Shown here: positions 1-64,000 of the stretch, piece after piece
Numbering within the stretch: the first letter of the stretch is position 1
Layout of the letters: every line of letters starts with the position of its first letter
Source of the DNA: Vineibacter terrae
Lineage (GTDB): Bacteria > Pseudomonadota > Alphaproteobacteria > Reyranellales > Reyranellaceae
DNA length: 64,000 nucleotides
Assembly (NCBI RefSeq): GCF_008039615.1
Contig: NZ_VDUZ01000034.1
Span: forward strand, 1 to 64,000
Direction of reading: 5' to 3'
The notes under the pieces: model-generated
Told to the model about the DNA's origin: nothing
Database searches by the model: none
What the model saw: only the letters and a program-made list of their open reading frames with translations
Made by a program: the position numbers and the translations under genes

Positions 1-43
1 TCACTGCCGCCGGTGCCCTCGACCGCCAGCCCGAGCCCGCCAT
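1..43 (-). CDS. 5' end of a probable second ABC permease gene (partial)
   Basis: Fourteen codons starting at the ATG at 43 read off the left edge of the window. An AAAGG lies about nine bases upstream of this ATG. The gene follows the first permease by 79 bases on the same strand, where polyamine-type (potABCD-like) importer operons usually carry the second inner-membrane permease. The peptide is too short for homology, so the identity rests on operon position only. Confidence 0.45.
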   Translation of the reverse strand, partial: MAGSGWRSRAPAAV

Positions 44-122
44 GTAGTGAAGACCTTTCACGAGCCGCCGTTGATTCGATTACACTTTCTGCCTTCGCTA
101 CTCGCCAGTAGGGAAAGTTGGG

Positions 123-1358
123 CTAGCCGAACGCCACGCCGCGCGCGCCCGACAGGCGCTGGTAGGCGGTGTAGAGCACGCCCGTCGCCACCAGCAGCAC
201 CAGGCCCAGGGCGGCGGCCAGCCCCCAGTTGGCCGTGTCCGTGGTGTAGAAGGCGATGAACCAGCTGATCATCTGGTCGTTGGCGCCGCCGACCAGCGCC
301 GGCGTGATGTAGTAGCCGACCGACATGATGAACACGAGCAGGACACCGGCGAAGATCCCCGGCTTGGTCTGCGGGAGATAGACGCGCAGGAACGAGGTGG
401 TGGGCGGCGCGCCCAGCGACAGGCTGGCCCGGTAGAGCTGCGGCGGCACCGTCTTCATCACGCCGTAGAGCGGCATGATCATGAACGGCAGCAGCACATG
501 CACCATCGCGATGATGACGCCGGTGCGGTTGTAGATGAGGCGCAGGGGCTTCTCGACCACGCCCAGCGTCACCAGGGCCTCGTTGACGAGGCCCTGGTCC
601 TGCAGCAGCACGAACCAGGCCGCGATGCGCACCAGCAGCGACGTCCAGAACGGCACCAGGACCAGGATCATGAGCAGGTTGCCGACGCGCGCCGGCGCGT
701 TGGCCAGGAGATAGGCCACCGGGAAGCCGAGCACGGCGCAGATGACGGTGACCAGCCCCGCGATCGACAGGGTGCGCAGCAGGATGTCGACGAATATCGC
801 CTCGCCGGCCGGTGCCGCGACGATGCTGCCATCGGCATCGCGGCGCAGATCCAGGGCATAGAGCGTGTAGAAGCTGGTCAGGGGGCCGCTCGCCTGCTGC
901 AGCATGGCCCAGGTGCGCCGCTCGCCCCAGGCCGGGTCGATGGCGATGAAGGCCTCGCGCCAGCTGGGTGGCGGCGCGTCCAGGCCGGCCACCTTGCGGC
1001 CGGTCGTCATGATCAGCGTGCGCGCGCCAGTGTCGGCATAGTTGAGGCGGCGCGCCACCATCGCCGCCGTGCGGGCGGCGACGCTTTGCTTCATGTCCTG
1101 GCCCAGCGCCGCGAAGGCCGCTTCCGGCGGCAGGTCCTTGCCGTCCCAATCGGCCAGCGCCGCGGCGGTGCGCGGCCAGGCGCTGCGCAGGTCCGTATCG
1201 ACCACCGACCGGCGCAGCATCTCCATGATCGGCGCGATGAAGGTCAGCAGCAGGAACACCGCCAGCGGCGCGACCAGCAGGACCGCCAGCCGACGGCGCC
1301 GCCGCTCCGCGCGCCGCACCTGGCGGCGGACGTCGGCGGGTTCGGCTACCGTGACCAT
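123..1358 (-). CDS. ABC transporter permease, spermidine/putrescine (PotB/opine) type
   Basis: This inner-membrane permease of a binding-protein-dependent importer is 411 residues long. A basic N-terminus leads into a first membrane segment (about residues 25-48). A long periplasmic insertion of about 150 residues follows, then a cluster of five or so membrane helices in the C-terminal half. The cytoplasmic EAA-type loop that docks the ATPase reads YRASLSLGAPP. The start at 1358 (MVTVAEPADV) is preferred because an upstream in-frame start at 1424 would make the protein begin inside a palindromic repeat. The gene lies downstream of the ATPase and binding-protein genes, so the set forms one importer. 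Substrate specificity cannot be read from the permease; polyamine, putrescine or an opine-like compound is plausible. Confidence 0.9.
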   Translation of the reverse strand: MVTVAEPADVRRQVRRAERRRRRLAVLLVAPLAVFLLLTFIAPIMEMLRRSVVDTDLRSAWPRTAAALADWDGKDLPPEAAFAALGQDMKQSVAARTAAMVARRLNYADTGARTLIMTTGRKVAGLDAPPPSWREAFIAIDPAWGERRTWAMLQQASGPLTSFYTLYALDLRRDADGSIVAAPAGEAIFVDILLRTLSIAGLVTVICAVLGFPVAYLLANAPARVGNLLMILVLVPFWTSLLVRIAAWFVLLQDQGLVNEALVTLGVVEKPLRLIYNRTGVIIAMVHVLLPFMIMPLYGVMKTVPPQLYRASLSLGAPPTTSFLRVYLPQTKPGIFAGVLLVFIMSVGYYITPALVGGANDQMISWFIAFYTTDTANWGLAAALGLVLLVATGVLYTAYQRLSGARGVAFG

Positions 1359-1375
1359 CCCTGCTCTCTGGTCGC

Positions 1376-1428
1376 CTTCATGGTGAGCACAGGTAAATGC
1401 GCAGCATTTACCTGTGCTCACCATGAAG
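1376..1428. repeat. Perfect 25-bp inverted repeat with 3-nt loop
   Basis: Bases 1376-1400 and 1404-1428 are exact reverse complements around the loop GCA. The element fills most of the gap between the binding-protein gene and the permease gene. Its outer 13 bases (CTTCATGGTGAGC) recur in the hairpin at 3811-3893, so it belongs to an interspersed palindrome family. In the minus-strand transcript it forms a very stable stem just after the binding-protein stop codon. By analogy with REP elements in other importer operons, this could protect the upstream mRNA and lower permease expression; that role is inference. Confidence 0.85.
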
Positions 1429-1440
1429 CACTTTTTCGCA

Positions 1441-2490
1441 TCAGTTCGATGCCGCCCACTTGTTGAAGCGCTCGGTCAGCTTGTCGATGTTCTCGATCCA
1501 GAACTTGTCCGAGATCTGCACGGCGTTCTTCATGTTGGCGGGGTCGGTCGGCAGGTCCGCCAGCCGCTTCGGGTCGATGAGCCTGGTGGCGCCGACATTG
1601 GTGACGCCGTAGGCGATCAGCGGCGGCAGCTTGGCCTGGTTCTCGGCCTTGCCCACGAAGTCGAGGAATTTATAAGCGGCATCGACATGCGGCGAGCCCT
1701 TCACGATCACCAGCGAATCGATCGTGTAGAGCGAGCCGTCCCACACGATCCCGAAATTGCGCTTGTCGCTGCGGTTGGCGGCGTCGATGCGCCCGTTGTA
1801 GACCGAGGTCATCGCCACCTCGCCCGAGGCCAGGAGCTGCGGCGGCTGCGCGCCAGCTTTCCACCACACCAGGTCTTTCTTGATCGTGTCGAGCTTCTTG
1901 AAGGCGCGGTCGACGCCGCCGGGCGCCGCCAGCACCTTGTAGACCTCGGCCGGCGCCACGCCGTCGGCGATCAGCGCGATCTCGAGCGAGGTCTTGGGCC
2001 CCTGGCGCAGCCCGCGCTTGCCGGGGAACTTCGCCGTGTCGAAGAAGTCGGCCCAGCTCGTGGGCGCCGTCTTCAGCTTGTCCTTGTCGTAGCCGAGCAC
2101 GAAATTGTAGACGATGGCGCCGACGCCGCAGGCATGCACGGCCGCCTTCAGGTAGGCGTCCTTGCCGCCGATCTTGCCGTAGTCGAGCTCGTGATAGAGG
2201 CCCTCGTCGCAGCCCAGCTCCAGCTCCTCGGACTCGACCTGCACCACGTCCCACGGCACGTTGCCGCCCTGCACCTTGGCGCGCAGCACGCCGATGCCGC
2301 CGTCCCAGGATTCATCGATCATCTTGATGCCGGTGGCCTTCTTGAAAGGCTCGAAATAGACCTCGCGCTGGGCCGCCTGATAGGCGCCGCCCCAGGACAC
2401 CACGGTGAGCGGCCGCGACTGGGCGTAGGCGGTGCCAGCCGTGACGCCAAGCGCAAGGGCGGCCCAGAGGCCAAGCAGTTTCCCTGACAT
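1441..2490 (-). CDS. ABC transporter extracellular substrate-binding protein (PotD-like)
   Basis: The product is a 349-residue periplasmic solute-binding protein. It has a clear Sec signal peptide (residues 1-23, cleavage after TAYA), followed by SRPLTVVSWGGAY, a typical start of the PotD/opine-binding family. Later family-like stretches include VPWDVVQVESEELE and AMTSVYNGRIDAANR. The start at 2490 is supported by a GGAG seven bases upstream. It lies 107 bases after the ATPase gene and 82 bases before the permease gene. It should capture a polyamine-like cation in the periplasm and pass it to the membrane complex; the exact ligand is unknown. Confidence 0.92.
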   Translation of the reverse strand: MSGKLLGLWAALALGVTAGTAYAQSRPLTVVSWGGAYQAAQREVYFEPFKKATGIKMIDESWDGGIGVLRAKVQGGNVPWDVVQVESEELELGCDEGLYHELDYGKIGGKDAYLKAAVHACGVGAIVYNFVLGYDKDKLKTAPTSWADFFDTAKFPGKRGLRQGPKTSLEIALIADGVAPAEVYKVLAAPGGVDRAFKKLDTIKKDLVWWKAGAQPPQLLASGEVAMTSVYNGRIDAANRSDKRNFGIVWDGSLYTIDSLVIVKGSPHVDAAYKFLDFVGKAENQAKLPPLIAYGVTNVGATRLIDPKRLADLPTDPANMKNAVQISDKFWIENIDKLTERFNKWAASN

Positions 2491-2597
2491 CTTGATCTCC
2501 TTCAAAGAACCCCTTTGTCTCCCCGGCGCCGGGGACGGCGCCTGGCTCTGCGCTGCGCCCAGGAAGAAGACAGGCCAGCCGTGTGCGGTGCGACGGG

Positions 2598-3740
<1,143 letters not shown>

Positions 3741-3810
3741 ATGGCGCCATGAAAGCTGACCACAGAGACACAGCGCAGCCTTTGGCCGCAACCAAATGGC
3801 GGAAGGACCG

Positions 3811-3893
3811 CTTCATGGTGAGCTTGTCGAACCATGAGGCGCCGCACCACTGCTCGTGCGACGCCTTCATGGTTCGACAGGCTCACCATGAAG
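3811..3893. repeat. Long palindromic repeat (27-bp arms)
   Basis: Arms at 3811-3837 and 3867-3893 pair with a single mismatch around a 29-base GC-rich loop. The outer 13 bases equal the ends of the hairpin at 1376-1428, which defines a repeat family. The arm contains GAGC(T/C)TGTCGAACCATGA, a sequence I associate with abundant intergenic repeats of alphaproteobacteria. Confidence 0.85.
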
Positions 3894-4073
3894 GCTACCC
3901 AAATCACCGCAGCTCGCGGAGATTTTTGAGGTTAGTAGTACAGAGGCACAGAGGCAACACAGAGAACGAAGGGTTGCGCGCCTTCGGCGCGCGGTGGCGT
4001 CTTCCTCTGTGTGACCTCTGTGTCTCTGCGCCTGAAAGGGAATTGGCCCAGGCGCCTGGATCAGACGCTGGGG

Positions 4074-4136
4074 GCGCGCCACTCCGTGGCGCGTCATGCG
4101 CCGTCCCGGACGAAGACGCGCCACGGAGTGGCGCGC
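4074..4136. repeat. Perfect 22-bp inverted repeat
   Basis: Arms 4074-4095 and 4115-4136 are exact reverse complements around a 19-base loop. Pairing resumes outside a one-base bulge (ACGCTGGG against CCCAGCGT). Each arm is itself partly palindromic (GCGCGCCACTCCGTGGCGCG). Intergenic, upstream of the hydrolase gene. Confidence 0.85.
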
Positions 4137-4404
4137 TCCCAGCGTATGGCCCCACCACCGTGCGCCGTTCCAACCCTTGTGGTCGGCGTAGCCGGTGTGG
4201 AACTCTGTGGTTCGTCTTCTGACGATTCGGCCGATAGTGCCATATGCGATAGCCCTCCCCAAGCGGGCCGGGCCTCATTGCTTGTACCGCGCGGCGCGCG
4301 CGTGCGCGGGGGGCTACGGCGTGGCTGCCGCCCTTGCCGATGGTGTACGGTGCCTGTGACCCGCACGGCCGCAGCCTTGCCGTGGCGCATGCTGGAGGGA
4401 TGCA

Positions 4405-5217
4405 ATGGAGCCTATGACCTTCGAGGGCCCGCGCGGCGCCGTCGCCTACCGGGAGTCGCAAGGCACGGGACGCGCGGTCGTCCTGGTCCATGGCAACTCC
4501 TCGTCGATGCGCGCGTTCGAGCGCCAGATATCGGCGCCGCTGGCACGCGAGCTGCGGCTGGTCGCGATCGACCTGCCGGGTCATGGCCACTCGGCCGACA
4601 TGCAGGACGCCGGGTATGGCCTGCCGGCCTATGCCGACGCCCTGGTGGCGCTTGCGTCGGACCGTGGCCTGCAGGACGCGGTCTTCGTGGGCTGGAGCCT
4701 CGGCGGCCACATCATCCTGGAAGCGGCCCCGGCGCTGCCGCGTGCGCGCGGCTTCATGATCTTCGGCACGCCGCCGCTGGGTTTCCCGCCGGCCATGGAC
4801 CAGGCTTTCCTGCCCAACCCGGCGATGGGCGTCGGGTTCACCGCGGAGATCACGCGCGCCCAGGCCGAGCAGTATGTCGAGTCCTTCTTCAGGCCGGGTT
4901 GGTCCGACATTCCTGCGTCGTTCGTCGACGATGTGATGCGCACCGACGGACGCGCCCGTGCGCAGCTTGCGGCCAGCATCGCGCCGGGTGGGTATCGCGA
5001 TGAGATCGAGATTGTTGCCCATCTGGACCGCCCGCTGGCCGTCCTGCATGGCGCGCGCGAGCAGCTCGTGAACGGCGCCTATTTCGAGACGCTCCAGCTG
5101 CCGACGTTGTGGCGACAAACCGTGCAGGTGCTGCCCGACGCCGGCCACGCGCCGCAATGGGAGGATGCTGCCGCCTTCAACGCGCTGCTGGCGGCTTTCG
5201 TTGCTGACGTGGGGTGA
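4405..5217 (+). CDS. Alpha/beta hydrolase
   Basis: This is a 270-residue soluble alpha/beta-hydrolase-fold enzyme. The oxyanion-hole segment VVLVHGNSSSMRAF and the strand-turn VAIDLPGHGHS lie near the N-terminus. The nucleophile elbow is GWSLGG (Ser about residue 97) and the catalytic His is in DAGHAPQWE near the C-terminus. The acid residue probably lies after LAVLHGAREQ. GGAGGG sits six bases before the ATG, which fixes the start. The gene stands alone, convergent with the methyltransferase. The substrate cannot be told; esterases, lactonases and dehalogenase-like hydrolases share this fold. Confidence 0.88.
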   Translation: MEPMTFEGPRGAVAYRESQGTGRAVVLVHGNSSSMRAFERQISAPLARELRLVAIDLPGHGHSADMQDAGYGLPAYADALVALASDRGLQDAVFVGWSLGGHIILEAAPALPRARGFMIFGTPPLGFPPAMDQAFLPNPAMGVGFTAEITRAQAEQYVESFFRPGWSDIPASFVDDVMRTDGRARAQLAASIAPGGYRDEIEIVAHLDRPLAVLHGAREQLVNGAYFETLQLPTLWRQTVQVLPDAGHAPQWEDAAAFNALLAAFVADVG

Positions 5218-5258
5218 GGCGGGCGCTGGATGGATCGGCCACGCGGCAGGGCTGCTTC

Positions 5259-6029
5259 CTAGCTGACCTTGCGGTACGCAAACATGGCGGTGTCGTAGGG
5301 AAAGGTCACTTCCCCGGCGGACGCCAGCGACGGCGTCGCGGCGATCACCGATCGCAGCTGCCGGGCGACGGCCGCGTGCTGCTCGGGCGGCAGCGATGCG
5401 ATGAAGCTGGTCGACAGCATCCGGTCGACGATGACGTGCTCGGACTTTCCGACATGGCCGTTGCGCGCGTGCCGCTCGCCGAGCGCTGAGAAGCCTTCAG
5501 CGGGAAAGACGCGGCGCCAGTCGCCGCTGCGATAGCGTGGCGCACCGCCCTGGAAGGGATCGACGATCGCCGTCAGCGCCGCCACCCACGGCACGCTTTC
5601 GTCGCGCACGTTCCAGATCAGCCCGAGAACCCCGTTGGGGATGAGCACACGGCGGATTTCCGCGATTGCCGCCGGCGTGGCGAACCAATGGAACGACTGC
5701 GCGCAGACGACAGCGTCGACCGAGGCGTCGGCGAGAGGAATGGCGGTCGCCGTGCCGTTCATGACGCGCACGGAGTCATGATCGCGCTCGATCTGGGCGC
5801 GCATCTCGGCGACGGGCTCGACGGCCAGAAGGCGGGCGCCCGTCCGCCGCAGATACGGCAGGAATTTCCCCGTCCCGGCGCCCAGGTCGACGACGGTCGT
5901 GCCCGGGCCCAGGCCGACCACCTCGCGCAGCCACGTGTCGCTTTCGGGCGGATAGCCGGGCCGGCCGCTCACATACGCCCGGGCGGCCGTTGCGTACCCT
6001 TTCGCGGCAGCATCATGAATCGCGCACAT
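5259..6029 (-). CDS. Class I SAM-dependent methyltransferase
   Basis: This 256-residue Methyltransf_11-type protein has SAM motif I VVDLGAGTGKFLPYL (about residues 46-60). The acidic ribose-binding end of strand 2 is in LLAVEPVAEM, and AQSFHWF is followed by AEIRRVLIPNGVLGL as in UbiE/BioC-like small-molecule methyltransferases. The N-terminal AKGYATAARAYVSGRPGYPP is typical of the broad 'class I SAM methyltransferase' group. An AGGA precedes the ATG at 6029. It is monocistronic and convergent with the hydrolase gene. The substrate is unknown. Confidence 0.88.
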   Translation of the reverse strand: MCAIHDAAAKGYATAARAYVSGRPGYPPESDTWLREVVGLGPGTTVVDLGAGTGKFLPYLRRTGARLLAVEPVAEMRAQIERDHDSVRVMNGTATAIPLADASVDAVVCAQSFHWFATPAAIAEIRRVLIPNGVLGLIWNVRDESVPWVAALTAIVDPFQGGAPRYRSGDWRRVFPAEGFSALGERHARNGHVGKSEHVIVDRMLSTSFIASLPPEQHAAVARQLRSVIAATPSLASAGEVTFPYDTAMFAYRKVS

Positions 6030-6054
6030 GGATTGAATTCCTGCTGATCATTGA

Positions 6055-6140
6055 GGGCGATCGCATATGCAGCCGTTCACCCCTCGCCCCGCGGCAGCGG
6101 AGCGAGGAGACAGCACCGATGCTCCCATAGGCGATCGCCC
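6055..6140. repeat. 86-bp element bounded by 15-bp inverted repeats
   Basis: GGGCGATCGCATATG at 6055-6069 faces CATAGGCGATCGCCC at 6126-6140, matching at 14 of 15 positions. The same motif bounds the segment at 3729-4255. The interior contains a further CCTCGC/GCGAGG pairing. No gene is evident here; the stretch lies upstream of the methyltransferase gene. Confidence 0.5.
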
Positions 6141-6308
6141 TGCCTGCGGAGGGGACCGTCGCCTCTGACGTTGCCATATTCCCTTGCGCCCCAGCACCTG
6201 GGAGCAGCAAGGAATGTACGGCACCACGTGGCGTTGAACCAGGGCGGCAATGCGGGCAAGAGTGCGTGCGCCCGCCGCATCTGCTGCACTGCCGGCTCAT
6301 CCGGCAGC

Positions 6309-6548
6309 ATGGCATTGTCCAGGTCAACCGTGCGGAACAAGACGCCGGACGCGGCGACGATCAGCGATGCCGAACGCGGGCGGCGGGAAGCCGCGGCGCG
6401 CAGCGCACGCCATAGCTTGCGGCTGGAAGGACTCACGTTGTCGGCCGAGGCCCAGGCGCTGACGGAACGATGGGTGGCGGGCGAGATCACTGACGCCGAA
6501 GCACACGCAATCCTTCTTGAAAGAGCCCACGCGCGCGGCCGTGACTGA
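6309..6548 (+). CDS. VbhA-family antitoxin-like protein, without a partner Fic toxin
   Basis: The product is 79 residues long. The C-terminal half carries the pattern of the antitoxin VbhA domain: RREAAARSARHSLRLEGL, then LTERWVAGEITDAEAHA. In known systems (VbhA/VbhT, Fic inhibition) a small helical antitoxin places an inhibitory glutamate in the active site of a Fic AMP-transferase encoded directly downstream. Here the next 160 bases contain no Fic gene, and no HPFxxGNG motif was found anywhere in the window. It may be a leftover antitoxin, or act on a toxin encoded elsewhere. The ATG at 6309 has only a weak ribosome-binding site, and a longer N-terminus is possible. Confidence 0.65.
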   Translation: MALSRSTVRNKTPDAATISDAERGRREAAARSARHSLRLEGLTLSAEAQALTERWVAGEITDAEAHAILLERAHARGRD

Positions 6549-6708
6549 TCCTTACGTTTGGCGATTATGTCTTTCCCATACCCAGCCGCAATAGGCTGAT
6601 ATTGCCCTCGTCAGCCCTGCTGGAAAGGGCTGCACTCTGATGGGTTCCGAGTGGTTGACGTCGGAAAGTCCCCAAGCAATTGTTGTGTAGTGCGCATCCC
6701 GCTGCTCT

Positions 6709-7090
6709 ATGGGGAGAACTCAACTGAGGACGGCATTCTTTGCGGCCGTCGTGGCGACGTTCGCCATGGCGACCACTGCACCTGCGCAGCCCCCTGACCT
6801 CGCCTCGATGGTTGGTGTTTGGAAGGGCACTATGGCCAGCGGCAATCTGATCACGCTCACTGTGAACTCAGTTGGCCCGAAAGCCAGCGGTTCCCTGAAC
6901 CAGGGCACCTATGGGGGGCAGCGATATTGTCGAGGCGGTCACCCTGAAGGGTGACAAGGTCTTCGTGAAGTTCGCCAGCGGCGACATGACACTGACGGTA
7001 GGTGGTGGCAAGGCCAGTGGTCATGCGTCCTTCTTCGGCAGGAGTGGGCAGTACGGGGGTAGCGGCACAGTCTCGCTTACCAAGCAATGA
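6709..7090 (+). pseudogene. Small secreted beta-rich protein, frameshifted in a G6 run
   Basis: The reading frame opens with a signal peptide (FFAAVVATFAMATTAPAQ) followed by VGVWKGTMASGNLITLTVN. At the six-G run (6913-6918) the frame ends in unrelated sequence. A one-base shift there restores a sensible product (GGSDIVEAVTLKGDKVFVKF, then SGQYGGSGTVSLTKQ) ending at the stop at 7088-7090. The restored protein would be about 125 residues, alternating hydrophobic and polar residues like a small exported beta-sandwich. No family was recognised. It could be a real inactivating frameshift, phase variation by slippage, or a sequencing error in a homopolymer. Confidence 0.6.
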
Positions 7091-7144
7091 CAGCGCTACT
7101 CCCTTTGGCCTGACCGCCCAGAATAGGTGTCTTGGGCATGGCGC

Positions 7145-7318
7145 CTAGGCGCGCTTCCGTTTCGCCTTGGGCTTCGCTGGTGCCGCCTTGACAGTCGGCG
7201 CCTTCACAATCGCCTTCAGCCGCCGGTCCCATGCGGCCGGATCTTCGTCGCACTCGGCCGCGCGAGCGGCGTCGAGGAACTTCTGGCTTTGGCTGGTTTG
7301 GGGATTTGTCTTGGTCAT
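7145..7318 (-). CDS. Small basic-tailed hypothetical protein (57 aa)
   Basis: This short gene starts two bases after the stop codon of the DUF1828-type gene, so it is almost certainly translated by coupling. The N-terminal half reads SQKFLDAARAAECDEDPAAW and probably forms two helices. The C-terminal tail is a run of Lys, Ala and Pro (KAPTVKAAPAKPKAKRKRA) that looks nucleic-acid- or surface-binding. The FLDAARAAECDEDPAAWDRRL pattern resembles small alphaproteobacterial proteins of unknown function. I cannot assign a role; its tight linkage to the preceding two genes suggests a common module. Confidence 0.6.
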   Translation of the reverse strand: MTKTNPQTSQSQKFLDAARAAECDEDPAAWDRRLKAIVKAPTVKAAPAKPKAKRKRA

Positions 7319-7320
7319 GG

Positions 7321-8097
7321 TTAGTTCAGTAGGTTGAATTCCATCTTCCGACGGATGGCGATCTCTTCGCCATCCATTGAAGCAAGGAGTATGTCGCTGT
7401 TCATCACGCGTGACAGTGTGCGATCCTTGATGTCCCGAGGCTTGGCTTCTTCCAGCACTAGCATTGACCGAACGTGCTGGACCTTCTGCTCGCGGCTTTC
7501 GCGCCAGAACAGAAGCGCCTCTAGGGCCTTCATTTCGGAAGTGCCCGCGTAGATCGCTAACACACGATTGCCGGGAGAGCGCACAAGGATATCGATCACG
7601 TAGTCTTTCATCGACTCCTGCAACGGGACATTCAGATCGATCCGACAGCTTGCGCCAAATTGGCTTTCTACCATCGCTATGAGATCGTCGCGGAACGTGC
7701 TGCGCACCCTATTTCGAGCCAACAGCAGCAAGTCGTAGACGCGCAGGAGGAAGGCGCTGAACTTGACTGCCAGGGCTGGCAGGTTGGCTTCGTGAACATA
7801 GCCAGTGTGAAGCAAGACGCCGCGTTCGTCGTAATGCACCGCATACTCGCGCATCAGGTCGGTGAGCGCCTCAAAGCGTGAGTCTGCGTCCAGATCAACA
7901 CCGGCGGCTTCCAGATAGCCAATCGTCTGCCCATCGTCTTCCAAGCGAAAAGCGTCCAATTCGTGGTGTCGACGAATGTAGATGGCGATCGCGTCCCCAT
8001 CGTCCCGACGGAATGGCGTCTTGAGCACGTACCCAAGAGGAACTTCTCGTAAAGCGACTTCGTCGCAGAACGCCTTGCAGAATTGTCGATCGTTCAT
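7321..8097 (-). CDS. DUF1828/DUF1829 domain-containing protein
   Basis: The protein has 258 residues. Its N-terminal half (about 25-115: TPFRRDDGDAIAIYIRR, RLEDDGQTIGYLEAAGVDLD) matches my recollection of DUF1828. The C-terminal half (about 150-245: YVIDILVRSPGNRVLAIYA, then LVLEEAKPRDIKDRTLSRV) matches DUF1829. The function is unknown; the pair is often found in mobile or defence-rich regions. It overlaps the upstream 105-residue gene by four bases and is followed after two bases by a 57-residue gene, so all three look co-translated. Its base composition is clearly lower in GC than the flanking chromosome, which suggests acquisition by transfer. Confidence 0.75.
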   Translation of the reverse strand: MNDRQFCKAFCDEVALREVPLGYVLKTPFRRDDGDAIAIYIRRHHELDAFRLEDDGQTIGYLEAAGVDLDADSRFEALTDLMREYAVHYDERGVLLHTGYVHEANLPALAVKFSAFLLRVYDLLLLARNRVRSTFRDDLIAMVESQFGASCRIDLNVPLQESMKDYVIDILVRSPGNRVLAIYAGTSEMKALEALLFWRESREQKVQHVRSMLVLEEAKPRDIKDRTLSRVMNSDILLASMDGEEIAIRRKMEFNLLN

Positions 8098-8411
8098 AGG
8101 CTAAGATGGCAATGCCAGCCGGGCTCTGATGCATGGTATTCATGCTGGCAGACGACGCGCAGGTCGCCACCCACTTCCACCGCCAGTGTAGTTCGGAAAA
8201 TTTCGCGTGGCGCGCATAGCAGAAGCAACACGCGCCACTCGTGGCCGAGACATCGGAAGCGGACAACCCTCCAGCGATAGTCTGGACCGAACTTGTAGTT
8301 TTTGTTTTTCGCCTGCGAGAGCGGAAATTGGGAGCGAGTGATGTGCCCCGTCTCCCACTTCCCGATCTCCACATCGACCTTGGTGGCCCTTATGACCTCG
8401 ACCAGTTTCAT
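8094..8411 (-). CDS. Hypothetical protein, first gene of the DUF1828 operon
   Basis: This 105-residue soluble protein has no signal peptide or membrane segment and no family I recognise. It is rich in aromatic, Arg and His residues and ends in a Cys/His cluster (VVCQHEYH, then GWHCHL) that could bind a metal. A very strong GGGGGAGG lies a few bases before the ATG at 8411, and the gene overlaps the DUF1828-type gene by ATGA. The start region abuts a decayed IS1595 transposase, so its promoter probably lies in that remnant. Confidence 0.65.
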   Translation of the reverse strand: MKLVEVIRATKVDVEIGKWETGHITRSQFPLSQAKNKNYKFGPDYRWRVVRFRCLGHEWRVLLLLCAPREIFRTTLAVEVGGDLRVVCQHEYHASEPGWHCHLSL

Positions 8412-8444
8412 GGTCGCCTCCCCCAGCGGGGATTTAACTAGGGT

Positions 8445-8787
8445 CTACGCTTTTGCACAAGACCACCGATAGGTCAGGCGCTTGCTGACGACACCGCGCA
8501 GCGCTTCGGCCGTGCGTTCAGTGTCCTCTACGCCAAGGGCAGAGCGGTTGCCGCTCGCCATCGCTTCGCCGATGCGATGGAACAGAAACCACGCGGCCTT
8601 GTAGGTAATCTCTAGCGTGCGCTCCAGTTACTTCGCGCTGAAGCCCTTCTTGGAAGAGGACAGCAGGTAGACTGCCTGCAGCATCTTGTGCAGCGGGATA
8701 TGGGCGGACTCGAACACCGTGCCGACCTAGACCGTGAATGGCTTGCGGCACGCATAGCACTGGTCTGGGCCTTGAAAGACCGGACAT
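8445..8787 (-). pseudogene. IS1595-family transposase remnant, internally deleted, two nonsense codons
   Basis: On the minus strand one continuous frame reads CYACRKPFTV, stop, VGTVFESAHIPLHKMLQAVY, then SSSKKGFSAK, stop, LERTLEITYKAAWFLFHRIG. This is the zinc-ribbon and helix-turn-helix N-terminus of IS1595-type transposases. It then jumps in frame to RSALGVEDTERTAEALRG and SKRLTYR, the usual C-terminus of the family. The whole DDE-type catalytic core is therefore missing. The TAG and TAA codons confirm decay. No terminal inverted repeats were identified. Confidence 0.75.
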
Positions 8788-9143
8788 CAGGGATGACAGC
8801 GGGGGGGGGCGGGCAACGGCGTGCGTCCATTTCGGCGGAACGCGCTCTAGATTCGGGTGGGGTCAGATTTCACTTGTTCTTTGATCAAGAATTCGATATA
8901 TAGCTCGCATGCCCGCCGCCGGGGCGTGTCTTGAGGGGTTCCGAAGGACCAACGGGCGCCCCGTCGCAAGGGGCGAGGCCGCCGCCGGGCCGAGCGCGGG
9001 CGTTCCGCCGGTTGCCGGCCGACAGGCAACGCCGTCTCCACCAACACCAGGTCCATTTCCATGGCCATCCCAACCCTTGCGTGCCGGCGCGTTGCGCCTG
9101 CCGAGCCGGCTGCGCCACCCCGTTCCGAGCAGCGGTGGCGGCC
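8788..9143. other. Intergenic region, no gene recognised
   Basis: About 350 bases between the transposase remnant and the DUF3987 gene. It contains a run of nine Gs (8811-8819) and a short AT-rich patch around 8866-8902 (TTCGATATATAGC) that might hold a promoter for the downstream gene. Translations on both strands look like low-complexity Arg/Pro/Ala shadows. Confidence 0.4.
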
Positions 9144-12100
9144 ATGAGCGCGCGCGATCTTGCGGACCTCACCCACACCGAGCACGGCAAGCCGCTGCGC
9201 TGGTGGCGCTACAGCGACACCTTCGCCGTCGCCCGCTTCGTGACCCGGGCGGGGCGCACGATCGCCGTGCCGGCGGTCGGCAACGGCACTGCCTGGTACT
9301 GGCACGTGCCGCCGGGATCGCTGCCGATCTACGGCGCCGCGGCGCTGCCGTTGCGGCCCGACGCGCCCGTGCTGGTGGTGCAGGGCGAGGAGGCCGCCGA
9401 CGCGGCGCGCGATCTCCTTCCGGATCATGTCTGCGTCACCTGGGCAGGCGGTCCCAACGCGGTCAACAAAGCCGATGTCGTGGCGCTCAGCGGCCGCGAC
9501 ATCATCCTGTGGCCTGACAAGGACATGCCCAGCCTCACGGCGATGGCCCGCTTCAGCAATCGGTTGCGCGGCGTGGCCCGCAGCGTTGTGCAGGCCCAGG
9601 TGCCGTCATCATGGCCGGCGGGATGGCACTTCGCTCGTCCGCTGCCCGCTGGCGTCACGCCGGACGGGCTGCGGCAGATGGTGCGCGGCATGACGGCGGA
9701 GGCGGCGGCGCCGAACGGGGCAGGCCCGCCTTGCCATGATGCGCTCGCGGATGGTCGCTTGCATGAGCCGGCTTGTCCTGGGGCCCGGCCGGAGCCGGCG
9801 CCGGCCAGTGGCGCCGCCGCCGCGTCCGCGCCGCTGCCGGACGACGACTGGCCCGCGCCTGATCTCTCCTTCCTGGATGCCCGGCATGGCGATCTCCCGG
9901 CCTTCCCCGTCGACGTCCTGCCGCCGTTCTGGCGTGCCTGGACCGGGCATGCCGCCGGCGCTGTCGCCGCGCCGGTCGACTACGTGGCGCTGTCGCTGCT
10001 GGCCGTGGCCGCCGGCCTGATCGGCGATGCCCGCGGCATCTGCCCGGTGCCCGGATGGCGCGAGCCGTGCGTGCTGTGGGCGGCGCTGGCGGGGGCGCCG
10101 TCGTCGGGCCGCACGCGCGGCATGGACGCGATGCTGCGGCTGGCGCGTGCGCTGGAGCATGGCCTGGGCACGACGGGCGAGGCCGCGTGCCGCCGCCATG
10201 CGGCGGCCCGGGAGGCGGCGCGGGCCATCGCCCGTTTGTGGCGCGCCGATGTACGCAACATGGTGATGAACGGGGCGGAACCCGATGATCTGCCGCAGGA
10301 TGCGATGGAGCCGCCGCTGCCGCGCCGGCTCGTCCTCGATGACCCGTGCATCGGCACCGTGGCCGACGCCTTGCGCGGCAACGCGCGCAGCATCCTGCTG
10401 GCGCCCGACGCCCTGGGCGGCTGGCTCGGCCACGTGGCGCGCCAGCGGGCCGGCGCGGATCGGCGCCACTGGCTGAAGGCGTGGTCGGCCCGGCCGTGGA
10501 CCTTCGCCCGCGCGCGTCCGCTGCCGCTCGACATCCCGCATGCCGCTGTTTCGATCCTGGGCACCCTGAACCCCGGAGCGTCGGCGCCCGACGACGATCT
10601 GGCCGCGCGGTTCCTGTTCGTGTCGCCGCGCCGCGCCGAGCTCCGGCCCTGGTCGCCGGCATCGGACGAGGGCGACGCCGCCGCGCTCGATGCGCTGGCG
10701 CGCCTGCGCGACATGCCGGCGGCGGCACGTGACGTCACGCTGACGCCCGACGCGCGTCTGTCGCTCGATGCCTTCAGGCGCGCCCACGACGAGGCGCTGG
10801 ACGGGCTGGAGGGACGCCAGGCCGCGTGGTGGGACAAGGGACCGGGCACCGTGCTGCGCCTGGCGGGGGTGCTGGCGTTCCTCGACTGGGCGGCGCGGCC
10901 GGCCGGCACGGCGGAGCCGGCGCAGATACCGGGCTGGGCCATGCGGGCCGCGGCCGGACTCTGGTGGGACTATCTGTGGCCGCACGCCTGCGCGGTGCTG
11001 GATACTTCAGGCGACGACGGCCGGCGTCATGTCGGCAAGGTGCTCACGTGGCTGGCGGTGCAGCGCCTGCGCGAGGTCTCGCGCGAGCAGATCCGACGCG
11101 ATGCCTTGTCCCAGGCGGTGGACGCAGCCGGCGCCGACGCCATCATCGCCGCGCTGGTGGCGGCCGGCTGCCTGCGCGCCGTCGCGCCTCAGTCCAAAGG
11201 TCCCGGCCGCCGCCGCCGCCGCTGGCAGGTGAACCCAAGGCTGTGGGATGCTCGCTGTCGTCCTGAGCGCAGCGAAGGACCTTGTGGTGGTTGTCCAGGG
11301 AACGGCCGCGTTGGTGATTCGCCCGAAGTATTGGCGCTGTCGTCACCATCGCAGGGTCCTTCGCTGCGCTCAGGACCCGGGGGAAGGGATCCGCGCAATT
11401 TGCGCAACCCCATTGCGGGCGACGGTGATGCGTCACTCCTGCCAGGGGAAGCGCGGCGCGAAGAGGTCGACGCTGTAGTGCGACAGCCGGAACGACTCGG
11501 TGGCGCTCACCAGCGCGGCGCGGATGCCGGGCTCGAGCGCCGAATGCCCGGCATCGGGCACGATCACGCAATTGGCCTCGGGCCAGGCGCGGCACAGCTC
11601 GTCGGCCGTGACGGGTGGGCAGACGATATCGTAGCGCCCCTGCACGATGGTGCACGGCAGATGGCGGATGCGATCGAGCGCCTTCCACGGCCAGCCTTCG
11701 GGCAGGAACACCCGGTTGACGAAGTAGTGGGCCTCGATGCGCGACAGTGCCAGCGCGAAGCCGCCGGCCTCGGCCTCCAGCGGGCCCTTGGCGGCCGGAT
11801 ACAACGTCGAGCAGGCGGCCTCGTAGCGGCTCCAGGCGCGGGCGGCCGGCTGGTGCCGGGCGGGGTCGGGGTCGACCAGCCGCCGGTAGTAGTGGCCCAG
11901 AACGTCGCCACGCTCGGCGGCCGGCAGGTGCCCGACGAAATCGCGCCACGGCTCGGGGAACACGGTGCGCATGCCCTGGAGGAACCACTGCACCTCCTCG
12001 TCGCGCCCCAGGAAGATGCCGCGCAGGATGAAGCCGAGGCAGCGGTCGGGATAGTGCTGGCCATAGGCAAGCGCCAGCGTCGAGCCCCAGGAGCCGCCGA

Positions 12101-12422
12101 ACACCAGCCATTGCCGCACGCCCAGGTGCTGGCGCAGCTTCTCGAGGTCGTCGATCAGGTGCGGCGTCGTGTTGTCGGTGACGTCGCCCAGCGGCAAGGA
12201 GCGCCCGGCGCCGCGCTGGTCGAAGATGATGATGCGATAGAAGGATGGATCGAAGAAGCGGCGATGCACCGGCGCCGAGCCGGCGCCGGGGCCGCCGTGC
12301 AGGAACACGACGGGCACGCCGTCGGGATTGCCGCTCTGTTCCCAGTAGAGCGTATGGCGGCTGTCGACCGCCAGCATGCCGCTGGCGTAGGGGACGATGT
12401 CCGCGAACAGTTCCGACCGTAG
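9144..12422 (+). CDS. DUF3987-type primase/helicase-like protein whose frame reads through into antisense sequence
   Basis: From the ATG at 9144 (MSARDLADLTHTEHGK) a TOPRIM-like N-terminal part contains VQGEEAADAARDLL and GRDIILWPDKDMPS. A long DUF3987 region follows (about residues 240-690; for example LSLLAVAAGLIGDARGI, LLAPDALGGWLGHVARQ, RFLFVSPRRAELRPW, AAWWDKGPGTVLRLAGVLAF). The recognisable protein ends at WQVNPRLW (about 11246), where homologues I know of stop. Here a palindromic repeat begins instead and the frame stays open to 12422, antisense to the prolyl aminopeptidase gene. The last 390 or so residues are thus probably not functional sequence. Such proteins are typical of plasmid, phage and integrative-element replication modules; this copy may be a relic. 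Confidence 0.6.
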   Translation: MSARDLADLTHTEHGKPLRWWRYSDTFAVARFVTRAGRTIAVPAVGNGTAWYWHVPPGSLPIYGAAALPLRPDAPVLVVQGEEAADAARDLLPDHVCVTWAGGPNAVNKADVVALSGRDIILWPDKDMPSLTAMARFSNRLRGVARSVVQAQVPSSWPAGWHFARPLPAGVTPDGLRQMVRGMTAEAAAPNGAGPPCHDALADGRLHEPACPGARPEPAPASGAAAASAPLPDDDWPAPDLSFLDARHGDLPAFPVDVLPPFWRAWTGHAAGAVAAPVDYVALSLLAVAAGLIGDARGICPVPGWREPCVLWAALAGAPSSGRTRGMDAMLRLARALEHGLGTTGEAACRRHAAAREAARAIARLWRADVRNMVMNGAEPDDLPQDAMEPPLPRRLVLDDPCIGTVADALRGNARSILLAPDALGGWLGHVARQRAGADRRHWLKAWSARPWTFARARPLPLDIPHAAVSILGTLNPGASAPDDDLAARFLFVSPRRAELRPWSPASDEGDAAALDALARLRDMPAAARDVTLTPDARLSLDAFRRAHDEALDGLEGRQAAWWDKGPGTVLRLAGVLAFLDWAARPAGTAEPAQIPGWAMRAAAGLWWDYLWPHACAVLDTSGDDGRRHVGKVLTWLAVQRLREVSREQIRRDALSQAVDAAGADAIIAALVAAGCLRAVAPQSKGPGRRRRRWQVNPRLWDARCRPERSEGPCGGCPGNGRVGDSPEVLALSSPSQGPSLRSGPGGRDPRNLRNPIAGDGDASLLPGEARREEVDAVVRQPERLGGAHQRGADAGLERRMPGIGHDHAIGLGPGAAQLVGRDGWADDIVAPLHDGARQMADAIERLPRPAFGQEHPVDEVVGLDARQCQREAAGLGLQRALGGRIQRRAGGLVAAPGAGGRLVPGGVGVDQPPVVVAQNVATLGGRQVPDEIAPRLGEHGAHALEEPLHLLVAPQEDAAQDEAEAAVGIVLAIGKRQRRAPGAAEHQPLPHAQVLAQLLEVVDQVRRRVVGDVAQRQGAPGAALVEDDDAIEGWIEEAAMHRRRAGAGAAVQEHDGHAVGIAALFPVERMAAVDRQHAAGVGDDVREQFRP
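11260..11376. repeat. Palindromic repeat (perfect 22-bp arms)
   Basis: Arms at 11260-11281 and 11355-11376 are exact reverse complements (GTCCTGAGCGCAGCGAAGGA plus CC) around a 73-base loop. The arm resembles the widespread GAGCGCAGCGAAGGACC-type intergenic repeat. It starts thirteen bases after the last conserved codon of the DUF3987 gene and lies upstream of the 3' end of the convergent pip gene. Confidence 0.8.
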
Positions 12423-12443
12423 CGGGTTCTCCGACCTCGGCAT
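11433..12443 (-). CDS. pip: Prolyl aminopeptidase (proline iminopeptidase)
   Basis: This 336-residue cytosolic serine peptidase releases N-terminal proline. The S33-family features are clear: HTLYWEQSGNPDGVPVVFLH followed by GGPGAG, then IIFDQRGAGRS. The nucleophile is in GGSWGSTLALAY, and the acid and His are in QGRYDIVCPP and PDAGHSALEPG. Substrate-pocket stretches RGIFLGRDEEV and YFVNRVFLP are conserved. I chose the start at 12443 (MPRSENPLRSELF) because it gives the usual length and has GAGG just upstream; an in-frame ATG at 12506 would add 21 residues without a ribosome-binding site. The gene is antisense to the read-through tail of the DUF3987 frame, and is by far the better coding call in this stretch. 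Confidence 0.9.
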   Translation of the reverse strand: MPRSENPLRSELFADIVPYASGMLAVDSRHTLYWEQSGNPDGVPVVFLHGGPGAGSAPVHRRFFDPSFYRIIIFDQRGAGRSLPLGDVTDNTTPHLIDDLEKLRQHLGVRQWLVFGGSWGSTLALAYGQHYPDRCLGFILRGIFLGRDEEVQWFLQGMRTVFPEPWRDFVGHLPAAERGDVLGHYYRRLVDPDPARHQPAARAWSRYEAACSTLYPAAKGPLEAEAGGFALALSRIEAHYFVNRVFLPEGWPWKALDRIRHLPCTIVQGRYDIVCPPVTADELCRAWPEANCVIVPDAGHSALEPGIRAALVSATESFRLSHYSVDLFAPRFPWQE

Positions 12444-12570
12444 GCGCCTCGTGCTCTCCCGGCAGACGCGCGGCGCCCAGCCGAGGCTGGCATCCGTCGC
12501 ATTCATGATCGATGCTGATCTTATGCGAATGCCCGGTCGGGTCAAATGCTCCGCACTTCCGTTTGTGCCT

Positions 12571-12663
12571 GCACCTTCTGTCATCCCGAGCGCAGCGAGG
12601 GATCTCCCGCGAATTGCCCACTGTGCGTCTTGCCGCAGGAGATCCCTCGCTGACAGAAGGTGC
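12571..12663. repeat. Palindromic repeat of the GAGGGATCTCC family
   Basis: Two nested pairings are visible. The outer arms 12571-12582 and 12652-12663 (GCACCTTCTGTC/GACAGAAGGTGC) and the inner arms 12594-12607 and 12638-12651 (AGCGAGGGATCTCC and complement) are perfect. They are separated on one side only by eleven bases (ATCCCGAGCGC). The inner core recurs at 41619-41707. The element lies in the divergent gap between pip and the nuclease gene. Confidence 0.85.
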
Positions 12664-12706
12664 GATAGATGTGTGAGCACGACGGCCACCTTCGCGAGGA
12701 GAAGCA

Positions 12707-13519
12707 ATGTGGCGCATTGTCAGGATCGTCGCGTGCCTGTTTTTCCTGGCGCTCGGACTGGACACCGCCGCGGCTGCGGGCTGCGACGATGCCGCCATCG
12801 CCGTGACCGGTGCGCGCGCGCTGGACGGCGACACGTTTCGGACCGACGACGGCCAGGAGTGGCGGCTGGCCGGCGTGCTGGCGCCCAAGCGTGGCGACGG
12901 CGCCCGTGCGCCGCTCGATGCCGGCGACGGCAGGCGTTCTCGCGCCTCTCCCGCCGACGACGCGCAGGCGGCGCTGGATGCGCTGGTCCTGCGCCGGGCC
13001 CTGCGGCTGATCCCGGTCGGGGCTGCCGCCGATCGCCATGCGCGCCGCCTCGCGATCGCGCGCGACGCGTCCTGCCGGTCGCTGGCCGAGCGCCTCCTCG
13101 CCGACGGCCATGCCCGCGTCTATCCCACTTTTGTTACAAGAAGCCTGGTGCCGCCGCTGTATGCTGCGGAGGCCATGGCGCGCGCAGCAACGCGCGGCCT
13201 GTGGGCCGACAGCCGATATCGCCTGCTGCATCCGTCCGAGATCGGCGCCCGGTTCGACTCGTACGTCGTCGTCGAGGAGCGACCGCAGTCGGTGATCACC
13301 GGCCGTGCCGGCACGACATTGTCGTTCGGCGACGATCGGCGGCGCGATTTCGGCGTGACGATCGAGCCCAAGGTCCGCAAACTGCTGGCTGCGGCAGGCC
13401 TTGAGCCTGCCGTTCTTGTCGGGCGGCGCATCCGGGTGCGCGGCTGGTTGCGCAATCGTGGCGGCGTGCCGGTGATCGAGCTAGCGGTGCCGGAGCAGTT
13501 GGAGGTGGTCGAGCGATGA
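12707..13519 (+). CDS. Exported thermonuclease (SNase)-like protein
   Basis: The 270-residue product has a signal peptide (residues 1-24, ending LDTAAAAGC). A staphylococcal-nuclease-like segment RALDGDTFRTDDGQEWRLAG follows, the usual site of the catalytic Asp/Arg and metal ligands. Further SNase-like stretches are AERLLADGHARVYP and AAEAMARAATRGLWADSRY. A C-terminal OB-type domain (about 190-270) ends in GRRIRVRGWLRNRGGVPVIE. Active-site residues are only partly recognisable, so catalysis is uncertain. The stop codon overlaps the start of the M48 protease gene (ATGA), which indicates co-translation with the envelope protease and transpeptidase. Confidence 0.8.
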   Translation: MWRIVRIVACLFFLALGLDTAAAAGCDDAAIAVTGARALDGDTFRTDDGQEWRLAGVLAPKRGDGARAPLDAGDGRRSRASPADDAQAALDALVLRRALRLIPVGAAADRHARRLAIARDASCRSLAERLLADGHARVYPTFVTRSLVPPLYAAEAMARAATRGLWADSRYRLLHPSEIGARFDSYVVVEERPQSVITGRAGTTLSFGDDRRRDFGVTIEPKVRKLLAAAGLEPAVLVGRRIRVRGWLRNRGGVPVIELAVPEQLEVVER

Positions 13520-15000
13520 TTGTGCCAAACCTGGAGCAGCGCCTGCGTCGGGTGCTCTCCTTGCTGCTGGCGGTGCTCGGACTGGCTCTCGTGACCGCCT
13601 GCGCGCCCTCGAACGATACGACGGCAACGACGACGGCGCCGGCTGCGGCCCGCGAGGGGCAGCCGGTGCTCGCCGATGCGCAGCGCGCGGCGGCGTTGCG
13701 GCGCTATGGCGGTCCCTACACCGAAGGGTCGGTCGCGGGCTACGTCGAGCGCGTCGGCCAGCAGCTCGTGGCGGCCAACGGCCTGGGCACCGGCATCTGG
13801 CGGTTCACGGTGCTGAGCTCGCCGCAGGTGAATGCGTTCGCGACCGAGCAGGGCGATGTGTTCGTCACGCGCGGCCTGCTCGCGGTGCTGCAGGACGAAG
13901 CCGAGCTGGCAGCGGTGATGGGCCATGAGATGGGGCATGTGCTGGCCCGGCACGCCGCCCAGCGCCGGGCCCAGGAAGCACGGATCTACCAGACGGTGAT
14001 CGAGGTGGCGCGCAGCACGCGCGATCCGCAATTGGCACTGGCCTTCGCCGAGATGGAACTGGTGCAGGCGCGCGCCTATTCGCGCGACCAGGAATTCGAG
14101 GCCGACCGCATCGCCGTCCAGCTCCTGACCAAGGCCGGCTATGATTCGACCGCCGCGGCGCGGTCGTTGCAGCGGCTGCTGGACTACAACGTGCTGCAGG
14201 CCCGCGTGCTGGGCCTGCCGCCGGATGTCTTCGATCGGCAGAGCCGCTTCGCCACGCATCCGCGCACGGTCGATCGCGTCGAGGCGGCGCGCATCGCGGC
14301 CGGCGGCGGCAATGTCAGCGGCCGCCGCGACAGCGACGCCTACCTCGATGCGCTGAACGGCATGCTGTACGGCGATCCGCCGCAGGAGGGCTTCGCACGC
14401 GGCCGGCGCTTCCTGCATCCGCAGCTCGGCTTCGCGTTCGAGGCGCCGATGGGCTACACGCTGCTGAACAGCCCGCAATCGGTGCAGGCGCGAGGACCGG
14501 ACAACGCCTACATGGTGTTCGGCTGCACCGCGCGCCGTCCTGACGGCAACATGATCGATTCGATGCGTCGCCTGTTTCCGTCGGTGCCGTTGAGCGACGC
14601 GCGCACGCTGGTGATCAACGGCTTCGAGGCCGCCACCGGCGTCACGCCCCGCTCCTCGACCAGCGGCGATGTCGATGGCCGGGTCGTGGCCATCAATTTC
14701 CCGCCCGGCCTGTGCACGTTCCTGCTGGTGTCGCGCGCCGTCGGGCCGGCGGTGCGCGCCGAGGAGCTGTTCCATGCCGCCCGGACGTTTCGCCGCCTGA
14801 GCGCGAGCGAGGTGGCGCAGGCGCGGCCGCGGCGGCTGGTGGTGGTGACGGTGAAGCCGGGCGACACGCCCGAGCGCCTGGCGGCGCGCAGCCCGGCCGA
14901 TGACGGCTATCGCCTGGCGCGTTTCCTGATGATGAACGGGCTGCAGCCGGGTGATCAGCTGTCGCCGGGACAGCGCGTCAGGATCGTGGTGAGCGAGTGA
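13516..15000 (+). CDS. M48-family metalloprotease lipoprotein with LysM-like C-terminus (BepA/YfgC-like)
   Basis: This 494-residue periplasmic lipoprotein has a lipobox (ALVTAC, Cys29). The gluzincin motif HEMGH is at 137-141, with the third zinc ligand Glu193 in EFEAD, as in M48C proteases that degrade misassembled outer-membrane proteins. A central domain of unknown function (about 275-430) follows. The C-terminal 50 residues (VVVTVKPGDTPERLAARS, then LQPGDQLSPGQRVRIV) look like a LysM or related cell-wall-binding module. The gene overlaps the upstream nuclease and the downstream L,D-transpeptidase genes by four bases each, so the trio probably works at the cell envelope. Confidence 0.92.
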   Translation: MIVPNLEQRLRRVLSLLLAVLGLALVTACAPSNDTTATTTAPAAAREGQPVLADAQRAAALRRYGGPYTEGSVAGYVERVGQQLVAANGLGTGIWRFTVLSSPQVNAFATEQGDVFVTRGLLAVLQDEAELAAVMGHEMGHVLARHAAQRRAQEARIYQTVIEVARSTRDPQLALAFAEMELVQARAYSRDQEFEADRIAVQLLTKAGYDSTAAARSLQRLLDYNVLQARVLGLPPDVFDRQSRFATHPRTVDRVEAARIAAGGGNVSGRRDSDAYLDALNGMLYGDPPQEGFARGRRFLHPQLGFAFEAPMGYTLLNSPQSVQARGPDNAYMVFGCTARRPDGNMIDSMRRLFPSVPLSDARTLVINGFEAATGVTPRSSTSGDVDGRVVAINFPPGLCTFLLVSRAVGPAVRAEELFHAARTFRRLSASEVAQARPRRLVVVTVKPGDTPERLAARSPADDGYRLARFLMMNGLQPGDQLSPGQRVRIVVSE

Positions 15001-15575
15001 CGGTCTTCGCGGTCGCAGCCGATGCTGCCGATGCCACGCGTGGCCGGGTCGTCATCCCCGGCGCCGGCGACCGGCCCTGCGCCCTGGGCCGCGGCGGTGC
15101 GCGCATCGACAAGCGCGAGGGCGACGGCGCGACACCGATCGGCACCTGGGCGCTGCGCCGCGTCTGGTACCGGGCCGACCGGCTGAGCGCGCCGCCGGCG
15201 AGCGTGCTGCCGCTGCGGGCGATCGTCGCCAGCGACGGCTGGTGCGACGATGCGTCCTCGCCCGACTACAACCGGCCGGTGACGCTGCCGCACCCGGCGC
15301 GCCACGAGCGGCTGTGGCGGGACGACGCGGTCTACGATGTCGTCGTCGAGCTGGGCTACAACGACGATCCACCGGTGGCGGGGCGCGGCAGCGCCATCTT
15401 CCTGCATGTGGCGCGTCCGCACTTCACGCCGACCGAGGGCTGCGTCGCCCTGGCGCGCGACGACCTGCTGGCCCTGCTGCGGGCGTGCGACGGCAACGAC
15501 GCCTTGCGCGTGACGGCTTCGTCGGTCGGGCCGCGCCGCTCCAGCGGCGCCTCTTCGTCTTCCCCACCAGGATAA
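14997..15575 (+). CDS. L,D-transpeptidase family protein (YkuD-like)
   Basis: The protein has 192 residues and starts with GTG in a GTGA overlap with the protease gene. The catalytic motif is seen as SAIFLHVARPHFTPTEGCVA: conserved His, then GC with the nucleophilic Cys. Earlier YkuD hallmarks are GRGGARIDKREGDGATPIG and the DASSPDYNRPV region. No signal peptide is apparent from this start. It would cross-link or modify peptidoglycan stem peptides. The last 17 residues (SVGPRRSSGASSSSPPG) and the stop codon are contributed by a palindromic repeat (15532-15597), so the native C-terminus has been replaced or extended. Confidence 0.85.
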   Translation: MTVFAVAADAADATRGRVVIPGAGDRPCALGRGGARIDKREGDGATPIGTWALRRVWYRADRLSAPPASVLPLRAIVASDGWCDDASSPDYNRPVTLPHPARHERLWRDDAVYDVVVELGYNDDPPVAGRGSAIFLHVARPHFTPTEGCVALARDDLLALLRACDGNDALRVTASSVGPRRSSGASSSSPPG

Positions 15576-15597
15576 AGAGCGCCGCTGGAGCGGCGCG
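15532..15597. repeat. Perfect 19-bp inverted repeat overlapping the L,D-transpeptidase 3' end
   Basis: Arms 15532-15550 and 15579-15597 (CGCGCCGCTCCAGCGGCGC and complement) are perfect, with a 28-base loop that contains the transpeptidase stop codon. Each arm is itself almost palindromic. It could also act as a terminator-like structure before the kinase gene, but no U-tract follows. Confidence 0.85.
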
Positions 15598-15681
15598 ACC
15601 TGACCGAATGAGCGTCTCGCCGCCACCCGCGGCGGCCGATATACTGCGCCCGTAACCAATGAGAACAGCGAGTCCCCCCTC

Positions 15682-16656
15682 ATGAAGGCTTCCTACGACG
15701 TGCTCGGCATCGGCAATGCCATCGTCGACGTCCTGGCGCGCACCGACGACGAGTTCCTGCGGTTCAACCGGCTGGCCAAGGGGGCGATGTCGCTGATCGA
15801 CGCCGAGCGTGCCGAGGCGCTGTACCAGGCGATGCGCGGCGCCGTGGAATGCTCGGGTGGATCGTGCGCCAACACCATGGCCGGCATCGCCTCGCTGGGC
15901 GGCCGGGCGGCCTATATCGGCAAGGTGCGCGCCGACGGCCTGGGCTGGACGTTCCGCCACGACATCCGCAGCGTGGGCGTGGCGTTCGACACGCCGGCCG
16001 CGACGTCCGGGCCGTCGACCGCACGCTGCCTCATCTTTGTCACACCCGACGCCCAGCGCACGATGAACACTTATCTCGGCGCGTGCGTCACCCTGACGGC
16101 GGCCGACATCGACCCCGTGCTCGTCGGCTCGGCCGCGGTCACATATATCGAGGGCTACCTGTGGGATCCACCGGATGCCAAGGCCGCGGTGGTGAAGGCG
16201 ATGGACGCCGCGCATGCCGCCGGGCGCCAGGTCGCGCTGACCTTGAGCGATTCCTTCTGCGTCGACCGCTGGCGCGCCGAGTTCCTCGACCTGGTGCGCA
16301 CCCGGGTCGACATCCTGTTCGCCAACGAAAGCGAGCTGCTGTCGCTCTACCAGGTGAGCACGTTCGACGAGGCCCTGCAGGCGGTGCGCAGCGAGGGCAA
16401 GGTCGCGGCGCTGACACGCAGCGCCAAGGGCTCGGTGGTGGTGCGCGGCGAGGAGGTCCATGTCGTGGACGCGGCGCGCGTCGGCCAGGTCGTCGATACG
16501 ACCGGCGCCGGCGATCTCTATGCCGCGGGCTTCCTGTATGGCTTCACGCGCGGCCTGCCGCTGGCCGAGTGCGCGCGGATCGGCGGCGTGGCGGCGGCCG
16601 AGATCATCTCGCATTTCGGCGCCCGACCCGAGACGCCGCTGAAGACGCTGATCTAG
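15682..16656 (+). CDS. PfkB-family sugar/adenosine kinase
   Basis: A 324-residue cytosolic ribokinase-fold kinase. The N-terminal signature DVLGIGNAIVDVLA and the substrate loop GGSCANTMAGIASLGGR are typical of adenosine kinase-like members. The C-terminal PfkB signature VDTTGAGDLYAAGFLYG contains the anion hole and catalytic base Asp. The central YIEGYLWDPP and DILFANESE stretches are also characteristic. It is annotated in many alphaproteobacteria as adenosine kinase; the exact substrate remains inferred. The gene stands between two palindromic repeats, so it is probably an independent transcription unit. Confidence 0.9.
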   Translation: MKASYDVLGIGNAIVDVLARTDDEFLRFNRLAKGAMSLIDAERAEALYQAMRGAVECSGGSCANTMAGIASLGGRAAYIGKVRADGLGWTFRHDIRSVGVAFDTPAATSGPSTARCLIFVTPDAQRTMNTYLGACVTLTAADIDPVLVGSAAVTYIEGYLWDPPDAKAAVVKAMDAAHAAGRQVALTLSDSFCVDRWRAEFLDLVRTRVDILFANESELLSLYQVSTFDEALQAVRSEGKVAALTRSAKGSVVVRGEEVHVVDAARVGQVVDTTGAGDLYAAGFLYGFTRGLPLAECARIGGVAAAEIISHFGARPETPLKTLI

Positions 16657-16665
16657 GCATGTCGA

Positions 16666-16771
16666 TTTCGGACCGCGCGCGTCCACGCGCGCATCCGCTT
16701 GTAGCAAGGCGTAGAGCGGAGACTGTCGCGGCGATCGCGTCGGTGCGCGCGTGGACGCGCGCGGTCCGAAA
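16666..16771. repeat. Perfect 28-bp inverted repeat between kinase and transporter genes
   Basis: Arms 16666-16693 and 16744-16771 are exact reverse complements, starting TTTCGGACCGCG, with a 50-base loop. It sits ten bases after the kinase stop. Transcribed, it would form the most stable hairpin in the window and may serve as a terminator or mRNA-stabilising element. Confidence 0.88.
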
Positions 16772-16790
16772 GAAGAGCTGAGGATTTGCA

Positions 16791-18266
16791 GTGCGCGATC
16801 CTGCGACTCCGGACAAGAAGCAGGGCTGGGTCGACGCGGCCCTGGCCTATCGCCACGGCAGCGTGCGCGCGGCGCTGTTCCTGGGCTTCTCCAGCGGGCT
16901 GCCGCTGCTGCTGGTGTTCGGCACGCTGTCGGCGCGGCTGCGCGAGACGGGCGTCGACCGCACGACGATCGGATTCATCAGCTGGGTGGCGCTGACCTAC
17001 GCCTGGAAGTTCGCGTGGGCGCCCCTCGTGGATCGCCTGCCGCTGCCGCCGCTCACCACCTGGCTCGGCCGGCGGCGCGGCTGGATGCTGGTGGCCCAGT
17101 CGGCGATCGTGGGCGGCCTGCTGCTGATGGCCGGCTTCGATCCGCGCAGCGACCTGCAGCCGCTGGTGATCGCCGCCGTCGTGGTCGCGTTCGCCTCGGC
17201 GACACAGGACATCGCCGTCGACGCGTGGCGCATCGAGGCGACCGGGCCGGAGCTGCAAGGCCCGACCGCGGGCGCCTATCAGCTCGGCTACCGTATCGCC
17301 GTGCTCGCCGCCGGCGCCGGCGCGCTCTACCTGGCCGAGCTCTACAGCTGGCGCACGGCCTATCTCGTCATGGCGGCCCTGGGCCTGGTCGGCGTCATGG
17401 CGACACTGCTGATCCGCGAGCCGGCGCCGGCGGCGCCGGCCGGCGATGCGCCGCTGCTTGCCGGGAAAAGCGACTCCATGACGGCGCGGATCGCGGCGTG
17501 GTTCACCGCCGCGGTGGTCGGGCCGTTCGCCGATTATTTCCAGCGCATGGGCTGGTTGGGCGTGGCGATCCTGGCCTTCATCGGCCTGTTCCGCATCAGC
17601 GATATAACGCTGGGCGTGATGGCCAACCCGTTCTACATCGACATGGGCTTCTCGAAGGCCGACATCGCCACCGTGACCAAGGTCTACGGCTTCTGGATGT
17701 CGATCGGCGGCGCGCTGGCCGGCGGCGCCATCGTGGTGCGCTACGGCATCCGCGGGCCGCTGATCTGGATGGCGATGCTGCTGCCGCTCACGAACCTGCT
17801 GTTCGCCCTGCTCGCTGCGCGCGGCCGCCCCGACCTGTGGCTGCTGGCCATGACCATCTCGGCCGACAATTTCGTCACCGGCATCTCGGGCTCGGTGTTC
17901 ATCGCCTACCTGTCGAGCCTGACCAACACGGCTTACACGGCCACGCAATATGCGTTGTTCAGCTCGCTGATGCTGCTGCCGGGCAAGTTCCTCGGGGGCT
18001 GGTCGGGCGCCATCGTCGACTGGGCGCAGCTCCATGGCTGGAGCCTGCCGGTGCTGGGCGACCTGCTGGCCTTCGTGGCGCGGGCGCCGGAGCAGCAGGG
18101 CTACGTGCTGTTCTTCCTCTACACCACCGCCATCGGCCTGCCGACGGTGCTGCTCGCCATCTGGCTCACCCGGCGCGATCTCTCGCCGGGGAACCCGGAC
18201 GCCGTGCCCGCTTCATCCGATCAGCAGGCGCCGGGCGCGCGCTCCCAGGGGAGCGCCGCGTCATGA
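16791..18266 (+). CDS. MFS transporter, AmpG-like (muropeptide permease family)
   Basis: A 491-residue integral membrane protein with about twelve hydrophobic helices. The AmpG/acetyl-CoA-transporter pattern is clear: LFLGFSSGLPLLLVFGTL, GFISWVALTYAWKFAWAPL, ASATQDIAVDAWRIE and GYRIAVLAAGAGALY. AmpG moves anhydro-muropeptides from periplasm to cytoplasm for wall recycling. The GTG at 16791 is preceded by GAGG at proper spacing. The gene overlaps the acetyltransferase gene by ATGA, and that gene overlaps lnt, so the three are co-translated. The neighbouring Lnt and L,D-transpeptidase fit an envelope theme. Confidence 0.88.
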   Translation: MRDPATPDKKQGWVDAALAYRHGSVRAALFLGFSSGLPLLLVFGTLSARLRETGVDRTTIGFISWVALTYAWKFAWAPLVDRLPLPPLTTWLGRRRGWMLVAQSAIVGGLLLMAGFDPRSDLQPLVIAAVVVAFASATQDIAVDAWRIEATGPELQGPTAGAYQLGYRIAVLAAGAGALYLAELYSWRTAYLVMAALGLVGVMATLLIREPAPAAPAGDAPLLAGKSDSMTARIAAWFTAAVVGPFADYFQRMGWLGVAILAFIGLFRISDITLGVMANPFYIDMGFSKADIATVTKVYGFWMSIGGALAGGAIVVRYGIRGPLIWMAMLLPLTNLLFALLAARGRPDLWLLAMTISADNFVTGISGSVFIAYLSSLTNTAYTATQYALFSSLMLLPGKFLGGWSGAIVDWAQLHGWSLPVLGDLLAFVARAPEQQGYVLFFLYTTAIGLPTVLLAIWLTRRDLSPGNPDAVPASSDQQAPGARSQGSAAS

Positions 18267-20695
18267 GCCTGCGCCATCTCGACGCGTTGCTGAAGCCGCG
18301 CTCCATCGCCCTGATCGGCGCCAGCGCCCGGCCGGGCTCCGTCGGCGCGTTGCTCATGGACAAGCTCGGCGATGGCCGCTTCACGGGCGAGGTGTGGCCC
18401 GTCAACCCGAAAGGCCACCTCGAGGCCGGCCGCGCGGCCTTCCGCGATCTGTGCGACCTGCCGGCGACGCCCGACCTGGCGGTGATCGCCACGCCCGGCC
18501 GGGTGGTGCCGGGGATCCTCCATCGCCTCGCGCGCCGCGGCGGCAAGGCGGCGATCGTGCTCGCCGACGACCTCGGCGGCGGCGATGAGGCACGTCGCGC
18601 CAAGGCCGAGCGCGTGCTGGCCCGCATCGCGCGCCGGCGCGGGCTGCGGGTGCTGGGGCCGGCGTCGGTCGGCTTGCAATCACCCGGCATCGGCCTCGAC
18701 GCGAGCCTGTCGCCCACGCGGGCGCCGACCGGCGATCTGGCCTTCGTCACCCAGTCGGCCGCGGTGGCCAGCGCCGCGGTCGATTGGGCGGCCGCACGCC
18801 GCATCGGCTTCAGCCATGCCGTCACCCTGGGGGACATGGTCGACCTCGATTTCGGCGTGCTGCTCGACTGGCTGGCGCTGGATGAAGGCACCCGTGCCAT
18901 CCTGCTGCACATCGAGTCGGTCAAGGATGCGCGCTACTTCATGTCGGCGGCGCGTGCGGCGGCACGCGCCAAGCCGGTGATCGTGCTGAAGACCGGCCGC
19001 AGCCTCGCCGCCGCCCGGGTCGTGCATGCGCGGGCCGGCGCGATCGGCGGCGATGACGTTTATGATGCGGCCTTCCGGCGCGCCGGCATGCTGCGGGTCG
19101 CCGATCTCGATGAGCTGTTCGAGGCGACGGCGACGCTGGCGGCCAATCGGCAGCCGCTCGGCAGCCGGCTGGCCATCCTCGCCAATGGCGGCGGGCTGGG
19201 GGTCGTGGCCGTCGACACGCTGCTGGATCTCGGCGGGCGGCTGGCGGTGATCGAGGCCGGTGCGCTGGGGCGGCCGACCTGGGCGCATGGCAATCCGCTC
19301 GACGTGACCAGCGATGCCCCGGCCGAGCGTTATGCGGAAGCGGCGCGGGCGCTGCTGGCGGCGCCGTCGGTCGATGCCGTTCTGGCGATCCACGCGCCGT
19401 CGCCGTTCGTGCCGGCCGCGGCGCCGGCGCAGGCCCTGATCGACGCGGCGGCCTCCAACCGCAAGCCGGTGTTCGCGAGCTGGGTCGGGGGCGCCAGCCA
19501 GGAGGCGGCGCGCCGCCTGTTCGTCGACGCCGGCATCCCCAGCCACGAGACGCCGCGCCAGGCGGTGCGCGGGTTCATGCAGCTGGTGAACTTCCGCCGC
19601 AACCGCGAGACCTTGATGGAGACGCCGGCGTCGCAGCCGGAAACCTTTGTCGTCGATACCGTCCGGGCGCGCCAGGTCATCGCGGCCGCGCGCGCCGAGG
19701 ACCGCCTGGAGCTGACGCCGGAAGAGTCGCTGCGGATGCTGCAGGCGGCGGCGATCGCGACGGCGCCGACCTTCCGCCCGATCGAAGGGTCGGCCTACGA
19801 CCTTGCCGCCGCGTTGCGCAGCGATCCGATGTTCGGGCCGGTGCTGGTGTTCGGACGTGGCGGCCGCGTCGGCCGGCGCCTCGATGACCGGGCGCTGGCG
19901 CTGCCGCCGCTGAACATGGCGCTGGCGCACGACGTGATGATGCGCACGCGCGTCTGGCGGCTGCTGCAGGGCGGCGAGGGCCAGCGTGCGGCGGCGCTCG
20001 ATGCGCTGGCGCTGACGCTGATCAAGGTGGCGCAGATCGCCGTCGACCTGCCGGAGGTCGAATCCCTGCGCATCGAGCCGCTGCGGGTCGATGCCCGCGC
20101 CGCGGTGGCGATGTCGGCGCACATCGTGCTGATGCCGCCGGAACGGACCGGGTCGCGGCTGGTGATCCGCCCCTACCCCAAGGAGCTGGAAAGCACCGAG
20201 CGGCTGCGTGACGGCCGCGCCTTCCTGCTGCGCCCGGTGCGGCCGGAGGACGAGCCGCTGCTGATCGACATGTCCGCCCGCATGACACGCGAGGACGTGC
20301 GCCTGCGCTTCTTCGCGCCGCTGCCGCGGCTGTCGCACGAGATGGCGGCACGGCTCACGCAGCTCGACTACGACCGCCAGATGGCGCTGGTCGCGCTCGG
20401 CGCCGACGCCGACAGTGCACGCCATGCCTGGGGTGTGGTACGCATCGCCGCCGATCCGGACAACGAAACGGCCGAGTTCGCTATCACCGTGCGCAGCGAC
20501 ATGAAAGGGCAAGGCCTGGGATCCCTGCTGATGGAACGCATCACCACCTATGCCCGCGACCGTGGCCTCAAGACGCTCATGGGGTTTGTGCTGTCCGAGA
20601 ACGAGCCGATGCTGTCGCTGAGCCGGCGGTTGGGCTTCAAGCCCACGCGCGTGCCCGACGAGCCGACCGTTCAGAAAATCGTGCTGCGTCTCTGA
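18263..20695 (+). CDS. Pat/PatZ-like protein: acyl-CoA synthetase (NDP-forming) domains fused to a GNAT acetyltransferase
   Basis: This 810-residue cytosolic protein starts with a CoA-binding Rossmann domain (SIALIGASARPGSVGALLMD). Succinyl-CoA ligase-like domains follow. The site that carries the catalytic His in active ADP-forming synthetases (SHTGALAG in homologues) reads ARAGAIGG at about residues 255-262, so His is replaced by Arg. The ATP-grasp part is shortened: about 80 residues seem missing between the helix LRMLQAAAIATAPTFRPIE and FGPVLVFGRGGRVGRR. A complete GNAT domain (from about 645) has SDMKGQGLGSLLMERITTYA. This fits a Pat-type protein lysine acetyltransferase regulated through its dead synthetase part. 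Targets such as acetyl-CoA synthetase are inferred from the family. Confidence 0.88.
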   Translation: MSLRHLDALLKPRSIALIGASARPGSVGALLMDKLGDGRFTGEVWPVNPKGHLEAGRAAFRDLCDLPATPDLAVIATPGRVVPGILHRLARRGGKAAIVLADDLGGGDEARRAKAERVLARIARRRGLRVLGPASVGLQSPGIGLDASLSPTRAPTGDLAFVTQSAAVASAAVDWAAARRIGFSHAVTLGDMVDLDFGVLLDWLALDEGTRAILLHIESVKDARYFMSAARAAARAKPVIVLKTGRSLAAARVVHARAGAIGGDDVYDAAFRRAGMLRVADLDELFEATATLAANRQPLGSRLAILANGGGLGVVAVDTLLDLGGRLAVIEAGALGRPTWAHGNPLDVTSDAPAERYAEAARALLAAPSVDAVLAIHAPSPFVPAAAPAQALIDAAASNRKPVFASWVGGASQEAARRLFVDAGIPSHETPRQAVRGFMQLVNFRRNRETLMETPASQPETFVVDTVRARQVIAAARAEDRLELTPEESLRMLQAAAIATAPTFRPIEGSAYDLAAALRSDPMFGPVLVFGRGGRVGRRLDDRALALPPLNMALAHDVMMRTRVWRLLQGGEGQRAAALDALALTLIKVAQIAVDLPEVESLRIEPLRVDARAAVAMSAHIVLMPPERTGSRLVIRPYPKELESTERLRDGRAFLLRPVRPEDEPLLIDMSARMTREDVRLRFFAPLPRLSHEMAARLTQLDYDRQMALVALGADADSARHAWGVVRIAADPDNETAEFAITVRSDMKGQGLGSLLMERITTYARDRGLKTLMGFVLSENEPMLSLSRRLGFKPTRVPDEPTVQKIVLRL

Positions 20696-22335
20696 TGGCC
20701 ATGCGGCTGCTGCGCTCGCAGGATGCGGTCGCGCCGCGCGATTCACGCCTCTTGCGCCTCGCATCCACCGTTGCTGCCCTGCGTGGCTGGCGACGCTGGC
20801 TCCTGGTGGCGCTGCTGGGCACCGGCGCGGGCTTCGCGATGCCGCCCTGGCACGTCTTTCCGCTGATGGTGGTCGGACTGGTCGGCCTGGTCTGGCTCAT
20901 CGACGGCACGGCATCGGCAGCCGAATCCGGACCACGGCGCCCGCATCGGCAGAGCTTCCTCGACGGGCTGCTCTGGGGACTCGGCTATTTCACCGTCGGC
21001 AGCCTCTGGATCATCGAGGCCTTCAGCGTGCCGCCGGCGGATTTCGTGGCCCTGGGCCCGCCGATCGTCGGCGGGCTCGCGGTCGTGCTGGCCATCTTCG
21101 TCGGCCTGGCGTGCCTCGCCTGGACCGGGATCGTGCGCCGTGTTCCCGCGCTGGGCCGGGGATGGGCGCGGGTGCTGCTGTTCGCGGCGCTGGCCGCCGT
21201 CTTCGAGTGGCTGCGCGGCCATGTGTTCACCGGCTATCCGTGGAACCCGTTCGGGCATGTCTGGGCCTTTGCCGTGGTCCTGCTGCAGCCGGCGTCATGG
21301 ATCGGTGTCTACGGGCTGAGTGCGATCACGGTGGCGCTGCTGGCGTTGCCGGCCGCCTTGTCCGACGGACGCCATCGGGCGACGGCGATTCTTGCAGTGC
21401 TGCTGCTGCTGCCGTTCGCCGCCGCCGCGCCGCGGCTGCTGCTCGCGACGCCGGAACCGGGCGGACCGATGCTGCGCCTGGTGCAGCCCAACATCCCGCA
21501 GGGCGAGAAATGGTTGGCGGCCAGGCGCGGCGAGCACATGGCCAGGCTCCTGCAGCTGAGCCTGGCCCAGCGGCCGGAGGCGGTGCGCCATGTGATCTGG
21601 CCCGAAACGGCCGTGCCGTTCCTGCTCAACGAGTCACCGGACTACCTGCGTGCCATCGCGGCCGTGGTGCCGGATGGCGGCTACCTGCTGGTGGGCGCGC
21701 CGCGCGGGGCGATGACGCCGGCGGAAGCGGCGATCGTCTCGCCCGGCAACCAGGAGCCGGCATGGAACAGCCTGCATGCCGTCGACGCCACCGGCGCGAT
21801 CCGCGCCACCTACGACAAGGTGCATCTGGTGCCGCTGGGCGAGTACCTGCCGCTGCGCCGCTACTTCCCGATCCTGGCCGACACGATCGGCCGCGGCTCC
21901 TTCGAGGCCGGCACGCAGCGCCGCACTATCCGCCTGCCGGGGCTGCCGCCGGTCGGCGTCATCATCTGCTACGAGGCGATCTTCCCGGCCGCCGTGGTCG
22001 ATCCCGTCGACCGGCCGGCCTGGATCCTCAATGTCACCAACGATTCGTGGTTCGGGGCCTCGAGCGGCCCATACCAGCATTTTGTCAGCGCCCGCCTGCG
22101 GGCCATCGAGGAAGGACTACCATTGGTGCGCGTCGCCAACACCGGCATTTCGGCCGTCGTCGACCGGTTCGGCCGGGTGGAGGCACAACTGGGCATGGAA
22201 AAAACCGGGGTGATCGATCACAACCTGCCGCCGGCGGGGCCGGCGACGCCGTTTGCACGCTTCGGCGATTGGGCCTTCGCCGCCACCCTGCTGCTGATGG
22301 CCTTGCCGCTGGCATGGTCCGCCAGCCGGAACTGA
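20695..22335 (+). CDS. lnt: Apolipoprotein N-acyltransferase
   Basis: This inner-membrane enzyme N-acylates the terminal diacylglyceryl-cysteine of lipoproteins, the last step of lipoprotein maturation. The 546-residue product has six or so N-terminal membrane helices, a periplasmic nitrilase domain and a final C-terminal helix. The catalytic triad is present: Glu304 (WPETAVPF), Lys375 (YDKVHLVPLGEY) and Cys425 (ICYEAIFP). EWLRGHVFTGYPWNPFG is the usual Lnt membrane motif. The start overlaps the preceding stop (TGATG). In many alphaproteobacteria lnt is followed by an XRE regulator and metK; here the XRE gene is present but metK is not in the window. Confidence 0.95.
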   Translation: MAMRLLRSQDAVAPRDSRLLRLASTVAALRGWRRWLLVALLGTGAGFAMPPWHVFPLMVVGLVGLVWLIDGTASAAESGPRRPHRQSFLDGLLWGLGYFTVGSLWIIEAFSVPPADFVALGPPIVGGLAVVLAIFVGLACLAWTGIVRRVPALGRGWARVLLFAALAAVFEWLRGHVFTGYPWNPFGHVWAFAVVLLQPASWIGVYGLSAITVALLALPAALSDGRHRATAILAVLLLLPFAAAAPRLLLATPEPGGPMLRLVQPNIPQGEKWLAARRGEHMARLLQLSLAQRPEAVRHVIWPETAVPFLLNESPDYLRAIAAVVPDGGYLLVGAPRGAMTPAEAAIVSPGNQEPAWNSLHAVDATGAIRATYDKVHLVPLGEYLPLRRYFPILADTIGRGSFEAGTQRRTIRLPGLPPVGVIICYEAIFPAAVVDPVDRPAWILNVTNDSWFGASSGPYQHFVSARLRAIEEGLPLVRVANTGISAVVDRFGRVEAQLGMEKTGVIDHNLPPAGPATPFARFGDWAFAATLLLMALPLAWSASRN

Positions 22336-22637
22336 AACCTGCATCGGTCTCATCCGGCCCAATTTGGGGTTTCACGCCTCGCAAGGCGCGAGGGTGATCA
22401 CAAGAAAGCAACCAAACATATTAAAAAAGGTATTAACAATAGGACAATTTCACGTCACAATAACGATCGTGCGCCTGTTGGCTTAACGCTGAAAAGGCGC
22501 ACCTGCGATGTACAGTGGGTCGATGCGAAACAAGCTGCACTGACCCCGCACACAGAAGGCGAGCTCGGGACTTTGATCCCGGCGGCGTCACGCCATCTGC
22601 CGGGTGGCCGACGACCGGAAGTAAGGGAGTTAAAAAA
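22336..22637 (+). promoter_or_regulatory. AT-rich leader/promoter region of the XRE regulator gene
   Basis: The 302 bases after lnt contain an unusually AT-rich patch (about 22400-22465: ATATTAAAAAAGGTATTAAC). An 8-bp inverted repeat GTGCGCCT/AGGCGCAC at 22469-22476 and 22495-22502 follows. The gene itself has AAGGGAG nine bases before its ATG. This points to its own promoter and possibly autoregulation, but no exact -10/-35 pair could be fixed. Confidence 0.4.
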
Positions 22638-23093
22638 ATGGCAGGTCATCCGGTCGACGTTCACGTGGGGACACGGGTGCGGCAACGCCGAACGCTTCTC
22701 GGCATGAGTCAGGAAAAGCTGGGCGAAGCCGTCGGGTTGACGTTCCAGCAGATCCAGAAATACGAACGAGGCGCCAACCGTATCGGTTCCAGCCGCCTCT
22801 ATGAGTTCAGCAAGGTGCTGGACGTTCCGGTGTCCTATTTCTTCGAGGAGATGCCGGTCAACGTCCTGGTCGGCCCGCGGCGTGGGCGCGGCCGCAAGGG
22901 CGGCTTCGCCGAGGAGGGCACGCCGTTCGAGGACGAGAAGGATCCGCTTGCCAAGCGCGAGACGCTGGAGCTGGTGCGAGCCTACTACAAGATCGACGAA
23001 GCCAAGGTGCGCAAGCGCATCTTCGAGATGGTGAAAGCGGTCGGCTCCGCCTCGCGTGCCCACAAGCTGGCAGGCTCGGGCAAGCGCAAGTGA
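22638..23093 (+). CDS. XRE-family helix-turn-helix transcriptional regulator
   Basis: A 151-residue DNA-binding protein. The N-terminal Cro/C1-type domain (about 8-70) reads GTRVRQRRTLLGMSQEKLGE and AVGLTFQQIQKYERGANRIG. A linker rich in Gly/Arg and an acidic, helical C-terminus (LAKRETLELVRAYYKID, VRKRIFEMVKAV) probably mediate dimerisation. This domain order is conserved for the regulator found between lnt and metK in many alphaproteobacteria. The targets are not known from the sequence. The start at 22638 (MAGHPVDVHVG) has an AAGGGAG ribosome-binding site. Confidence 0.9.
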   Translation: MAGHPVDVHVGTRVRQRRTLLGMSQEKLGEAVGLTFQQIQKYERGANRIGSSRLYEFSKVLDVPVSYFFEEMPVNVLVGPRRGRGRKGGFAEEGTPFEDEKDPLAKRETLELVRAYYKIDEAKVRKRIFEMVKAVGSASRAHKLAGSGKRK

Positions 23094-23310
23094 TGGCAAG
23101 CCGCCGCTGCGCACCCTGCGATGGTGGCTGACGATGGTCCCTGACCTGCCGGAGCATGACCGTCGCATGCATGAGCCCCGCTGTCTCTCGCCCCGGTAGA
23201 GCGCCATCGGCGCCGCCGTCAGGGCGCTTGCACGTTTCAGGGTGAGGCGGCGTCTTCCATTCGGGCTGCGGCGCGGCTAGACCTGCCGGTCTGCCACGTC
23301 GGGGAACGCC

Positions 23311-24378
23311 ATGTCCGCAAGCCCGCTCGCCGCGTTACCGCCGCAACAAGTTGGACCGGCCGTCTGGTATGGACCTGACATGGCACGCCGGACCGACTGG
23401 GTTGTGCCGCTGTCGGATGCTGATATCGCAGAGGTCGAGGCGGCGATGGCGCCGCTGGTGGCGCGCGCGGCGGACATTGCGCGCATCACGCGCGCCGACT
23501 TCCCCCTGCCGAGCCTGGGGCCGCGGCTGGCGGCGGCGCTCGCGGCGCTGCTGCACGGCCGCGGCTTCGTCGTGCTGCGCGGCCTGCCGGTCGGACGCTA
23601 CAGTCCGCGCGAGGCGGCGACGGCCTTCTTCGGCATCGGCGCCCATCTCGGCAACGCCCGATCGCAGAATGCCAAGGGCCACGTGCTGGGCCATGTCCGG
23701 GACCTGGGCCTGTCCAGCCGCGACCCCAACGTCCGCATCTACCAGACCAACGAGCGCCAGACCTATCACACCGACTCCTGCGACGTGGTCGGCCTGCTGT
23801 GCCTGAAGACGGCCAAATCCGGCGGACTCTCGACCCTGGTCAGCTCAAGCGCGATCTTCAACGAGATGCGCCTGAAGCGGCCCGATCTGCTCGAGCTGCT
23901 GTTCCAGCCGGTCGCCACCGACCGGCGTGGCGAGGTGCCGGCGGGGATGAAGCCCTATTTCGAGATCCCGGTCTTCAGCTGGCACGAAGGCCACCTGAGC
24001 GCGATCTATCAGCGCCAGTACATCGACAGCGCCCAGCGGCTGGATGGCGCGCCGCGGCTGACGCCGCAGCTCATCGCCGCCCTCGACCTGTTCGATACGC
24101 TGGCCAACGATCCGGCGCTGAACCTGCACATGGAGTTCAGGCCCGGCGACATGCAGTTCGTGCACAACCACACCCTGCTGCACGACCGCACCGGCTTCGA
24201 GGATTGGGAGGAGCCGGAGCGTCGCCGCCATCTGCTGCGCCTGTGGCTGGCCTGCCCGGGCGCGCGGCCATTGCCGGCGGTCTTCGCCCAGCGCTACGGC
24301 TCGGTCATGGTCGGCGACCGCGGCGGCATCATCATACCCGGCACCACGGCGCTGAACGCGCCGCTGGAGGCGGTGTGA
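23311..24378 (+). CDS. TauD/TfdA-family 2-oxoglutarate- and Fe(II)-dependent dioxygenase
   Basis: A 355-residue cytosolic oxygenase. The iron facial triad is visible as His153 and Asp155 (QTYHTDSCD) and His291 (LLHDRTGFEDW). The 2-oxoglutarate-binding Arg is probably within RRRHLLRLWLACPG. The strand GRGFVVLRGLPV is typical of the family. The overlap with the next gene (GTGA) suggests joint translation with a nucleotidyltransferase-like protein. The substrate is not predictable: taurine, phenoxyacids, quaternary amines and other compounds are all used by relatives. No sulfur-assimilation neighbour is adjacent. Confidence 0.88.
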   Translation: MSASPLAALPPQQVGPAVWYGPDMARRTDWVVPLSDADIAEVEAAMAPLVARAADIARITRADFPLPSLGPRLAAALAALLHGRGFVVLRGLPVGRYSPREAATAFFGIGAHLGNARSQNAKGHVLGHVRDLGLSSRDPNVRIYQTNERQTYHTDSCDVVGLLCLKTAKSGGLSTLVSSSAIFNEMRLKRPDLLELLFQPVATDRRGEVPAGMKPYFEIPVFSWHEGHLSAIYQRQYIDSAQRLDGAPRLTPQLIAALDLFDTLANDPALNLHMEFRPGDMQFVHNHTLLHDRTGFEDWEEPERRRHLLRLWLACPGARPLPAVFAQRYGSVMVGDRGGIIIPGTTALNAPLEAV

Positions 24379-24965
24379 GCGATGCGCGCCTGCAGGCGAT
24401 CGTGCGCGCGCACCCGCTGCTGTCCGCCGTCCTCGACCGCTTTGCCGCCGTCGGCTTGCCGGATGCCTGGCTGGTCGCCGGCGCGGTCGCCCAGGGCGTG
24501 TGGAATGCGGCGACCGGCCGCGCGCCGACCTACGGCCTGAAGGACATCGACATCGTCTATTTCGACGGCGCCGATCTGTCGGCCGAGACCGAGGCGATGC
24601 ACGAGGCCCGCCTGCGGGCCCTGTTCGCCGACCTGGCGGTGAAGCTCGACGTCAAGAACGAGGCGCGCGTTCATCTGTGGTATGCCGACGCCTTCGGCAA
24701 CGGGCTCGAGCCCTACCGGTCGAGCGAGGATGCCATCGGCACGTTCCCGACCACGGCGACCAGCATCGGCATCCGGCCGCAGGGCGATGCGCTGGGCCTG
24801 TGCGCGCCGTTCGGTGTCGACGATCTCCTGGCCGGCGTGGTGCGGCCCAACAAGCGGCAGGTCACGCAGGCGGTCTACGAGAAGAAGGTCGCGCGCTGGC
24901 GGGCGCTGTGGCCGGAGCTGACCTACATTCCCTGGGATCAGACCCAGCCGCCATCGACGACGTAG
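24375..24965 (+). CDS. Nucleotidyltransferase family protein (NTP_transf_6-like)
   Basis: The product has 196 residues starting at a GTG that overlaps the dioxygenase stop codon. The N-terminal part DAWLVAGAVAQGVWNAATGR followed by GLKDIDIVYFD is the G(x)n-DxD pattern of the Pol-beta-type nucleotidyltransferase fold. Downstream VKNEARVHLWYADAFG and YRSSEDAIGTFPTTATSIGI match uncharacterised members (DUF925 type). The biochemical role is unknown. The 3' end overlaps the convergent SDR gene by 28 bases. Confidence 0.82.
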   Translation: MSDARLQAIVRAHPLLSAVLDRFAAVGLPDAWLVAGAVAQGVWNAATGRAPTYGLKDIDIVYFDGADLSAETEAMHEARLRALFADLAVKLDVKNEARVHLWYADAFGNGLEPYRSSEDAIGTFPTTATSIGIRPQGDALGLCAPFGVDDLLAGVVRPNKRQVTQAVYEKKVARWRALWPELTYIPWDQTQPPSTT

Positions 24966-25699
24966 TGCTGGCTGGTGCAGGCGGCGGCTTCGTCGGAGGC
25001 GAGGAACACGACGAAGCGGGCGACGTCGTCGGGGACCAGCCAGCGCTTGAGGCACTGCGCCTGCAGCATGCGCTGCTCGCCCTCAGGCGTGATCCACAGG
25101 CGCTGCTGGCGCTCGGTGCGGATCCAGCCCGGCGCGACGGCGTTCACACGGATGTTGAACGGGCCGTAGTCCCGCGCCAGCGATCGCGTCAGGCCCAGCA
25201 CGGCCGATTTGGCAGCGGTGTAGACCGCCATGCCGCCCATGCCGGCCATCCATGAGATCGAGGCGAAGTTGACGATGGCGCCGCGCTGCGCCGCCTTCAT
25301 CGCGGGCAGCACGGCCTGGGCCGCGAAGAACTGATGCCGCAGGTTGACGGCGATCAGCGCGTCCCATTGCTCGGGCGTCACATCCTCGGTGGTGTGGCGC
25401 TGGTCGAGCGCAGCGTTGTTGACCAGCACCTCGATCGGGCCGATGCGCGCGCGCAGCGCGTCGATGGCCGCCCGCAACGCCGCGATGTCGGTGAGGTCGG
25501 CGTGCTCGAAATGCACCTCGCCGCCCTGCTCGCGCAGCGCCTGCACCAGCGCCGTCGCCGGCTCCTGCTGGATGTCGATGAAGCCGACACGGCTCTTCTG
25601 GCGCGCGAAGGCGCGCACGATCGCCTCGCCGATGCCGGTGGCGCCGCCGGTCACCAGCACGGCGCGGCCAGCGAGGTCGGGATAGATGGCTCCAGCCAT
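24938..25699 (-). CDS. SDR-family oxidoreductase
   Basis: A 253-residue classical short-chain dehydrogenase. The NAD(P)-binding TGGATGIGEAI is near residue 20, and an acidic residue in VGFIDIQQEP suggests NAD preference. NNAALD, the catalytic Ser in FASISWM and Tyr-x3-Lys in VYTAAKSA follow. Near the C-terminus VVDGGWV is the usual family ending. I chose the ATG at 25699 with GGAG about ten bases upstream; a GTG two codons earlier is possible. The gene precedes nothing on its strand except the convergent nucleotidyltransferase, and lies 30 bases after the FAD monooxygenase gene, so the two are probably one operon. Substrate unknown. Confidence 0.9.
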   Translation of the reverse strand: MAGAIYPDLAGRAVLVTGGATGIGEAIVRAFARQKSRVGFIDIQQEPATALVQALREQGGEVHFEHADLTDIAALRAAIDALRARIGPIEVLVNNAALDQRHTTEDVTPEQWDALIAVNLRHQFFAAQAVLPAMKAAQRGAIVNFASISWMAGMGGMAVYTAAKSAVLGLTRSLARDYGPFNIRVNAVAPGWIRTERQQRLWITPEGEQRMLQAQCLKRWLVPDDVARFVVFLASDEAAACTSQHYVVDGGWV

Positions 25700-25729
25700 G
25701 AGCACTGCTCCGTTTCCTGTTGCGCGGGG

Positions 25730-26926
25730 TCAGGCCGCCGCGCCGGGAAGCACATCGGCGTCATGCCCGTAGAGCCAGCCGACTGCGGCGATGGACCGGT
25801 CGCCCGCGACGGCTGCCTGGGCGTCGCGTTTCTGCTGATCGACACCGTCGGGCAGGTGGAAGCGCGTCTTGTTGTGGCGCGACATTTCCTGCAGGCGCGT
25901 CGTGCGTGGCTTGCGCAACGTCTCATAGCGCGCGAGGGCAGCCGATAGATCGCCAGCGGCCTGGACAAGGCAGGCCGTCAGTGTGGCCCCGTCCTCGATC
26001 GACTGCACGGCGCCCTGGCCCATGAAAGGCAGCATGGCATGACAGGAATCGCCCAGCAGCGTCATACGGCCGACTGACCATCGCGGCAGAGGCTCGCGGT
26101 CGAACAGCGCCCATTTGAAGGTCTCGTCGACGGCACCGATGATCGCGCGCACGCAAGGATGCCAGCCCTCGAACAGGCGCAGCGCATCGGCGACGTCGCC
26201 GCGATCGATCCATGATTCGTGGGTCCAGGAATCTTCTTCGCGTACCGCCACGAAATTCATCAGCCGGCCGCCGGCAACATAGTAGTGCACGAAGTGACCG
26301 CCGGGACCCATCCAGCTGTTGGACGTGACTTCCAGGTTCAGCGTCGCCAGCCGCTCGGCGGGCACCAGGCCGCGATAGGCCACACAGCCCGTGAAACGGG
26401 GCCTGTCCTCGCCAAACAGGATCTGCCGCACTCTGGAGTGAATGCCATCGGCACCGATGAGGATGTCGCGGCTGATCCGCGTGCCGTTCTCGAAGCGAGC
26501 CTCGACGCGATCACCATGGTCGACGGCATCGACAAGCCGGTGGCCGACATGCACCCGTCGGGCCGGAAGCGCGCCGGCGATGGCGGCCAGAAGGTCGGCC
26601 CGATGGAAATGGTAGTAGGGCGCGCCAAACGTCCGCTCGACCGTCTCGCCCAGGGGCGCGCGTTGCAACGTGCGGCCGTCATCCCAGCGGCGCTGATGAA
26701 CGGCGACGGGCCGTACGCCGCGTTGCGCCAGCGCTTCTGCCAGGCCAAGGCGCTGCAGGATGCGCGTGCCGTTCGGGCTGATCTGGATGCCGGCACCAAC
26801 TTCGCTCAGCGCGCTGGCCTGTTCGTAGACCTCCACGTCGAAGCCGGCATGCAGCAGCGACACCGCCGCCGCCAGGCCGCCGATGCCGCCGCCGATCACT
26901 GCAACGGAGAGTCCCGCCCGTGTCAT
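25730..26926 (-). CDS. FAD-dependent aromatic-ring monooxygenase (salicylate/3-hydroxybenzoate hydroxylase-like)
   Basis: This 398-residue group A flavoprotein monooxygenase has the GxGxxG Rossmann motif (VAVIGGGIGGLAAAVSLL). The DG motif is in LIGADGIHSRVRQIL, and the GD motif in LLGDSCHAMLPFMGQGA is followed by SIEDGATL. YRGLVPAERL is typical of salicylate 1-hydroxylase and 3-hydroxybenzoate 6-hydroxylase relatives. It would hydroxylate an aromatic acid with NAD(P)H and O2. It is probably co-transcribed with the SDR gene and divergent from the ThDP-enzyme gene. A fumarylpyruvate-hydrolase-like gene lies 5 kb away, which is compatible with a gentisate route, but no gentisate dioxygenase is present. 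Confidence 0.88.
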   Translation of the reverse strand: MTRAGLSVAVIGGGIGGLAAAVSLLHAGFDVEVYEQASALSEVGAGIQISPNGTRILQRLGLAEALAQRGVRPVAVHQRRWDDGRTLQRAPLGETVERTFGAPYYHFHRADLLAAIAGALPARRVHVGHRLVDAVDHGDRVEARFENGTRISRDILIGADGIHSRVRQILFGEDRPRFTGCVAYRGLVPAERLATLNLEVTSNSWMGPGGHFVHYYVAGGRLMNFVAVREEDSWTHESWIDRGDVADALRLFEGWHPCVRAIIGAVDETFKWALFDREPLPRWSVGRMTLLGDSCHAMLPFMGQGAVQSIEDGATLTACLVQAAGDLSAALARYETLRKPRTTRLQEMSRHNKTRFHLPDGVDQQKRDAQAAVAGDRSIAAVGWLYGHDADVLPGAAA

Positions 26927-26999
26927 GGATGCTTCTTAGCAACATTCATCGCCGGCGCCTATGATCGCGTCGAAGGATCGAACGAGCGGAGAGATGTGG

Positions 27000-28664
27000 A
27001 TGCGCGGACGACATGTATTCATGCAGAGCCTGGAGAAGCACGCCGTGCGCCATATCTTCGGCAATCCCGGCACCACCGAAAGTCCGCTGATCGACAGCCT
27101 GCCCGAGTACCCCGGCATCGACTACATCGTGGCCCTGCACGAGGGCGTGGCGCTGGGCGCCGCCAGCTTCTACGCCCAGGCCACCGGCCGCACCGGTGTG
27201 GTGAACCTGCATGTCGCGCCCGGCCTGGGCAATGCGCTGGGCATGCTCTACAGCGCGCTCAAGGCCGGCTCGCCGATGGTGGTGACCGCCGGCCAGCAGG
27301 ATACGCGCATGCGCCTGCGCGACCCGCTGCTGGGGCACGACCTCGTGGCGATGGCCGCACCGGTCACCAAGTGGAGCGTGCAGGCCGAGCGCGCCGACGA
27401 GCTGGGGCCGCTGCTGCGCCGCGCCTTCAAGATCGCGAACGACCCCCCGGCCGGCCCCGTGTTCGTGGCCCTGCCCATCGACGTGATGGAGCAGGAGACC
27501 AGCGTCGCCGCGATCGGACCCGGCACCTTGTACCGCGCGACACGGCCCGATCCCGAAGGTGTCGCCGATGTGGCGCGCCTGCTGCTGGCCAGCCGCAACC
27601 CGGTCATCGTCGCCGGCGATGACGTGGCGCGGGCCGCCGCCACCGACCGGCTGGTGGCGCTGGCCGAGCGTGTCGGCGCGCCGGTATGGGTCGAGGGTCT
27701 GCGTGCGCACCTGGCGTTCCCGGCCGCACATGCGCATGCACGCGGCGCCGTGCCGTTCGACGCGGCCACCATCCGCAAGGCGCTCGACGGCGCCGACCTC
27801 GTGCTACTGGCCGGCGGTCCGTTCTTCGAGGAGGTCTGGTACGCCGCTGGCGATCCGTTCCCCGACGGCGCCGCCGTGATCCAGCTGGAAGAGTCGCACA
27901 CGCGCCTGGCGTTCAACTTCGCGCCGCAGGCGGGCCTGGTGGGGCGGATGGACCATCTGCTGCAGGCGGTGGACGATGCCGTCGCCGCCGGCGCGGATGA
28001 TGGCTATCGCGCCGCGGCCATGCGCCGCGGCGCGGCGCTCAAGACGGCAAAAGAGGCCGATGCCGCGGCCTATCGCGCACGGGTGGAGAAGGCCTGGAGC
28101 CGCATGCCGATCTCGATGCCGCGGGCGCTGGCCGAGATCCGTGCCGGGCTGCCGGCCGACGCCGTCGTCGTCGACGAATCGATCACGGCCAATATCGACC
28201 TTGCCCGCGCGTTCGACTTCACCCGGCCGGGCGACTACTACAGCGGCCGTGGCGGCGGCATCGGCCAGGGGCTGGCGGGCGTGCTGGGCGTGAAGCTGGC
28301 GCATCCCGACCGGCCGGTCGTGGCGATCTCCGGCGACGGCTCGGCGATGTACAGCATCCAGGCCCTATGGACTGCCGCGCATCATGCGCTGCCGATCGTG
28401 TTTGTGATCCTGGCCAACCGCGAATACCGCGTGCTGAAGCACAACCTCGACGTCTATCGCCAGCGCTTCGGCGAGCTTGCCAACCATCCCTATCCGCACA
28501 TGGACCTCACCGGGCCGGCGCTGGGCTTCGTCGACATGGCGCGCGGCATGGGCGTTGCCGGCACGCTGGTGACCAAGCCCGACGACGTGCGCGGCGCCAT
28601 CGCGCAGGCCGTGGCGTCGGGCAAGCCGCACCTGGTCGAGATCGCGATCGAGGGCAAGCGCTGA
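27000..28664 (+). CDS. Thiamine-diphosphate-dependent enzyme (benzoylformate decarboxylase/acetolactate synthase-like)
   Basis: The 554-residue protein shows the three-domain ThDP-enzyme layout. The catalytic Glu is in ALHEGVALGAA (Glu48). A central FAD/ADP-fold domain contains NPVIVAGDDVARA. The ThDP motif reads ISGDGSAMYSIQALWTAA and ends about 30 residues later in FVILANREY. FGNPGTTESPLIDSL at the N-terminus is characteristic of benzoylformate-decarboxylase-type enzymes. It probably decarboxylates or ligates a 2-oxo acid. GGAG lies eight bases before the ATG at 27000 but only two before the in-frame ATG at 26994, so the later start is preferred. Divergent from the FAD monooxygenase gene. 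Confidence 0.88.
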   Translation: MRGRHVFMQSLEKHAVRHIFGNPGTTESPLIDSLPEYPGIDYIVALHEGVALGAASFYAQATGRTGVVNLHVAPGLGNALGMLYSALKAGSPMVVTAGQQDTRMRLRDPLLGHDLVAMAAPVTKWSVQAERADELGPLLRRAFKIANDPPAGPVFVALPIDVMEQETSVAAIGPGTLYRATRPDPEGVADVARLLLASRNPVIVAGDDVARAAATDRLVALAERVGAPVWVEGLRAHLAFPAAHAHARGAVPFDAATIRKALDGADLVLLAGGPFFEEVWYAAGDPFPDGAAVIQLEESHTRLAFNFAPQAGLVGRMDHLLQAVDDAVAAGADDGYRAAAMRRGAALKTAKEADAAAYRARVEKAWSRMPISMPRALAEIRAGLPADAVVVDESITANIDLARAFDFTRPGDYYSGRGGGIGQGLAGVLGVKLAHPDRPVVAISGDGSAMYSIQALWTAAHHALPIVFVILANREYRVLKHNLDVYRQRFGELANHPYPHMDLTGPALGFVDMARGMGVAGTLVTKPDDVRGAIAQAVASGKPHLVEIAIEGKR

Positions 28665-28683
28665 CCGGGCAGGGAGCGCGTCC

Positions 28684-28704
28684 CGTCCGCCGCATGGGCG
28701 GACG
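28684..28704 (+). terminator. Hairpin after the ThDP-enzyme gene
   Basis: CGTCCGCC (28684-28691) pairs with GGCGGACG (28697-28704) over a five-base loop, in the 60-base gap between two convergent genes. There is no U-tract. A similar GTCCGCCGC...GGGCGG structure is seen near 33068, upstream of the second LLM gene, so this may be a small repeat rather than a terminator. Confidence 0.35.
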
Positions 28705-28724
28705 AGGACGCCGACCGGCCGGTT

Positions 28725-29972
28725 TCAGTCGTCGCCGGCGCTCGCCTTGCGCGCCGCGGCTTCCTTTTCCGCCATGCGGGCCTTGAGCTGCTCCGGCGTG
28801 AGACGCACGATGTGCTCGTTCTGATGGGCGAAAATGTCGTAGCCCGTAGTGTCGAGCTCCTCCAGGACGATCTCGCGCGCCAGCACCTTCTGCTTCCAGG
28901 CCGCGTGCTCGGCCTCGGCGGCATGGAACTCGGGCATCACGTCCTTGGCGAACAGCTCCAGCGAATCGCAGATGTCCTGGTGGCTGGTCTTGCCGGCCTG
29001 GTTGAGCAGGATCACCTGGTCGACGCGGCTGGCCTGGAACTGGCGCAGCTTGCGCCGGATGGTCTCGGGCGAGCCGACCAGGCCCGCCTCCAGCGCCTTC
29101 TTCTCCTCGGGGCCGCCGCGCCAGCTCTGGTACTCGCGCCACAGGTCGCTGGTGCCGGGCGCATCGACGCCTTTGCGGCCGTAATAGGAGAGCGCGAACA
29201 CGAAGAACGTCCAGCCCGCCGCCTTGGCCGCCGCCTCCTGGTCGGTCGGCGCGCACATGAAGCCGGCCACCATCGCGACATTGGGATTGGTGGGGTAGTC
29301 GGTGAGCTTGGCCGGATTGTTCAGCAGGTTGTTGTAGTACTTGTGCACCCAGGCGCGCGCCGCTTCCGGTGTCACGAAGGTGAAGCCCAGCGCGCCCATG
29401 CCCCATTCGCCGGCCTTGGCGATGGTCTTGATGTTGGAGCAGGCCACCCAAAGCGGCGGATGCGGCTTCTGGTAGGGCTTGGGGATCACGTTGCGGGCCG
29501 GGAAGTCGTGATACTGGCCGTGGAATTCCCAGCTCTCCCTGCTGAACATCGGGATGATGGCCTTGACGGCCTCCTCCCAGCGCTCGCGCTTGTCGCGCAC
29601 CCGCACGTTGAAGGGGTGCAGCTCGGCCGGGCCGGCAGCCTCGCCCATGCCGAGGTCAACCCGCCCACCGGATAGCAGGTCCAGCGTCGCCACCTTCTCG
29701 GCTACCCGATGCGGCTGGTTGGTGGTGAGCTGCACCACGCCATGACCCAGCCGGATGCGCCTTGTGCGCTGGCTGGCGGCGCCCAGGAACACTTCCGGCG
29801 CCGACGAATGCGAGTATTCCTCGAGGAAATGGTGCTCCACCTCCCAGGCGTAGTCGTAGCCCAGCCGGTCGGCCAGCTCGATCTGGGTCAGCGAGTCCTG
29901 CAGCAGCTGGTACTCGCTGCTCGCCGTCCACGGGCGGGGAAGCTGGTGCTCGTAGAAAATGCCGAACTTCAT
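28725..29972 (-). CDS. LLM-class flavin-dependent oxidoreductase
   Basis: A 415-residue bacterial-luciferase-like (F420 or FMN) monooxygenase. Family features are ADRLGYDYAWEVEHHFLEEY, RIRLGHGVVQLTTNQPHRV, ATLDLLSGGRVDLGMG and PHPPLWVACSNIKT. The start at 29972 (MKFGIFYEHQLPRPW) has AGAGGAT upstream at good spacing. A long Lys/Glu/Ala-rich C-terminal tail (about 30 residues) lies outside the barrel. Relatives include alkanal monooxygenase-like and nitrilotriacetate monooxygenase-like enzymes, so the substrate cannot be inferred. Single gene, convergent with the ThDP-enzyme gene. Confidence 0.9.
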   Translation of the reverse strand: MKFGIFYEHQLPRPWTASSEYQLLQDSLTQIELADRLGYDYAWEVEHHFLEEYSHSSAPEVFLGAASQRTRRIRLGHGVVQLTTNQPHRVAEKVATLDLLSGGRVDLGMGEAAGPAELHPFNVRVRDKRERWEEAVKAIIPMFSRESWEFHGQYHDFPARNVIPKPYQKPHPPLWVACSNIKTIAKAGEWGMGALGFTFVTPEAARAWVHKYYNNLLNNPAKLTDYPTNPNVAMVAGFMCAPTDQEAAAKAAGWTFFVFALSYYGRKGVDAPGTSDLWREYQSWRGGPEEKKALEAGLVGSPETIRRKLRQFQASRVDQVILLNQAGKTSHQDICDSLELFAKDVMPEFHAAEAEHAAWKQKVLAREIVLEELDTTGYDIFAHQNEHIVRLTPEQLKARMAEKEAAARKASAGDD

Positions 29973-30137
29973 AAGGTGCGATCCTCTCGCCCGGCCATGC
30001 AGATCTTGCCGGATTGGATGCTGCCATCCGATACCGCGCAAGACTGGTGATGCCGGCTCTTTCTTGTTCCGAAGCAGACGTTTACATTGCCATGACCGAT
30101 GTCAAGTTTTTGACGGATTGGTGCGTTTTCTTAGCCC

Positions 30138-31115
30138 ATGAGCTTCAGCCACACCTTCGTGGTGCCTTCCTACAATCAAGCCGACTTCATCGGCAAAACA
30201 ATCGAGTCTTTGCTCCGGCAGGATTTGCCAGGGTCCGAGATCGTCGTTTCGGAGGATTTCAGTAACGACCATACGATGCAGGTGCTGACGACATTCGGCG
30301 ACCGCATCCGCATCGTGCGTCCGCCCGAGCACAGGGGGATGGCGTTCAACTGGAACTGGGGTGTCTCGCAGGCGCGCACCGACTGGGTGTCGATCATGGG
30401 GGCCGACGACCTGGCCCTGCCGCACTTCGTACGCACCCTGCAGGCCGGCGTGCGCAGAAATCCCGGCACTGTCCTGGCCAGCGGCGACGTGGAGCAGATC
30501 GATGGCGCCGGCACCGTGGTGCGGTCGGATGGCACGGTCACTGCACGCCCCGTGACGCATCCGCCGGATACGTTCTACCGGTTGCTGGCTGCGAACAGGG
30601 TGCAGGTCGCCGCTCACTGCTTTCGCCGCGATGCGTGGGAGAAGGTCGGCGGGTTCGAAACCCGCCTGCGACTCTACGGCGACTGGGGGCTGTGGCTCAA
30701 GCTGGCGCCTCTGGGCGATTTCGTACATGTGCGCAAGGTCATTGCGCAGTACCGCATCGCCTACCGGCCGGGCATCGCCAAGCAACGTCTGCCGGAGTCG
30801 CTGCGCGATGACGCCGATGTGCAGTGCCTGCTGATCCCGGAGGTGGCGAAGGCGATGCATGGCGTCAATCCCCAGCGCTTGCGCAAGAGCAGCCGGCAGC
30901 GCTTCCACGCCGTGCTGGCCGAGGCCGCGGCCATGCTGTCGGTGTCGGAGCGTGGCTTCGCCGTCGATCTGCTGCGTGACTGGGCGCGTGGCATTGGCGC
31001 CGACAAGCAGCTCGAGGCATTCGCGGCCGGCCGGCCTTTATCGTCGGGCTGGCAGGGCAGCGCCATGCGCCGGGGGCTGCGCCAGCTCTATCGCACATTG
31101 CGTCCGGCTCGATGA
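30138..31115 (+). CDS. Family 2 glycosyltransferase (first of a tandem pair)
   Basis: A 325-residue GT-A fold protein. It begins HTFVVPSYNQADFIGKTIES, contains EIVVSEDFSNDHT for nucleotide-sugar binding and the acidic metal-binding motif in SIMGADDLALPHFVR. The acceptor-side GGFETRLRLYGDWGLWLKL is typical of GT2 enzymes. The next gene is a clear paralogue with the same layout (SLMGSDDKALPGF, GDWAFWLKL), so the pair arose by duplication. It probably adds a sugar to a surface polysaccharide or glycolipid. No other polysaccharide gene is directly adjacent. Confidence 0.9.
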   Translation: MSFSHTFVVPSYNQADFIGKTIESLLRQDLPGSEIVVSEDFSNDHTMQVLTTFGDRIRIVRPPEHRGMAFNWNWGVSQARTDWVSIMGADDLALPHFVRTLQAGVRRNPGTVLASGDVEQIDGAGTVVRSDGTVTARPVTHPPDTFYRLLAANRVQVAAHCFRRDAWEKVGGFETRLRLYGDWGLWLKLAPLGDFVHVRKVIAQYRIAYRPGIAKQRLPESLRDDADVQCLLIPEVAKAMHGVNPQRLRKSSRQRFHAVLAEAAAMLSVSERGFAVDLLRDWARGIGADKQLEAFAAGRPLSSGWQGSAMRRGLRQLYRTLRPAR

Positions 31116-31134
31116 TGGTATTCAGTCCGCCGCC

Positions 31135-32103
31135 ATGGGCTTCAGTCACTCTTTCGTCGTGCCGTCGTACAATCATGTCCGTTACGTCGGTGAAACCATC
31201 GAATCGCTTCTGCAGCAGGACGCGGCGGGCTCGGAGATCGTCGTCAGCGACGACGGCAGCAATGACGGCTCGCGTGAGCTGATCGAGCGCTATCGCGACC
31301 GTGTGCGGATCGTCTATCCGCCGCGCCGCATGGGGATGATGGGCAACTATAACCACGCCGTCTCCCAGGCGACCGGCACGTGGGTGTCGCTGATGGGCTC
31401 GGACGACAAGGCGCTGCCGGGCTTCGTGACGGCGGTCCGTGCCGCCGTGGATGCGCATCCCGACGCCGCCCTGGTCAGCGGCAATTTCCAGCACATCGAT
31501 GGCGACGGCCGTCTGCTGAAATCGGAGAAGGTGCTGTCGGTGAAGGCGTTTGCGCCACCGCCGGAGAACTTCCATACCCAGCTCGTGGCGGTGAAGGTGC
31601 ATCCGGCGGCCCACGCCTTCCGGAAGACAGCATGGGAGGCGGTCGGGGGCTTCGACGAGACCATGCATCTGTACGGCGACTGGGCCTTTTGGCTGAAGCT
31701 GTCCGCTTGCGGCGGCTTCGTGCATCGGCCCGAGTACCTGGCGCAGTACCGCATCGACTACCGGCCGGGCCTGAGCCGCAAGCGGATGCCTGAGGTGCTG
31801 GAGGACTCGGCACGCATCGCGCTGGAGGTGGTCCCCGATGTGGCACGCCGGGTGCCGGGCGCGGACCCGGCACGCATCGCGCGCGCCACCCGGCAACATT
31901 TCCGCATCCGCCTCGCCGAATGTGCACGCGAGGTGCCGCCCGGCGAACGGGGCTTCGCCGTCGATCTGATGCGGGAATGGGCCGCGGCTGCCGGCGAGGA
32001 GGCATTGCTGGATCGCTTCGCCGCCGGCGGCGCGATCGCCGGCGGCTTGCGCGATACCTGGATGTGGCGCACGGCGCGCGCGATGTACAAGGCCGTGCGC
32101 TGA
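31135..32103 (+). CDS. Family 2 glycosyltransferase (second of a tandem pair)
   Basis: A 322-residue paralogue of the gene 19 bases upstream. It starts MGFSHSFVVPSYNHVRYVGE and has IVVSDDGSNDGSRELI, the DxD-like MGSDDKALPGF and GGFDETMHLYGDWAFWLKLS. Both copies share the ending pattern GERGFAVDLMREWA (against SERGFAVDLLRDWA), so homology runs over the whole length. The nucleotide-binding Asp pair (SDDGS) is fully canonical here, while the first copy has SEDFS. The pair may therefore have diverged in donor or acceptor specificity. Confidence 0.9.
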   Translation: MGFSHSFVVPSYNHVRYVGETIESLLQQDAAGSEIVVSDDGSNDGSRELIERYRDRVRIVYPPRRMGMMGNYNHAVSQATGTWVSLMGSDDKALPGFVTAVRAAVDAHPDAALVSGNFQHIDGDGRLLKSEKVLSVKAFAPPPENFHTQLVAVKVHPAAHAFRKTAWEAVGGFDETMHLYGDWAFWLKLSACGGFVHRPEYLAQYRIDYRPGLSRKRMPEVLEDSARIALEVVPDVARRVPGADPARIARATRQHFRIRLAECAREVPPGERGFAVDLMREWAAAAGEEALLDRFAAGGAIAGGLRDTWMWRTARAMYKAVR

Positions 32104-32128
32104 AGGACAGGCAGTCGTGCGACCTGCC

Positions 32129-32167
32129 GGCACCGGGCCGGCAACGCCTTGCCGCCGGCCCGGTGCC
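32129..32167 (+). terminator. GC-rich 14-bp hairpin after the glycosyltransferase pair
   Basis: GGCACCGGGCCGGC (32129-32142) pairs perfectly with 32154-32167 over an 11-base loop, 26 bases after the stop codon. No U-run follows, so it is a candidate factor-assisted terminator or mRNA-stabilising stem. Confidence 0.5.
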
Positions 32168-32214
32168 TGGGCTAAGGCTGCGTGACCTTGCGTCGTCCGA
32201 TCGGGAGAGACCCC

Positions 32215-32916
32215 ATGGCTTATGTCGTTCCGCCGCCGCCGACTGTCGGCGTGCCGATCGTCGGAACTTCCGATTTGTTCCCGGTGCGGCGGATCTACTG
32301 CGTCGGCCGCAACTACGCCGCTCATGCCCGCGAGATGGGCGGCGATCCCGACCGCGAGCCGCCATTCTTCTTTGCCAAGCCCAGCGACGCCATCGTCGTG
32401 GCCGGCGATGCCAACAATCCGGTCCGCATTCCCTATCCGCCGGCCACCAAGAACCTGCATCACGAGATGGAGCTGGTGGTGGCGATCGGTACCGGCGGCG
32501 CCGGCATCAGCGTCGAGAAGGCGCTGGAGCATGTCTATGGCTACGCCGCCGGGCTCGACATGACCCGCCGCGACCTGCAGAACGCGGCCCGTGACAAGGG
32601 CCGGCCGTGGGACATGGGCAAGGGCTTCGACCAGTCGGCGCCGATCGGTCATATCTATCGTGCGGCGCAGATCGGCCATCCGGCCGCAGGCGAGATCAAG
32701 CTCGACGTCTCGGGCAAGACCAAGCAGCACGCCGATCTGAAGGAGCTGATCTGGAGCGTGCCGGAGACGATCGCCTACCTGTCGGGCCTGGTGACGCTGG
32801 GGCCCGGCGACCTGATCTACACCGGCACGCCCGAGGGTGTCGGTCCGGTCGTGGCCGGCGACACGCTGATCGGCACGGTCCAGGCGTGCGGCGTCGTGGC
32901 GGTGGCCTACGTCTAG
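32215..32916 (+). CDS. Fumarylacetoacetate-hydrolase-family protein (fumarylpyruvate hydrolase-like)
   Basis: A 233-residue cytosolic FAH-fold enzyme. The start is at IYCVGRNYAAHAREMGG (about 24-40), followed by PFFFAKPSDAIV. The metal-binding acidic residues lie in HHEMELVVAIG and GLDMTRRDLQ. KGFDQSAPIGHI and LIYTGTPEGVGPV are conserved in fumarylpyruvate hydrolases of the gentisate pathway and in related beta-diketone hydrolases. GGGAGAG precedes the ATG at 32215. Context gives no ring-cleavage dioxygenase, so the natural substrate is open. Confidence 0.9.
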   Translation: MAYVVPPPPTVGVPIVGTSDLFPVRRIYCVGRNYAAHAREMGGDPDREPPFFFAKPSDAIVVAGDANNPVRIPYPPATKNLHHEMELVVAIGTGGAGISVEKALEHVYGYAAGLDMTRRDLQNAARDKGRPWDMGKGFDQSAPIGHIYRAAQIGHPAAGEIKLDVSGKTKQHADLKELIWSVPETIAYLSGLVTLGPGDLIYTGTPEGVGPVVAGDTLIGTVQACGVVAVAYV

Positions 32917-33170
32917 GCCGGTGGGCCGCGAGGGATCCTTCCGCATGGTGCATCATTCGGAAAGAACCCTTGCGGCGCTCACGAGGTCGCCGGCTGTGAT
33001 CGATAACGATTCTGGATCAATCCCGGAAGAATAAACGATTGGAGCAGCAGGAGCGAAGCGCGCCAAGCTGTCCGCCGCGATGGGCGGCGAGCAAGGTTGC
33101 GGCGTGTGAGAACGGGACGCCGGCGCAGCCGGTGTCTCGATCGCCCGGTTCTACAATTCAGGAGGAAGTC

Positions 33171-34409
33171 ATGGCACGTCTGCGCTTTGGTGCGTTTCTC
33201 GCGCCGCATCATCCCATCGGCGAGAATCCCGTCCTGCAGTTCCGCCGTGACCTGAAGTTCGTCGAGCATATCGACGATCTGGGCTTCGACGAATTCTGGT
33301 GCGGCGAGCATCACTCCTCGGGCTGGGAGATGATCGCCTCGCCGGAGATGTTCCTGGCGGTGGCGGGCGAGCGCACCAAGCGCATCAAGCTCGGCACCGG
33401 CGTGATCTCGCTGCCCTACCATCACCCCTACAACGTCGCGCAGCGCATGGTGCAGCTCGACCACATGACCGCCGGCCGCGCCATCTTCGGCTCCGGTCCC
33501 GGCGCCCTGCCGTCGGACGCGCACACGCTGGGCATCGATCCCATGGTCCAGCGCGATCGCCAGGACGAGGCGATCGGCATCATCCGCCGCCTGTTCAAGG
33601 GCGAGCGTGTCACCCACAAGACCGACTGGTACACCCTGCAGGACGCCGCGCTTCAGCTGCTGCCGGTGCAGGAGGACATGGAATTCGTCGTCGCCTCGCA
33701 GATCAGCCCTTCGGGCATGACCCTGGCCGGCAAGTACGGCATCGGCATCATCTCGCTGGGCTCGATGTCGGAGCAGGGGCTGCTGTCGCTTCCCACGCAG
33801 TGGGGCTTCGCGGAAGCCGCGGCCCAGAAGAATGGGACGACGGTCGATCGCAAGCAGTGGCGCGTGCTGCTCAGCTGGCACATCGCCGAGACGCGCGAGA
33901 AGGCGCGCGAGGAAGCCAGGCACGGCCTGATGCGCTGGCACAACGAGTACATCGTCGGGACCCTGCAGCGGCCGGGCGCGGAGCCGTTCAGCTCGCCCGA
34001 CGACGCGGTCGACAAGACGGCCTTTGTCGACGGCGCCGCCTCGGTGATCGGCACGCCCGACGACCTCGTGGCCATGATCAAGTCGGTGTACGAGAAGAGC
34101 GGCGGCTTCGGCTGCGTGGTCGGCTTCGTGCATGACTGGGCCAATCCCGAGAACACCATGCGCAGCTGGGATCTGGTGGCGCGGTACGTCGTTCCGCAGG
34201 TCAACGGCTACGTCACGAAGCTGCGCGAGTCGCAGAAATTCCTGATCGAGAACCGTGCCGTGTTCGAGCGCGCGAACCAGGCGGTCATGGCCAAGATCAT
34301 GGCGAACAGCGCGGCGGCGGAAGCGCTCAAGGTCACCGCCTCGCCACGCTTCGCGGCGGCATCCGCCGCCGTGCCGAAATTCGGCGACACGAAGACGCGC
34401 GCCAAGTAG
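33171..34409 (+). CDS. LLM-class flavin-dependent oxidoreductase (limonene monooxygenase-like group)
   Basis: A 412-residue luciferase-like flavoenzyme. It shows FGAFLAPHHPIGENP, LGFDEFWCGEHHSSGWE, RIKLGTGVISLPYHHPYNV and MTAGRAIFGSGPGALPSDA, the pattern of limonene 1,2-monooxygenase-type proteins. A perfect AGGAGG precedes the ATG, so it is probably well expressed. It is distinct in sequence from the LLM gene at 28725. Single gene; substrate unknown. Confidence 0.9.
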   Translation: MARLRFGAFLAPHHPIGENPVLQFRRDLKFVEHIDDLGFDEFWCGEHHSSGWEMIASPEMFLAVAGERTKRIKLGTGVISLPYHHPYNVAQRMVQLDHMTAGRAIFGSGPGALPSDAHTLGIDPMVQRDRQDEAIGIIRRLFKGERVTHKTDWYTLQDAALQLLPVQEDMEFVVASQISPSGMTLAGKYGIGIISLGSMSEQGLLSLPTQWGFAEAAAQKNGTTVDRKQWRVLLSWHIAETREKAREEARHGLMRWHNEYIVGTLQRPGAEPFSSPDDAVDKTAFVDGAASVIGTPDDLVAMIKSVYEKSGGFGCVVGFVHDWANPENTMRSWDLVARYVVPQVNGYVTKLRESQKFLIENRAVFERANQAVMAKIMANSAAAEALKVTASPRFAAASAAVPKFGDTKTRAK

Positions 34410-34645
34410 CTGATGGAGCATGGCCGGAACGGGTCACACGGCGACGCGCTCCGGCCTTGCCCGCTCTGCCTGATCGGTCGGCTTCGAAGCAGCCGCCGGC
34501 GGGCACGGGAACTGTGATGTGGCGGCGGAATCTTATGCCCAGCTGACGGGCACCGCTGTATGGTCTGCTGACTGACAATTCCCGCGGGCGTTGCCCTGCG
34601 GGTTCCGGGACCGGCGGGAAGTTTCCCGAAGAGACGAGCCATGTC

Positions 34646-35455
34646 ATGAAGCAGATCACCCTTCCTGGCACGGACCTTCGTGTTTCCCGCTTCTCCTTCG
34701 GCACCGCCAGCCTGCTGCGGGTCGGATCTCAGCGCGAACGGCATCGATTGCTGGCTGCAGCGTACGACAACGGCTTCACGCACTTCGATACGGCTCCCTA
34801 CTACGGCTTCGGTGTGGCCGAGCATGATCTGCGCGCCGTGCTGGCGGCAAGGCCGGAAGCGACAGTTGCGACGAAGGTTGGACTTTATTCCCCGGCCGGT
34901 GAGCAGCAGCCGGCCCCGCTGGTCGTCTTGCGCAAGGCGGTGGGGAAGATCATCCCGGCAGTCTCGCGACCGATCGTCGACTGGAGCGTGGAGCGGGCGC
35001 GCGTGGCCCTGTCCGCGAGCCTTCGGAGGCTCGGGCGTGAACGCGTCGATCTGTACCTGCTGCACGAACCTGAGCTGCATCTGCTCGACACCGACGAGTG
35101 GCTGCGCTGGCTCGAGGGCGAACGCGACCGGGTCAGGTGGTTTGGCATCGCGCTCAACACCGCACGGCTGGGGCCCTTCGTTCAAGAGGCGAGTCCGCTT
35201 GCGCCAGTCATCCAGACGTTCGACAGCACGTCCGCTCGCGAGGCCGATATCGTGGTCAACGCCGGCCGGCCCCTGCAGATGACCTACGGCTACGTGTCGG
35301 CGGCGCGGCAGGAAGAGAGATTTGATATCAACGCGCTTCTGGGTGGAGCATTGCAACGCAACCGGACCGGCAGCATTATTGTCAGCACGCGCAAGATCGA
35401 CCGGTTGGCGCAATACGGCGACATCGCCGCAAGGTCTGACACGGGGGATAGCTAG
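34646..35455 (+). CDS. Aldo/keto reductase
   Basis: A 269-residue (beta/alpha)8 NADPH-dependent reductase. The catalytic tetrad can be placed: Asp and Tyr in HFDTAPYYGFG, Lys in VATKVGLY and His in LYLLHEPELH. The C-terminal cofactor segment GSIIVSTRKIDRLAQ is present. The protein is somewhat short, and the region before residue 240 seems compressed. A GMC oxidoreductase follows after 33 bases. Such AKR-GMC pairs occur in polysaccharide and sugar-modification loci, which suits the nearby glycosyltransferases, but the pairing here is inference. Confidence 0.88.
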   Translation: MKQITLPGTDLRVSRFSFGTASLLRVGSQRERHRLLAAAYDNGFTHFDTAPYYGFGVAEHDLRAVLAARPEATVATKVGLYSPAGEQQPAPLVVLRKAVGKIIPAVSRPIVDWSVERARVALSASLRRLGRERVDLYLLHEPELHLLDTDEWLRWLEGERDRVRWFGIALNTARLGPFVQEASPLAPVIQTFDSTSAREADIVVNAGRPLQMTYGYVSAARQEERFDINALLGGALQRNRTGSIIVSTRKIDRLAQYGDIAARSDTGDS

Positions 35456-35488
35456 ACCTCAATAAAGAACGAAAAGTTGGGGGAGCAA

Positions 35489-37057
35489 ATGATCCATGAC
35501 CTGGGGGCCATGGCCGGCGAAGCGCGTGAGCGTGTCTGCGATGTGCTGGTTGTCGGCGGTGGGATCGCAGGACTTCTGCTGGCCACGCGGCTCTCGAGGC
35601 TGGGACGGCATGTGATCATTGCCGAGTCCGGCGCCAGGTCGCAGCCAGCCGAGACCCACCCGCTCAACGAGGTCGTGCAGCTGGGCACCGTCTACAGCGG
35701 CGCGACGGCAGGACGGTTCCGCTGCCTGGGTGGGACATCGAGCCGCTGGGGTGGCGCCATGCTGCCGTTCATGGCTGAGGACATCGCGCAGCCCGTGCCG
35801 GGCTGGGACGTCCGATGGCCCATTTCTCTGACGGATTTCACAGCCTACCAGCACGAGGTCGAGGCGCTGTTCGATCTGCCGGGCAGCCCGTACGAGGCGC
35901 CGCAGATCATGGCGGCGCGCGATGGTTCCGAGAGCACCTTCGTGCCGCGGCTGGGCAAGTGGCCGGCGTTCAAGCAGCGCAACGTCGCCTCGCTCCTCAA
36001 TCGCGAGATCGCGGCCAGGAACGGGCCTGAGATCTACCTCAACGCAACGGTCACGCGTTTCGAGCTCGACCCGGCCGGCCGCCTCGTCGCCGTGGAAGCG
36101 CAAGGCGGCCGTGCCCGGCTGCGCGTGCGTGCCCGCAACACGGTGCTGGCGGCGGGCGCGATCGAGAGCACCCGCCTGCTGTTGCTGGCTGACCGGCAGC
36201 ACGACGACCGGATCTTCGCACCCGATGGCGTCCTGGGGCGCTATTTCCACGACCATCTGTCGGCGCCTACGGCGAGGCTCACCGTCACGGACCGCAAGGC
36301 GCTGAACCGCGTCACGGGATTTCGCTTCGAGGGCAGGGCGATGCGGAATCTGCGGTTCGAGCCTACCGGCAAGCTCCGGGCGGCCCACGGCCTGCCGGCG
36401 GCATTCGGGCATATCGGGTTGTCGACGCAAGCGCCGACCGGGTTTGATGCGCTGCGGACGTTCTACCGCAAGCTCCAGCGCGGGGAGCGTCCGGCGACCG
36501 GTGATGCGGCAGCCCTTGCCGTTGCGCTGCCATGGATCACCCGGGCCGCGTGGTGGCGCTATGTCGAAAAGCGTCTGCTCTTTCCTGACGGAGCGAAGTT
36601 TGACCTGCACATGGTCGTCGAGCAGGAGCCGCACGCCGGCAACCGTATCGGCCTGTCGCATGATCAGCGCGACGTCTTCGGATGTCCCCTGGCGACAATA
36701 GAATGGCGGGTTGGCGAGGGAGATGTCGCCAATGCCGTTGCTGTTACCCGCCATTTCAGGGCGGCATGGAATGCGAGCTCGCTGGCGCGGCTCGCCAGCA
36801 TCGAGGCGCTGCCTGCTGACATGGTCGGCGAGATGATGTCAGCGGGTGGCGGCATCTATCACCCCGGTGGCACGGTACGGATGGGCATCGACGCCCGATC
36901 CGGAGTCGTCGACAGCAACCTGCGGACGTTCCGAATCCCCAACCTGAGCGTGGTCTCGACCGCTACCTTTCCCAGCGGCGGCGGCGCCAATCCCACGATG
37001 ATGTTGATGATGGCAGCGCTGCGCGCGGCCGACCAGCTCGGGCGGCATGCAGCGTGA
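35489..37057 (+). CDS. GMC-type FAD-dependent oxidoreductase
   Basis: A 522-residue flavoprotein. The ADP-binding motif is VLVVGGGIAGLLLATRLSR (about 22-40), followed by ESGAR and the FAD-covering GGTSSRWGGAMLPF. VLAAGAIESTRLLL is the second GMC signature. The C-terminal catalytic region has GGGIYHPGGTVRMG (His) and GGGANPTMMLMMAALRAAD (Asn), matching the GMC_oxred_C pattern. GGGGGAG just before the ATG at 35489 supports that start. It follows the aldo/keto reductase gene and probably oxidises a sugar or alcohol group on the same substrate class. Confidence 0.9.
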   Translation: MIHDLGAMAGEARERVCDVLVVGGGIAGLLLATRLSRLGRHVIIAESGARSQPAETHPLNEVVQLGTVYSGATAGRFRCLGGTSSRWGGAMLPFMAEDIAQPVPGWDVRWPISLTDFTAYQHEVEALFDLPGSPYEAPQIMAARDGSESTFVPRLGKWPAFKQRNVASLLNREIAARNGPEIYLNATVTRFELDPAGRLVAVEAQGGRARLRVRARNTVLAAGAIESTRLLLLADRQHDDRIFAPDGVLGRYFHDHLSAPTARLTVTDRKALNRVTGFRFEGRAMRNLRFEPTGKLRAAHGLPAAFGHIGLSTQAPTGFDALRTFYRKLQRGERPATGDAAALAVALPWITRAAWWRYVEKRLLFPDGAKFDLHMVVEQEPHAGNRIGLSHDQRDVFGCPLATIEWRVGEGDVANAVAVTRHFRAAWNASSLARLASIEALPADMVGEMMSAGGGIYHPGGTVRMGIDARSGVVDSNLRTFRIPNLSVVSTATFPSGGGANPTMMLMMAALRAADQLGRHAA

Positions 37058-37066
37058 CGGCGCCGC

Positions 37067-37558
37067 TCAGTAGCGCAGCTTGTCCGGCTTCGCCTCCCAG
37101 GCCGAGAACACGGCGCGGGCTTCGTCCGACGGCAGATGCACGAAGGTCAGCGAGCGGGCGCCGGGCGGCAGCGGCACCTCGCGATAGATGAAGTCGTCGT
37201 CGAAGCCGATCGCGGCCGCATCCTGGCGCGTGTTGGCATAGACCACGCGATCGGGGCGCGCCCAATAGATCGCGCCCAGGCACATCGGGCAGGGCTCGCA
37301 GCTGGTGTAGATCGTGCAGCCGCGCAGCTCGAAATGGCCCAGCGCCTGGCAGGCGGCACGGATGGCGGTGATCTCGGCATGGGCGGTGGGATCGTGCGCC
37401 GTGGTCACCTGGTTCCAGCCGCGCGCGATGATGGCGCCGTCACGCACCACCACGGCGCCGAACGGGCCGCCCAGGCCGGCCTCCATCTTCTCGCGCGACA
37501 GCCGGACCGCCTCGCGCAGGAAGGCGTCATCGCCCGCGGTGGCGTCGGCAGCCGCCAT
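37067..37558 (-). CDS. Nucleoside/guanine deaminase (tRNA-adenosine-deaminase-like fold)
   Basis: A 163-residue zinc-dependent deaminase. The zinc site is formed by HAEITAIRAA (His and catalytic Glu) and SCEPCPMCLGAIYWA (two Cys). GGPFGAVVVRDG and the C-terminal DDFIYREVPLPP resemble guanine deaminases of the CDA superfamily. Its ATG overlaps the stop codon of the metallopeptidase gene upstream, so the two are co-translated although functionally unrelated. Guanine or cytosine deamination is likely but not provable here. Confidence 0.9.
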   Translation of the reverse strand: MAAADATAGDDAFLREAVRLSREKMEAGLGGPFGAVVVRDGAIIARGWNQVTTAHDPTAHAEITAIRAACQALGHFELRGCTIYTSCEPCPMCLGAIYWARPDRVVYANTRQDAAAIGFDDDFIYREVPLPPGARSLTFVHLPSDEARAVFSAWEAKPDKLRY

Positions 37559-38520
37559 CACAGCTCCTGCGTGTTGAACGTGTCGCAGCCGCGCAACTCG
37601 CCGGACTGCAGGCCGCGCTGGAACCAGCGCTGGCGCTGCGCCGACGTGCCATGGGTGAAGCTCTCGGGCTGCACGTAGCCGCGCGCCTGGCGCTGCAGGC
37701 GGTCATCGCCGATCGCCGCCGCCGCCGTCAGCGCCTCCTCGACATCGCCGGGCTCCAGGATCCGGCGCCGCTGGTTGGCATGGAAGGCCCAGACGCCGGC
37801 CAGGCAGTCGGCCTGCAGCTCGACGCGCACCTGCACGGCGTTTGCCTGGGCCTTGCTCATGCGGCCCTGGGCCTCCTGGACCTTGCGCAGGATGCCCAGC
37901 AGGTTCTGGATGTGGTGCCCGATCTCATGGCCGATCACATAGGCCTGGGCGAAGTCGCCAGGGGCGCCGAAGCGCCGCGCGAGCTGATCGTAGAACGACA
38001 GGTCGATGTAGAGCCGCTGGTCGCCGGGGCAGTAGAACGGCCCGACCGCCGCATCGGCCATGCCGCAGGCCGACCGGACGGCGCCTGAGAACAGCACCAG
38101 CGTCGGTTTGCTGTATTGCCGGTTGGCCTGGCGCGGCAGCTGGTCGTCCCAGATCTCCTCGGTGCTGCCCAGCACCCGGGCGACGAAGCGGCGCATCTCG
38201 TCGTCACGGCCAGCCGGCGCACGCGAACCCTGCTGCTGGCCCTGCGGCACCGGCCGCATCTGCGGCGGCGCCGGCGCCGGCTGGTACTGGCCGCCGCCAC
38301 CGCCGCCGCCCAGCAGCGACATGGGATCGATCCCGAAGAACAGGGCGGCCACGACGATGATCACCAGGCCGAGGCTGCCCCCGCCCAGTGGAATTGGGAT
38401 GCCGCCTCCGCCGCCGAAGCCGCCGCCGCCGAAGCCACCGCCCATCGGTCCGCCGCCCGTGGCGTCGGTGTCCCGAAGATCCTCCACGTTCTGGCTTTCA
38501 GGCGTGTCGTCGAGCCGCAT
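37558..38520 (-). CDS. Neutral zinc metallopeptidase (YpfJ family)
   Basis: A 320-residue membrane-anchored protein with an N-terminal Gly-rich segment (GGGFGGGGFGGGGG), one transmembrane helix (about 50-63) and a Gly/Pro/Gln linker. The catalytic domain carries the zinc motif HEIGH at residues 198-202, and VELQADCLAGVWA supplies the third-ligand Glu. VRSACGMADAAVGPFYCPGD and DLSFYDQLARRFGAPGDFA are YpfJ hallmarks. The conserved Cys pair implies an extracytoplasmic domain. Function in vivo is unknown. Confidence 0.92.
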   Translation of the reverse strand: MRLDDTPESQNVEDLRDTDATGGGPMGGGFGGGGFGGGGGIPIPLGGGSLGLVIIVVAALFFGIDPMSLLGGGGGGGQYQPAPAPPQMRPVPQGQQQGSRAPAGRDDEMRRFVARVLGSTEEIWDDQLPRQANRQYSKPTLVLFSGAVRSACGMADAAVGPFYCPGDQRLYIDLSFYDQLARRFGAPGDFAQAYVIGHEIGHHIQNLLGILRKVQEAQGRMSKAQANAVQVRVELQADCLAGVWAFHANQRRRILEPGDVEEALTAAAAIGDDRLQRQARGYVQPESFTHGTSAQRQRWFQRGLQSGELRGCDTFNTQEL

Positions 38521-38637
38521 GGCAACCTCCGTCGGCTCCAGTATAGCCGGACTCGTCGTATCCCTGTCAGCGCCACAATGTTCGCGGCACGTCAGTGTTT
38601 CGCGCTAGAATGCGCACTATCGCCTTCGAGTATTTTT

Positions 38638-39480
38638 ATGTCGAGCAAAAGCCCTTCGAAGCCCTCACGCAGCTACATGCTGGCGGTCGATGACAACGTC
38701 TTCCTGCGGCGCGACGAGATGCGCGGCATGCGTTTCGCGCTGGAATACGACAAGGCCGAGCTGATCCTGCGCGACTGGAAGATCCGCTCGACCATCATCG
38801 TCTTCGGCAGCGCCCGCGTGCCATCCCCCGAGCAGCTCGACGCCCTGCGCAAGTCGGCCAACGGCAAGTCGGACGTGGCGCGGCTCGACCGGCTGATGGC
38901 GCTGGCACCGTACTACGAAAGCGCCCGTGCATTCGCACGCCTGGCCTCCGAGCAAGGCGGCGCGCTGGCGCTGAAGGACGGCGAGCGCTTCAATGTCATC
39001 GCCACCGGCGGCGGCCCGGGCATCATGGAGGCGGCCAACCGGGGCGCCGCCGATGCCGGCGCCCCGTCGATCGGGTTCAATATCGTGCTGGCGCACGAGG
39101 AGAAGCCCAACGGCTACTCGACCTCGGATCTGACCTTCCAGTTCCACTATTTCGCTATGCGCAAGATGCACTTCGCCATGCGGGCGCGGGCACTGGCGAT
39201 CTTCCCGGGCGGCTTCGGCACCTTCGACGAGCTGTTCGAGATCCTGACCCTGCAGCAGACCGGCAAGGGAAGGCGCGCACCGGTGGTCCTGGTCGGGACG
39301 GATTTCTGGCGCAAGGCGGTCGATTTCGACTTCCTGGTCGACACCGGCGTGATCGCGGCCGCCGACGTCAAGCTGTTCGATGTCGTCGATACGCCGGAAC
39401 AGGCGTGGCAGTCGCTGGTGGCGCGCGGCGTGCTCGATCCCAACGGCTTCGTCTGGCCACGCCGCGCCAGCAAGGTGTGA
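38638..39480 (+). CDS. LOG-family Rossmann-fold protein (TIGR00730-like)
   Basis: A 280-residue protein with the lysine-decarboxylase-like fold of LOG enzymes. IIVFGSARVPSP, VIATGGGPGIMEAANRGAAD and FPGGFGTFDELFEILTLQQ are the phosphoribohydrolase/nucleotide-binding signatures (PGGxGTxxE). An N-terminal extension of about 45 residues (FLRRDEMRGMRFALEYDKAE) marks the longer subgroup. LOG proteins cleave nucleoside monophosphates to free base and ribose 5-phosphate; cytokinin activation is known only for some. The ATG at 38638 has a weak ribosome-binding site, in a locally AT-rich stretch. Confidence 0.88.
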   Translation: MSSKSPSKPSRSYMLAVDDNVFLRRDEMRGMRFALEYDKAELILRDWKIRSTIIVFGSARVPSPEQLDALRKSANGKSDVARLDRLMALAPYYESARAFARLASEQGGALALKDGERFNVIATGGGPGIMEAANRGAADAGAPSIGFNIVLAHEEKPNGYSTSDLTFQFHYFAMRKMHFAMRARALAIFPGGFGTFDELFEILTLQQTGKGRRAPVVLVGTDFWRKAVDFDFLVDTGVIAAADVKLFDVVDTPEQAWQSLVARGVLDPNGFVWPRRASKV

Positions 39481-39504
39481 TTCGGGCCGCGCGCGGCCGC
39501 AGCG

Positions 39505-40062
39505 TCACTGCTCCTTGGGGGCGTGCTTGCCGAGGATCCGTTGCAAGGTGCGGCGGTGCATGTTGAGGCGGCGGGCCGTCTCGGAGACATTGCGGTCGCA
39601 CTGCTCGAACACACGCTGGATGTGCTCCCAGCGCACGCGGTCGGCCGGCATGGGATTCGACGGTGGCGGCGGCAGGCGCGTGCCGGTCGCCATCAGCGCC
39701 GCCTCGATCTGGTCGGCGTCGGCCGGCTTGGCGAGGTAGTCGATGGCGCCTTCCTTCACCGCTGCGACGGCGGTCGCGATGTTGCCGTAGCCGGTCAGCA
39801 TCACGATGCGGATATCGGGCCGCGCCTTGCGCAGCGCGCTCACCAGCTCCAGCCCGCTGCCATCGCCCAGCCTCATGTCGAGCACGGCGAAGCCCGGCGG
39901 CTTCTCGACGTGGGCCATCGCCTCGGCCACGCTGCCGGCGGCGATCACGGTGTAGCCGCGCTGCTCCAGCGCCCGCGCCAGGCGCGTGCGCAACGGCGCA
40001 TCGTCGTCGGCGATCAGGATGGTGCGCTCGGCAGCCTTGTCTGTCGTGGCATCCTGCGTCAA
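39505..40062 (-). CDS. regA: RegA/PrrA/ActR-type redox response regulator
   Basis: A 185-residue two-component regulator. The receiver domain has acidic pocket residues in LIADDDAPL, phospho-acceptor Asp62 (VLDMRLGDGSG) and Lys112. A Pro linker (TRLPPPPSNP) precedes a Fis-type helix-turn-helix (NVSETARRLNMHRRTLQRIL), the highly conserved DNA-binding end of this family. The start appears to be a TTG at 40062 with GGAGGG upstream. It follows the RegB-type kinase by 73 bases, giving the usual redox-control pair. Targets in relatives include respiration, carbon and nitrogen fixation and photosynthesis genes. Confidence 0.92.
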   Translation of the reverse strand: MTQDATTDKAAERTILIADDDAPLRTRLARALEQRGYTVIAAGSVAEAMAHVEKPPGFAVLDMRLGDGSGLELVSALRKARPDIRIVMLTGYGNIATAVAAVKEGAIDYLAKPADADQIEAALMATGTRLPPPPSNPMPADRVRWEHIQRVFEQCDRNVSETARRLNMHRRTLQRILGKHAPKEQ

Positions 40063-40135
40063 TCATCCCTCCCTGGCGCGATACCCAGGCCGATACAGCC
40101 CGCGCGGCCGGGCGCCCAGCCTATGCGTGGTTACA

Positions 40136-41524
40136 TTATGTATCCCGGAACACCGGGTTGCGCCAGCGTACGGTCACCCGGGCGCCGCCGCCTTCCGGCG
40201 TGGGCTGGTTGCCGAACTGCACGGCGGCGCCGGTGCGCTCCAGCAGCGTCTTGGCGATGAACGTGCCCAGTCCCATGTGTCCGTGGCTGCCGGCACGGGT
40301 CGAGACGAACGGCGAGCCGAGCTCGTCGAGCAGCATTTCGGGAAAGCCAGGTCCGTCGTCCGCAACCTCGACCTCGACCCAGTCGCGTGTCCAGCGGGTC
40401 GTCACCGTCACGCGCTGGCGCGCGAAACCAGTCGCGTTGTGCACCAAGTTGCCGATGCCCTGCAGGAACTCCGGGCCGCGCACCATCACCGGCGGCGCGT
40501 CGGGCGCGTCGGCCGCGGCCTGCATCTGCAGGTAGGCGATCTCGACCGTGCCATCGTCCCACGGGTCGGCGGCAGCCTCGACCAGGGTCGGCACCGACAC
40601 CACGCTGTAGGCTTCCGAAACGTCGATCGTGGGATCGACGGTCAGCCGGGCGAGGATGGTGCGGCAACGCTCCGACTGCTCGACCAGCAGCTCGACGTCG
40701 GGCTTGAGCGGATCGTCATGCTCGACCTCGCGCTGCATCTCGCGCGCCACCAGCGAGATGGTCGACAGCGGGCTGCCCAGCTCGTGCGCCGCAGCGGCGG
40801 CCAGCGCGCCCAGGGACGCCATGCGCTGCTCATGCGCCAGCGCCGCCGACGCCGCCGCCAGGGCGTCGCCCATCTGGCGGGCTTCCTCGGCGACCCGCCA
40901 TGTGTAGACCGCGATCAGGATGATCGAGAGAGTCAAGCTGGCCCAGATCGCAACCATGTAGATCGGCGGCAGCTCGGGCGGCGGCCCGTCCCACGGCAGC
41001 GGGAAATGGAACACCGCGACGAAGCCGGCGCACAGGGTCGACAGCGCCGACAACACCACCACGCTGCGCACGCCCAAGGTCGAGCCGGCGATCGCGACTG
41101 GCGCCAGCATCAGCAGCGAGAACGGATTGGAGATGCCGCCGGTGAAGAACAGCAGGAAAGTGAGCTGAAGCGTGTCGAAGCCCAGGAATACCGCGGTCTC
41201 ACGGTCATTGAGCCGCGTGGCGCCCGGCTGGCTGAGCTCGAAGCCGAGATTGAGCGCCGCCGACAGCGCGATCGCCGCCGCCACGGGGATCACGGGGTAG
41301 CTGAAGGCAAGGCCCCAGGTGACGACGCCGGCGGTGAACGCCTGGCCGGCCACAGCGATCCAGCGGATCAGGACCAGCGAGCGCAGCCGCACGCCGCCGC
41401 GGGACTGCAGGCGCCCCGCGATCTCCTCGAGCGTTGGCGGCGCCGGCCGGCGCGGGCTGGGCACCGGCGATACGGACTCGCGTCTTGGCTCGGCTTCCGG
41501 AGGGAGGTCCTCGGTCACTGCCAT
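40136..41524 (-). CDS. regB: RegB/PrrB/ActS-type redox-sensing histidine kinase
   Basis: A 462-residue membrane histidine kinase with about six N-terminal membrane helices. The ubiquinone-binding consensus of RegB is present (GGISNPF at 129-135). The phospho-accepting His247 lies in HELGSPLSTISLVARE. The redox-active Cys is conserved as Cys287 in QSERCRTIL, exactly 40 residues after the His, the same spacing as His225 and Cys265 in Rhodobacter RegB. ATPase motifs are NLVHNATGFA, ADDGPGFP and GHMGLGTFIA. The preferred start is the ATG at 41524 (MAVTEDLPPE). It should sense quinone pool and redox state and phosphorylate the RegA protein encoded next. Confidence 0.92.
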   Translation of the reverse strand: MAVTEDLPPEAEPRRESVSPVPSPRRPAPPTLEEIAGRLQSRGGVRLRSLVLIRWIAVAGQAFTAGVVTWGLAFSYPVIPVAAAIALSAALNLGFELSQPGATRLNDRETAVFLGFDTLQLTFLLFFTGGISNPFSLLMLAPVAIAGSTLGVRSVVVLSALSTLCAGFVAVFHFPLPWDGPPPELPPIYMVAIWASLTLSIILIAVYTWRVAEEARQMGDALAAASAALAHEQRMASLGALAAAAAHELGSPLSTISLVAREMQREVEHDDPLKPDVELLVEQSERCRTILARLTVDPTIDVSEAYSVVSVPTLVEAAADPWDDGTVEIAYLQMQAAADAPDAPPVMVRGPEFLQGIGNLVHNATGFARQRVTVTTRWTRDWVEVEVADDGPGFPEMLLDELGSPFVSTRAGSHGHMGLGTFIAKTLLERTGAAVQFGNQPTPEGGGARVTVRWRNPVFRDT

Positions 41525-41618
41525 CGGGCGATTATGGCATAGCTTTTCACCGCTCCCGCAAGCGCTACGCGCTTCACACATCCAGTCTCAGAGAGCTTGC
41601 GTCCCGAAAAAATCGGAC

Positions 41619-41707
41619 TGTCATCCCGAGCGCCAGCGAGGGATCTCCCGCGAAAGACGCACGGTGCGCCATTCGCAGGAGATCCCTCGCTGGCGCTCGG
41701 GATGACA
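41619..41707. repeat. Long palindromic repeat (36-bp arms, one mismatch)
   Basis: Arms 41619-41654 and 41672-41707 pair with one mismatch over a 17-base loop. The arm begins TGTCATCCCGAGCGCCAGCG and shares the AGCGAGGGATCTCC core with the element at 12571-12663. It sits in the gap between regB and the DUF3501 gene, so these genes are probably separate transcription units. Confidence 0.9.
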
Positions 41708-41753
41708 CTGAAGATGTGTGGATACCGTAGCCCGCAAGCGGGAGAGCAAGCAG

Positions 41754-42338
41754 CTAACCCTCGAAATCGCCTGCCAGCGCGGTGCGCACGGCGTCCGGCA
41801 TGACCGCCATGTGGCCGTAGTTGGGATGCGAGAAGCCCACGACCACCTCCTTGCCGGGCTGGCGGAAGGCCGCGATCTGCGACGGCGAGAAGGGGAAGTG
41901 CACGAAATGCACCGACGACGCCTTGCCCTCGGCGTTGGTGCGGTCCTGGTCTTCCTCGGCGAGGCCCTTGATGGTCTCGCCGCCGACCCGCAGGTACATC
42001 GTGTGCTCGATGCCGCCCAGGGTGGCCAGCACCCGCGTCCGGCGCACCGGCTCGTCGATCTCGATCATCACCGTGGCCGTCAGCTCACGCCCGTCGGGGA
42101 TCAGCGGGTTGTAGGCCGCAAGCTCGTCCGGGATCTGCTCGGCGCCGCCCTTCTCGATGAAGAGCATCTCCTGCACCTGGTGCAGCATCGTGTCGAAGCT
42201 CTCGAAATAGAAGGTGGCGAACGGGCCGACCTCCAGGCGGCGGTTGCGCTTGATCTGGGTGAGGGCACGGCGCCGCTCGGCACGCACCTTGGCGTACTCG
42301 GTCAGCGGCAGGATGTCGGCTGCGGTGATCTTGCGCAT
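41754..42338 (-). CDS. DUF3501 family protein
   Basis: A 194-residue cytosolic protein. The N-terminal [20 protein letters not shown] and the following [20 protein letters not shown] are diagnostic of DUF3501. Its function is unknown, but it consistently follows rubrerythrin and a GlpC-like (Fe-S) protein, as here. It begins eight bases after the (Fe-S) gene stop, so it belongs to the same operon, probably in peroxide or iron stress. Confidence 0.88.
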
Positions 42339-42346
42339 GGCGGTCC

Positions 42347-43699
42347 TCAGACGGTGAGGCCGTACGCCTTGGCGAACAGCTCGATGGGGTGGTGGGCGCG
42401 GGTGGGCTTGGGCGGCTCGCCGTCGGCAGCGCTCATCTGCATGACCTGCAGCAGGTGATCGGCGGCCAGCGGGCATTCGGAGGCGATATGGGCGTGGCCG
42501 TCGCGCAGGGCCTGGCGTGCTGCCGGCCGCCCGACCTTCACGGCGATGTTGAAGTTCTCGCGGCGCGCGCCCCACACGCCGCCATGGCCCGAGCAGCGCT
42601 CGATCACCGATACCGATGCGTCCGGGATCAGCCGCATCAGCTCGGCCGCCTTGGCGCCCATGTTCTGCGCGCGCGCGTGGCAGGCCAGATGCACCGACAC
42701 GCCGCCGTCGAGCTTGCCCAGGCCCGGCGCCAGGCCTTCGGTCTTGGCGATGTCCACGATGTACTCGGTGATGTCGTACGTCGCCTTGGCCAGGCGCTTC
42801 AGGGTCTCGTCGCCGGGCAGGATCAGCTGCCATTCGAACTTCAGCATCAGGGCGCAGGACGACGTCAGCGCGATCACGTCGTAGCCCTTGTCGATCCAGG
42901 GCACGAGGGCGGCGGAGACGTCACGCGCCGCGTCCGCCACGGATGCGATATCGCCCAGCTCCAGCTTGGGCATGCCGCAGCAGGCGGGATGCACCACCTC
43001 GGTCTCGATGCCGTTGTGCGCCAGCACGGCGCGCGTGGCGGCGCCGATATCGGTGTTGTTGAAGTTGCCGTAGCAGGTCGCGTAGAGGACCGCCTTGCGC
43101 TTGCCGTAGGCCGGCGCGGCGGTGTTGAGCGTCAGCGTCTCGCGGCGCGCGCGGTTGAGCAGCGTCTCGTCCGCATAGCGCGGCAGGTGGGCGCCGTGAT
43201 GGATTCCGGCAACGCTTTCCATCAGGCCGCGCGTCGTCCTGTTCTTCTCGTCCGTCGCCCAGTTGGCCAGGCCGGAGGCGAGGTTCGCGAGGCGGCCGTT
43301 GCGGTCGGTCTCGGCCATCTGCCGCTGCATGAACGGGGTGCCGCGCTTCTTCGCCTCGACCGCGCGATAGCGCAGCATCAGGTGCGGGAAATCCAGGTTC
43401 CACGCATGCGGCGGCACATAGGGGCACTTGGTCATGAAGCACATGTCGCACAGCGTGCAGGCTTCGACGACCGGGCCGAAATCGTCGCTCTTCACGCCTT
43501 CGACCTCGCCGACATCGGTGGCGTCGACCAGGTCGAACAGGCGCGGGAACGAATCGCAGAGATTGAAGCAGCGCCGGCAGCCGTGGCAGATGTCGAACAC
43601 CCGCCGCATCTCGGCATCGAGCTTGGCCTCGTCGTAGAAATCGTCGCTGGTCCAGGCCAGCGGATGACGGGTAGGGGCTTCGAGGCTGCCTTCGCGCAT
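42347..43699 (-). CDS. (Fe-S)-binding, heterodisulfide-reductase/GlpC-like protein
   Basis: A 450-residue protein with two ferredoxin-type [4Fe-4S] motifs. The first is [12 protein letters not shown] (Cys38, 41, 44, 48) and the second [13 protein letters not shown] (Cys81, 84, 87, 92). Two CCG-type domains with [15 protein letters not shown] and [13 protein letters not shown] follow. This is the GlpC/HdrB arrangement of electron-transfer subunits. It lies between rubrerythrin and DUF3501 genes, so it may pass electrons to rubrerythrin. No flavin- or quinone-binding partner is adjacent. The start at 43699 ([12 protein letters not shown]) skips five upstream codons lacking a clear ribosome-binding site. 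Confidence 0.88.
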
Positions 43700-43830
43700 G
43701 GCGGGTCCGCACAATCAGAACGGCCGCCACACCCCGTGCGCGCCGGGCACGGAAGTTCGCGGCAGCAGAATGAACGGTTTGGCGGCGCAAGCCCGCGGCG
43801 GCGCAGCACGCCGCCGCGGGGCAAAGCGCA

Positions 43831-44247
43831 TCAGAGCGTGTCGAGCGCCTTCTGGAAGCGGCCGGCGTGGCTCTTCTCGGCCTTCGCCAGGGTCTCGAAC
43901 CACTCGGCGATCTCGTCGAAGCCTTCCTCGCGGGCGGTGCGTGCCATGCCCGGGTACATGTCGGTGTACTCGTGCGTCTCGCCGGCGATCGCGGCCTTCA
44001 GGTTGTCCGAGGTGCCGCCGATCTTGAGGCCGGTGGCCGGGTCGCCGACCGCCTCGAGGAACTCGAGATGGCCGTGGGCGTGGCCGGTCTCGCCTTCCGC
44101 CGTCGAGCGGAACACGGTCGCGACGTCATTGTAGCCCTCGACGTCCGCCTTCTGGGCGAAGTACAGGTAGCGGCGATTGGCCTGGCTTTCGCCGGCAAAA
44201 GCCGCCTTCAGGTTGCCTTCGGTCTTGGAACCACCAAGCTTGCTCAT
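43831..44247 (-). CDS. Rubrerythrin-family protein, ferritin-like domain only
   Basis: A 138-residue diiron protein. Metal ligands can be placed in [39 protein letters not shown] and [12 protein letters not shown], matching the two ExxH helices of rubrerythrin. The C-terminal rubredoxin domain of classical rubrerythrin is absent, so an external electron donor is needed; the (Fe-S) protein encoded next could serve. GAGGGAG precedes the ATG at 44247. It is first in a three-gene operon, with an ICE-like box about 155 bases upstream. Confidence 0.92.
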
Positions 44248-44402
44248 CGAATGTCTCCCTCTCAACGGCGGCGGTCAGCCGCCCGCCTTGCCGCGCGCAG
44301 TGCCCCCTGGGGCAGGGAGCATGCAATCAACAGGCGGCGGCCCTGATGTCCGCAGGCGGCCGCCCCGCCGTTTATAGGAAGGCGGCCGATACCGGTCAAC
44401 AG

Positions 44403-44419
44403 TTTAGAGCTATTCTAAA
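44403..44419. promoter_or_regulatory. ICE-like inverted repeat, candidate Irr-binding site
   Basis: TTTAGA-GCTAT-TCTAAA is a perfect 6-bp inverted repeat with five-base spacer. It closely fits the iron-control element bound by Irr in Rhizobiales and relatives (TTTAGAA-N3-TTCTAAA type), differing by one base in the seventh position. It lies in a short AT-rich patch upstream of the rubrerythrin operon and just behind the irr gene. Control of the operon by Irr is inference. Confidence 0.65.
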
Positions 44420-44438
44420 AAAGACGAGCGGCCGGTTC

Positions 44439-44846
44439 TTAGCGGCGCACGCGCACCACGACGTCCACCCGCTCGACATTCATGCCGGCCGGGGCGTCCG
44501 GCAGCTGTGTGATCGTCACCCGGTCAGCGGGAATGTCGAGCAGCGTGCCGTCATCCTCAATGTAAAAATGATGATGGTCGCCGACATTGGTATCGAAATA
44601 GAGCCGGCCGGGCCCGACCAGCACCTCCCGCAGCAGTCCGGCGGCGGTGAACTGGTTAAGGGCGTTGTAGACGGTCGCCAGCGACACCCGCGCACCACGC
44701 GCCGCGGCCTCGGCATGGAGCTCCTCGGCCGTCACATGGCGGTCGATCCCGCTGCCGAACAGCAACGTCCCCAGGGTCAACCGCTGGCGGGTCGGTCGCA
44801 GGCCGGCCGCCCGCAGGCGGTCGACGATGGCAGGGTGGCCGGACAT
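44439..44846 (-). CDS. irr: Iron response regulator Irr (Fur family)
   Basis: A 135-residue Fur-family regulator. The DNA-binding domain reads GLRPTRQRLTLGTLLFGSG and VSLATVYNALNQFTAAGLL. The metal/heme-related HHH motif is at residues 91-93 (DHHHFYIEDDG), followed by VERVDVVVRVRR, as in Irr rather than Fur. The N-terminal heme regulatory motif (CP-containing) of Bradyrhizobium Irr is absent, as in many other Irr proteins. Irr represses or activates genes through ICE boxes when iron is low. The gene is divergent from fabA-fabB-fabI, a neighbourhood I recall as conserved in alphaproteobacteria. Confidence 0.9.
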   Translation of the reverse strand: MSGHPAIVDRLRAAGLRPTRQRLTLGTLLFGSGIDRHVTAEELHAEAAARGARVSLATVYNALNQFTAAGLLREVLVGPGRLYFDTNVGDHHHFYIEDDGTLLDIPADRVTITQLPDAPAGMNVERVDVVVRVRR

Positions 44847-44952
44847 GATTCGTCCTTCTTACGCCAAGGCGGCGGCATTGCCTAGGCCGGATCGTCACGG
44901 TGCCGGGCCCGGGCCCCGGACCGCCGGCTAGGGGCTTGACGGGGCGGGGGAA

Positions 44953-44981
44953 TTGTCTGTTTCCGGGCAGCACCCTATCTG
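44953..44981 (+). promoter_or_regulatory. Candidate sigma-70-type promoter of fabA
   Basis: TTGTCT (44953-44958) and TATCTG (44976-44981) are separated by 17 bases, 64 bases before the fabA start codon. An alternative -35 (TTGACG at 44937) has no good -10 at the right distance. Confidence 0.4.
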
Positions 44982-45045
44982 TTAGAACGCCCGCGAAACG
45001 TTCGACTGCCGGCTCGGGTGACCGGCGTTGGCCCATGGACCGCAC

Positions 45046-45558
45046 GTGACCAACAAAAGCAGCTACAATTACGAGGACTTGATCCAGTGCGCCAAGGGGC
45101 TGCTGTTCGGCCCCGGCAATGCGCAGCTTCCCCTGCCGCCGATGCTGATGTTCGACCGCATCGTGCATATCGGCAACACAGGCGGGAAGTACGGCAAAGG
45201 CGAGGTTGTCGCCGAGCTGGATGTGAAGCCCGACCTCTGGTTCTTCCCGGTGCATTTCCAGGGTGATCCGGTGATGCCGGGCTGCCTCGGCCTCGACGCG
45301 ATGTGGCAGCTCGTCGGCTTCTTCCTGGGCTGGCTGAAGGCGCCCGGCCGCGGCCGGGCGCTGGGCGTCGGCGAGGTGAAATTCAGCGGCATGGTGACGC
45401 CGGCGATCCGCAAGGTCACCTATCGCATCCACTTCAAGCGCGTGATCCTGCGCAAGCTGGTGCTGGGTATCGCCGACGGCATCGCGGAGGCAGACGGCAC
45501 GCCGATCTTTGAAGCGACCGACATGAAGGTCGGTCTCTTCCAGCCGCAGGCGGCCTGA
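45046..45558 (+). CDS. fabA: 3-hydroxydecanoyl-[ACP] dehydratase/isomerase
   Basis: A 170-residue cytosolic hot-dog-fold enzyme that introduces the cis double bond in unsaturated fatty acid synthesis. [20 protein letters not shown] and [15 protein letters not shown] are diagnostic. The catalytic pair is His70 ([15 protein letters not shown]) and Asp84 (GLDAMWQ). Using the GTG at 45046 gives exactly the His70/Asp84 numbering of Escherichia coli FabA, which favours this start over the TTG at 45028. One base separates its stop from fabB. Confidence 0.95.
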
Positions 45559-45559
45559 C

Positions 45560-46792
45560 ATGCGGCGGGTTGTTGTCACCGGCCTCGGGATCGTCTCCAG
45601 CATCGGCAACAATGCCGGCGAGGTGACGGCGGCGTTGAAGGAAGGCCGGTCGGGTATTGAATTCGCGCCGCAGTACCGCGACCTGGGCTTCCGCTGCCAA
45701 GTGCACGGCACGCTCAAGGTCGATCTCGACGCCACCGTCGATCGCCGGCTGCGCCGGTTCATGGGCGACGGCGCCGCCTATGCCTGGCTGGCGATGAAGG
45801 AAGCGATCGCCGACGCCGGCCTCGGCGACAAGGACATTTCCAACGAGCGTACCGGCCTGATCGCCGGCTCCGGCGGCCCGACCACGGGCGCCATCGTGCA
45901 GGCCGCGATCACCACCAGGGAAAAGGGTCCCAAGCGGATCGGCCCGTTCCAGGTGCCACGCGCGATGTCGAGCACCGTGTCGGCCAATCTCGGCACCGCC
46001 TACAGGATCAAGGGGCCGACCTACTCGATCACGTCGGCGTGCTCGACCTCGGCGCACTGCATCGGCAACGCGGCCGAGACGATCATGCTGGGCAAGGCCG
46101 ACCGCATGTTCGCCGGCGGCGGCGAGGAGCTGGACTGGACTCTCTCGGTGCTGTTCGACGCCATGGGCGCGATGTCGTCGAAGTACAACGACACGCCGGC
46201 ACGGGCCAGCCGGGCCTATGACCGCGACCGCGACGGCTTCGTGATCTCGGGCGGCGGCGGCATCGTCGTGCTCGAGGACTACGAGCTCGCCAAGGCACGC
46301 GGCGCCAAGATCTATGGCGAGCTGGTCGGCTATGGCGCCACCGGCGACGGCGCCGACATGGTGGCGCCATCGGGCGAGGGCGCGGTGCGGGCCATGCGGC
46401 TGGCGCTCGACGGCTTCGGCGGCGCCCGCGGCAACCGCCGGGTCGACTATATCAACTCGCACGGCACCTCGACACCCGTGGGCGATATCACCGAGCTGGG
46501 CGCGATCCGCGAGGTGTTCGGCGAGGATCTGCCCAGGATCAGCTCGACCAAGTCGCTGACCGGCCATAGCCAGGGCGCCACCGGCGCGCACGAAGCGATC
46601 TACTCGCTGCTGATGCTGCGTGACGATTTCGTGGCCGCGTCGGCCAATATCGAGAACCTCGACCCCGGTGCCGAGGGTTTCCCCATCGCCCGCCAGCGCA
46701 TCGACGAGGCAGGGCTGGAGACGGTGATGTCCAATAGCTTCGGCTTCGGCGGCACCAACGCGGTCCTCGTCTTCCAGCGGGTGGGGGCATGA
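45560..46792 (+). CDS. fabB: 3-oxoacyl-[ACP] synthase I
   Basis: A 410-residue thiolase-fold condensing enzyme that elongates unsaturated acyl chains. The nucleophile is Cys161 in [12 protein letters not shown]. The two catalytic His residues lie in [13 protein letters not shown] and [16 protein letters not shown], and the C-terminal [12 protein letters not shown] is conserved. It directly follows fabA and overlaps fabI by four bases, so the three are a unit for unsaturated fatty acid synthesis. Confidence 0.95.
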
Positions 46793-47691
46793 CCCGGCCT
46801 TCCGACCGCCCGATCCCGCGGGCACCCGATTCAGGCAACGGCGGCGGCAATGGCCGTGTCTCGACCGCCGGTCCAGCGGCGGCACGTGCGGCCGGCCTGA
46901 TGATCGGCCGCAAGGGCCTGATCATGGGGGTCGCCAACGACCGCTCGATCGCCTGGGGCATCGCCAAGGCGTGTCATGCCGCCGGCGCCGAGCTCGCCTT
47001 CACCTACCAGGGCGACACCTTCGGTCAGCGGGTCAAGCCGCTGGTGGAGTCGATCGGCGCCAAGATCGTGGTGCCCGCCGATGTCGAGGACGAGGCCAGC
47101 CTCGATGCGTTGTTCGGCACGCTGACGCGGAGCTGGGGCACCCTCGACTTCGTCGTGCACGCCATCGCCTACTCCGACAAGGACGAGCTGAAGGGCCGCT
47201 ACGTCGACAGCACGCGCGCCAACTTCCAGCGCAGCCTCACCATCTCCTGCTACTCCTTCACCGACATCGCGCGGCGCGCCGAGCCCCTGATGCAGGGCGG
47301 CGGCAGCCTGCTGACCCTGACCTACAGCGGCGCACGCCACGTGATGCCCAGCTACAACGTGATGGGCGTGGCCAAGGCGGCCCTGGAGGCCAGCGTGCGC
47401 TATCTGGCCGCCGATCTCGGGCCCAAGAACATCCGCGTCAACGCCATATCGGCCGGGCCGATGCGCACCCTGGCCGCAGCCGTCATCGGCGATGGCCGCT
47501 ACGTCTATCGCGTCACGCGCGAGGTGGCGCCCCTGCGCCGCAACGTCGAGCAGGCCGATGTCGGCGGCGCCGCGCTCTACCTGCTGTCCGACCTCTCCGC
47601 CGGCGTCACCGGCGAGCTGCATCACGTCGACTCCGGCTATCATATCATGGGCATGGCGCCGCCACCCGCCGGCAACGGCGAGCGGGAGTAG
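46789..47691 (+). CDS. fabI: Enoyl-[ACP] reductase (FabI type)
   Basis: A 300-residue NADH-dependent SDR-type reductase that finishes each elongation cycle. [20 protein letters not shown] is the FabI cofactor motif, and Tyr-x6-Lys is seen in [15 protein letters not shown] preceded by [12 protein letters not shown]. The ATGA overlap with fabB supports the start at 46789. That start leaves a 37-residue Gly/Pro/Ala-rich extension before the enzyme core ([10 protein letters not shown] at 46900). The extension is either genuine or an artefact of an internal start. Confidence 0.92.
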
Positions 47692-47795
47692 CCCGGCGCG
47701 CCTTCCGCGCTTCAGCACAGCCTGCCGTCAGCCCGGGCGCCGCGGTGGACATCGACCGGCGGCAACGCCATCGTGCGGCCTCTGGAGGAGTGCCC

Positions 47796-49139
47796 ATGGG
47801 CAGCACAGTTTTCGAGTCGGCCCTGTTTCGCGACATGTTCGGCACGGCGGCGATGCGCGCCGTCTTCGACGACCGCGCATTGGTGGCGCGCTATGTCGAT
47901 GTCGAGGTGGCGCTGGCCCGCGCCGAGGCGCGCGCCGGGGTCATTCCGGCCGATGCCGGCGAGGCGATCGCGCGCGCCGCGGCGACGGTGACGTTGGATT
48001 TCGACCGCCTGAAGCGCGAGACCGACAATGTCGGCTATCCCATCCTGCCGGTGGTGGCGCAGCTCTCGGCCTTGTGCGGCGAGGCCGGGCGCTATGTGCA
48101 TTGGGGCGCCACGACGCAGGACGTCATGGACACCACGACGGTGCTGCAGATGCGCGCCGCGCTCGACCTCGTGGCGGCCGACATCGAGGCGCTGCGCGCC
48201 ATCCTGGCGGCGCTGGCGCGAAAGCATCGCGACACGCCGATGGCCGGCCGCACGCATCTGCAGCAGGCCCTGCCGGTGACGTTCGGCTACAAGGCCGCGA
48301 TCTGGCTGGCGGCGCTGGACCGCCATGCCGAGCGGCTGGCGCAGCTGCGTCCGCGGGTGCTGGTCGTGCAGTTCGCCGGCGCCGCCGGCACGCTGGCCTC
48401 GATCGGCGGCAAGGGCTTCGATGTCCAGCGCGAGCTGGCGCGCGAGCTTGGGCTGGGTGAGCCGGCCTCGACATGGCATGTCGCGCGCGACGGCTTCGCC
48501 GAGGCGGTGAGCGTATTGGCCCTGATCACCGGCACGCTGGGCAAGATCGCCTTCGACGTCATGATCATGATGTCGACCGAATACGGCGAGGTCTTCGAGC
48601 CTTTCGTCCACGGCCGCGGCGCGTCCAGCACCATGCCGCAGAAGCGCAACCCGATCTCGTCCGAGCTGATCCTGGCTGCCGCCAAGATCGTGCGTCAGCA
48701 GGCCGGCCTGATGCTCGATGCGCTGGTCACCGACTTCGAGCGCGCCACCGGTCCGTGGCATGTCGAATGGGCCGCGATCCCCGAGTCGTTCCTGGCGGCG
48801 TCCAGCGCGCTGCACCAGGCGAAGTTCATGCTGGGCGGCCTGATCGTCGATGCGGTGCGCATGCGGCGCAACCTCGACATCACATCCGGCCTGATCGTGG
48901 CCGAGGCGGTGATGATGGGCCTGGCGCCGTCCATGGGCCGGCAGGCGGCGCACGATGTCGTCTACGAGTCGTGCCGGCTGGCTGCCGACCGCGGCCTGTC
49001 GCTGCTCGACGCGCTGATGCAGTCGCCCGCCGTCACGCAGCACCTGGACCGGGCCGCGCTGGCGAAGCTGTGCGATCCGGCCAACTACCTCGGCCTGGCG
49101 CCGCTGATGGTCGATCGCGTCGTGGCGGGCCGCGCCTGA
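47796..49139 (+). CDS. Lyase/cycloisomerase of the fumarase-adenylosuccinate lyase superfamily (PcaB-like)
   Basis: A 447-residue enzyme with the superfamily signature GRGASSTMPQKRNPISSE near residue 280. HWGATTQDVMDTTTVLQM and GRTHLQQALPVTFGYK supply the other conserved active-site regions. The N-terminal SALFRDMFGTAAMRAVF resembles 3-carboxy-cis,cis-muconate cycloisomerase. Relatives catalyse beta-elimination or cycloisomerisation. GGAGGAG precedes the ATG. It lies downstream of fabI but has its own leader, and begins a region of catabolic genes, so a degradative role is more likely than purine synthesis. Confidence 0.85.
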   Translation: MGSTVFESALFRDMFGTAAMRAVFDDRALVARYVDVEVALARAEARAGVIPADAGEAIARAAATVTLDFDRLKRETDNVGYPILPVVAQLSALCGEAGRYVHWGATTQDVMDTTTVLQMRAALDLVAADIEALRAILAALARKHRDTPMAGRTHLQQALPVTFGYKAAIWLAALDRHAERLAQLRPRVLVVQFAGAAGTLASIGGKGFDVQRELARELGLGEPASTWHVARDGFAEAVSVLALITGTLGKIAFDVMIMMSTEYGEVFEPFVHGRGASSTMPQKRNPISSELILAAAKIVRQQAGLMLDALVTDFERATGPWHVEWAAIPESFLAASSALHQAKFMLGGLIVDAVRMRRNLDITSGLIVAEAVMMGLAPSMGRQAAHDVVYESCRLAADRGLSLLDALMQSPAVTQHLDRAALAKLCDPANYLGLAPLMVDRVVAGRA

Positions 49140-49152
49140 CGTCGCGACGGCG

Positions 49153-50220
49153 TCAGACGGCAATGCCCTGCGCCGCAAGGTTCAGGCCGTATACCCGGCA
49201 CGCCGTGCCCATGAACAAGGCGCGCTTCTCGTCTGCGGACATGCCCGACGCCAGGCGCTTGAAAGCATTCCACAGCACCACCCAGCTGCACGAGCCCTTG
49301 TCCACCGGGAAGTTGCTTTCGAACATGGCCCGATCGGGCCCGAAGGCATCGAGGCAGACATCGACATAAGGCCGCCAGCCATCGGCGAGCACCTCCGACG
49401 TCACCGGCCGCTCGCCCATGTGGAAGTCGAAGCCCATGACGTGCATGCCCATGCCGCCCAGCTTCACGTTCACGTTGGGGCAACGCGACAGCGTGCGCAT
49501 CGCCGTTTCCCATTCGGTGAAGACATCGCTGCGCCGGCCGGCATAGGGACCGATCCCTGCCGGGCCGCCGATATGGTCGCAGATGATCGTCGTGTCCGGA
49601 AAGGCACGCGCCAGGTCGATCAGGTCGCCGAGCTGCGTATGGAGCAGCCAGGCGTCGAAGGTGAGGCCAAGCCTGGCGAGCCACGCGAAGCCCTGGCGGA
49701 AATCGGGACGCAGCAGCAGGCCCTGCGGCGGGTTGGCGGTCGTGGCCTTGATGCCGTCCTTGTGCCATGCCGCGACGTTGCGGATGCCGCGGAAGCGGCC
49801 ACCGGCGGCGGCGACATGCGCCTCCAGGGCAGGACCGGCGCGGTCGCCGAAGCGCAGGTCGACATTGCCGATGATGCCGGCGCAGGCCCGTGTCGGGCCG
49901 TAGGCGCCGCTGGCGCCCATCGCGGCGACGCCGTTCACGAACTCGGTCTCGCCCAGCGAGCGACGGTCATCGGCGCCATAGGGGCGGTAGAACACCCGAC
50001 ACTCGACGAACAGCGAGGCGACCAGCCTGTGTCCGCTGCCGGCGTCGTCGAGGAATTCCGGCAGCAGGTAGCGATGGCCAGGGCTGTCCATGAGATGATG
50101 ATGCGGATCGACGATCGGCAGGTCGGGCTCGATCACCGGCTCCGCATGGCGCGCAAGCCAGTCCGGCCGCACCGGCAGGAAATCGTTCGAAATGCGCTGA
50201 ACCGCCGATGCATCGCTCAT
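49153..50220 (-). CDS. Amidohydrolase-family (amidohydrolase_2) metal-dependent hydrolase
   Basis: A 355-residue TIM-barrel hydrolase. The metal motif HxH is in LPIVDPHHHLMDSPGHRY, and TIICDHIGGPAGIGPYAGRR and MFESNFPVDKGSCSW are typical of the family of lactonases and carboxylate decarboxylases. It is the last gene of a minus-strand run with the CoA transferase and D-aminoacylase-like genes; the gap of 45 bases to the CoA transferase fits an operon. The substrate is probably a lactone or carboxylic acid arising from the same pathway. Confidence 0.88.
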   Translation of the reverse strand: MSDASAVQRISNDFLPVRPDWLARHAEPVIEPDLPIVDPHHHLMDSPGHRYLLPEFLDDAGSGHRLVASLFVECRVFYRPYGADDRRSLGETEFVNGVAAMGASGAYGPTRACAGIIGNVDLRFGDRAGPALEAHVAAAGGRFRGIRNVAAWHKDGIKATTANPPQGLLLRPDFRQGFAWLARLGLTFDAWLLHTQLGDLIDLARAFPDTTIICDHIGGPAGIGPYAGRRSDVFTEWETAMRTLSRCPNVNVKLGGMGMHVMGFDFHMGERPVTSEVLADGWRPYVDVCLDAFGPDRAMFESNFPVDKGSCSWVVLWNAFKRLASGMSADEKRALFMGTACRVYGLNLAAQGIAV

Positions 50221-50265
50221 TGCTTCCTCCTCCCGCGGGCCGGCGACAAGGCCGACCGCGCAATC

Positions 50266-51549
50266 CTATCCCTGGCGAGTCGTGTTGCCGAAGACGCCGC
50301 AGGCCGCAAGTGCATTCAGTCGCGCCTCGTCATAGCCGAGAAGCTCCGCCAGGACTGTCCGCGTGTGCTGGCCCAGCAAGGGGGCGGCAACGGGATCCGC
50401 CGTCGGCGTGCGCGAGAAGCGGAATGGCGGCGCGATGTTCGGAATGGCGCCCGCGGAGGGGTGCGGAATGTCGCTGGCGATCCCGCGCGCAATCATCTCG
50501 GGGCTGGCGAACGCCTCGGCGACGGTGCGCACCGGACCTGCAGGGACGTTGGCGTCCTGCAGCCGTGCCATCCATTCCGCGCGCGAGCGGGTGGCAAAGA
50601 TGCCATCCAGCGCGATCTGCAGCTCGGCGCGATGCGTGGCGCGATCATGGTTGGTGGCAAAACGCGGATCGTCGGCAAGGTCCGGCCGTGCCAGCACATC
50701 GACGACAAGGCGCCGGTACAGCCGGTCGCTGACACAAGTCAGGTAGAACGGACCGTCGGCGGCCTGGAACAGGCCGACCGGCGCTGCGCCCTCGGGTGCC
50801 TGTCCGAAGCGCGTCGGTGTCTCGCCGTTCATCAAGTGGCTCATGCCGAACATGCTGCTGATCGCAGCAGCGTTGTCGAACAAGGCTACCTCGGCATGCT
50901 GGCCAAGGCCCGTATGCTCTCGTGCCAGCAGGGCCGCGAGCACCGCATTGCAGGCCATCATGCCGGTCGATATGTCGATCATCGGTGGTCCCATCCGCAC
51001 CGGCGGGCCGTCGGCGAAGCCGTTCAGGGACATCAGCCCGCTTTCGGCCTGCACGACGGGATCGTAGCCGGATCGTCGGGCATATGTCCCGCTGCGGCCG
51101 TAGGCGGAGATCGAGCAATAGACGAGGCGCGGATTTGAGGCGGCGACCGCGTCGTAGCCCAGCCCGAGGCGCTCCATGACACCGGTCGAGAAGTTCTCGA
51201 CCAGGACATCGGCCTGGCGAACCAGCGCCAGCGCGACATCGCGGCCCTCAGGCCGCGACAGATCGAGCGCGACGCTGCGCTTGCCGCGATTGAACGCCAG
51301 GAAAGCTGCGCTTTCCCCGCCAAGCGCTGCCATGCGGACGTGCCGCATGTCGTCGCCCCCCGCTGGGTTCTCGATCTTGATCACACGTGCGCCGAGGTCG
51401 GCGAGGAGCTGGGTGCATATCGGCCCCGCGACGACACGCGAGAAATCGATCACCAAAGGGCCGGGCAGCGCCGTGGGCGCAGCGTGCGGCCGAGGGTCAT
51501 GGGCCGGCAGCTCGGGCCGGCGCGCGGCGTGGGCCGAAGCCATCGACAT
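50266..51549 (-). CDS. CaiB/BaiF-type CoA transferase
   Basis: A 427-residue family III CoA transferase. PLVIDFSRVVAGPICTQLLA, LGARVIKIENPAGGDD and FLAFNRGKRSVALDLSRPEG are family hallmarks. The catalytic Asp is most likely in GYDPVVQAESGLMS. It transfers CoA from a donor acyl-CoA to a carboxylic acid. Its ATG shares one base with the stop codon of the upstream hydrolase gene, so they are co-translated. This suggests that the D-aminoacylase-like enzyme releases an acid that is then activated. Confidence 0.92.
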   Translation of the reverse strand: MSMASAHAARRPELPAHDPRPHAAPTALPGPLVIDFSRVVAGPICTQLLADLGARVIKIENPAGGDDMRHVRMAALGGESAAFLAFNRGKRSVALDLSRPEGRDVALALVRQADVLVENFSTGVMERLGLGYDAVAASNPRLVYCSISAYGRSGTYARRSGYDPVVQAESGLMSLNGFADGPPVRMGPPMIDISTGMMACNAVLAALLAREHTGLGQHAEVALFDNAAAISSMFGMSHLMNGETPTRFGQAPEGAAPVGLFQAADGPFYLTCVSDRLYRRLVVDVLARPDLADDPRFATNHDRATHRAELQIALDGIFATRSRAEWMARLQDANVPAGPVRTVAEAFASPEMIARGIASDIPHPSAGAIPNIAPPFRFSRTPTADPVAAPLLGQHTRTVLAELLGYDEARLNALAACGVFGNTTRQG

Positions 51550-53264
51550 CACGCCACCACCGCCGCGCCGCCGCGCACGAGCCGTCCCGGCAAGGCGCCG
51601 GTCGGCTGATCGTCGCGTGTCGTGATGGTGCCTGACACGATCGTCGCACGATAACCTTCCGATCGCTGGATCAGCCGCCGGCCGCCGCTGGGCAGGTCAT
51701 AGACGATCTCCGGCGCGTGCAGCCGCAGGCGATCGTGGTCTATGACGTTGATGTCGGCCTTGTAGCCTGGCGCGATCAGGCCGCGATCGGTCAGGCCGAC
51801 GGCGAGCGCCGTGTCACGGCTCTGGGCTCGAACGACGTCCGGCAGCGACAAACGCGGACCTCGACGACGGTCGCGTGTCCAATGCGTCAACATGAACGTG
51901 GGCAGGCTGGCATCGCAGATGATCCCGCAATGCGCGCCGCCGTCGCCCAGGCCGATGATCGTGTCGCGGTGCTGCAGCATCTCGCGGCATTCATCGAGAG
52001 CACCGGTCGCGTAGTTGAGGAGGGGGCGATAGAGAATCGCCCGGCCGTCACGCTCCAGCAGGAGGTCATAGGCGAGGTCCGCGGGCCGGCGCCCGGCACG
52101 GGCCGCCAGTGCCGCGATGCTCGCGTCAGGCGCGGGCTCGTAGTCCGGCGGATCGCGAAGCGGGAAGAGCTTCTCGAAATTGAACAGGCGGTCTCGCAGC
52201 GCCGGATCGCCCGGCTCTTCGTCGAGCAGGCGGCGGCGCATCTGCGGATCACGCAAGGCGGCGACCTTGCCGGCCAACGGCAGGTCGGCAATGGCGGCCC
52301 ACGACGGATGCGTGCAGAACGGGTTCATCGACAGCTCGATGCCGTAGAGCAGGCCGACAGCCCGGCCGCAGACCTGGGCCCGGATCTCGAGACCGTCGTC
52401 GACGGCACGACGGATCAGGTCGAGGGCCCGCCGCCATTTGCCGGGTGCTCGGTCGGCCTGCGCCAGCGAGATTGACATCGGTCGGCCCGAGCTCTCGGCC
52501 AGCCGGCGCAGCAACGCGAACTCGCCATCGTCGCCGGGATGATCGGTGATGACCTGCAGGACGCCGCGGCCGGTCTTGCCGATGGCAACGGCGATCTCCA
52601 TCAGCTCCGCCTCGGCCGCGTTCAGGGTTGGCGTCGGTTGTCCGTCGCTGGTGCGGTGGGCCAGCGTGCGCGAGGTCGAGAAGCCGATGGCGCCGGCCTG
52701 CACGCCTTCAGCAGCCAGACGCGCCATCAGCCGCCGGTCTTCCGCAGTGGCGGGTTCGCGGTTCGCGCCGCGCTCCCCCATGACGTAGACCCTCAGCGCG
52801 GCGTGCGGTACCTGGGCGGCGACATCGATGTCGTAGCGTCGCGTCGACAATGCGTCGAGGAAATCGGGAAAGGACTCCCAGTTCCAAGGCAGGCCCTCGT
52901 TGAGGACCACGCCGGGAATATCCTCGACGCCTTCCATGAGCCGGATCAGCATGTCGCGCTCGGTCGGCCGGCAGGGCGCGAATCCGACGCCGCAATTGCC
53001 CATCAGCGCGGTCGTGACCCCATGCGCCGATGAGGGCGTCACCTGATGGCTCCAGGTGACCTGGCCGTCATAGTGCGTGTGGATGTCGACGAAGCCCGGC
53101 GTCACCAGCAGGCCGCGGGCGTCGACTTCCTCGTCGCCGCGTCCACTGGCCGCTCCGACCGAGGCGATCCGGCCGTCGACAATCTCGACATCCGCGATGC
53201 GCGGCTCGGCGCCCGTGCCGTCGACCACGGTGCCGCCTCGGATGATCAATCGATGGTTCGACAT
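51549..53264 (-). CDS. N-acyl-D-amino-acid deacylase-like amidohydrolase
   Basis: A 571-residue metal-dependent hydrolase of the D-aminoacylase group. The N-terminal beta-sandwich part reads LIIRGGTVVDGTGAEPRIAD, the metal motif is GFVDIHTHYDGQVTWS, and the catalytic region near the C-terminus is IGLGDGGAHCGIICDASLPT. GRLVRGGAAVVA ends the small C-terminal sandwich. Of two adjacent ATG codons the second (53264) has the better spacing from GGGAGG. First gene of a minus-strand operon, divergent from the TRAP transporter. The natural substrate, perhaps an N-acyl amino acid or cyclic amide, may be what the transporter imports. Confidence 0.9.
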   Translation of the reverse strand: MSNHRLIIRGGTVVDGTGAEPRIADVEIVDGRIASVGAASGRGDEEVDARGLLVTPGFVDIHTHYDGQVTWSHQVTPSSAHGVTTALMGNCGVGFAPCRPTERDMLIRLMEGVEDIPGVVLNEGLPWNWESFPDFLDALSTRRYDIDVAAQVPHAALRVYVMGERGANREPATAEDRRLMARLAAEGVQAGAIGFSTSRTLAHRTSDGQPTPTLNAAEAELMEIAVAIGKTGRGVLQVITDHPGDDGEFALLRRLAESSGRPMSISLAQADRAPGKWRRALDLIRRAVDDGLEIRAQVCGRAVGLLYGIELSMNPFCTHPSWAAIADLPLAGKVAALRDPQMRRRLLDEEPGDPALRDRLFNFEKLFPLRDPPDYEPAPDASIAALAARAGRRPADLAYDLLLERDGRAILYRPLLNYATGALDECREMLQHRDTIIGLGDGGAHCGIICDASLPTFMLTHWTRDRRRGPRLSLPDVVRAQSRDTALAVGLTDRGLIAPGYKADINVIDHDRLRLHAPEIVYDLPSGGRRLIQRSEGYRATIVSGTITTRDDQPTGALPGRLVRGGAAVVA

Positions 53265-53344
53265 CATGCCTCCCGTCGTGCCTGCAATGACTGTGGCGCC
53301 GTCGTTGGCCGGTTGCCATGTCAAAACGGGAATATGTTCTATGC

Positions 53345-53360
53345 ATTCATATATATGAAT
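53345..53360. promoter_or_regulatory. Perfect 16-bp AT-rich palindrome, candidate operator
   Basis: ATTCATATATATGAAT is a perfect palindrome in the 313-base divergent region between the D-aminoacylase-like gene and the TRAP transporter genes. It lies 81 bases before the former and 217 before the latter. The surrounding 53334-53475 is conspicuously AT-rich, so promoters for both directions probably lie here. The IclR-type regulator encoded downstream is the obvious candidate binder; this is inference. Confidence 0.5.
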
Positions 53361-53577
53361 TTTAGATGGATCTCGAGAAGGAAATCTATACGCAGATGGC
53401 GACTGATGAGGGTCAATCGCCTGCAGGCAGCGTTCTGAGGTGGTCTGCGTGATTTCTATTTTTCGAAATTGCATAACAGGAGTGCGCAATACCACGTTGC
53501 GACGGCGCCTTTCAGGTCGCTAGCCTCGCGCAACGACTGACAAGAAATGGTCATCACATCCGTCAGGGAGGAAGAAA

Positions 53578-54600
53578 GTGGTTGGTTTCATCCAGTTGCG
53601 GCGGCGGCCGCTTTTGCTGTCGCTGGCGGCCGCATCCATCGCGGCGCCGTCGATCGCGCGGGCTCAGGGCAAGGTCGTGGTGCCGTTCGCGACATGGGGC
53701 AGCCCCACGCATGTCAACATCGTGAGCTTCCTCGGTGCCCTCGAGGCCGCATTGCAGCGCGACGCGGGGGGACGCATCACCGTGCGCCATTACCCTGCCG
53801 GACAACTGGCGCAGGACGTCGACATGCCCATCGCCATCCCGACCGGGAAGGTGAAGTTCGGGTGGATCACGGTCCTGAACTGGACGGGCCTCATCCGCGA
53901 TGTCGGTGCCCTGTCGCTGCCGACCGCGATGACGATGGAGAGCGGCGCCCAGGCGTCCGACATGCCCGGGGGGTTCAAGGAAGTCCTCGACAAGCAGTTT
54001 CGCGAACGCGGCGCGACGTTGCTGGCGATGACCGATATCGGCTCGCCTGCGATTGCGTCATCGAAGAAGATCGTCGGGCCTGACGACATGAAGGGGCTGC
54101 GCGTGCGCGCGCCTTCCGAGGGATTGGCCGAGCTGGTGAAGCAGCTCGGCGGCGCGCCTGTCGCCATTCCGTTTGGCGAGGTGTACACCGCCTTGCAGCA
54201 CGGCACCATCGACGCGGCTGTCATCGGCTTCCAGGGGATCCAATCGCAGCGCGTCTATGAGGTCAGCAAGTTCGCGATCGTGCCGGGGTCCTTCACCGGC
54301 ATGGGCATGCAGGGCTTCGCGGCCAACCTGCAGTGGTGGATGGGCCTCAACCCGAAAGACCGCGAGATCATCGCCAAGGCCATCCGTGAAGCGGAGCTCG
54401 CGTCCCGCGCGGCGATAATCAAGGACCGTGCCGGCCTTGCCGATCAGTACCGTCAGGAGGGCATGGATGTCACGATGCTCGACTCCTCCATGCCCCAGTT
54501 CGCCGCCTGGAAGCAGGCAACCGATCCCTTGCTTGCGAAAGGCGCCACCTTCAGCAAGGAGATCATGGCGCCCATCCTGGCGGCCGGAAACGGCAAATGA
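53578..54600 (+). CDS. TRAP transporter substrate-binding protein (DctP family)
   Basis: A 340-residue periplasmic protein starting with GTG after GGGAGGAAG. The signal peptide (residues 1-29, ending IARAQG) has a twin-arginine-like LRRRPLLLSL. Typical DctP stretches are GRITVRHYPAGQLAQDVDMP, KGLRVRAPSEGLAELVKQLG and VAIPFGEVYTALQHGTIDAA. The last contains residues around the carboxylate-binding Arg. It binds an organic acid and delivers it to the DctQM permease encoded next. Overlap with dctQ is four bases. Confidence 0.93.
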   Translation: MVGFIQLRRRPLLLSLAAASIAAPSIARAQGKVVVPFATWGSPTHVNIVSFLGALEAALQRDAGGRITVRHYPAGQLAQDVDMPIAIPTGKVKFGWITVLNWTGLIRDVGALSLPTAMTMESGAQASDMPGGFKEVLDKQFRERGATLLAMTDIGSPAIASSKKIVGPDDMKGLRVRAPSEGLAELVKQLGGAPVAIPFGEVYTALQHGTIDAAVIGFQGIQSQRVYEVSKFAIVPGSFTGMGMQGFAANLQWWMGLNPKDREIIAKAIREAELASRAAIIKDRAGLADQYRQEGMDVTMLDSSMPQFAAWKQATDPLLAKGATFSKEIMAPILAAGNGK

Positions 54601-55139
54601 CGGCCGAACCGGAAGCCGCGCCGGAAACCAACGAGAACAACCGCTTCTTCAGGCTCCTGAACCGGGTCAGCGATGCCGGTGTCATTGCCGGCGGCTGTGC
54701 CCTGATCGCGATCACCCTGATCGTCACGTACGACGTCATCGCGCGCTTCATCGGCCATCCCACCATCTGGGCCACGGAGATTTCGGGGTATCTGCTGATC
54801 GCGGTCGCCGTCCTTGGCGCCGCCGACACGCTGCGCCGCAACGAGCATTTTGCCATGACGCTGCTCGTCGACACCTTGCGCGGCCAGGTCCGCCGCTGGG
54901 TGTCGCTGGCGGCGTGGTGCGTGGTCCTGCTGCTCGTCGCAGGGCTGGTGCTGGGCATAGCGGCGCTGATCGCCAACTCGGCGCGCTTCGGGCTGCGGTC
55001 CTACACCATCCTGCAGGTTCCGCTTATCCTGCCGCAGATCGTTCTGCTCGTCGGCTTTGCGATCCTGGCGCTGGCGCTGGCGGGACGCGTCATCGCGCTG
55101 GTCCGGCAGTTGCGGACGCACACCACACGCCAGGAGTAG
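54597..55139 (+). CDS. TRAP transporter small permease (DctQ family)
   Basis: A 180-residue membrane protein with four hydrophobic helices. The first helices are interrupted by DVIARFIGHPTIWATEISGY, the DctQ consensus. The ATG overlaps the DctP stop and the next gene follows after six bases. It forms the membrane complex with DctM for sodium-driven uptake. Confidence 0.92.
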   Translation: MTAEPEAAPETNENNRFFRLLNRVSDAGVIAGGCALIAITLIVTYDVIARFIGHPTIWATEISGYLLIAVAVLGAADTLRRNEHFAMTLLVDTLRGQVRRWVSLAAWCVVLLLVAGLVLGIAALIANSARFGLRSYTILQVPLILPQIVLLVGFAILALALAGRVIALVRQLRTHTTRQE

Positions 55140-55145
55140 CGGCAC

Positions 55146-56420
55146 ATGCTGGCGCTGGTCGTCCTGCTGTTCTTCTTCGTTCTGATTCTTGCCGGCATGC
55201 CCATTTTCGGTGCGATGGGCACCGCCTCGCTCGCCGGTGTGATGCTGCTGGGAGAGAGCGATACGCCACTGCTCAACCTCGCGCTCACGATCTACCAGAC
55301 CCTTGGCAACTTCCTGCTGATCGCGGTGCCGCTCTACATCTACGCCGGCACGCTGATGGAAGTGGCAGGACTGAACGAGAAGCTGTTCAAGTTCGCTCGT
55401 GTATGGGTCGGCCGTGTCCCTGGCGGCCTCGGTGTCGCGACGGTCGTGGCCTGCGCCATCTTCGCGGCAATATGCGGCTCGTCGGTGGCGACGGCGGTAA
55501 CCATCGGGCTCGTTGCCTTTCCCGCGCTGGTGAAGGGAGGATACAAACCGCCCTTCAGCGGGGCGCTGATCGCTGCCGGCGGGACGCTGGGCATCCTCAT
55601 TCCGCCCAGCATCGCGATGATCATCTTCGGCGTGCTGACCGAGCAATCGATCGCGCAGCTTTTCGTCGCCGGTGCCTTGCCGGGAGTCCTGCTGGCGGCC
55701 CTGATGGCCCTCTACACCATGTTCTTCTCCAAGGTGGCGGCCGATCCCGAGCCGATCACATGGAAGGAGCGGATCGCCGTCACGCGTGAGGCGATATGGG
55801 TCCTGCTGCTGCCGGTGGGTGTGCTGGCCAGCATCTACAGCGGCTTGGCCACCGCGACGGAGGTCGCGGCGTTAGCCGTCGTCTATGTCATCGCCGTCGG
55901 GCTTTGGACTCGAACGCTGACACGCGCCCACTTCGTGGACGCCACGCTGCGGGCGACCCGCACCAGCGTCATGATCTTCATGATGATCGCCTTCGGGCAG
56001 GCGTTGACCGAGTTCTTCACCCTTACCGGATTGCCGCAGCTGGTGGTGGACCTCGTGGCGCAGGCCGGTCTGGGCTTCGTCGCGGTCGTGACGCTGATGG
56101 TGCTGATCTACATCCTGCTCGGCACCTTCCTGGAGGCGACCTCGATGCTTCTGGTCTCCGTGCCGATCATGTTTCCGCTGGCAAAGTCCATCGGCATGCA
56201 CCCGCTGGCTTTTGCCGTGTTCGTCGTGCTCGCTGTCGAGGTGGCGCAGATCCATCCGCCATTCGGGATCAACCTCTATGCCCTGTCGGGCGTCGGCAAG
56301 GTCCATATCGGCCGCATGTCGATCAGCGTCATTCCTTACGTGATCATGATGATCGGGATGATGTTTGCGATTGCGTTCTTTCCCGGCATAGCGACCTGGC
56401 TGCCGGGCACGATGCGGTAG
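55146..56420 (+). CDS. TRAP transporter large permease (DctM family)
   Basis: A 424-residue membrane protein with about twelve helices. Characteristic stretches are LAGMPIFGAMGTASLAGVML, CAIFAAICGSSVATAVTIG, GALIAAGGTLGILIPPSIAM and VAQIHPPFGINLYALSG. It is the channel subunit of the transporter. No terminator-like hairpin was seen in the 25 bases before the convergent IclR gene. Confidence 0.93.
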   Translation: MLALVVLLFFFVLILAGMPIFGAMGTASLAGVMLLGESDTPLLNLALTIYQTLGNFLLIAVPLYIYAGTLMEVAGLNEKLFKFARVWVGRVPGGLGVATVVACAIFAAICGSSVATAVTIGLVAFPALVKGGYKPPFSGALIAAGGTLGILIPPSIAMIIFGVLTEQSIAQLFVAGALPGVLLAALMALYTMFFSKVAADPEPITWKERIAVTREAIWVLLLPVGVLASIYSGLATATEVAALAVVYVIAVGLWTRTLTRAHFVDATLRATRTSVMIFMMIAFGQALTEFFTLTGLPQLVVDLVAQAGLGFVAVVTLMVLIYILLGTFLEATSMLLVSVPIMFPLAKSIGMHPLAFAVFVVLAVEVAQIHPPFGINLYALSGVGKVHIGRMSISVIPYVIMMIGMMFAIAFFPGIATWLPGTMR

Positions 56421-56445
56421 GCTGCCCAATCATCGTGTCGCGAGG

Positions 56446-57222
56446 TCAGGTCGGCGACAGGTGACGGGCGATGGCGCTGCGCATCAGGCGTACGATCTCG
56501 CGTTCACGGGCCTGTAGCCGGTCGACCGGCCCACCGGCACCGACCACCACCGGCCGATCGGCGGAGGCTGTCGGCAGCGCCATGGCGATGATGCCGCTGC
56601 CGGCGATATACGTTCCATAGGAGCGGGCGTAGCCGATGACGCGGACCTCCTCGACGATGCTGAGCAGATCGTCGACGTCGACAGGCTTGTCGGTGGCCGA
56701 TCGGTTGACACGATCGACGATGGCGCGGATCTCAGTATTGTCGTAGCCGCTGAGCAGCGCCCAGCCCATGCCGGATCCGCACAGTGGCCGCAGCGTGCCG
56801 GGCGGAACGTTGAGCATGATCGGGTAGATGCCCGGAATGCTGTGCACGTACTGTACGTCGAGATCATTGCGGGTTCCCAGGATGATGGTCTCGCCGATCT
56901 GGCTATGCATGTCGCCCATCAGCGCCATCAGCTTGCCTTTGCCGAAGAACACTCCATGCAAGTACTCTGATATGATGGCGATGCGCACCGTTGGAAAATA
57001 GGTGCGGCCGGCGCGCTCGAAGCTGAGGTATCCGAGCTGGACCATGCTCTTGAGCAGCGCGGCGGTGCTTGACGGCGGATAGTCCAGGCGCTTGGCGATT
57101 TCGATGGCGGCCAGCGGCTTGCGCACGTCGTTGAACGCTTCGAGGACCTCGAAGACGCGGCCAACCGACTTGACGACAGAGCGCTCGTTTTCCGGGACGT
57201 GCGGCGGCACGGGCTTTTTCAT
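56446..57222 (-). CDS. IclR-family transcriptional regulator
   Basis: A 258-residue regulator. The winged helix N-terminal domain reads KSVGRVFEVLEAFNDVRKPL and IEIAKRLDYPPSSTAALLKS. The C-terminal effector domain has PPGTLRPLCGSGMGWALLSG and IVEEVRVIGYARSYGTYIAG. The gene lies convergent to dctM and next to the enolase-superfamily gene. It most likely controls the surrounding transport and catabolic genes in response to the substrate. No clear ribosome-binding site precedes the ATG at 57222. Confidence 0.9.
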   Translation of the reverse strand: MKKPVPPHVPENERSVVKSVGRVFEVLEAFNDVRKPLAAIEIAKRLDYPPSSTAALLKSMVQLGYLSFERAGRTYFPTVRIAIISEYLHGVFFGKGKLMALMGDMHSQIGETIILGTRNDLDVQYVHSIPGIYPIMLNVPPGTLRPLCGSGMGWALLSGYDNTEIRAIVDRVNRSATDKPVDVDDLLSIVEEVRVIGYARSYGTYIAGSGIIAMALPTASADRPVVVGAGGPVDRLQAREREIVRLMRSAIARHLSPT

Positions 57223-57333
57223 GATGGGGTTGTCGCGGCCATCTTTCGTGATCGTTGATCATCGATACCGTGGATGTCCAATAGCACCGCTTTCCACGCC
57301 GCGTCACGCCCGTCCTCTGCGACAGCGATGTGC

Positions 57334-58422
57334 TCAACCGACGCGATACAGCCGGACGGCATACGGATCGGGCACGCAGCCCAGACCCGGGCCCTGCGGC
57401 ACCGAGACCCGGCCGTTGGCGGGCGTCACGGCCGCGCCCATCGGCTCGGCGGCGAGCTCGACGTAGTAGCGTTCCAGCAGCGGCACCTCCAGCGCGGCGG
57501 CGAGGTGCAGCGTGTGCACGTAGCCGGGGCCGATCATGAAGCAGTGCGGCATGAACTGCACGTCGTGCGCTTCCGCCAGGGCGGCGATCTTCAGCGCCTC
57601 GCTCAGCCCGTGCGCCTTGGCGATGTCGGGCTGGACGAAATCGACGGCGCCGGCCTCGAGCATCACCCGATAGTCCGCCAGGCTGCCGGCGTTCTCGCCG
57701 GCCGCGATCGGGATCGTCGTCGATCGCCGCAGCGCGGCCAGCGCGTGCATGTTCTCGGGCGGCCAGGTCGGCTCCTCCAGCCACATCAGGTCGTAGGGCT
57801 CCAGGCGCCGGGCGTTGCACCTGGCTTCGGCCAACGACCACGGGCAGTTGGTGTCGAGCATCAGCGCGATCTCGCGCCCGGCCGCGGCGCGCGCGGCCGG
57901 CACTGTCTCCACCAGCACCTCGTGCAGCTTCACGGCACCGTAGCCTTCCCTCACTGCCCGTTCGACCGTGTCGGCGGCGGCGCGCGGCTCACCGTATCGG
58001 GTCAGGCTGGCGTAGAGCGGAATCTCGTTGCGGCCGGCGCCGCCCAGCAGGCGATACAGCGGCAGGCCGGCAGCCTGCCCGAGGATGTCCCACAATGCGA
58101 GGTCGACCGCCGAGACGCAGAAAGCCATCACGCCGACGCGGCCGAAATTGTGGTGCAGCCTTTCCAGCTCCCGCTTGATGGCGCTGATTTGCGTGGCGTC
58201 GCGGCCGAGCAGCACCGGCGCGACATGCGTGTCGAACAGCGCCTTGAGCGCCAGCTCGCCGTTCTTGGTGAAGACCTCGCCCCAGCCGCTCAGGCCCTGG
58301 TCGGTGTCGATGCGCACCATCAGCGTCTGGAAGGCCTTGCGATCGCCGCTGCCACGCCAGATGCCGCCATGGTCCTCGAACGGGATCGCCAGCAGGATCG
58401 ACTCGACACGCGTGATCTTCAT
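57334..58422 (-). CDS. Mandelate racemase/muconate lactonizing enzyme-type (enolase superfamily) protein
   Basis: A 362-residue TIM-barrel dehydratase or racemase. Metal ligands are placed in IALMLDTNCPW (Asp), LMWLEEPTWPP (Glu) and AAGENAGSLADYR (Glu). The catalytic strand 2 region reads GAVKLHEV, where most relatives have KxK; the second Lys appears to be His. FMPHCFMIGPGYV carries the distal His. GGGAG precedes the ATG. It follows the regulator on the same strand and probably acts on a hydroxy-acid or lactone intermediate of the neighbouring pathway. Confidence 0.88.
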   Translation of the reverse strand: MKITRVESILLAIPFEDHGGIWRGSGDRKAFQTLMVRIDTDQGLSGWGEVFTKNGELALKALFDTHVAPVLLGRDATQISAIKRELERLHHNFGRVGVMAFCVSAVDLALWDILGQAAGLPLYRLLGGAGRNEIPLYASLTRYGEPRAAADTVERAVREGYGAVKLHEVLVETVPAARAAAGREIALMLDTNCPWSLAEARCNARRLEPYDLMWLEEPTWPPENMHALAALRRSTTIPIAAGENAGSLADYRVMLEAGAVDFVQPDIAKAHGLSEALKIAALAEAHDVQFMPHCFMIGPGYVHTLHLAAALEVPLLERYYVELAAEPMGAAVTPANGRVSVPQGPGLGCVPDPYAVRLYRVG

Positions 58423-58481
58423 GACGTTCTCCCGGCTGGCTCCTCTTCCCACGGCGGGAAGGGCGGGGCATGAGCGCGCAA

Positions 58482-60389
58482 TCAGGGCGGCGATGGCCGC
58501 GGCGGCAGCTTGACGATCTTGGCGCCGGACGGCTCGCCGCCGGCCTGAGGCACGGCGCCTCCCGCCGGCCCTGGCACGCGCGGGACAGGCTCGGGGCGCG
58601 TCGATGAAGCCTCGGCGTCGGGCGTCGGAGCGCCTGCGTGCCCGGACGGACGCAGCGCGCGCCACCGCGCCATTGCCGTCTCGTACTCGTCGGCAGGTGT
58701 CGGCGCGTTGCCCGCCTCCTCGACGGGCGGCGCCGTCGCGGCCACGTCACCGCGCGCCATCCGCGACAGGGATTGCAGCGTCGTCGGCCCGGTGATGCGC
58801 GCGGGTGCGGTCAGGTCGGGCCTGGTCGAGCGCACCGGCCACGGCACCTCGAGCTCGTGGGGCGGCGTGACCGGCTCGTCAGCGCTGAGCGGCCGGTCGC
58901 GACCTCGACGCGCCGGCCGTCGCTTGCCGAACCGCTGCGGCTCGACGACCTCGACAGCCAACGCCTGCGCGGCCGCCAGGCCCATCAGCAGCATGAACGT
59001 CACCGCGACGGCCGGCATCTGGATGCCGAAATCGACCGCCGAATGCGCGCCGACCTGGGCAGCGATCGCGACGGCCACGATCGAGGTGATGGCCGCGCGG
59101 GCCCGGAAGAGCATGCTGGCGAGGCACAGGCCGACGCTGGCGCCGATCAGCACCAGGCTGAGCGCCAAGGCGGGAAGGCCGCCTTCGACCGCAAGCTCGA
59201 CATAGGTGTTGTGCGCCAGGTCGACATAGTTGTCGAAGACCGCGTTCCCGTCATTGGCGAGGTTGAAGGCGGTGCCGAAGCTGCCCAGGCCCTGCCCCAC
59301 CCATGGATGTGCCGTCACCGCGGCGACGGCGGTGCTGAACACGGCCGCCCGGGCCTCGGGGCCCTGATCTGTTGTCATCAGGCGCTTGGCCAGGAAATCG
59401 CCGCTCAACATCAGGATGCCGGCGACGGCGGCGCCGGCGAGCAGCGCGCCGATCAGGAACGTGCGCGGCCTGATCTCACGCGCGACCAGCAGGCCCACGG
59501 CAAACACGGCCAGGGCCAGCACCAGGCTGGCCACGCCGGCACGTGAGCCCGTGAGAGTGACGGCGACCAGTCCCGTGAGGATGGCGGCGATCGCAATGTA
59601 CAGCGATGCCGATGCCTGCTCGGAGAGCATGAGCAGGAAGCGCTGCGCCGTCTGTCGGCGGCGGGTGAAGCGCTGCAGCTCCGTCATCAGCGGCACGAGG
59701 CCGACAAGCACCGCAATGCCGGCATAGGTCGCGTAGGCATTGCGGTTGACGAAGGTGGCGGTGACGCTGTCGGGGTAGGCTTCCTTGTCGAACCACAGGA
59801 TGCTGCGATCACCGGCGAAATGAATGAACAGGCCGTAGAAGGCGTAGGCGAAGCCGGCCAGGCAGATGGCCCAGAATCCCAGCCATGCCCGCCGCCGATC
59901 CCGTCCCAGCTCCAATGCCAGCAGGAAGACCCCGCCATAGGCGACGATCTTCATGATCATTGTCCGGCTGGCAGCGGGATCGAGGCTGATGGTTCCCGTC
60001 AGCTTCTCGCCCAGCGCCGCGGCCGCCTGGGCCCAGGCGACGTGAGCCCAGGCGCCACCCAGCTCGGGTGAGCTCTGCACCCAGTACCAGGCGATGAGGA
60101 TCACGAAGCCTGTGGCCAGCAGCGCGGCATGCCGATCGATCAGCCGGGCATGCGAGGGGCGGCGCTTGCCGCGCGGCGTGCGCGTGCTGTCGTCGGCGAC
60201 GGCGGGCGCCGTTCCCGGCAGCAGCGCCTCGTAGAGGCGGCTGACGCCCCAGAGCAGCAGCAGCAGCCCGACGGCAAGCGACAGCGCGCTCCAGGGCAGG
60301 GGACGGTTCGATGCCAACGGCAGCGGCGACAGGCAGACGACGGCCAGCAGGGCCCAGAAGATCAATGAGGACATGTCGGACAAGCGCAT
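58482..60389 (-). CDS. O-antigen ligase/polymerase (Wzy_C) family membrane protein
   Basis: A large integral membrane protein, about 635 residues, with ten or more helices. The Wzy_C/WaaL region shows ATFVNRNAYATYAGIA, TGSRAGVASLVLALAVF, TAHPWVGQGLGSFGTAFN and VDLAHNTYVELAVEGGLPAL. The last 150 residues are Pro/Ala/Arg-rich and disordered (RRPARRGRDRPL to the end VKLPPRPSPP), unusual for the family. It would join or polymerise lipopolysaccharide or exopolysaccharide repeat units in the periplasm. The start is uncertain: ATG at 60389 or 60374, or GTG at 60425. Divergent from the nucleotidyltransferase gene. Confidence 0.85.
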   Translation of the reverse strand: MRLSDMSSLIFWALLAVVCLSPLPLASNRPLPWSALSLAVGLLLLLWGVSRLYEALLPGTAPAVADDSTRTPRGKRRPSHARLIDRHAALLATGFVILIAWYWVQSSPELGGAWAHVAWAQAAAALGEKLTGTISLDPAASRTMIMKIVAYGGVFLLALELGRDRRRAWLGFWAICLAGFAYAFYGLFIHFAGDRSILWFDKEAYPDSVTATFVNRNAYATYAGIAVLVGLVPLMTELQRFTRRRQTAQRFLLMLSEQASASLYIAIAAILTGLVAVTLTGSRAGVASLVLALAVFAVGLLVAREIRPRTFLIGALLAGAAVAGILMLSGDFLAKRLMTTDQGPEARAAVFSTAVAAVTAHPWVGQGLGSFGTAFNLANDGNAVFDNYVDLAHNTYVELAVEGGLPALALSLVLIGASVGLCLASMLFRARAAITSIVAVAIAAQVGAHSAVDFGIQMPAVAVTFMLLMGLAAAQALAVEVVEPQRFGKRRPARRGRDRPLSADEPVTPPHELEVPWPVRSTRPDLTAPARITGPTTLQSLSRMARGDVAATAPPVEEAGNAPTPADEYETAMARWRALRPSGHAGAPTPDAEASSTRPEPVPRVPGPAGGAVPQAGGEPSGAKIVKLPPRPSPP

Positions 60390-60512
60390 CCCGCGGCTTG
60401 GCCGCGGTGGTTGCTGATATTCCACCTTAGCATATGCCTATGATACGTTGCCATAATTGAGCATAAACCGTCACGAGACCCGGAAGCGTGCTCAGGTAGG
60501 GGTGGAAGGGGG

Positions 60513-61637
60513 ATGCCGGCCCGCATCGATGTCGCCTCAGCGCGTGAGCCGCTGTCGCCGGACGCCGCGTCCCTGCTGCTGTGGCGCACGGTGCTGACCG
60601 GCGCCGTGGACGCGGAGGCCGTCGACCCGCCGACCGCGGACATGGTGCGGATGCTGGCCCGGCGGCTGACGGCGCGCTGCTCGGCCGGCTGGGCGGCGTC
60701 CCTGCTGGCGCCGCTGACGCCGTTGCTGGGCGGGCCGGTGATCGACCCGGCGGCAGCGGCAGCGTCGGTGCTGCTCTCCAGGCTGACGCTGGCGGCCCAG
60801 GTCACGGCCTTGCGGCGCATGACCGAGGCTGGGCTGCACCCGATCGTTCTCAAGGGCCTGGCCAACGCGCATCGGATCTATGATACGCCGACGCCGCGCG
60901 TGCTGGGCGATCTCGACGTGCTGCTGCCGCGCGCCGAGATCGGCGCCGCCATCGACGTGTTCACGCCGCTGGGCTACCGCTTCGGCAGCGCGCGGCGCAC
61001 GCGCTGGGGCTTCGTGTCCGACGCCAGCTACGTGCCCTTCCATTCCCCTGACGGCGTCACCAATATCGACCTTCATGTCCAGCCCGATGCCTGGCCCCTG
61101 CCGCTGGGGCTGGCGGCCGACGATGTTCGCGCCGGCGCCAGGACGCTCACCATTGCGGATGGCGTGGTCCGCATGCCCTGCGACGAGCATGTGCTGCTGA
61201 TCTGCCTCTCGAACATCGCCAAGGACCGCTTCGACTGGCGGTGCATGTCCAAGGCGATCGACGTGGCCCGCCTCCTCGTGCGCCATGGCCAGGCGTTGGA
61301 CTGGCGCGAGATCGAAGATCGTGCCGCGCGCGCCCGCCTGCGCCGGCCGCTGGATGCGCTGCTCGCGCTGCTGACGGCGCTGGGCCTGCCGGCCGCGCTG
61401 GTGCCGCGCACCGTGATGGCGCCCCGTGGGCTCGCCGGCCGGACATGGCGGCGCATCGTGGCCGACTGGCGCAGCGTGTTCGCCGGCGAGCTCTCGGGCG
61501 GCGACCTGCTGTGGCGGGATCTGACCCTGGCCCAGACGCCCGCGACCTTCGCGCGTTTCAACTGGTGGCGCGTGAAGGGCCTGGTACGGCCGGCGGACGG
61601 GGTTCCGCCGGAGGCCCGTGCGCGCGGGCTTGCCTGA
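60513..61637 (+). CDS. Nucleotidyltransferase family protein (NTP_transf_5-like)
   Basis: A 374-residue protein whose central part GLHPIVLKGLANAHRIYDTP followed by RVLGDLDVLLPRAEIGAAI is the NTP_transf_5 pattern (KG...GDLDVLV). Later ITNIDLHVQPDAW-like and SNIAKDRFDWRCMSKAIDVA segments fit. These proteins often accompany polysaccharide or peptide-modification loci, here divergent from an O-antigen ligase-like gene. Catalytic function is unproven. Confidence 0.82.
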   Translation: MPARIDVASAREPLSPDAASLLLWRTVLTGAVDAEAVDPPTADMVRMLARRLTARCSAGWAASLLAPLTPLLGGPVIDPAAAAASVLLSRLTLAAQVTALRRMTEAGLHPIVLKGLANAHRIYDTPTPRVLGDLDVLLPRAEIGAAIDVFTPLGYRFGSARRTRWGFVSDASYVPFHSPDGVTNIDLHVQPDAWPLPLGLAADDVRAGARTLTIADGVVRMPCDEHVLLICLSNIAKDRFDWRCMSKAIDVARLLVRHGQALDWREIEDRAARARLRRPLDALLALLTALGLPAALVPRTVMAPRGLAGRTWRRIVADWRSVFAGELSGGDLLWRDLTLAQTPATFARFNWWRVKGLVRPADGVPPEARARGLA

Positions 61638-61755
61638 TTCAGGCGGTCGGGGCGTAGCAGGCCGTGCTGGGCCAGCATGGTCGTCGCCTCGATATCGCCA
61701 CCGTCATTGTGGAAGGCGGGCGCGCCGGCGCCGAACAGCGTTGCGTGGTACGACA

Positions 61756-61772
61756 TATCGCGAAACGCGATA
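61756..61772. terminator. Small hairpin between convergent genes
   Basis: TATCGCG-AAA-CGCGATA is a perfect 7-bp stem with three-base loop. Flanking GTGGTA and TACCAC allow some extension with a bulge. It lies between the convergent nucleotidyltransferase and phosphotransferase genes and may be a bidirectional terminator, though no U-run follows. The rest of the 144-base gap holds nothing else convincing. Confidence 0.35.
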
Positions 61773-61781
61773 CCACTATCG

Positions 61782-62573
61782 TCAGAAGAACTCGTCGAGC
61801 AGCCGGTAGAAGTCCAGCTTGCCGCGATCGATGGCGCCGCCGTAGTGGCGCAGGAACGGCTCGGTCCATTCTTCGCCGAGATTGTAGCGGATGCTCCAGC
61901 AAGCCAGCGCCAGGTCCTGATGGCGGTCCGCGACGCCCAGCCGTCCGCAATCGATGAATCCGGTGAACAGGCCGGCATCCACCAGCAGATTGGGCAGGCA
62001 TGCGTCGCCATGCGTGACCGCGAGATCTTCCCCTTGCGGCCGCCGTGCTGTGAGCTCTTCGACAAGGTCCGACGCGGTGCGGCCCAGGCGCTCGTCGTCG
62101 AAATCGCTTTCGTCGACGACGCCGGCGGCGACGCGGGCCCGTGCCTGGGCGATCCGCTGCTGCAGGCGGTGGTCAAACGGGCAGGTCGCAATGTCGATCC
62201 GGTGCAGATCGCGCAGCGCGCCGGCAGCCAGCGCGACGATCCGGCTCGGCTCCAGCTGAGCCGAGGAGGCAAGGTCGCGACCCGGCACGGCCGTCGTCAG
62301 CAGCCAGCTGCGGCCCTCATCGAGGGCTTCTGCCAGCACTCGGGCGGCAGCGACATGCCGGCTCGCCAGCCAGCGCAGCCGGGCAGCCTCCCCGGGCAGC
62401 TCGCTGAACGGGCCGGCGGGCTCGGTCTTCGCGAACAGCGTCGGGCGTCCTTCCGCTTCGAGGCGAAACACCAGCGCGTCGGAATGGCCGATGGTCTGCC
62501 GGTGCCAGGCATAGCCTTGCAGATCCGACTGCCATGCACGCGGCGTCGTCAGGGGAGGGCGAGACGAGGTCAT
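61782..62573 (-). CDS. APH(3')-type aminoglycoside O-phosphotransferase
   Basis: A 263-residue kinase. It shows the Brenner motif AVTHGDACLPNLLVDAGLF, followed by TGFIDCGRLGVADRHQDLAL with the metal-binding Asp, and the C-terminal DFYRLLDEFF, nearly as in APH(3')-II. LTTAVPGRDLASS and the N-terminal HSDALVFRLEAEGRPTLFAK complete the ATP lobe. It probably phosphorylates the 3'-hydroxyl of kanamycin-like aminoglycosides, although chromosomal relatives may have other substrates. No mobile element is adjacent. The start at 62573 gives the normal family length. Confidence 0.9.
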   Translation of the reverse strand: MTSSRPPLTTPRAWQSDLQGYAWHRQTIGHSDALVFRLEAEGRPTLFAKTEPAGPFSELPGEAARLRWLASRHVAAARVLAEALDEGRSWLLTTAVPGRDLASSAQLEPSRIVALAAGALRDLHRIDIATCPFDHRLQQRIAQARARVAAGVVDESDFDDERLGRTASDLVEELTARRPQGEDLAVTHGDACLPNLLVDAGLFTGFIDCGRLGVADRHQDLALACWSIRYNLGEEWTEPFLRHYGGAIDRGKLDFYRLLDEFF

Positions 62574-62710
62574 GCCGCCCGTCGTCCGCCGCGCCACGGG
62601 CGGTTCCGAAGCAGGCGCTCGATCACGGCAGGGATCAGCGCCGCGGTGTCGCGGACGGCTCGCGATGCCTTGCCCTTGGGCGTGAAGGCCAGGCTGCATC
62701 TCAGCTCCAT
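62570..62710 (-). CDS. Possible small protein upstream of the phosphotransferase (46 aa)
   Basis: A short frame from the ATG at 62710 begins MELRCSLAFTPKGKASRAVR, continues DTAALIPAVIERLLRNRPWR and ends in a TGA that overlaps the phosphotransferase ATG (ATGA). A GGGGA lies nine bases upstream of the start. The coupled overlap suggests a real leader or partner gene. No family is recognised, and chance in GC-rich DNA is possible. Confidence 0.3.
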   Translation of the reverse strand: MELRCSLAFTPKGKASRAVRDTAALIPAVIERLLRNRPWRGGRRAA

Positions 62711-62982
62711 CGATTGCGTCCCCAACGCGCCGTCTGTGTCGCGGGCTCATGAAATCTAACAGCGGGCTTCAGGAAAAGTTGCTTTTTCGCGGCCCCACGC
62801 GCCGCCATAGTCCCGGCTCCACGAGGGCGGTGACACGATGCGCGCAAGGCGATGTTGGATCATGTGAGCTGACGGAAACCCCGTCCCCTCCAGCATTCTC
62901 TTAGGCACAGCGCGCTTTCTGACGTGATCGCACGGGCCCTTCGGCCCCGCGTCGCGCGCCCCTCTGCAAGGAAATCCGCATC

Positions 62983-63924
62983 ATGACCACTCGACGACTC
63001 CTGCTCGGCGCCGCCCTCGGCGCGCTCGCGCTCAGCGGCACGGCCGCGGCCCAGGACCTGAAGGAATTCCGCATCGGCTACCAGAAGGGTGGGCTGCTGG
63101 CGGTGGTGAAGCAGCAGAAGACGATCGAAGCCCGCTTCAAGACGCTGGGCGTCGCTTCCGTCAAGTGGATCGAGTTCCAATACGGACCGCCGCTGCTGGA
63201 AGCACTGGGCGTGGGATCGATCGATCTCGGCACCGTCGGCGACACGCCGCCGATCTTCGCCCAGGCCGCCGGCGCCAATGTCGTCTATGTCGCTGCCACG
63301 CCGGCGTCGGAGTCTGCCCTGATTGTGCCAGCGGCCTCGCCGATCAGGTCGCTGGCCGACCTGAAGGGCAGGAAGGTCGCCTTCGCCCGCGGCTCGAGCT
63401 CGCACAACCTGACTGTCCAGGTTCTGGCCAAGGCCGGTCTCACCTATGCCGATATCACGCCGGTGTACTTGACGCCGGCCGATGCGGCGGCAGCGTTCGC
63501 ACGCGGCAGCATCGATGCCTGGACGATCTGGGATCCATACTACGCGATTGCCGAGAAGCGACAGAAGGCACGCACCCTGGCGACGACCAAGGATGTGGAC
63601 GGCAGCAACTCGTTCTATCTCGCCAATCGCGATTTCGCGAAGCGCCACCCCGAGGCTCTGCGCGCCGTGCTCGACGAGCTGGCCAAGGCCACCCAGTGGG
63701 CGGACAAGAATCGCGACAAGCTGGCGGCCGCGATATCGGAGGTCACCGGCGTCGAGCTGGAGGCGCAGCAGGCCGCGGTCAACCGCGCCAGGATCAATTT
63801 CGGCCCCGTCAGCGATGCGGTGATCGCGCAGCAGCAGGCGATCGCGGACACGTTCGTGAAGCTTGGCCTGATCCCCAGGGCGATCACCGTGCGCGACGCC
63901 GTCTGGCGGCCGTCCGGAAGCTGA
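62983..63924 (+). CDS. ssuA: Aliphatic sulfonate ABC transporter substrate-binding protein
   Basis: A 313-residue periplasmic protein with a signal peptide (residues 1-24, ending TAAAQ). The SsuA pattern is clear: FRIGYQKGGLLAVVKQQK, SVKWIEFQYGPPLLEALGVG, SIDLGTVGDTPPIFAQAAGA and DAWTIWDPYYAIAEKRQKA. It binds alkanesulfonates for uptake under sulfate limitation. AAGGAAA precedes the ATG. The next gene begins like SsuD, which strengthens the call. Confidence 0.93.
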   Translation: MTTRRLLLGAALGALALSGTAAAQDLKEFRIGYQKGGLLAVVKQQKTIEARFKTLGVASVKWIEFQYGPPLLEALGVGSIDLGTVGDTPPIFAQAAGANVVYVAATPASESALIVPAASPIRSLADLKGRKVAFARGSSSHNLTVQVLAKAGLTYADITPVYLTPADAAAAFARGSIDAWTIWDPYYAIAEKRQKARTLATTKDVDGSNSFYLANRDFAKRHPEALRAVLDELAKATQWADKNRDKLAAAISEVTGVELEAQQAAVNRARINFGPVSDAVIAQQQAIADTFVKLGLIPRAITVRDAVWRPSGS

Positions 63925-63959
63925 GCCGTCTGCCGCACATGCGTTCCAAGGTGATTCCC

Positions 63960-64000
63960 ATGACCGTTCAGTCCCCGCTCGACTTCTTCTGGTTCATTCC
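63960..64000 (+). CDS. ssuD: Alkanesulfonate monooxygenase, 5' end (partial)
   Basis: Thirteen codons from the ATG at 63960 (MTVQSPLDFFWFI) run off the right edge. LDFFWFI is the typical start of SsuD, the FMNH2-dependent enzyme that releases sulfite from alkanesulfonates. AAGG is positioned upstream, and the gene follows ssuA by 35 bases. Confidence 0.7.
   Translation, partial: MTVQSPLDFFWFI

Follow-up and report, generated by a model that had tools for sequence, protein, structure and literature searches.

A palindrome beside irr as the probable Irr operator of a rubrerythrin-RFO-DUF3501 operon in Vineibacter terrae

We found that a perfect palindrome, TTTAGA-N5-TCTAAA, located directly behind an irr gene of Vineibacter terrae is very probably, as judged from comparison of related loci, the docking site of Irr for the neighboring operon of rubrerythrin (rbr), RFO, and DUF3501. 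The window, that is, the whole stretch of 64,000 nucleotides analyzed here, carries these elements on its minus strand in the order irr, palindrome, predicted promoter, rubrerythrin, RFO, and DUF3501. The features are as follows:

41754..42338, minus strand, DUF3501 protein (PF12007, 204.4 bits)
42347..43714, minus strand, RFO, a CCG-domain Fe-S protein (start TTG at 43714 or ATG at 43699; name from the available part of PMC5114695)
43831..44247, minus strand, aerobic-type rubrerythrin, rubrerythrin domain only (domain and NCBIfam searches)
44371..44376, minus strand, predicted -10 hexamer TATAAA (spacer of 17 nt; predicted start point near 44364)
44394..44399, minus strand, predicted -35 hexamer TTGACC, 3 nt after the box
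44403..44419, no strand, Irr box (iron-control element, ICE), TTTAGA-N5-TCTAAA (motif search and conservation upstream of rbr in related loci)
44439..44846, minus strand, irr, Fur-family regulator of 135 aa (PF01475; NF045678; NF045677)
45046..45558, plus strand, fabA, divergent from irr, a neighbor outside the operon

The palindrome (TTTAGAGCTATTCTAAA, or TTTAGAATAGCTCTAAA when read on the transcribed minus strand) occupies positions 44403-44419 without a mismatch to TTTAGA-N5-TCTAAA, and 19 nt separate it from the end of irr at 44439. It was the only match in the window at up to two mismatches, where shuffled windows led us to expect 0.10 matches. The 8.76-Mb genome contained seven sites at this stringency, and the only perfect copy among them was the box at 44403-44419; the control pattern (the box read backwards) gave 24 sites, and a second count on the 12-letter core at up to two mismatches gave 30 for the control, versus seven. 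The first-pass annotation had described a near-consensus ICE-like box behind irr and before the rubrerythrin operon; the box is indeed there, as an exact match and the sole perfect copy in the genome. Reading frames near some of the seven genomic sites were listed, unannotated, and a wider Irr regulon is neither claimed nor denied. An Rfam search of 43500-45100 returned nothing at the gathering score.

The regulator itself passes both NCBIfam models for Irr, with 202.8 bits against IrrA (NF045678; cut-off 150) and 189.0 bits against NF045677 (cut-off 170). It contains HHH, an instance of the HxH/HHH heme-site motif. HxH was found in 96 of 97 irr-adjacent proteins and also in all three Fur proteins examined, so this motif alone cannot separate Irr from Fur. 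Lacking any Cys, the protein cannot carry the Cys-Pro heme regulatory motif of the Bradyrhizobium-type Irr, and the degradation mechanism of that type is therefore not to be assumed. In a tree of Irr proteins, which was based on few columns and had mostly weak forks, alphaproteobacterial Irr grouped at 88 and Fur was separate at 99. PerR of the Fur family resembles the present system in its Fur fold, peroxide-related target, and palindromic box. However, the NCBIfam PerR models scored the window Irr far under their cut-offs, and no CxxC pair occurred in 26 Irr-like proteins of beta/gamma-type loci or in the 97 irr-adjacent ones, which were read starting at their first aligned residue.

In the rubrerythrin, PF02915 spans residues 13-135 of the 139 translated, and NCBIfam NF045767 matches over profile positions 1-143 of 194 with 137.6 bits, under its cut-off of 200. 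The protein has no Cys. It lacks a C-terminal rubredoxin domain, and its gene is co-localized with those of DUF3501 and RFO, two features that characterize the aerobic type. Because the rubredoxin part is missing, the trio is taken to be the aerobic-type module named in 2016, in which the same three genes stand in a row (Cardenas; PMC5114695, available part). That work reported the association of rubrerythrin, RFO, and DUF3501, found together across prokaryotes, and the trio has also been predicted in Andalucia mitochondria, according to the available part of PMC7050145. For DUF3501, the predicted structure (pLDDT 94.8, pTM 0.90) shares its fold with PDB 3fjv, a structure of unknown function, at Z 25.8 (next best 7.3), and 3fjv was the sole PDB entry that Foldseek returned at E < 0.001. 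Neither comparison, with PDB structures or by Foldseek, yielded a function.

The distribution of the box was investigated in 80 named loci around relatives of the window DUF3501 and in further loci: 40 drawn largely from other families of the window's class, 11 from the order of G153, 5 from a phylum-wide draw, and the 40 loci L177-L216 of the class of G323 (rbr in 40/40). The resulting 177 sequences (window, L005-L084, L117-L172, and L177-L216) included 164 with a usable rbr upstream region, and exclusion of five repeats (L117, L132, L150, L151, and L153) and of L152 left 158 loci. The contig of L152 ends just upstream, no Irr was found in its genome (G004), and the box is present; counted as regulator-less, it would change the box frequency without regulator, given below, from 1/25 to 2/26. 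Counts of box spacing, box position, and shuffles refer to the 164-locus set and include the five repeats. A box was called at 10 or more of the 12 fixed letters. Irr status was assigned from an adjacent upstream irr found by tblastn or from a genome scan with the IrrA model, the call for named irr-adjacent loci coming from tblastn with the window protein rather than from the model. Irr-like proteins (best hit at least 94.0 bits) were separated from plain Fur (at most 65.5 bits) at a line set after the scores were known. The operon tree was built from DUF3501 and RFO with 110 rows, close window relatives being thinned. The label "beta/gamma-type" reflects kinship codes (same phylum, class of G323) and this tree, not names, and "Rhizobiales-side" denotes the order of G153 (the Methylocella tundrae genome, L065) together with L060, L171, and L172, the last two by label only.

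A box was present in 119 of the 164 rbr upstream regions, compared with 31 of 3280 simple shuffles of 300-nt upstreams, and the scan of other rubrerythrin-DUF3501 operons proposed in the first-pass annotation came out in favor of the element. An adjacent upstream irr was found by tblastn in 97/164 loci, repeats included. Among the 158 loci, the box accompanied 114 of 133 rbr genes with an Irr-family protein in the genome, versus 1 of 25 without (both 114, regulator only 19, box only 1, neither 24). The 114 comprise the window, 52 named irr-adjacent loci, 1 other named locus, 3 of the window's family, 19 of its class, 6 from the order of G153, 2 from the phylum draw, and 30 from the class of G323. 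Fisher's p for this table (1e-15) overstates independence, because about half of the 114 (the window, the 52 named irr-adjacent loci, and the 3 of its family) are near relatives. Eight independent pairs on the tree differed in the regulator; box and regulator went together in a median of seven of them and opposite ways in none, while one showed no difference (median p 0.016). Ten named loci had neither an adjacent irr nor a box, and the best IrrA hits of their genomes were weak and Fur-like (45.9-50.3 bits). Where irr lies elsewhere in the genome, the box was retained in 8 of 11 loci of the alphaproteobacterial sample (L060, L142, L157, L161, L163, L164, L171, and L172; L065, L160, and L167 failed the threshold); L142 (G132) keeps it though irr lies at C2:331040 and DUF3501 at C2:859684. 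The 19 Irr-positive loci under the threshold (19/133) include many with a degenerate box. This pattern supports well the prediction that Irr controls the rubrerythrin-RFO-DUF3501 operon. The link of Irr to the operon that the first-pass annotation had drawn is supported by conservation of the box and its co-occurrence with Irr; the accompanying suggestion that DUF3501 works in iron- or peroxide-stress defense is not, as it is guilt by association.

Two further arrangements deserve mention. In Irr-less genomes another block, about AACTTCAATT..AA followed some 10 nt on by TTGG.CTAG, replaces the box before rbr (L036, L074, L076, L077, L081, and loosely L059), and it is perhaps the site of another regulator. 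L137, from a 1.4-Mb genome, has two perfect boxes around a TTTGAC hexamer, approximately 34-83 nt before rbr.

The loci from the class of G323 had been chosen as negative controls in which no box was expected. The box at 10 or more of 12 letters was nevertheless present in 31 of 40, so the rule that the box equals alphaproteobacterial Irr was dropped, and the finding led to genome searches that revealed Irr-like proteins there. In the genomes of this class with a box, a Fur-family protein scores 94.0-141.4 bits with the IrrA model, short of the cut-off of 150, and is called Irr-like only, whereas the best hits in genomes without a box were 46.3-65.5 bits. Four beta/gamma Irr-like proteins scanned singly scored 114-142 bits, with IrrA as the best NCBIfam model. 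The exceptions are L194/G506, taken up below, and L178/G553, which combines an Irr-like protein at 134.6 bits with a weak box. L214/G689 is an alpha-type operon with an adjacent irr at 171.9 bits and was grouped with the irr-adjacent loci in position counts; the score-10 site of L211, 281 nt off, was taken as spurious, yet kept in the counts. In two genomes an Irr-like gene adjoins the operon at its far end and runs toward DUF3501 in convergent orientation (G631:C2:149855-150244 and G502:C1:17621-17923), which is another linkage of regulator and operon. The boxes of the two groups differ in their preferred letters at positions 7 and 11, namely C and G in beta/gamma-type loci (C..G 13/30) versus A and T in irr-adjacent loci (A..T 70/77). 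Seven Rhizobiales-side operons, six from the order of G153 plus L171, fall inside the beta/gamma-type half of the tree (L157, L158, L160, L161, L163, L164, and L171), a nesting that suggests transfer; five of them pass the box threshold, with A..T four times and T..T once in this small sample.

The box also keeps a fixed distance to a predicted promoter, a detail absent from the first-pass annotation; start points throughout are predicted. When the box score was at least 9, TTGA[CT] lay 1-6 nt past the box in 83 of 89 irr-adjacent loci (shuffle mean 1.0), and 44 of these 83 also had a -10-like hexamer at the appropriate distance (shuffle mean 3.2). The gap was 3-5 nt in 80/89, 4 nt being commonest (48) and 3 nt next (25). 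A generic promoter scanner made no call at the window promoter because it requires the second hexamer to end in T, at position 6, and TATAAA does not. Many Reyranella-type loci (among L010-L070) share GGCGGATGGGCCG in the leader between the -10 hexamer and rbr.

The position of the box relative to the promoter differs between the two groups. In irr-adjacent loci the box was upstream of the -35 hexamer in 69 of the 80 best promoter calls and inside the promoter in 11, whereas in beta/gamma-type loci it was downstream of the -10 hexamer, over the start, in 24 of 29, inside in 5, and upstream in none. Its center was at -51 to -46 in 68/80 of the former versus +7 to +15 in 23/29 of the latter. In loci of the alphaproteobacterial sample with irr elsewhere, where promoter calls were weak, it was inside in 5/7 and downstream in 2/7; an upstream box was also found in L142 (irr elsewhere) and L152 (contig ends). 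The -35 hexamers came closer to the consensus in beta/gamma-type loci (mean 5.86 of 6, n=21) than in irr-adjacent ones (5.11, n=80; p 9e-12), while the -10 hexamers did not differ (3.60 in irr-adjacent versus 3.76 in beta/gamma-type loci, p 0.20). Since the box lies on opposite sides of the promoter in the two groups, its on/off meaning may differ between them. ICEs upstream of a promoter reportedly act in positive control and those overlapping the start in negative control (Rudolph, 2006).

The explanation that we favor, with somewhat better than even confidence, is that the palindrome serves as the operator through which the neighboring Irr represses the operon from a sigma-70-type promoter 3 nt beyond; the comparison lends support to the box, to its tie with a protein of the Irr family, and to its constant position ahead of the -35 hexamer. 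When iron or heme is low, heme-free Irr would bind the box, block RNA polymerase from the -35 region, and hold the operon down. Plentiful heme, or peroxide damage to Irr, would release it, and rubrerythrin, presumably a peroxide reductase, would then be made together with RFO as its presumed electron donor and DUF3501 as partner. Given Irr as the regulator, repression is rather probable, and activation has a substantial chance somewhat short of even. We prefer repression because ccpA of Rhodobacter sphaeroides, a measured case of similar placement, is mildly repressed, and because one logic would be kept across groups. The ccpA start lies about 40 nt after the Irr box, similar to the prediction for the window, and ccpA expression was 1.8 times higher in an irr mutant under iron limitation (PMC3413700, available part). 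The smallness of this mutant effect stands against the explanation, and a box upstream of the -35 hexamer may mean activation.

It is possible, though less probable than repression, that Irr activates the operon from about -48, aiding RNA polymerase in iron- or heme-poor cells, and that the same box over the start represses in beta/gamma-type loci. The opposite placements of the box center, the tight spacing to the -35 hexamer, and the weaker -35 match in irr-adjacent loci are consistent with this, as is the statement, in the available part of a review, that Irr represses or activates depending on ICE position (PMC7762939). A further possible hint is that rbr of P. ubique was up 1.57-fold under iron limitation (PMC2864753, available part). 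The ccpA precedent argues the other way, the -10 hexamers are alike between groups, a clade-specific promoter taste could account for the -35 difference, and the window promoter, TTGACC-17-TATAAA, seems strong enough unaided. That a different regulator, such as the Fur protein of the genome, reads the box and irr is merely its neighbor is improbable. Irr and Fur belong to one family, and in L194/G506 all 12 letters of the box are matched while the best hit in the genome is a Fur-like one at 61.3 bits, no Irr-like protein being found; but the box is missing in 24 of the 25 loci without an Irr-like protein although 23 of these genomes (all but G095 and G204) gave a Fur-like hit, the pattern of box and regulator recurs in independent pairs, and the box is mostly retained where irr lies elsewhere. 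An inverted repeat directly behind irr might also be a transcription terminator or RNA hairpin, which we consider very improbable: the stem is A+T-rich, the T-run of the coding strand precedes it rather than following it, a terminator scan left the box uncalled and made its sole call inside irr, and the box persists in the eight loci listed above that have no upstream irr. In addition, the stem letters of 80 irr-adjacent boxes (413 consensus pairs, 7 compensatory, 60 broken) are conserved and not covarying, which indicates a protein site rather than a hairpin. Chance is hardly credible, for although 10 of 100 window shuffles gave at least one match at up to two mismatches, the box has none, sits in the right place, and is conserved in relatives, and this conservation refutes chance.

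Irr, the ICE, and the trio are each already known. The Irr/ICE system of Bradyrhizobium and other alphaproteobacteria (R. sphaeroides mbfA and ccpA) shares with ours the NCBI Irr families, the box type, and targets in iron and oxidative stress. MbfA, the known rubrerythrin-like target, contains a VIT-like part that spans the membrane (PMC7762939, available part), while the window protein is rubrerythrin only, accompanied by RFO and DUF3501. In the text of the 2016 paper as available (PMC5114695), the word "irr" occurs 0 times, and regulation is the addition made here. Our literature search found no paper joining Irr/ICE to the trio and none on the switch of the trio, most subscription papers lying outside that search. 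The Irr regulon study of Rodionov (2006), we presume, may list some of these sites. What is new is the predicted spread of Irr-type control beyond alphaproteobacteria and the two box placements. The family was described in 2020 as confined to alphaproteobacteria with few exceptions, in the available part of a review (PMC7762939).

We regard as speculative, and rather unlikely, the wider reading that Irr-type control of the operon is an old and widely retained circuit of Pseudomonadota reaching beyond alphaproteobacteria, its sign inverted with the side of the operator (repression at the start point in beta/gamma-type loci, activation from before the -35 hexamer in irr-linked alphaproteobacteria). 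An operator common to these loci and linked to a heme/iron sensor would offer a cheap direct test of when the module is needed, hence of the role of DUF3501, and the two placements would serve as a natural experiment on the effect of operator position on regulatory sign. The family would be widened by Irr-like proteins linked to the operon outside alphaproteobacteria.
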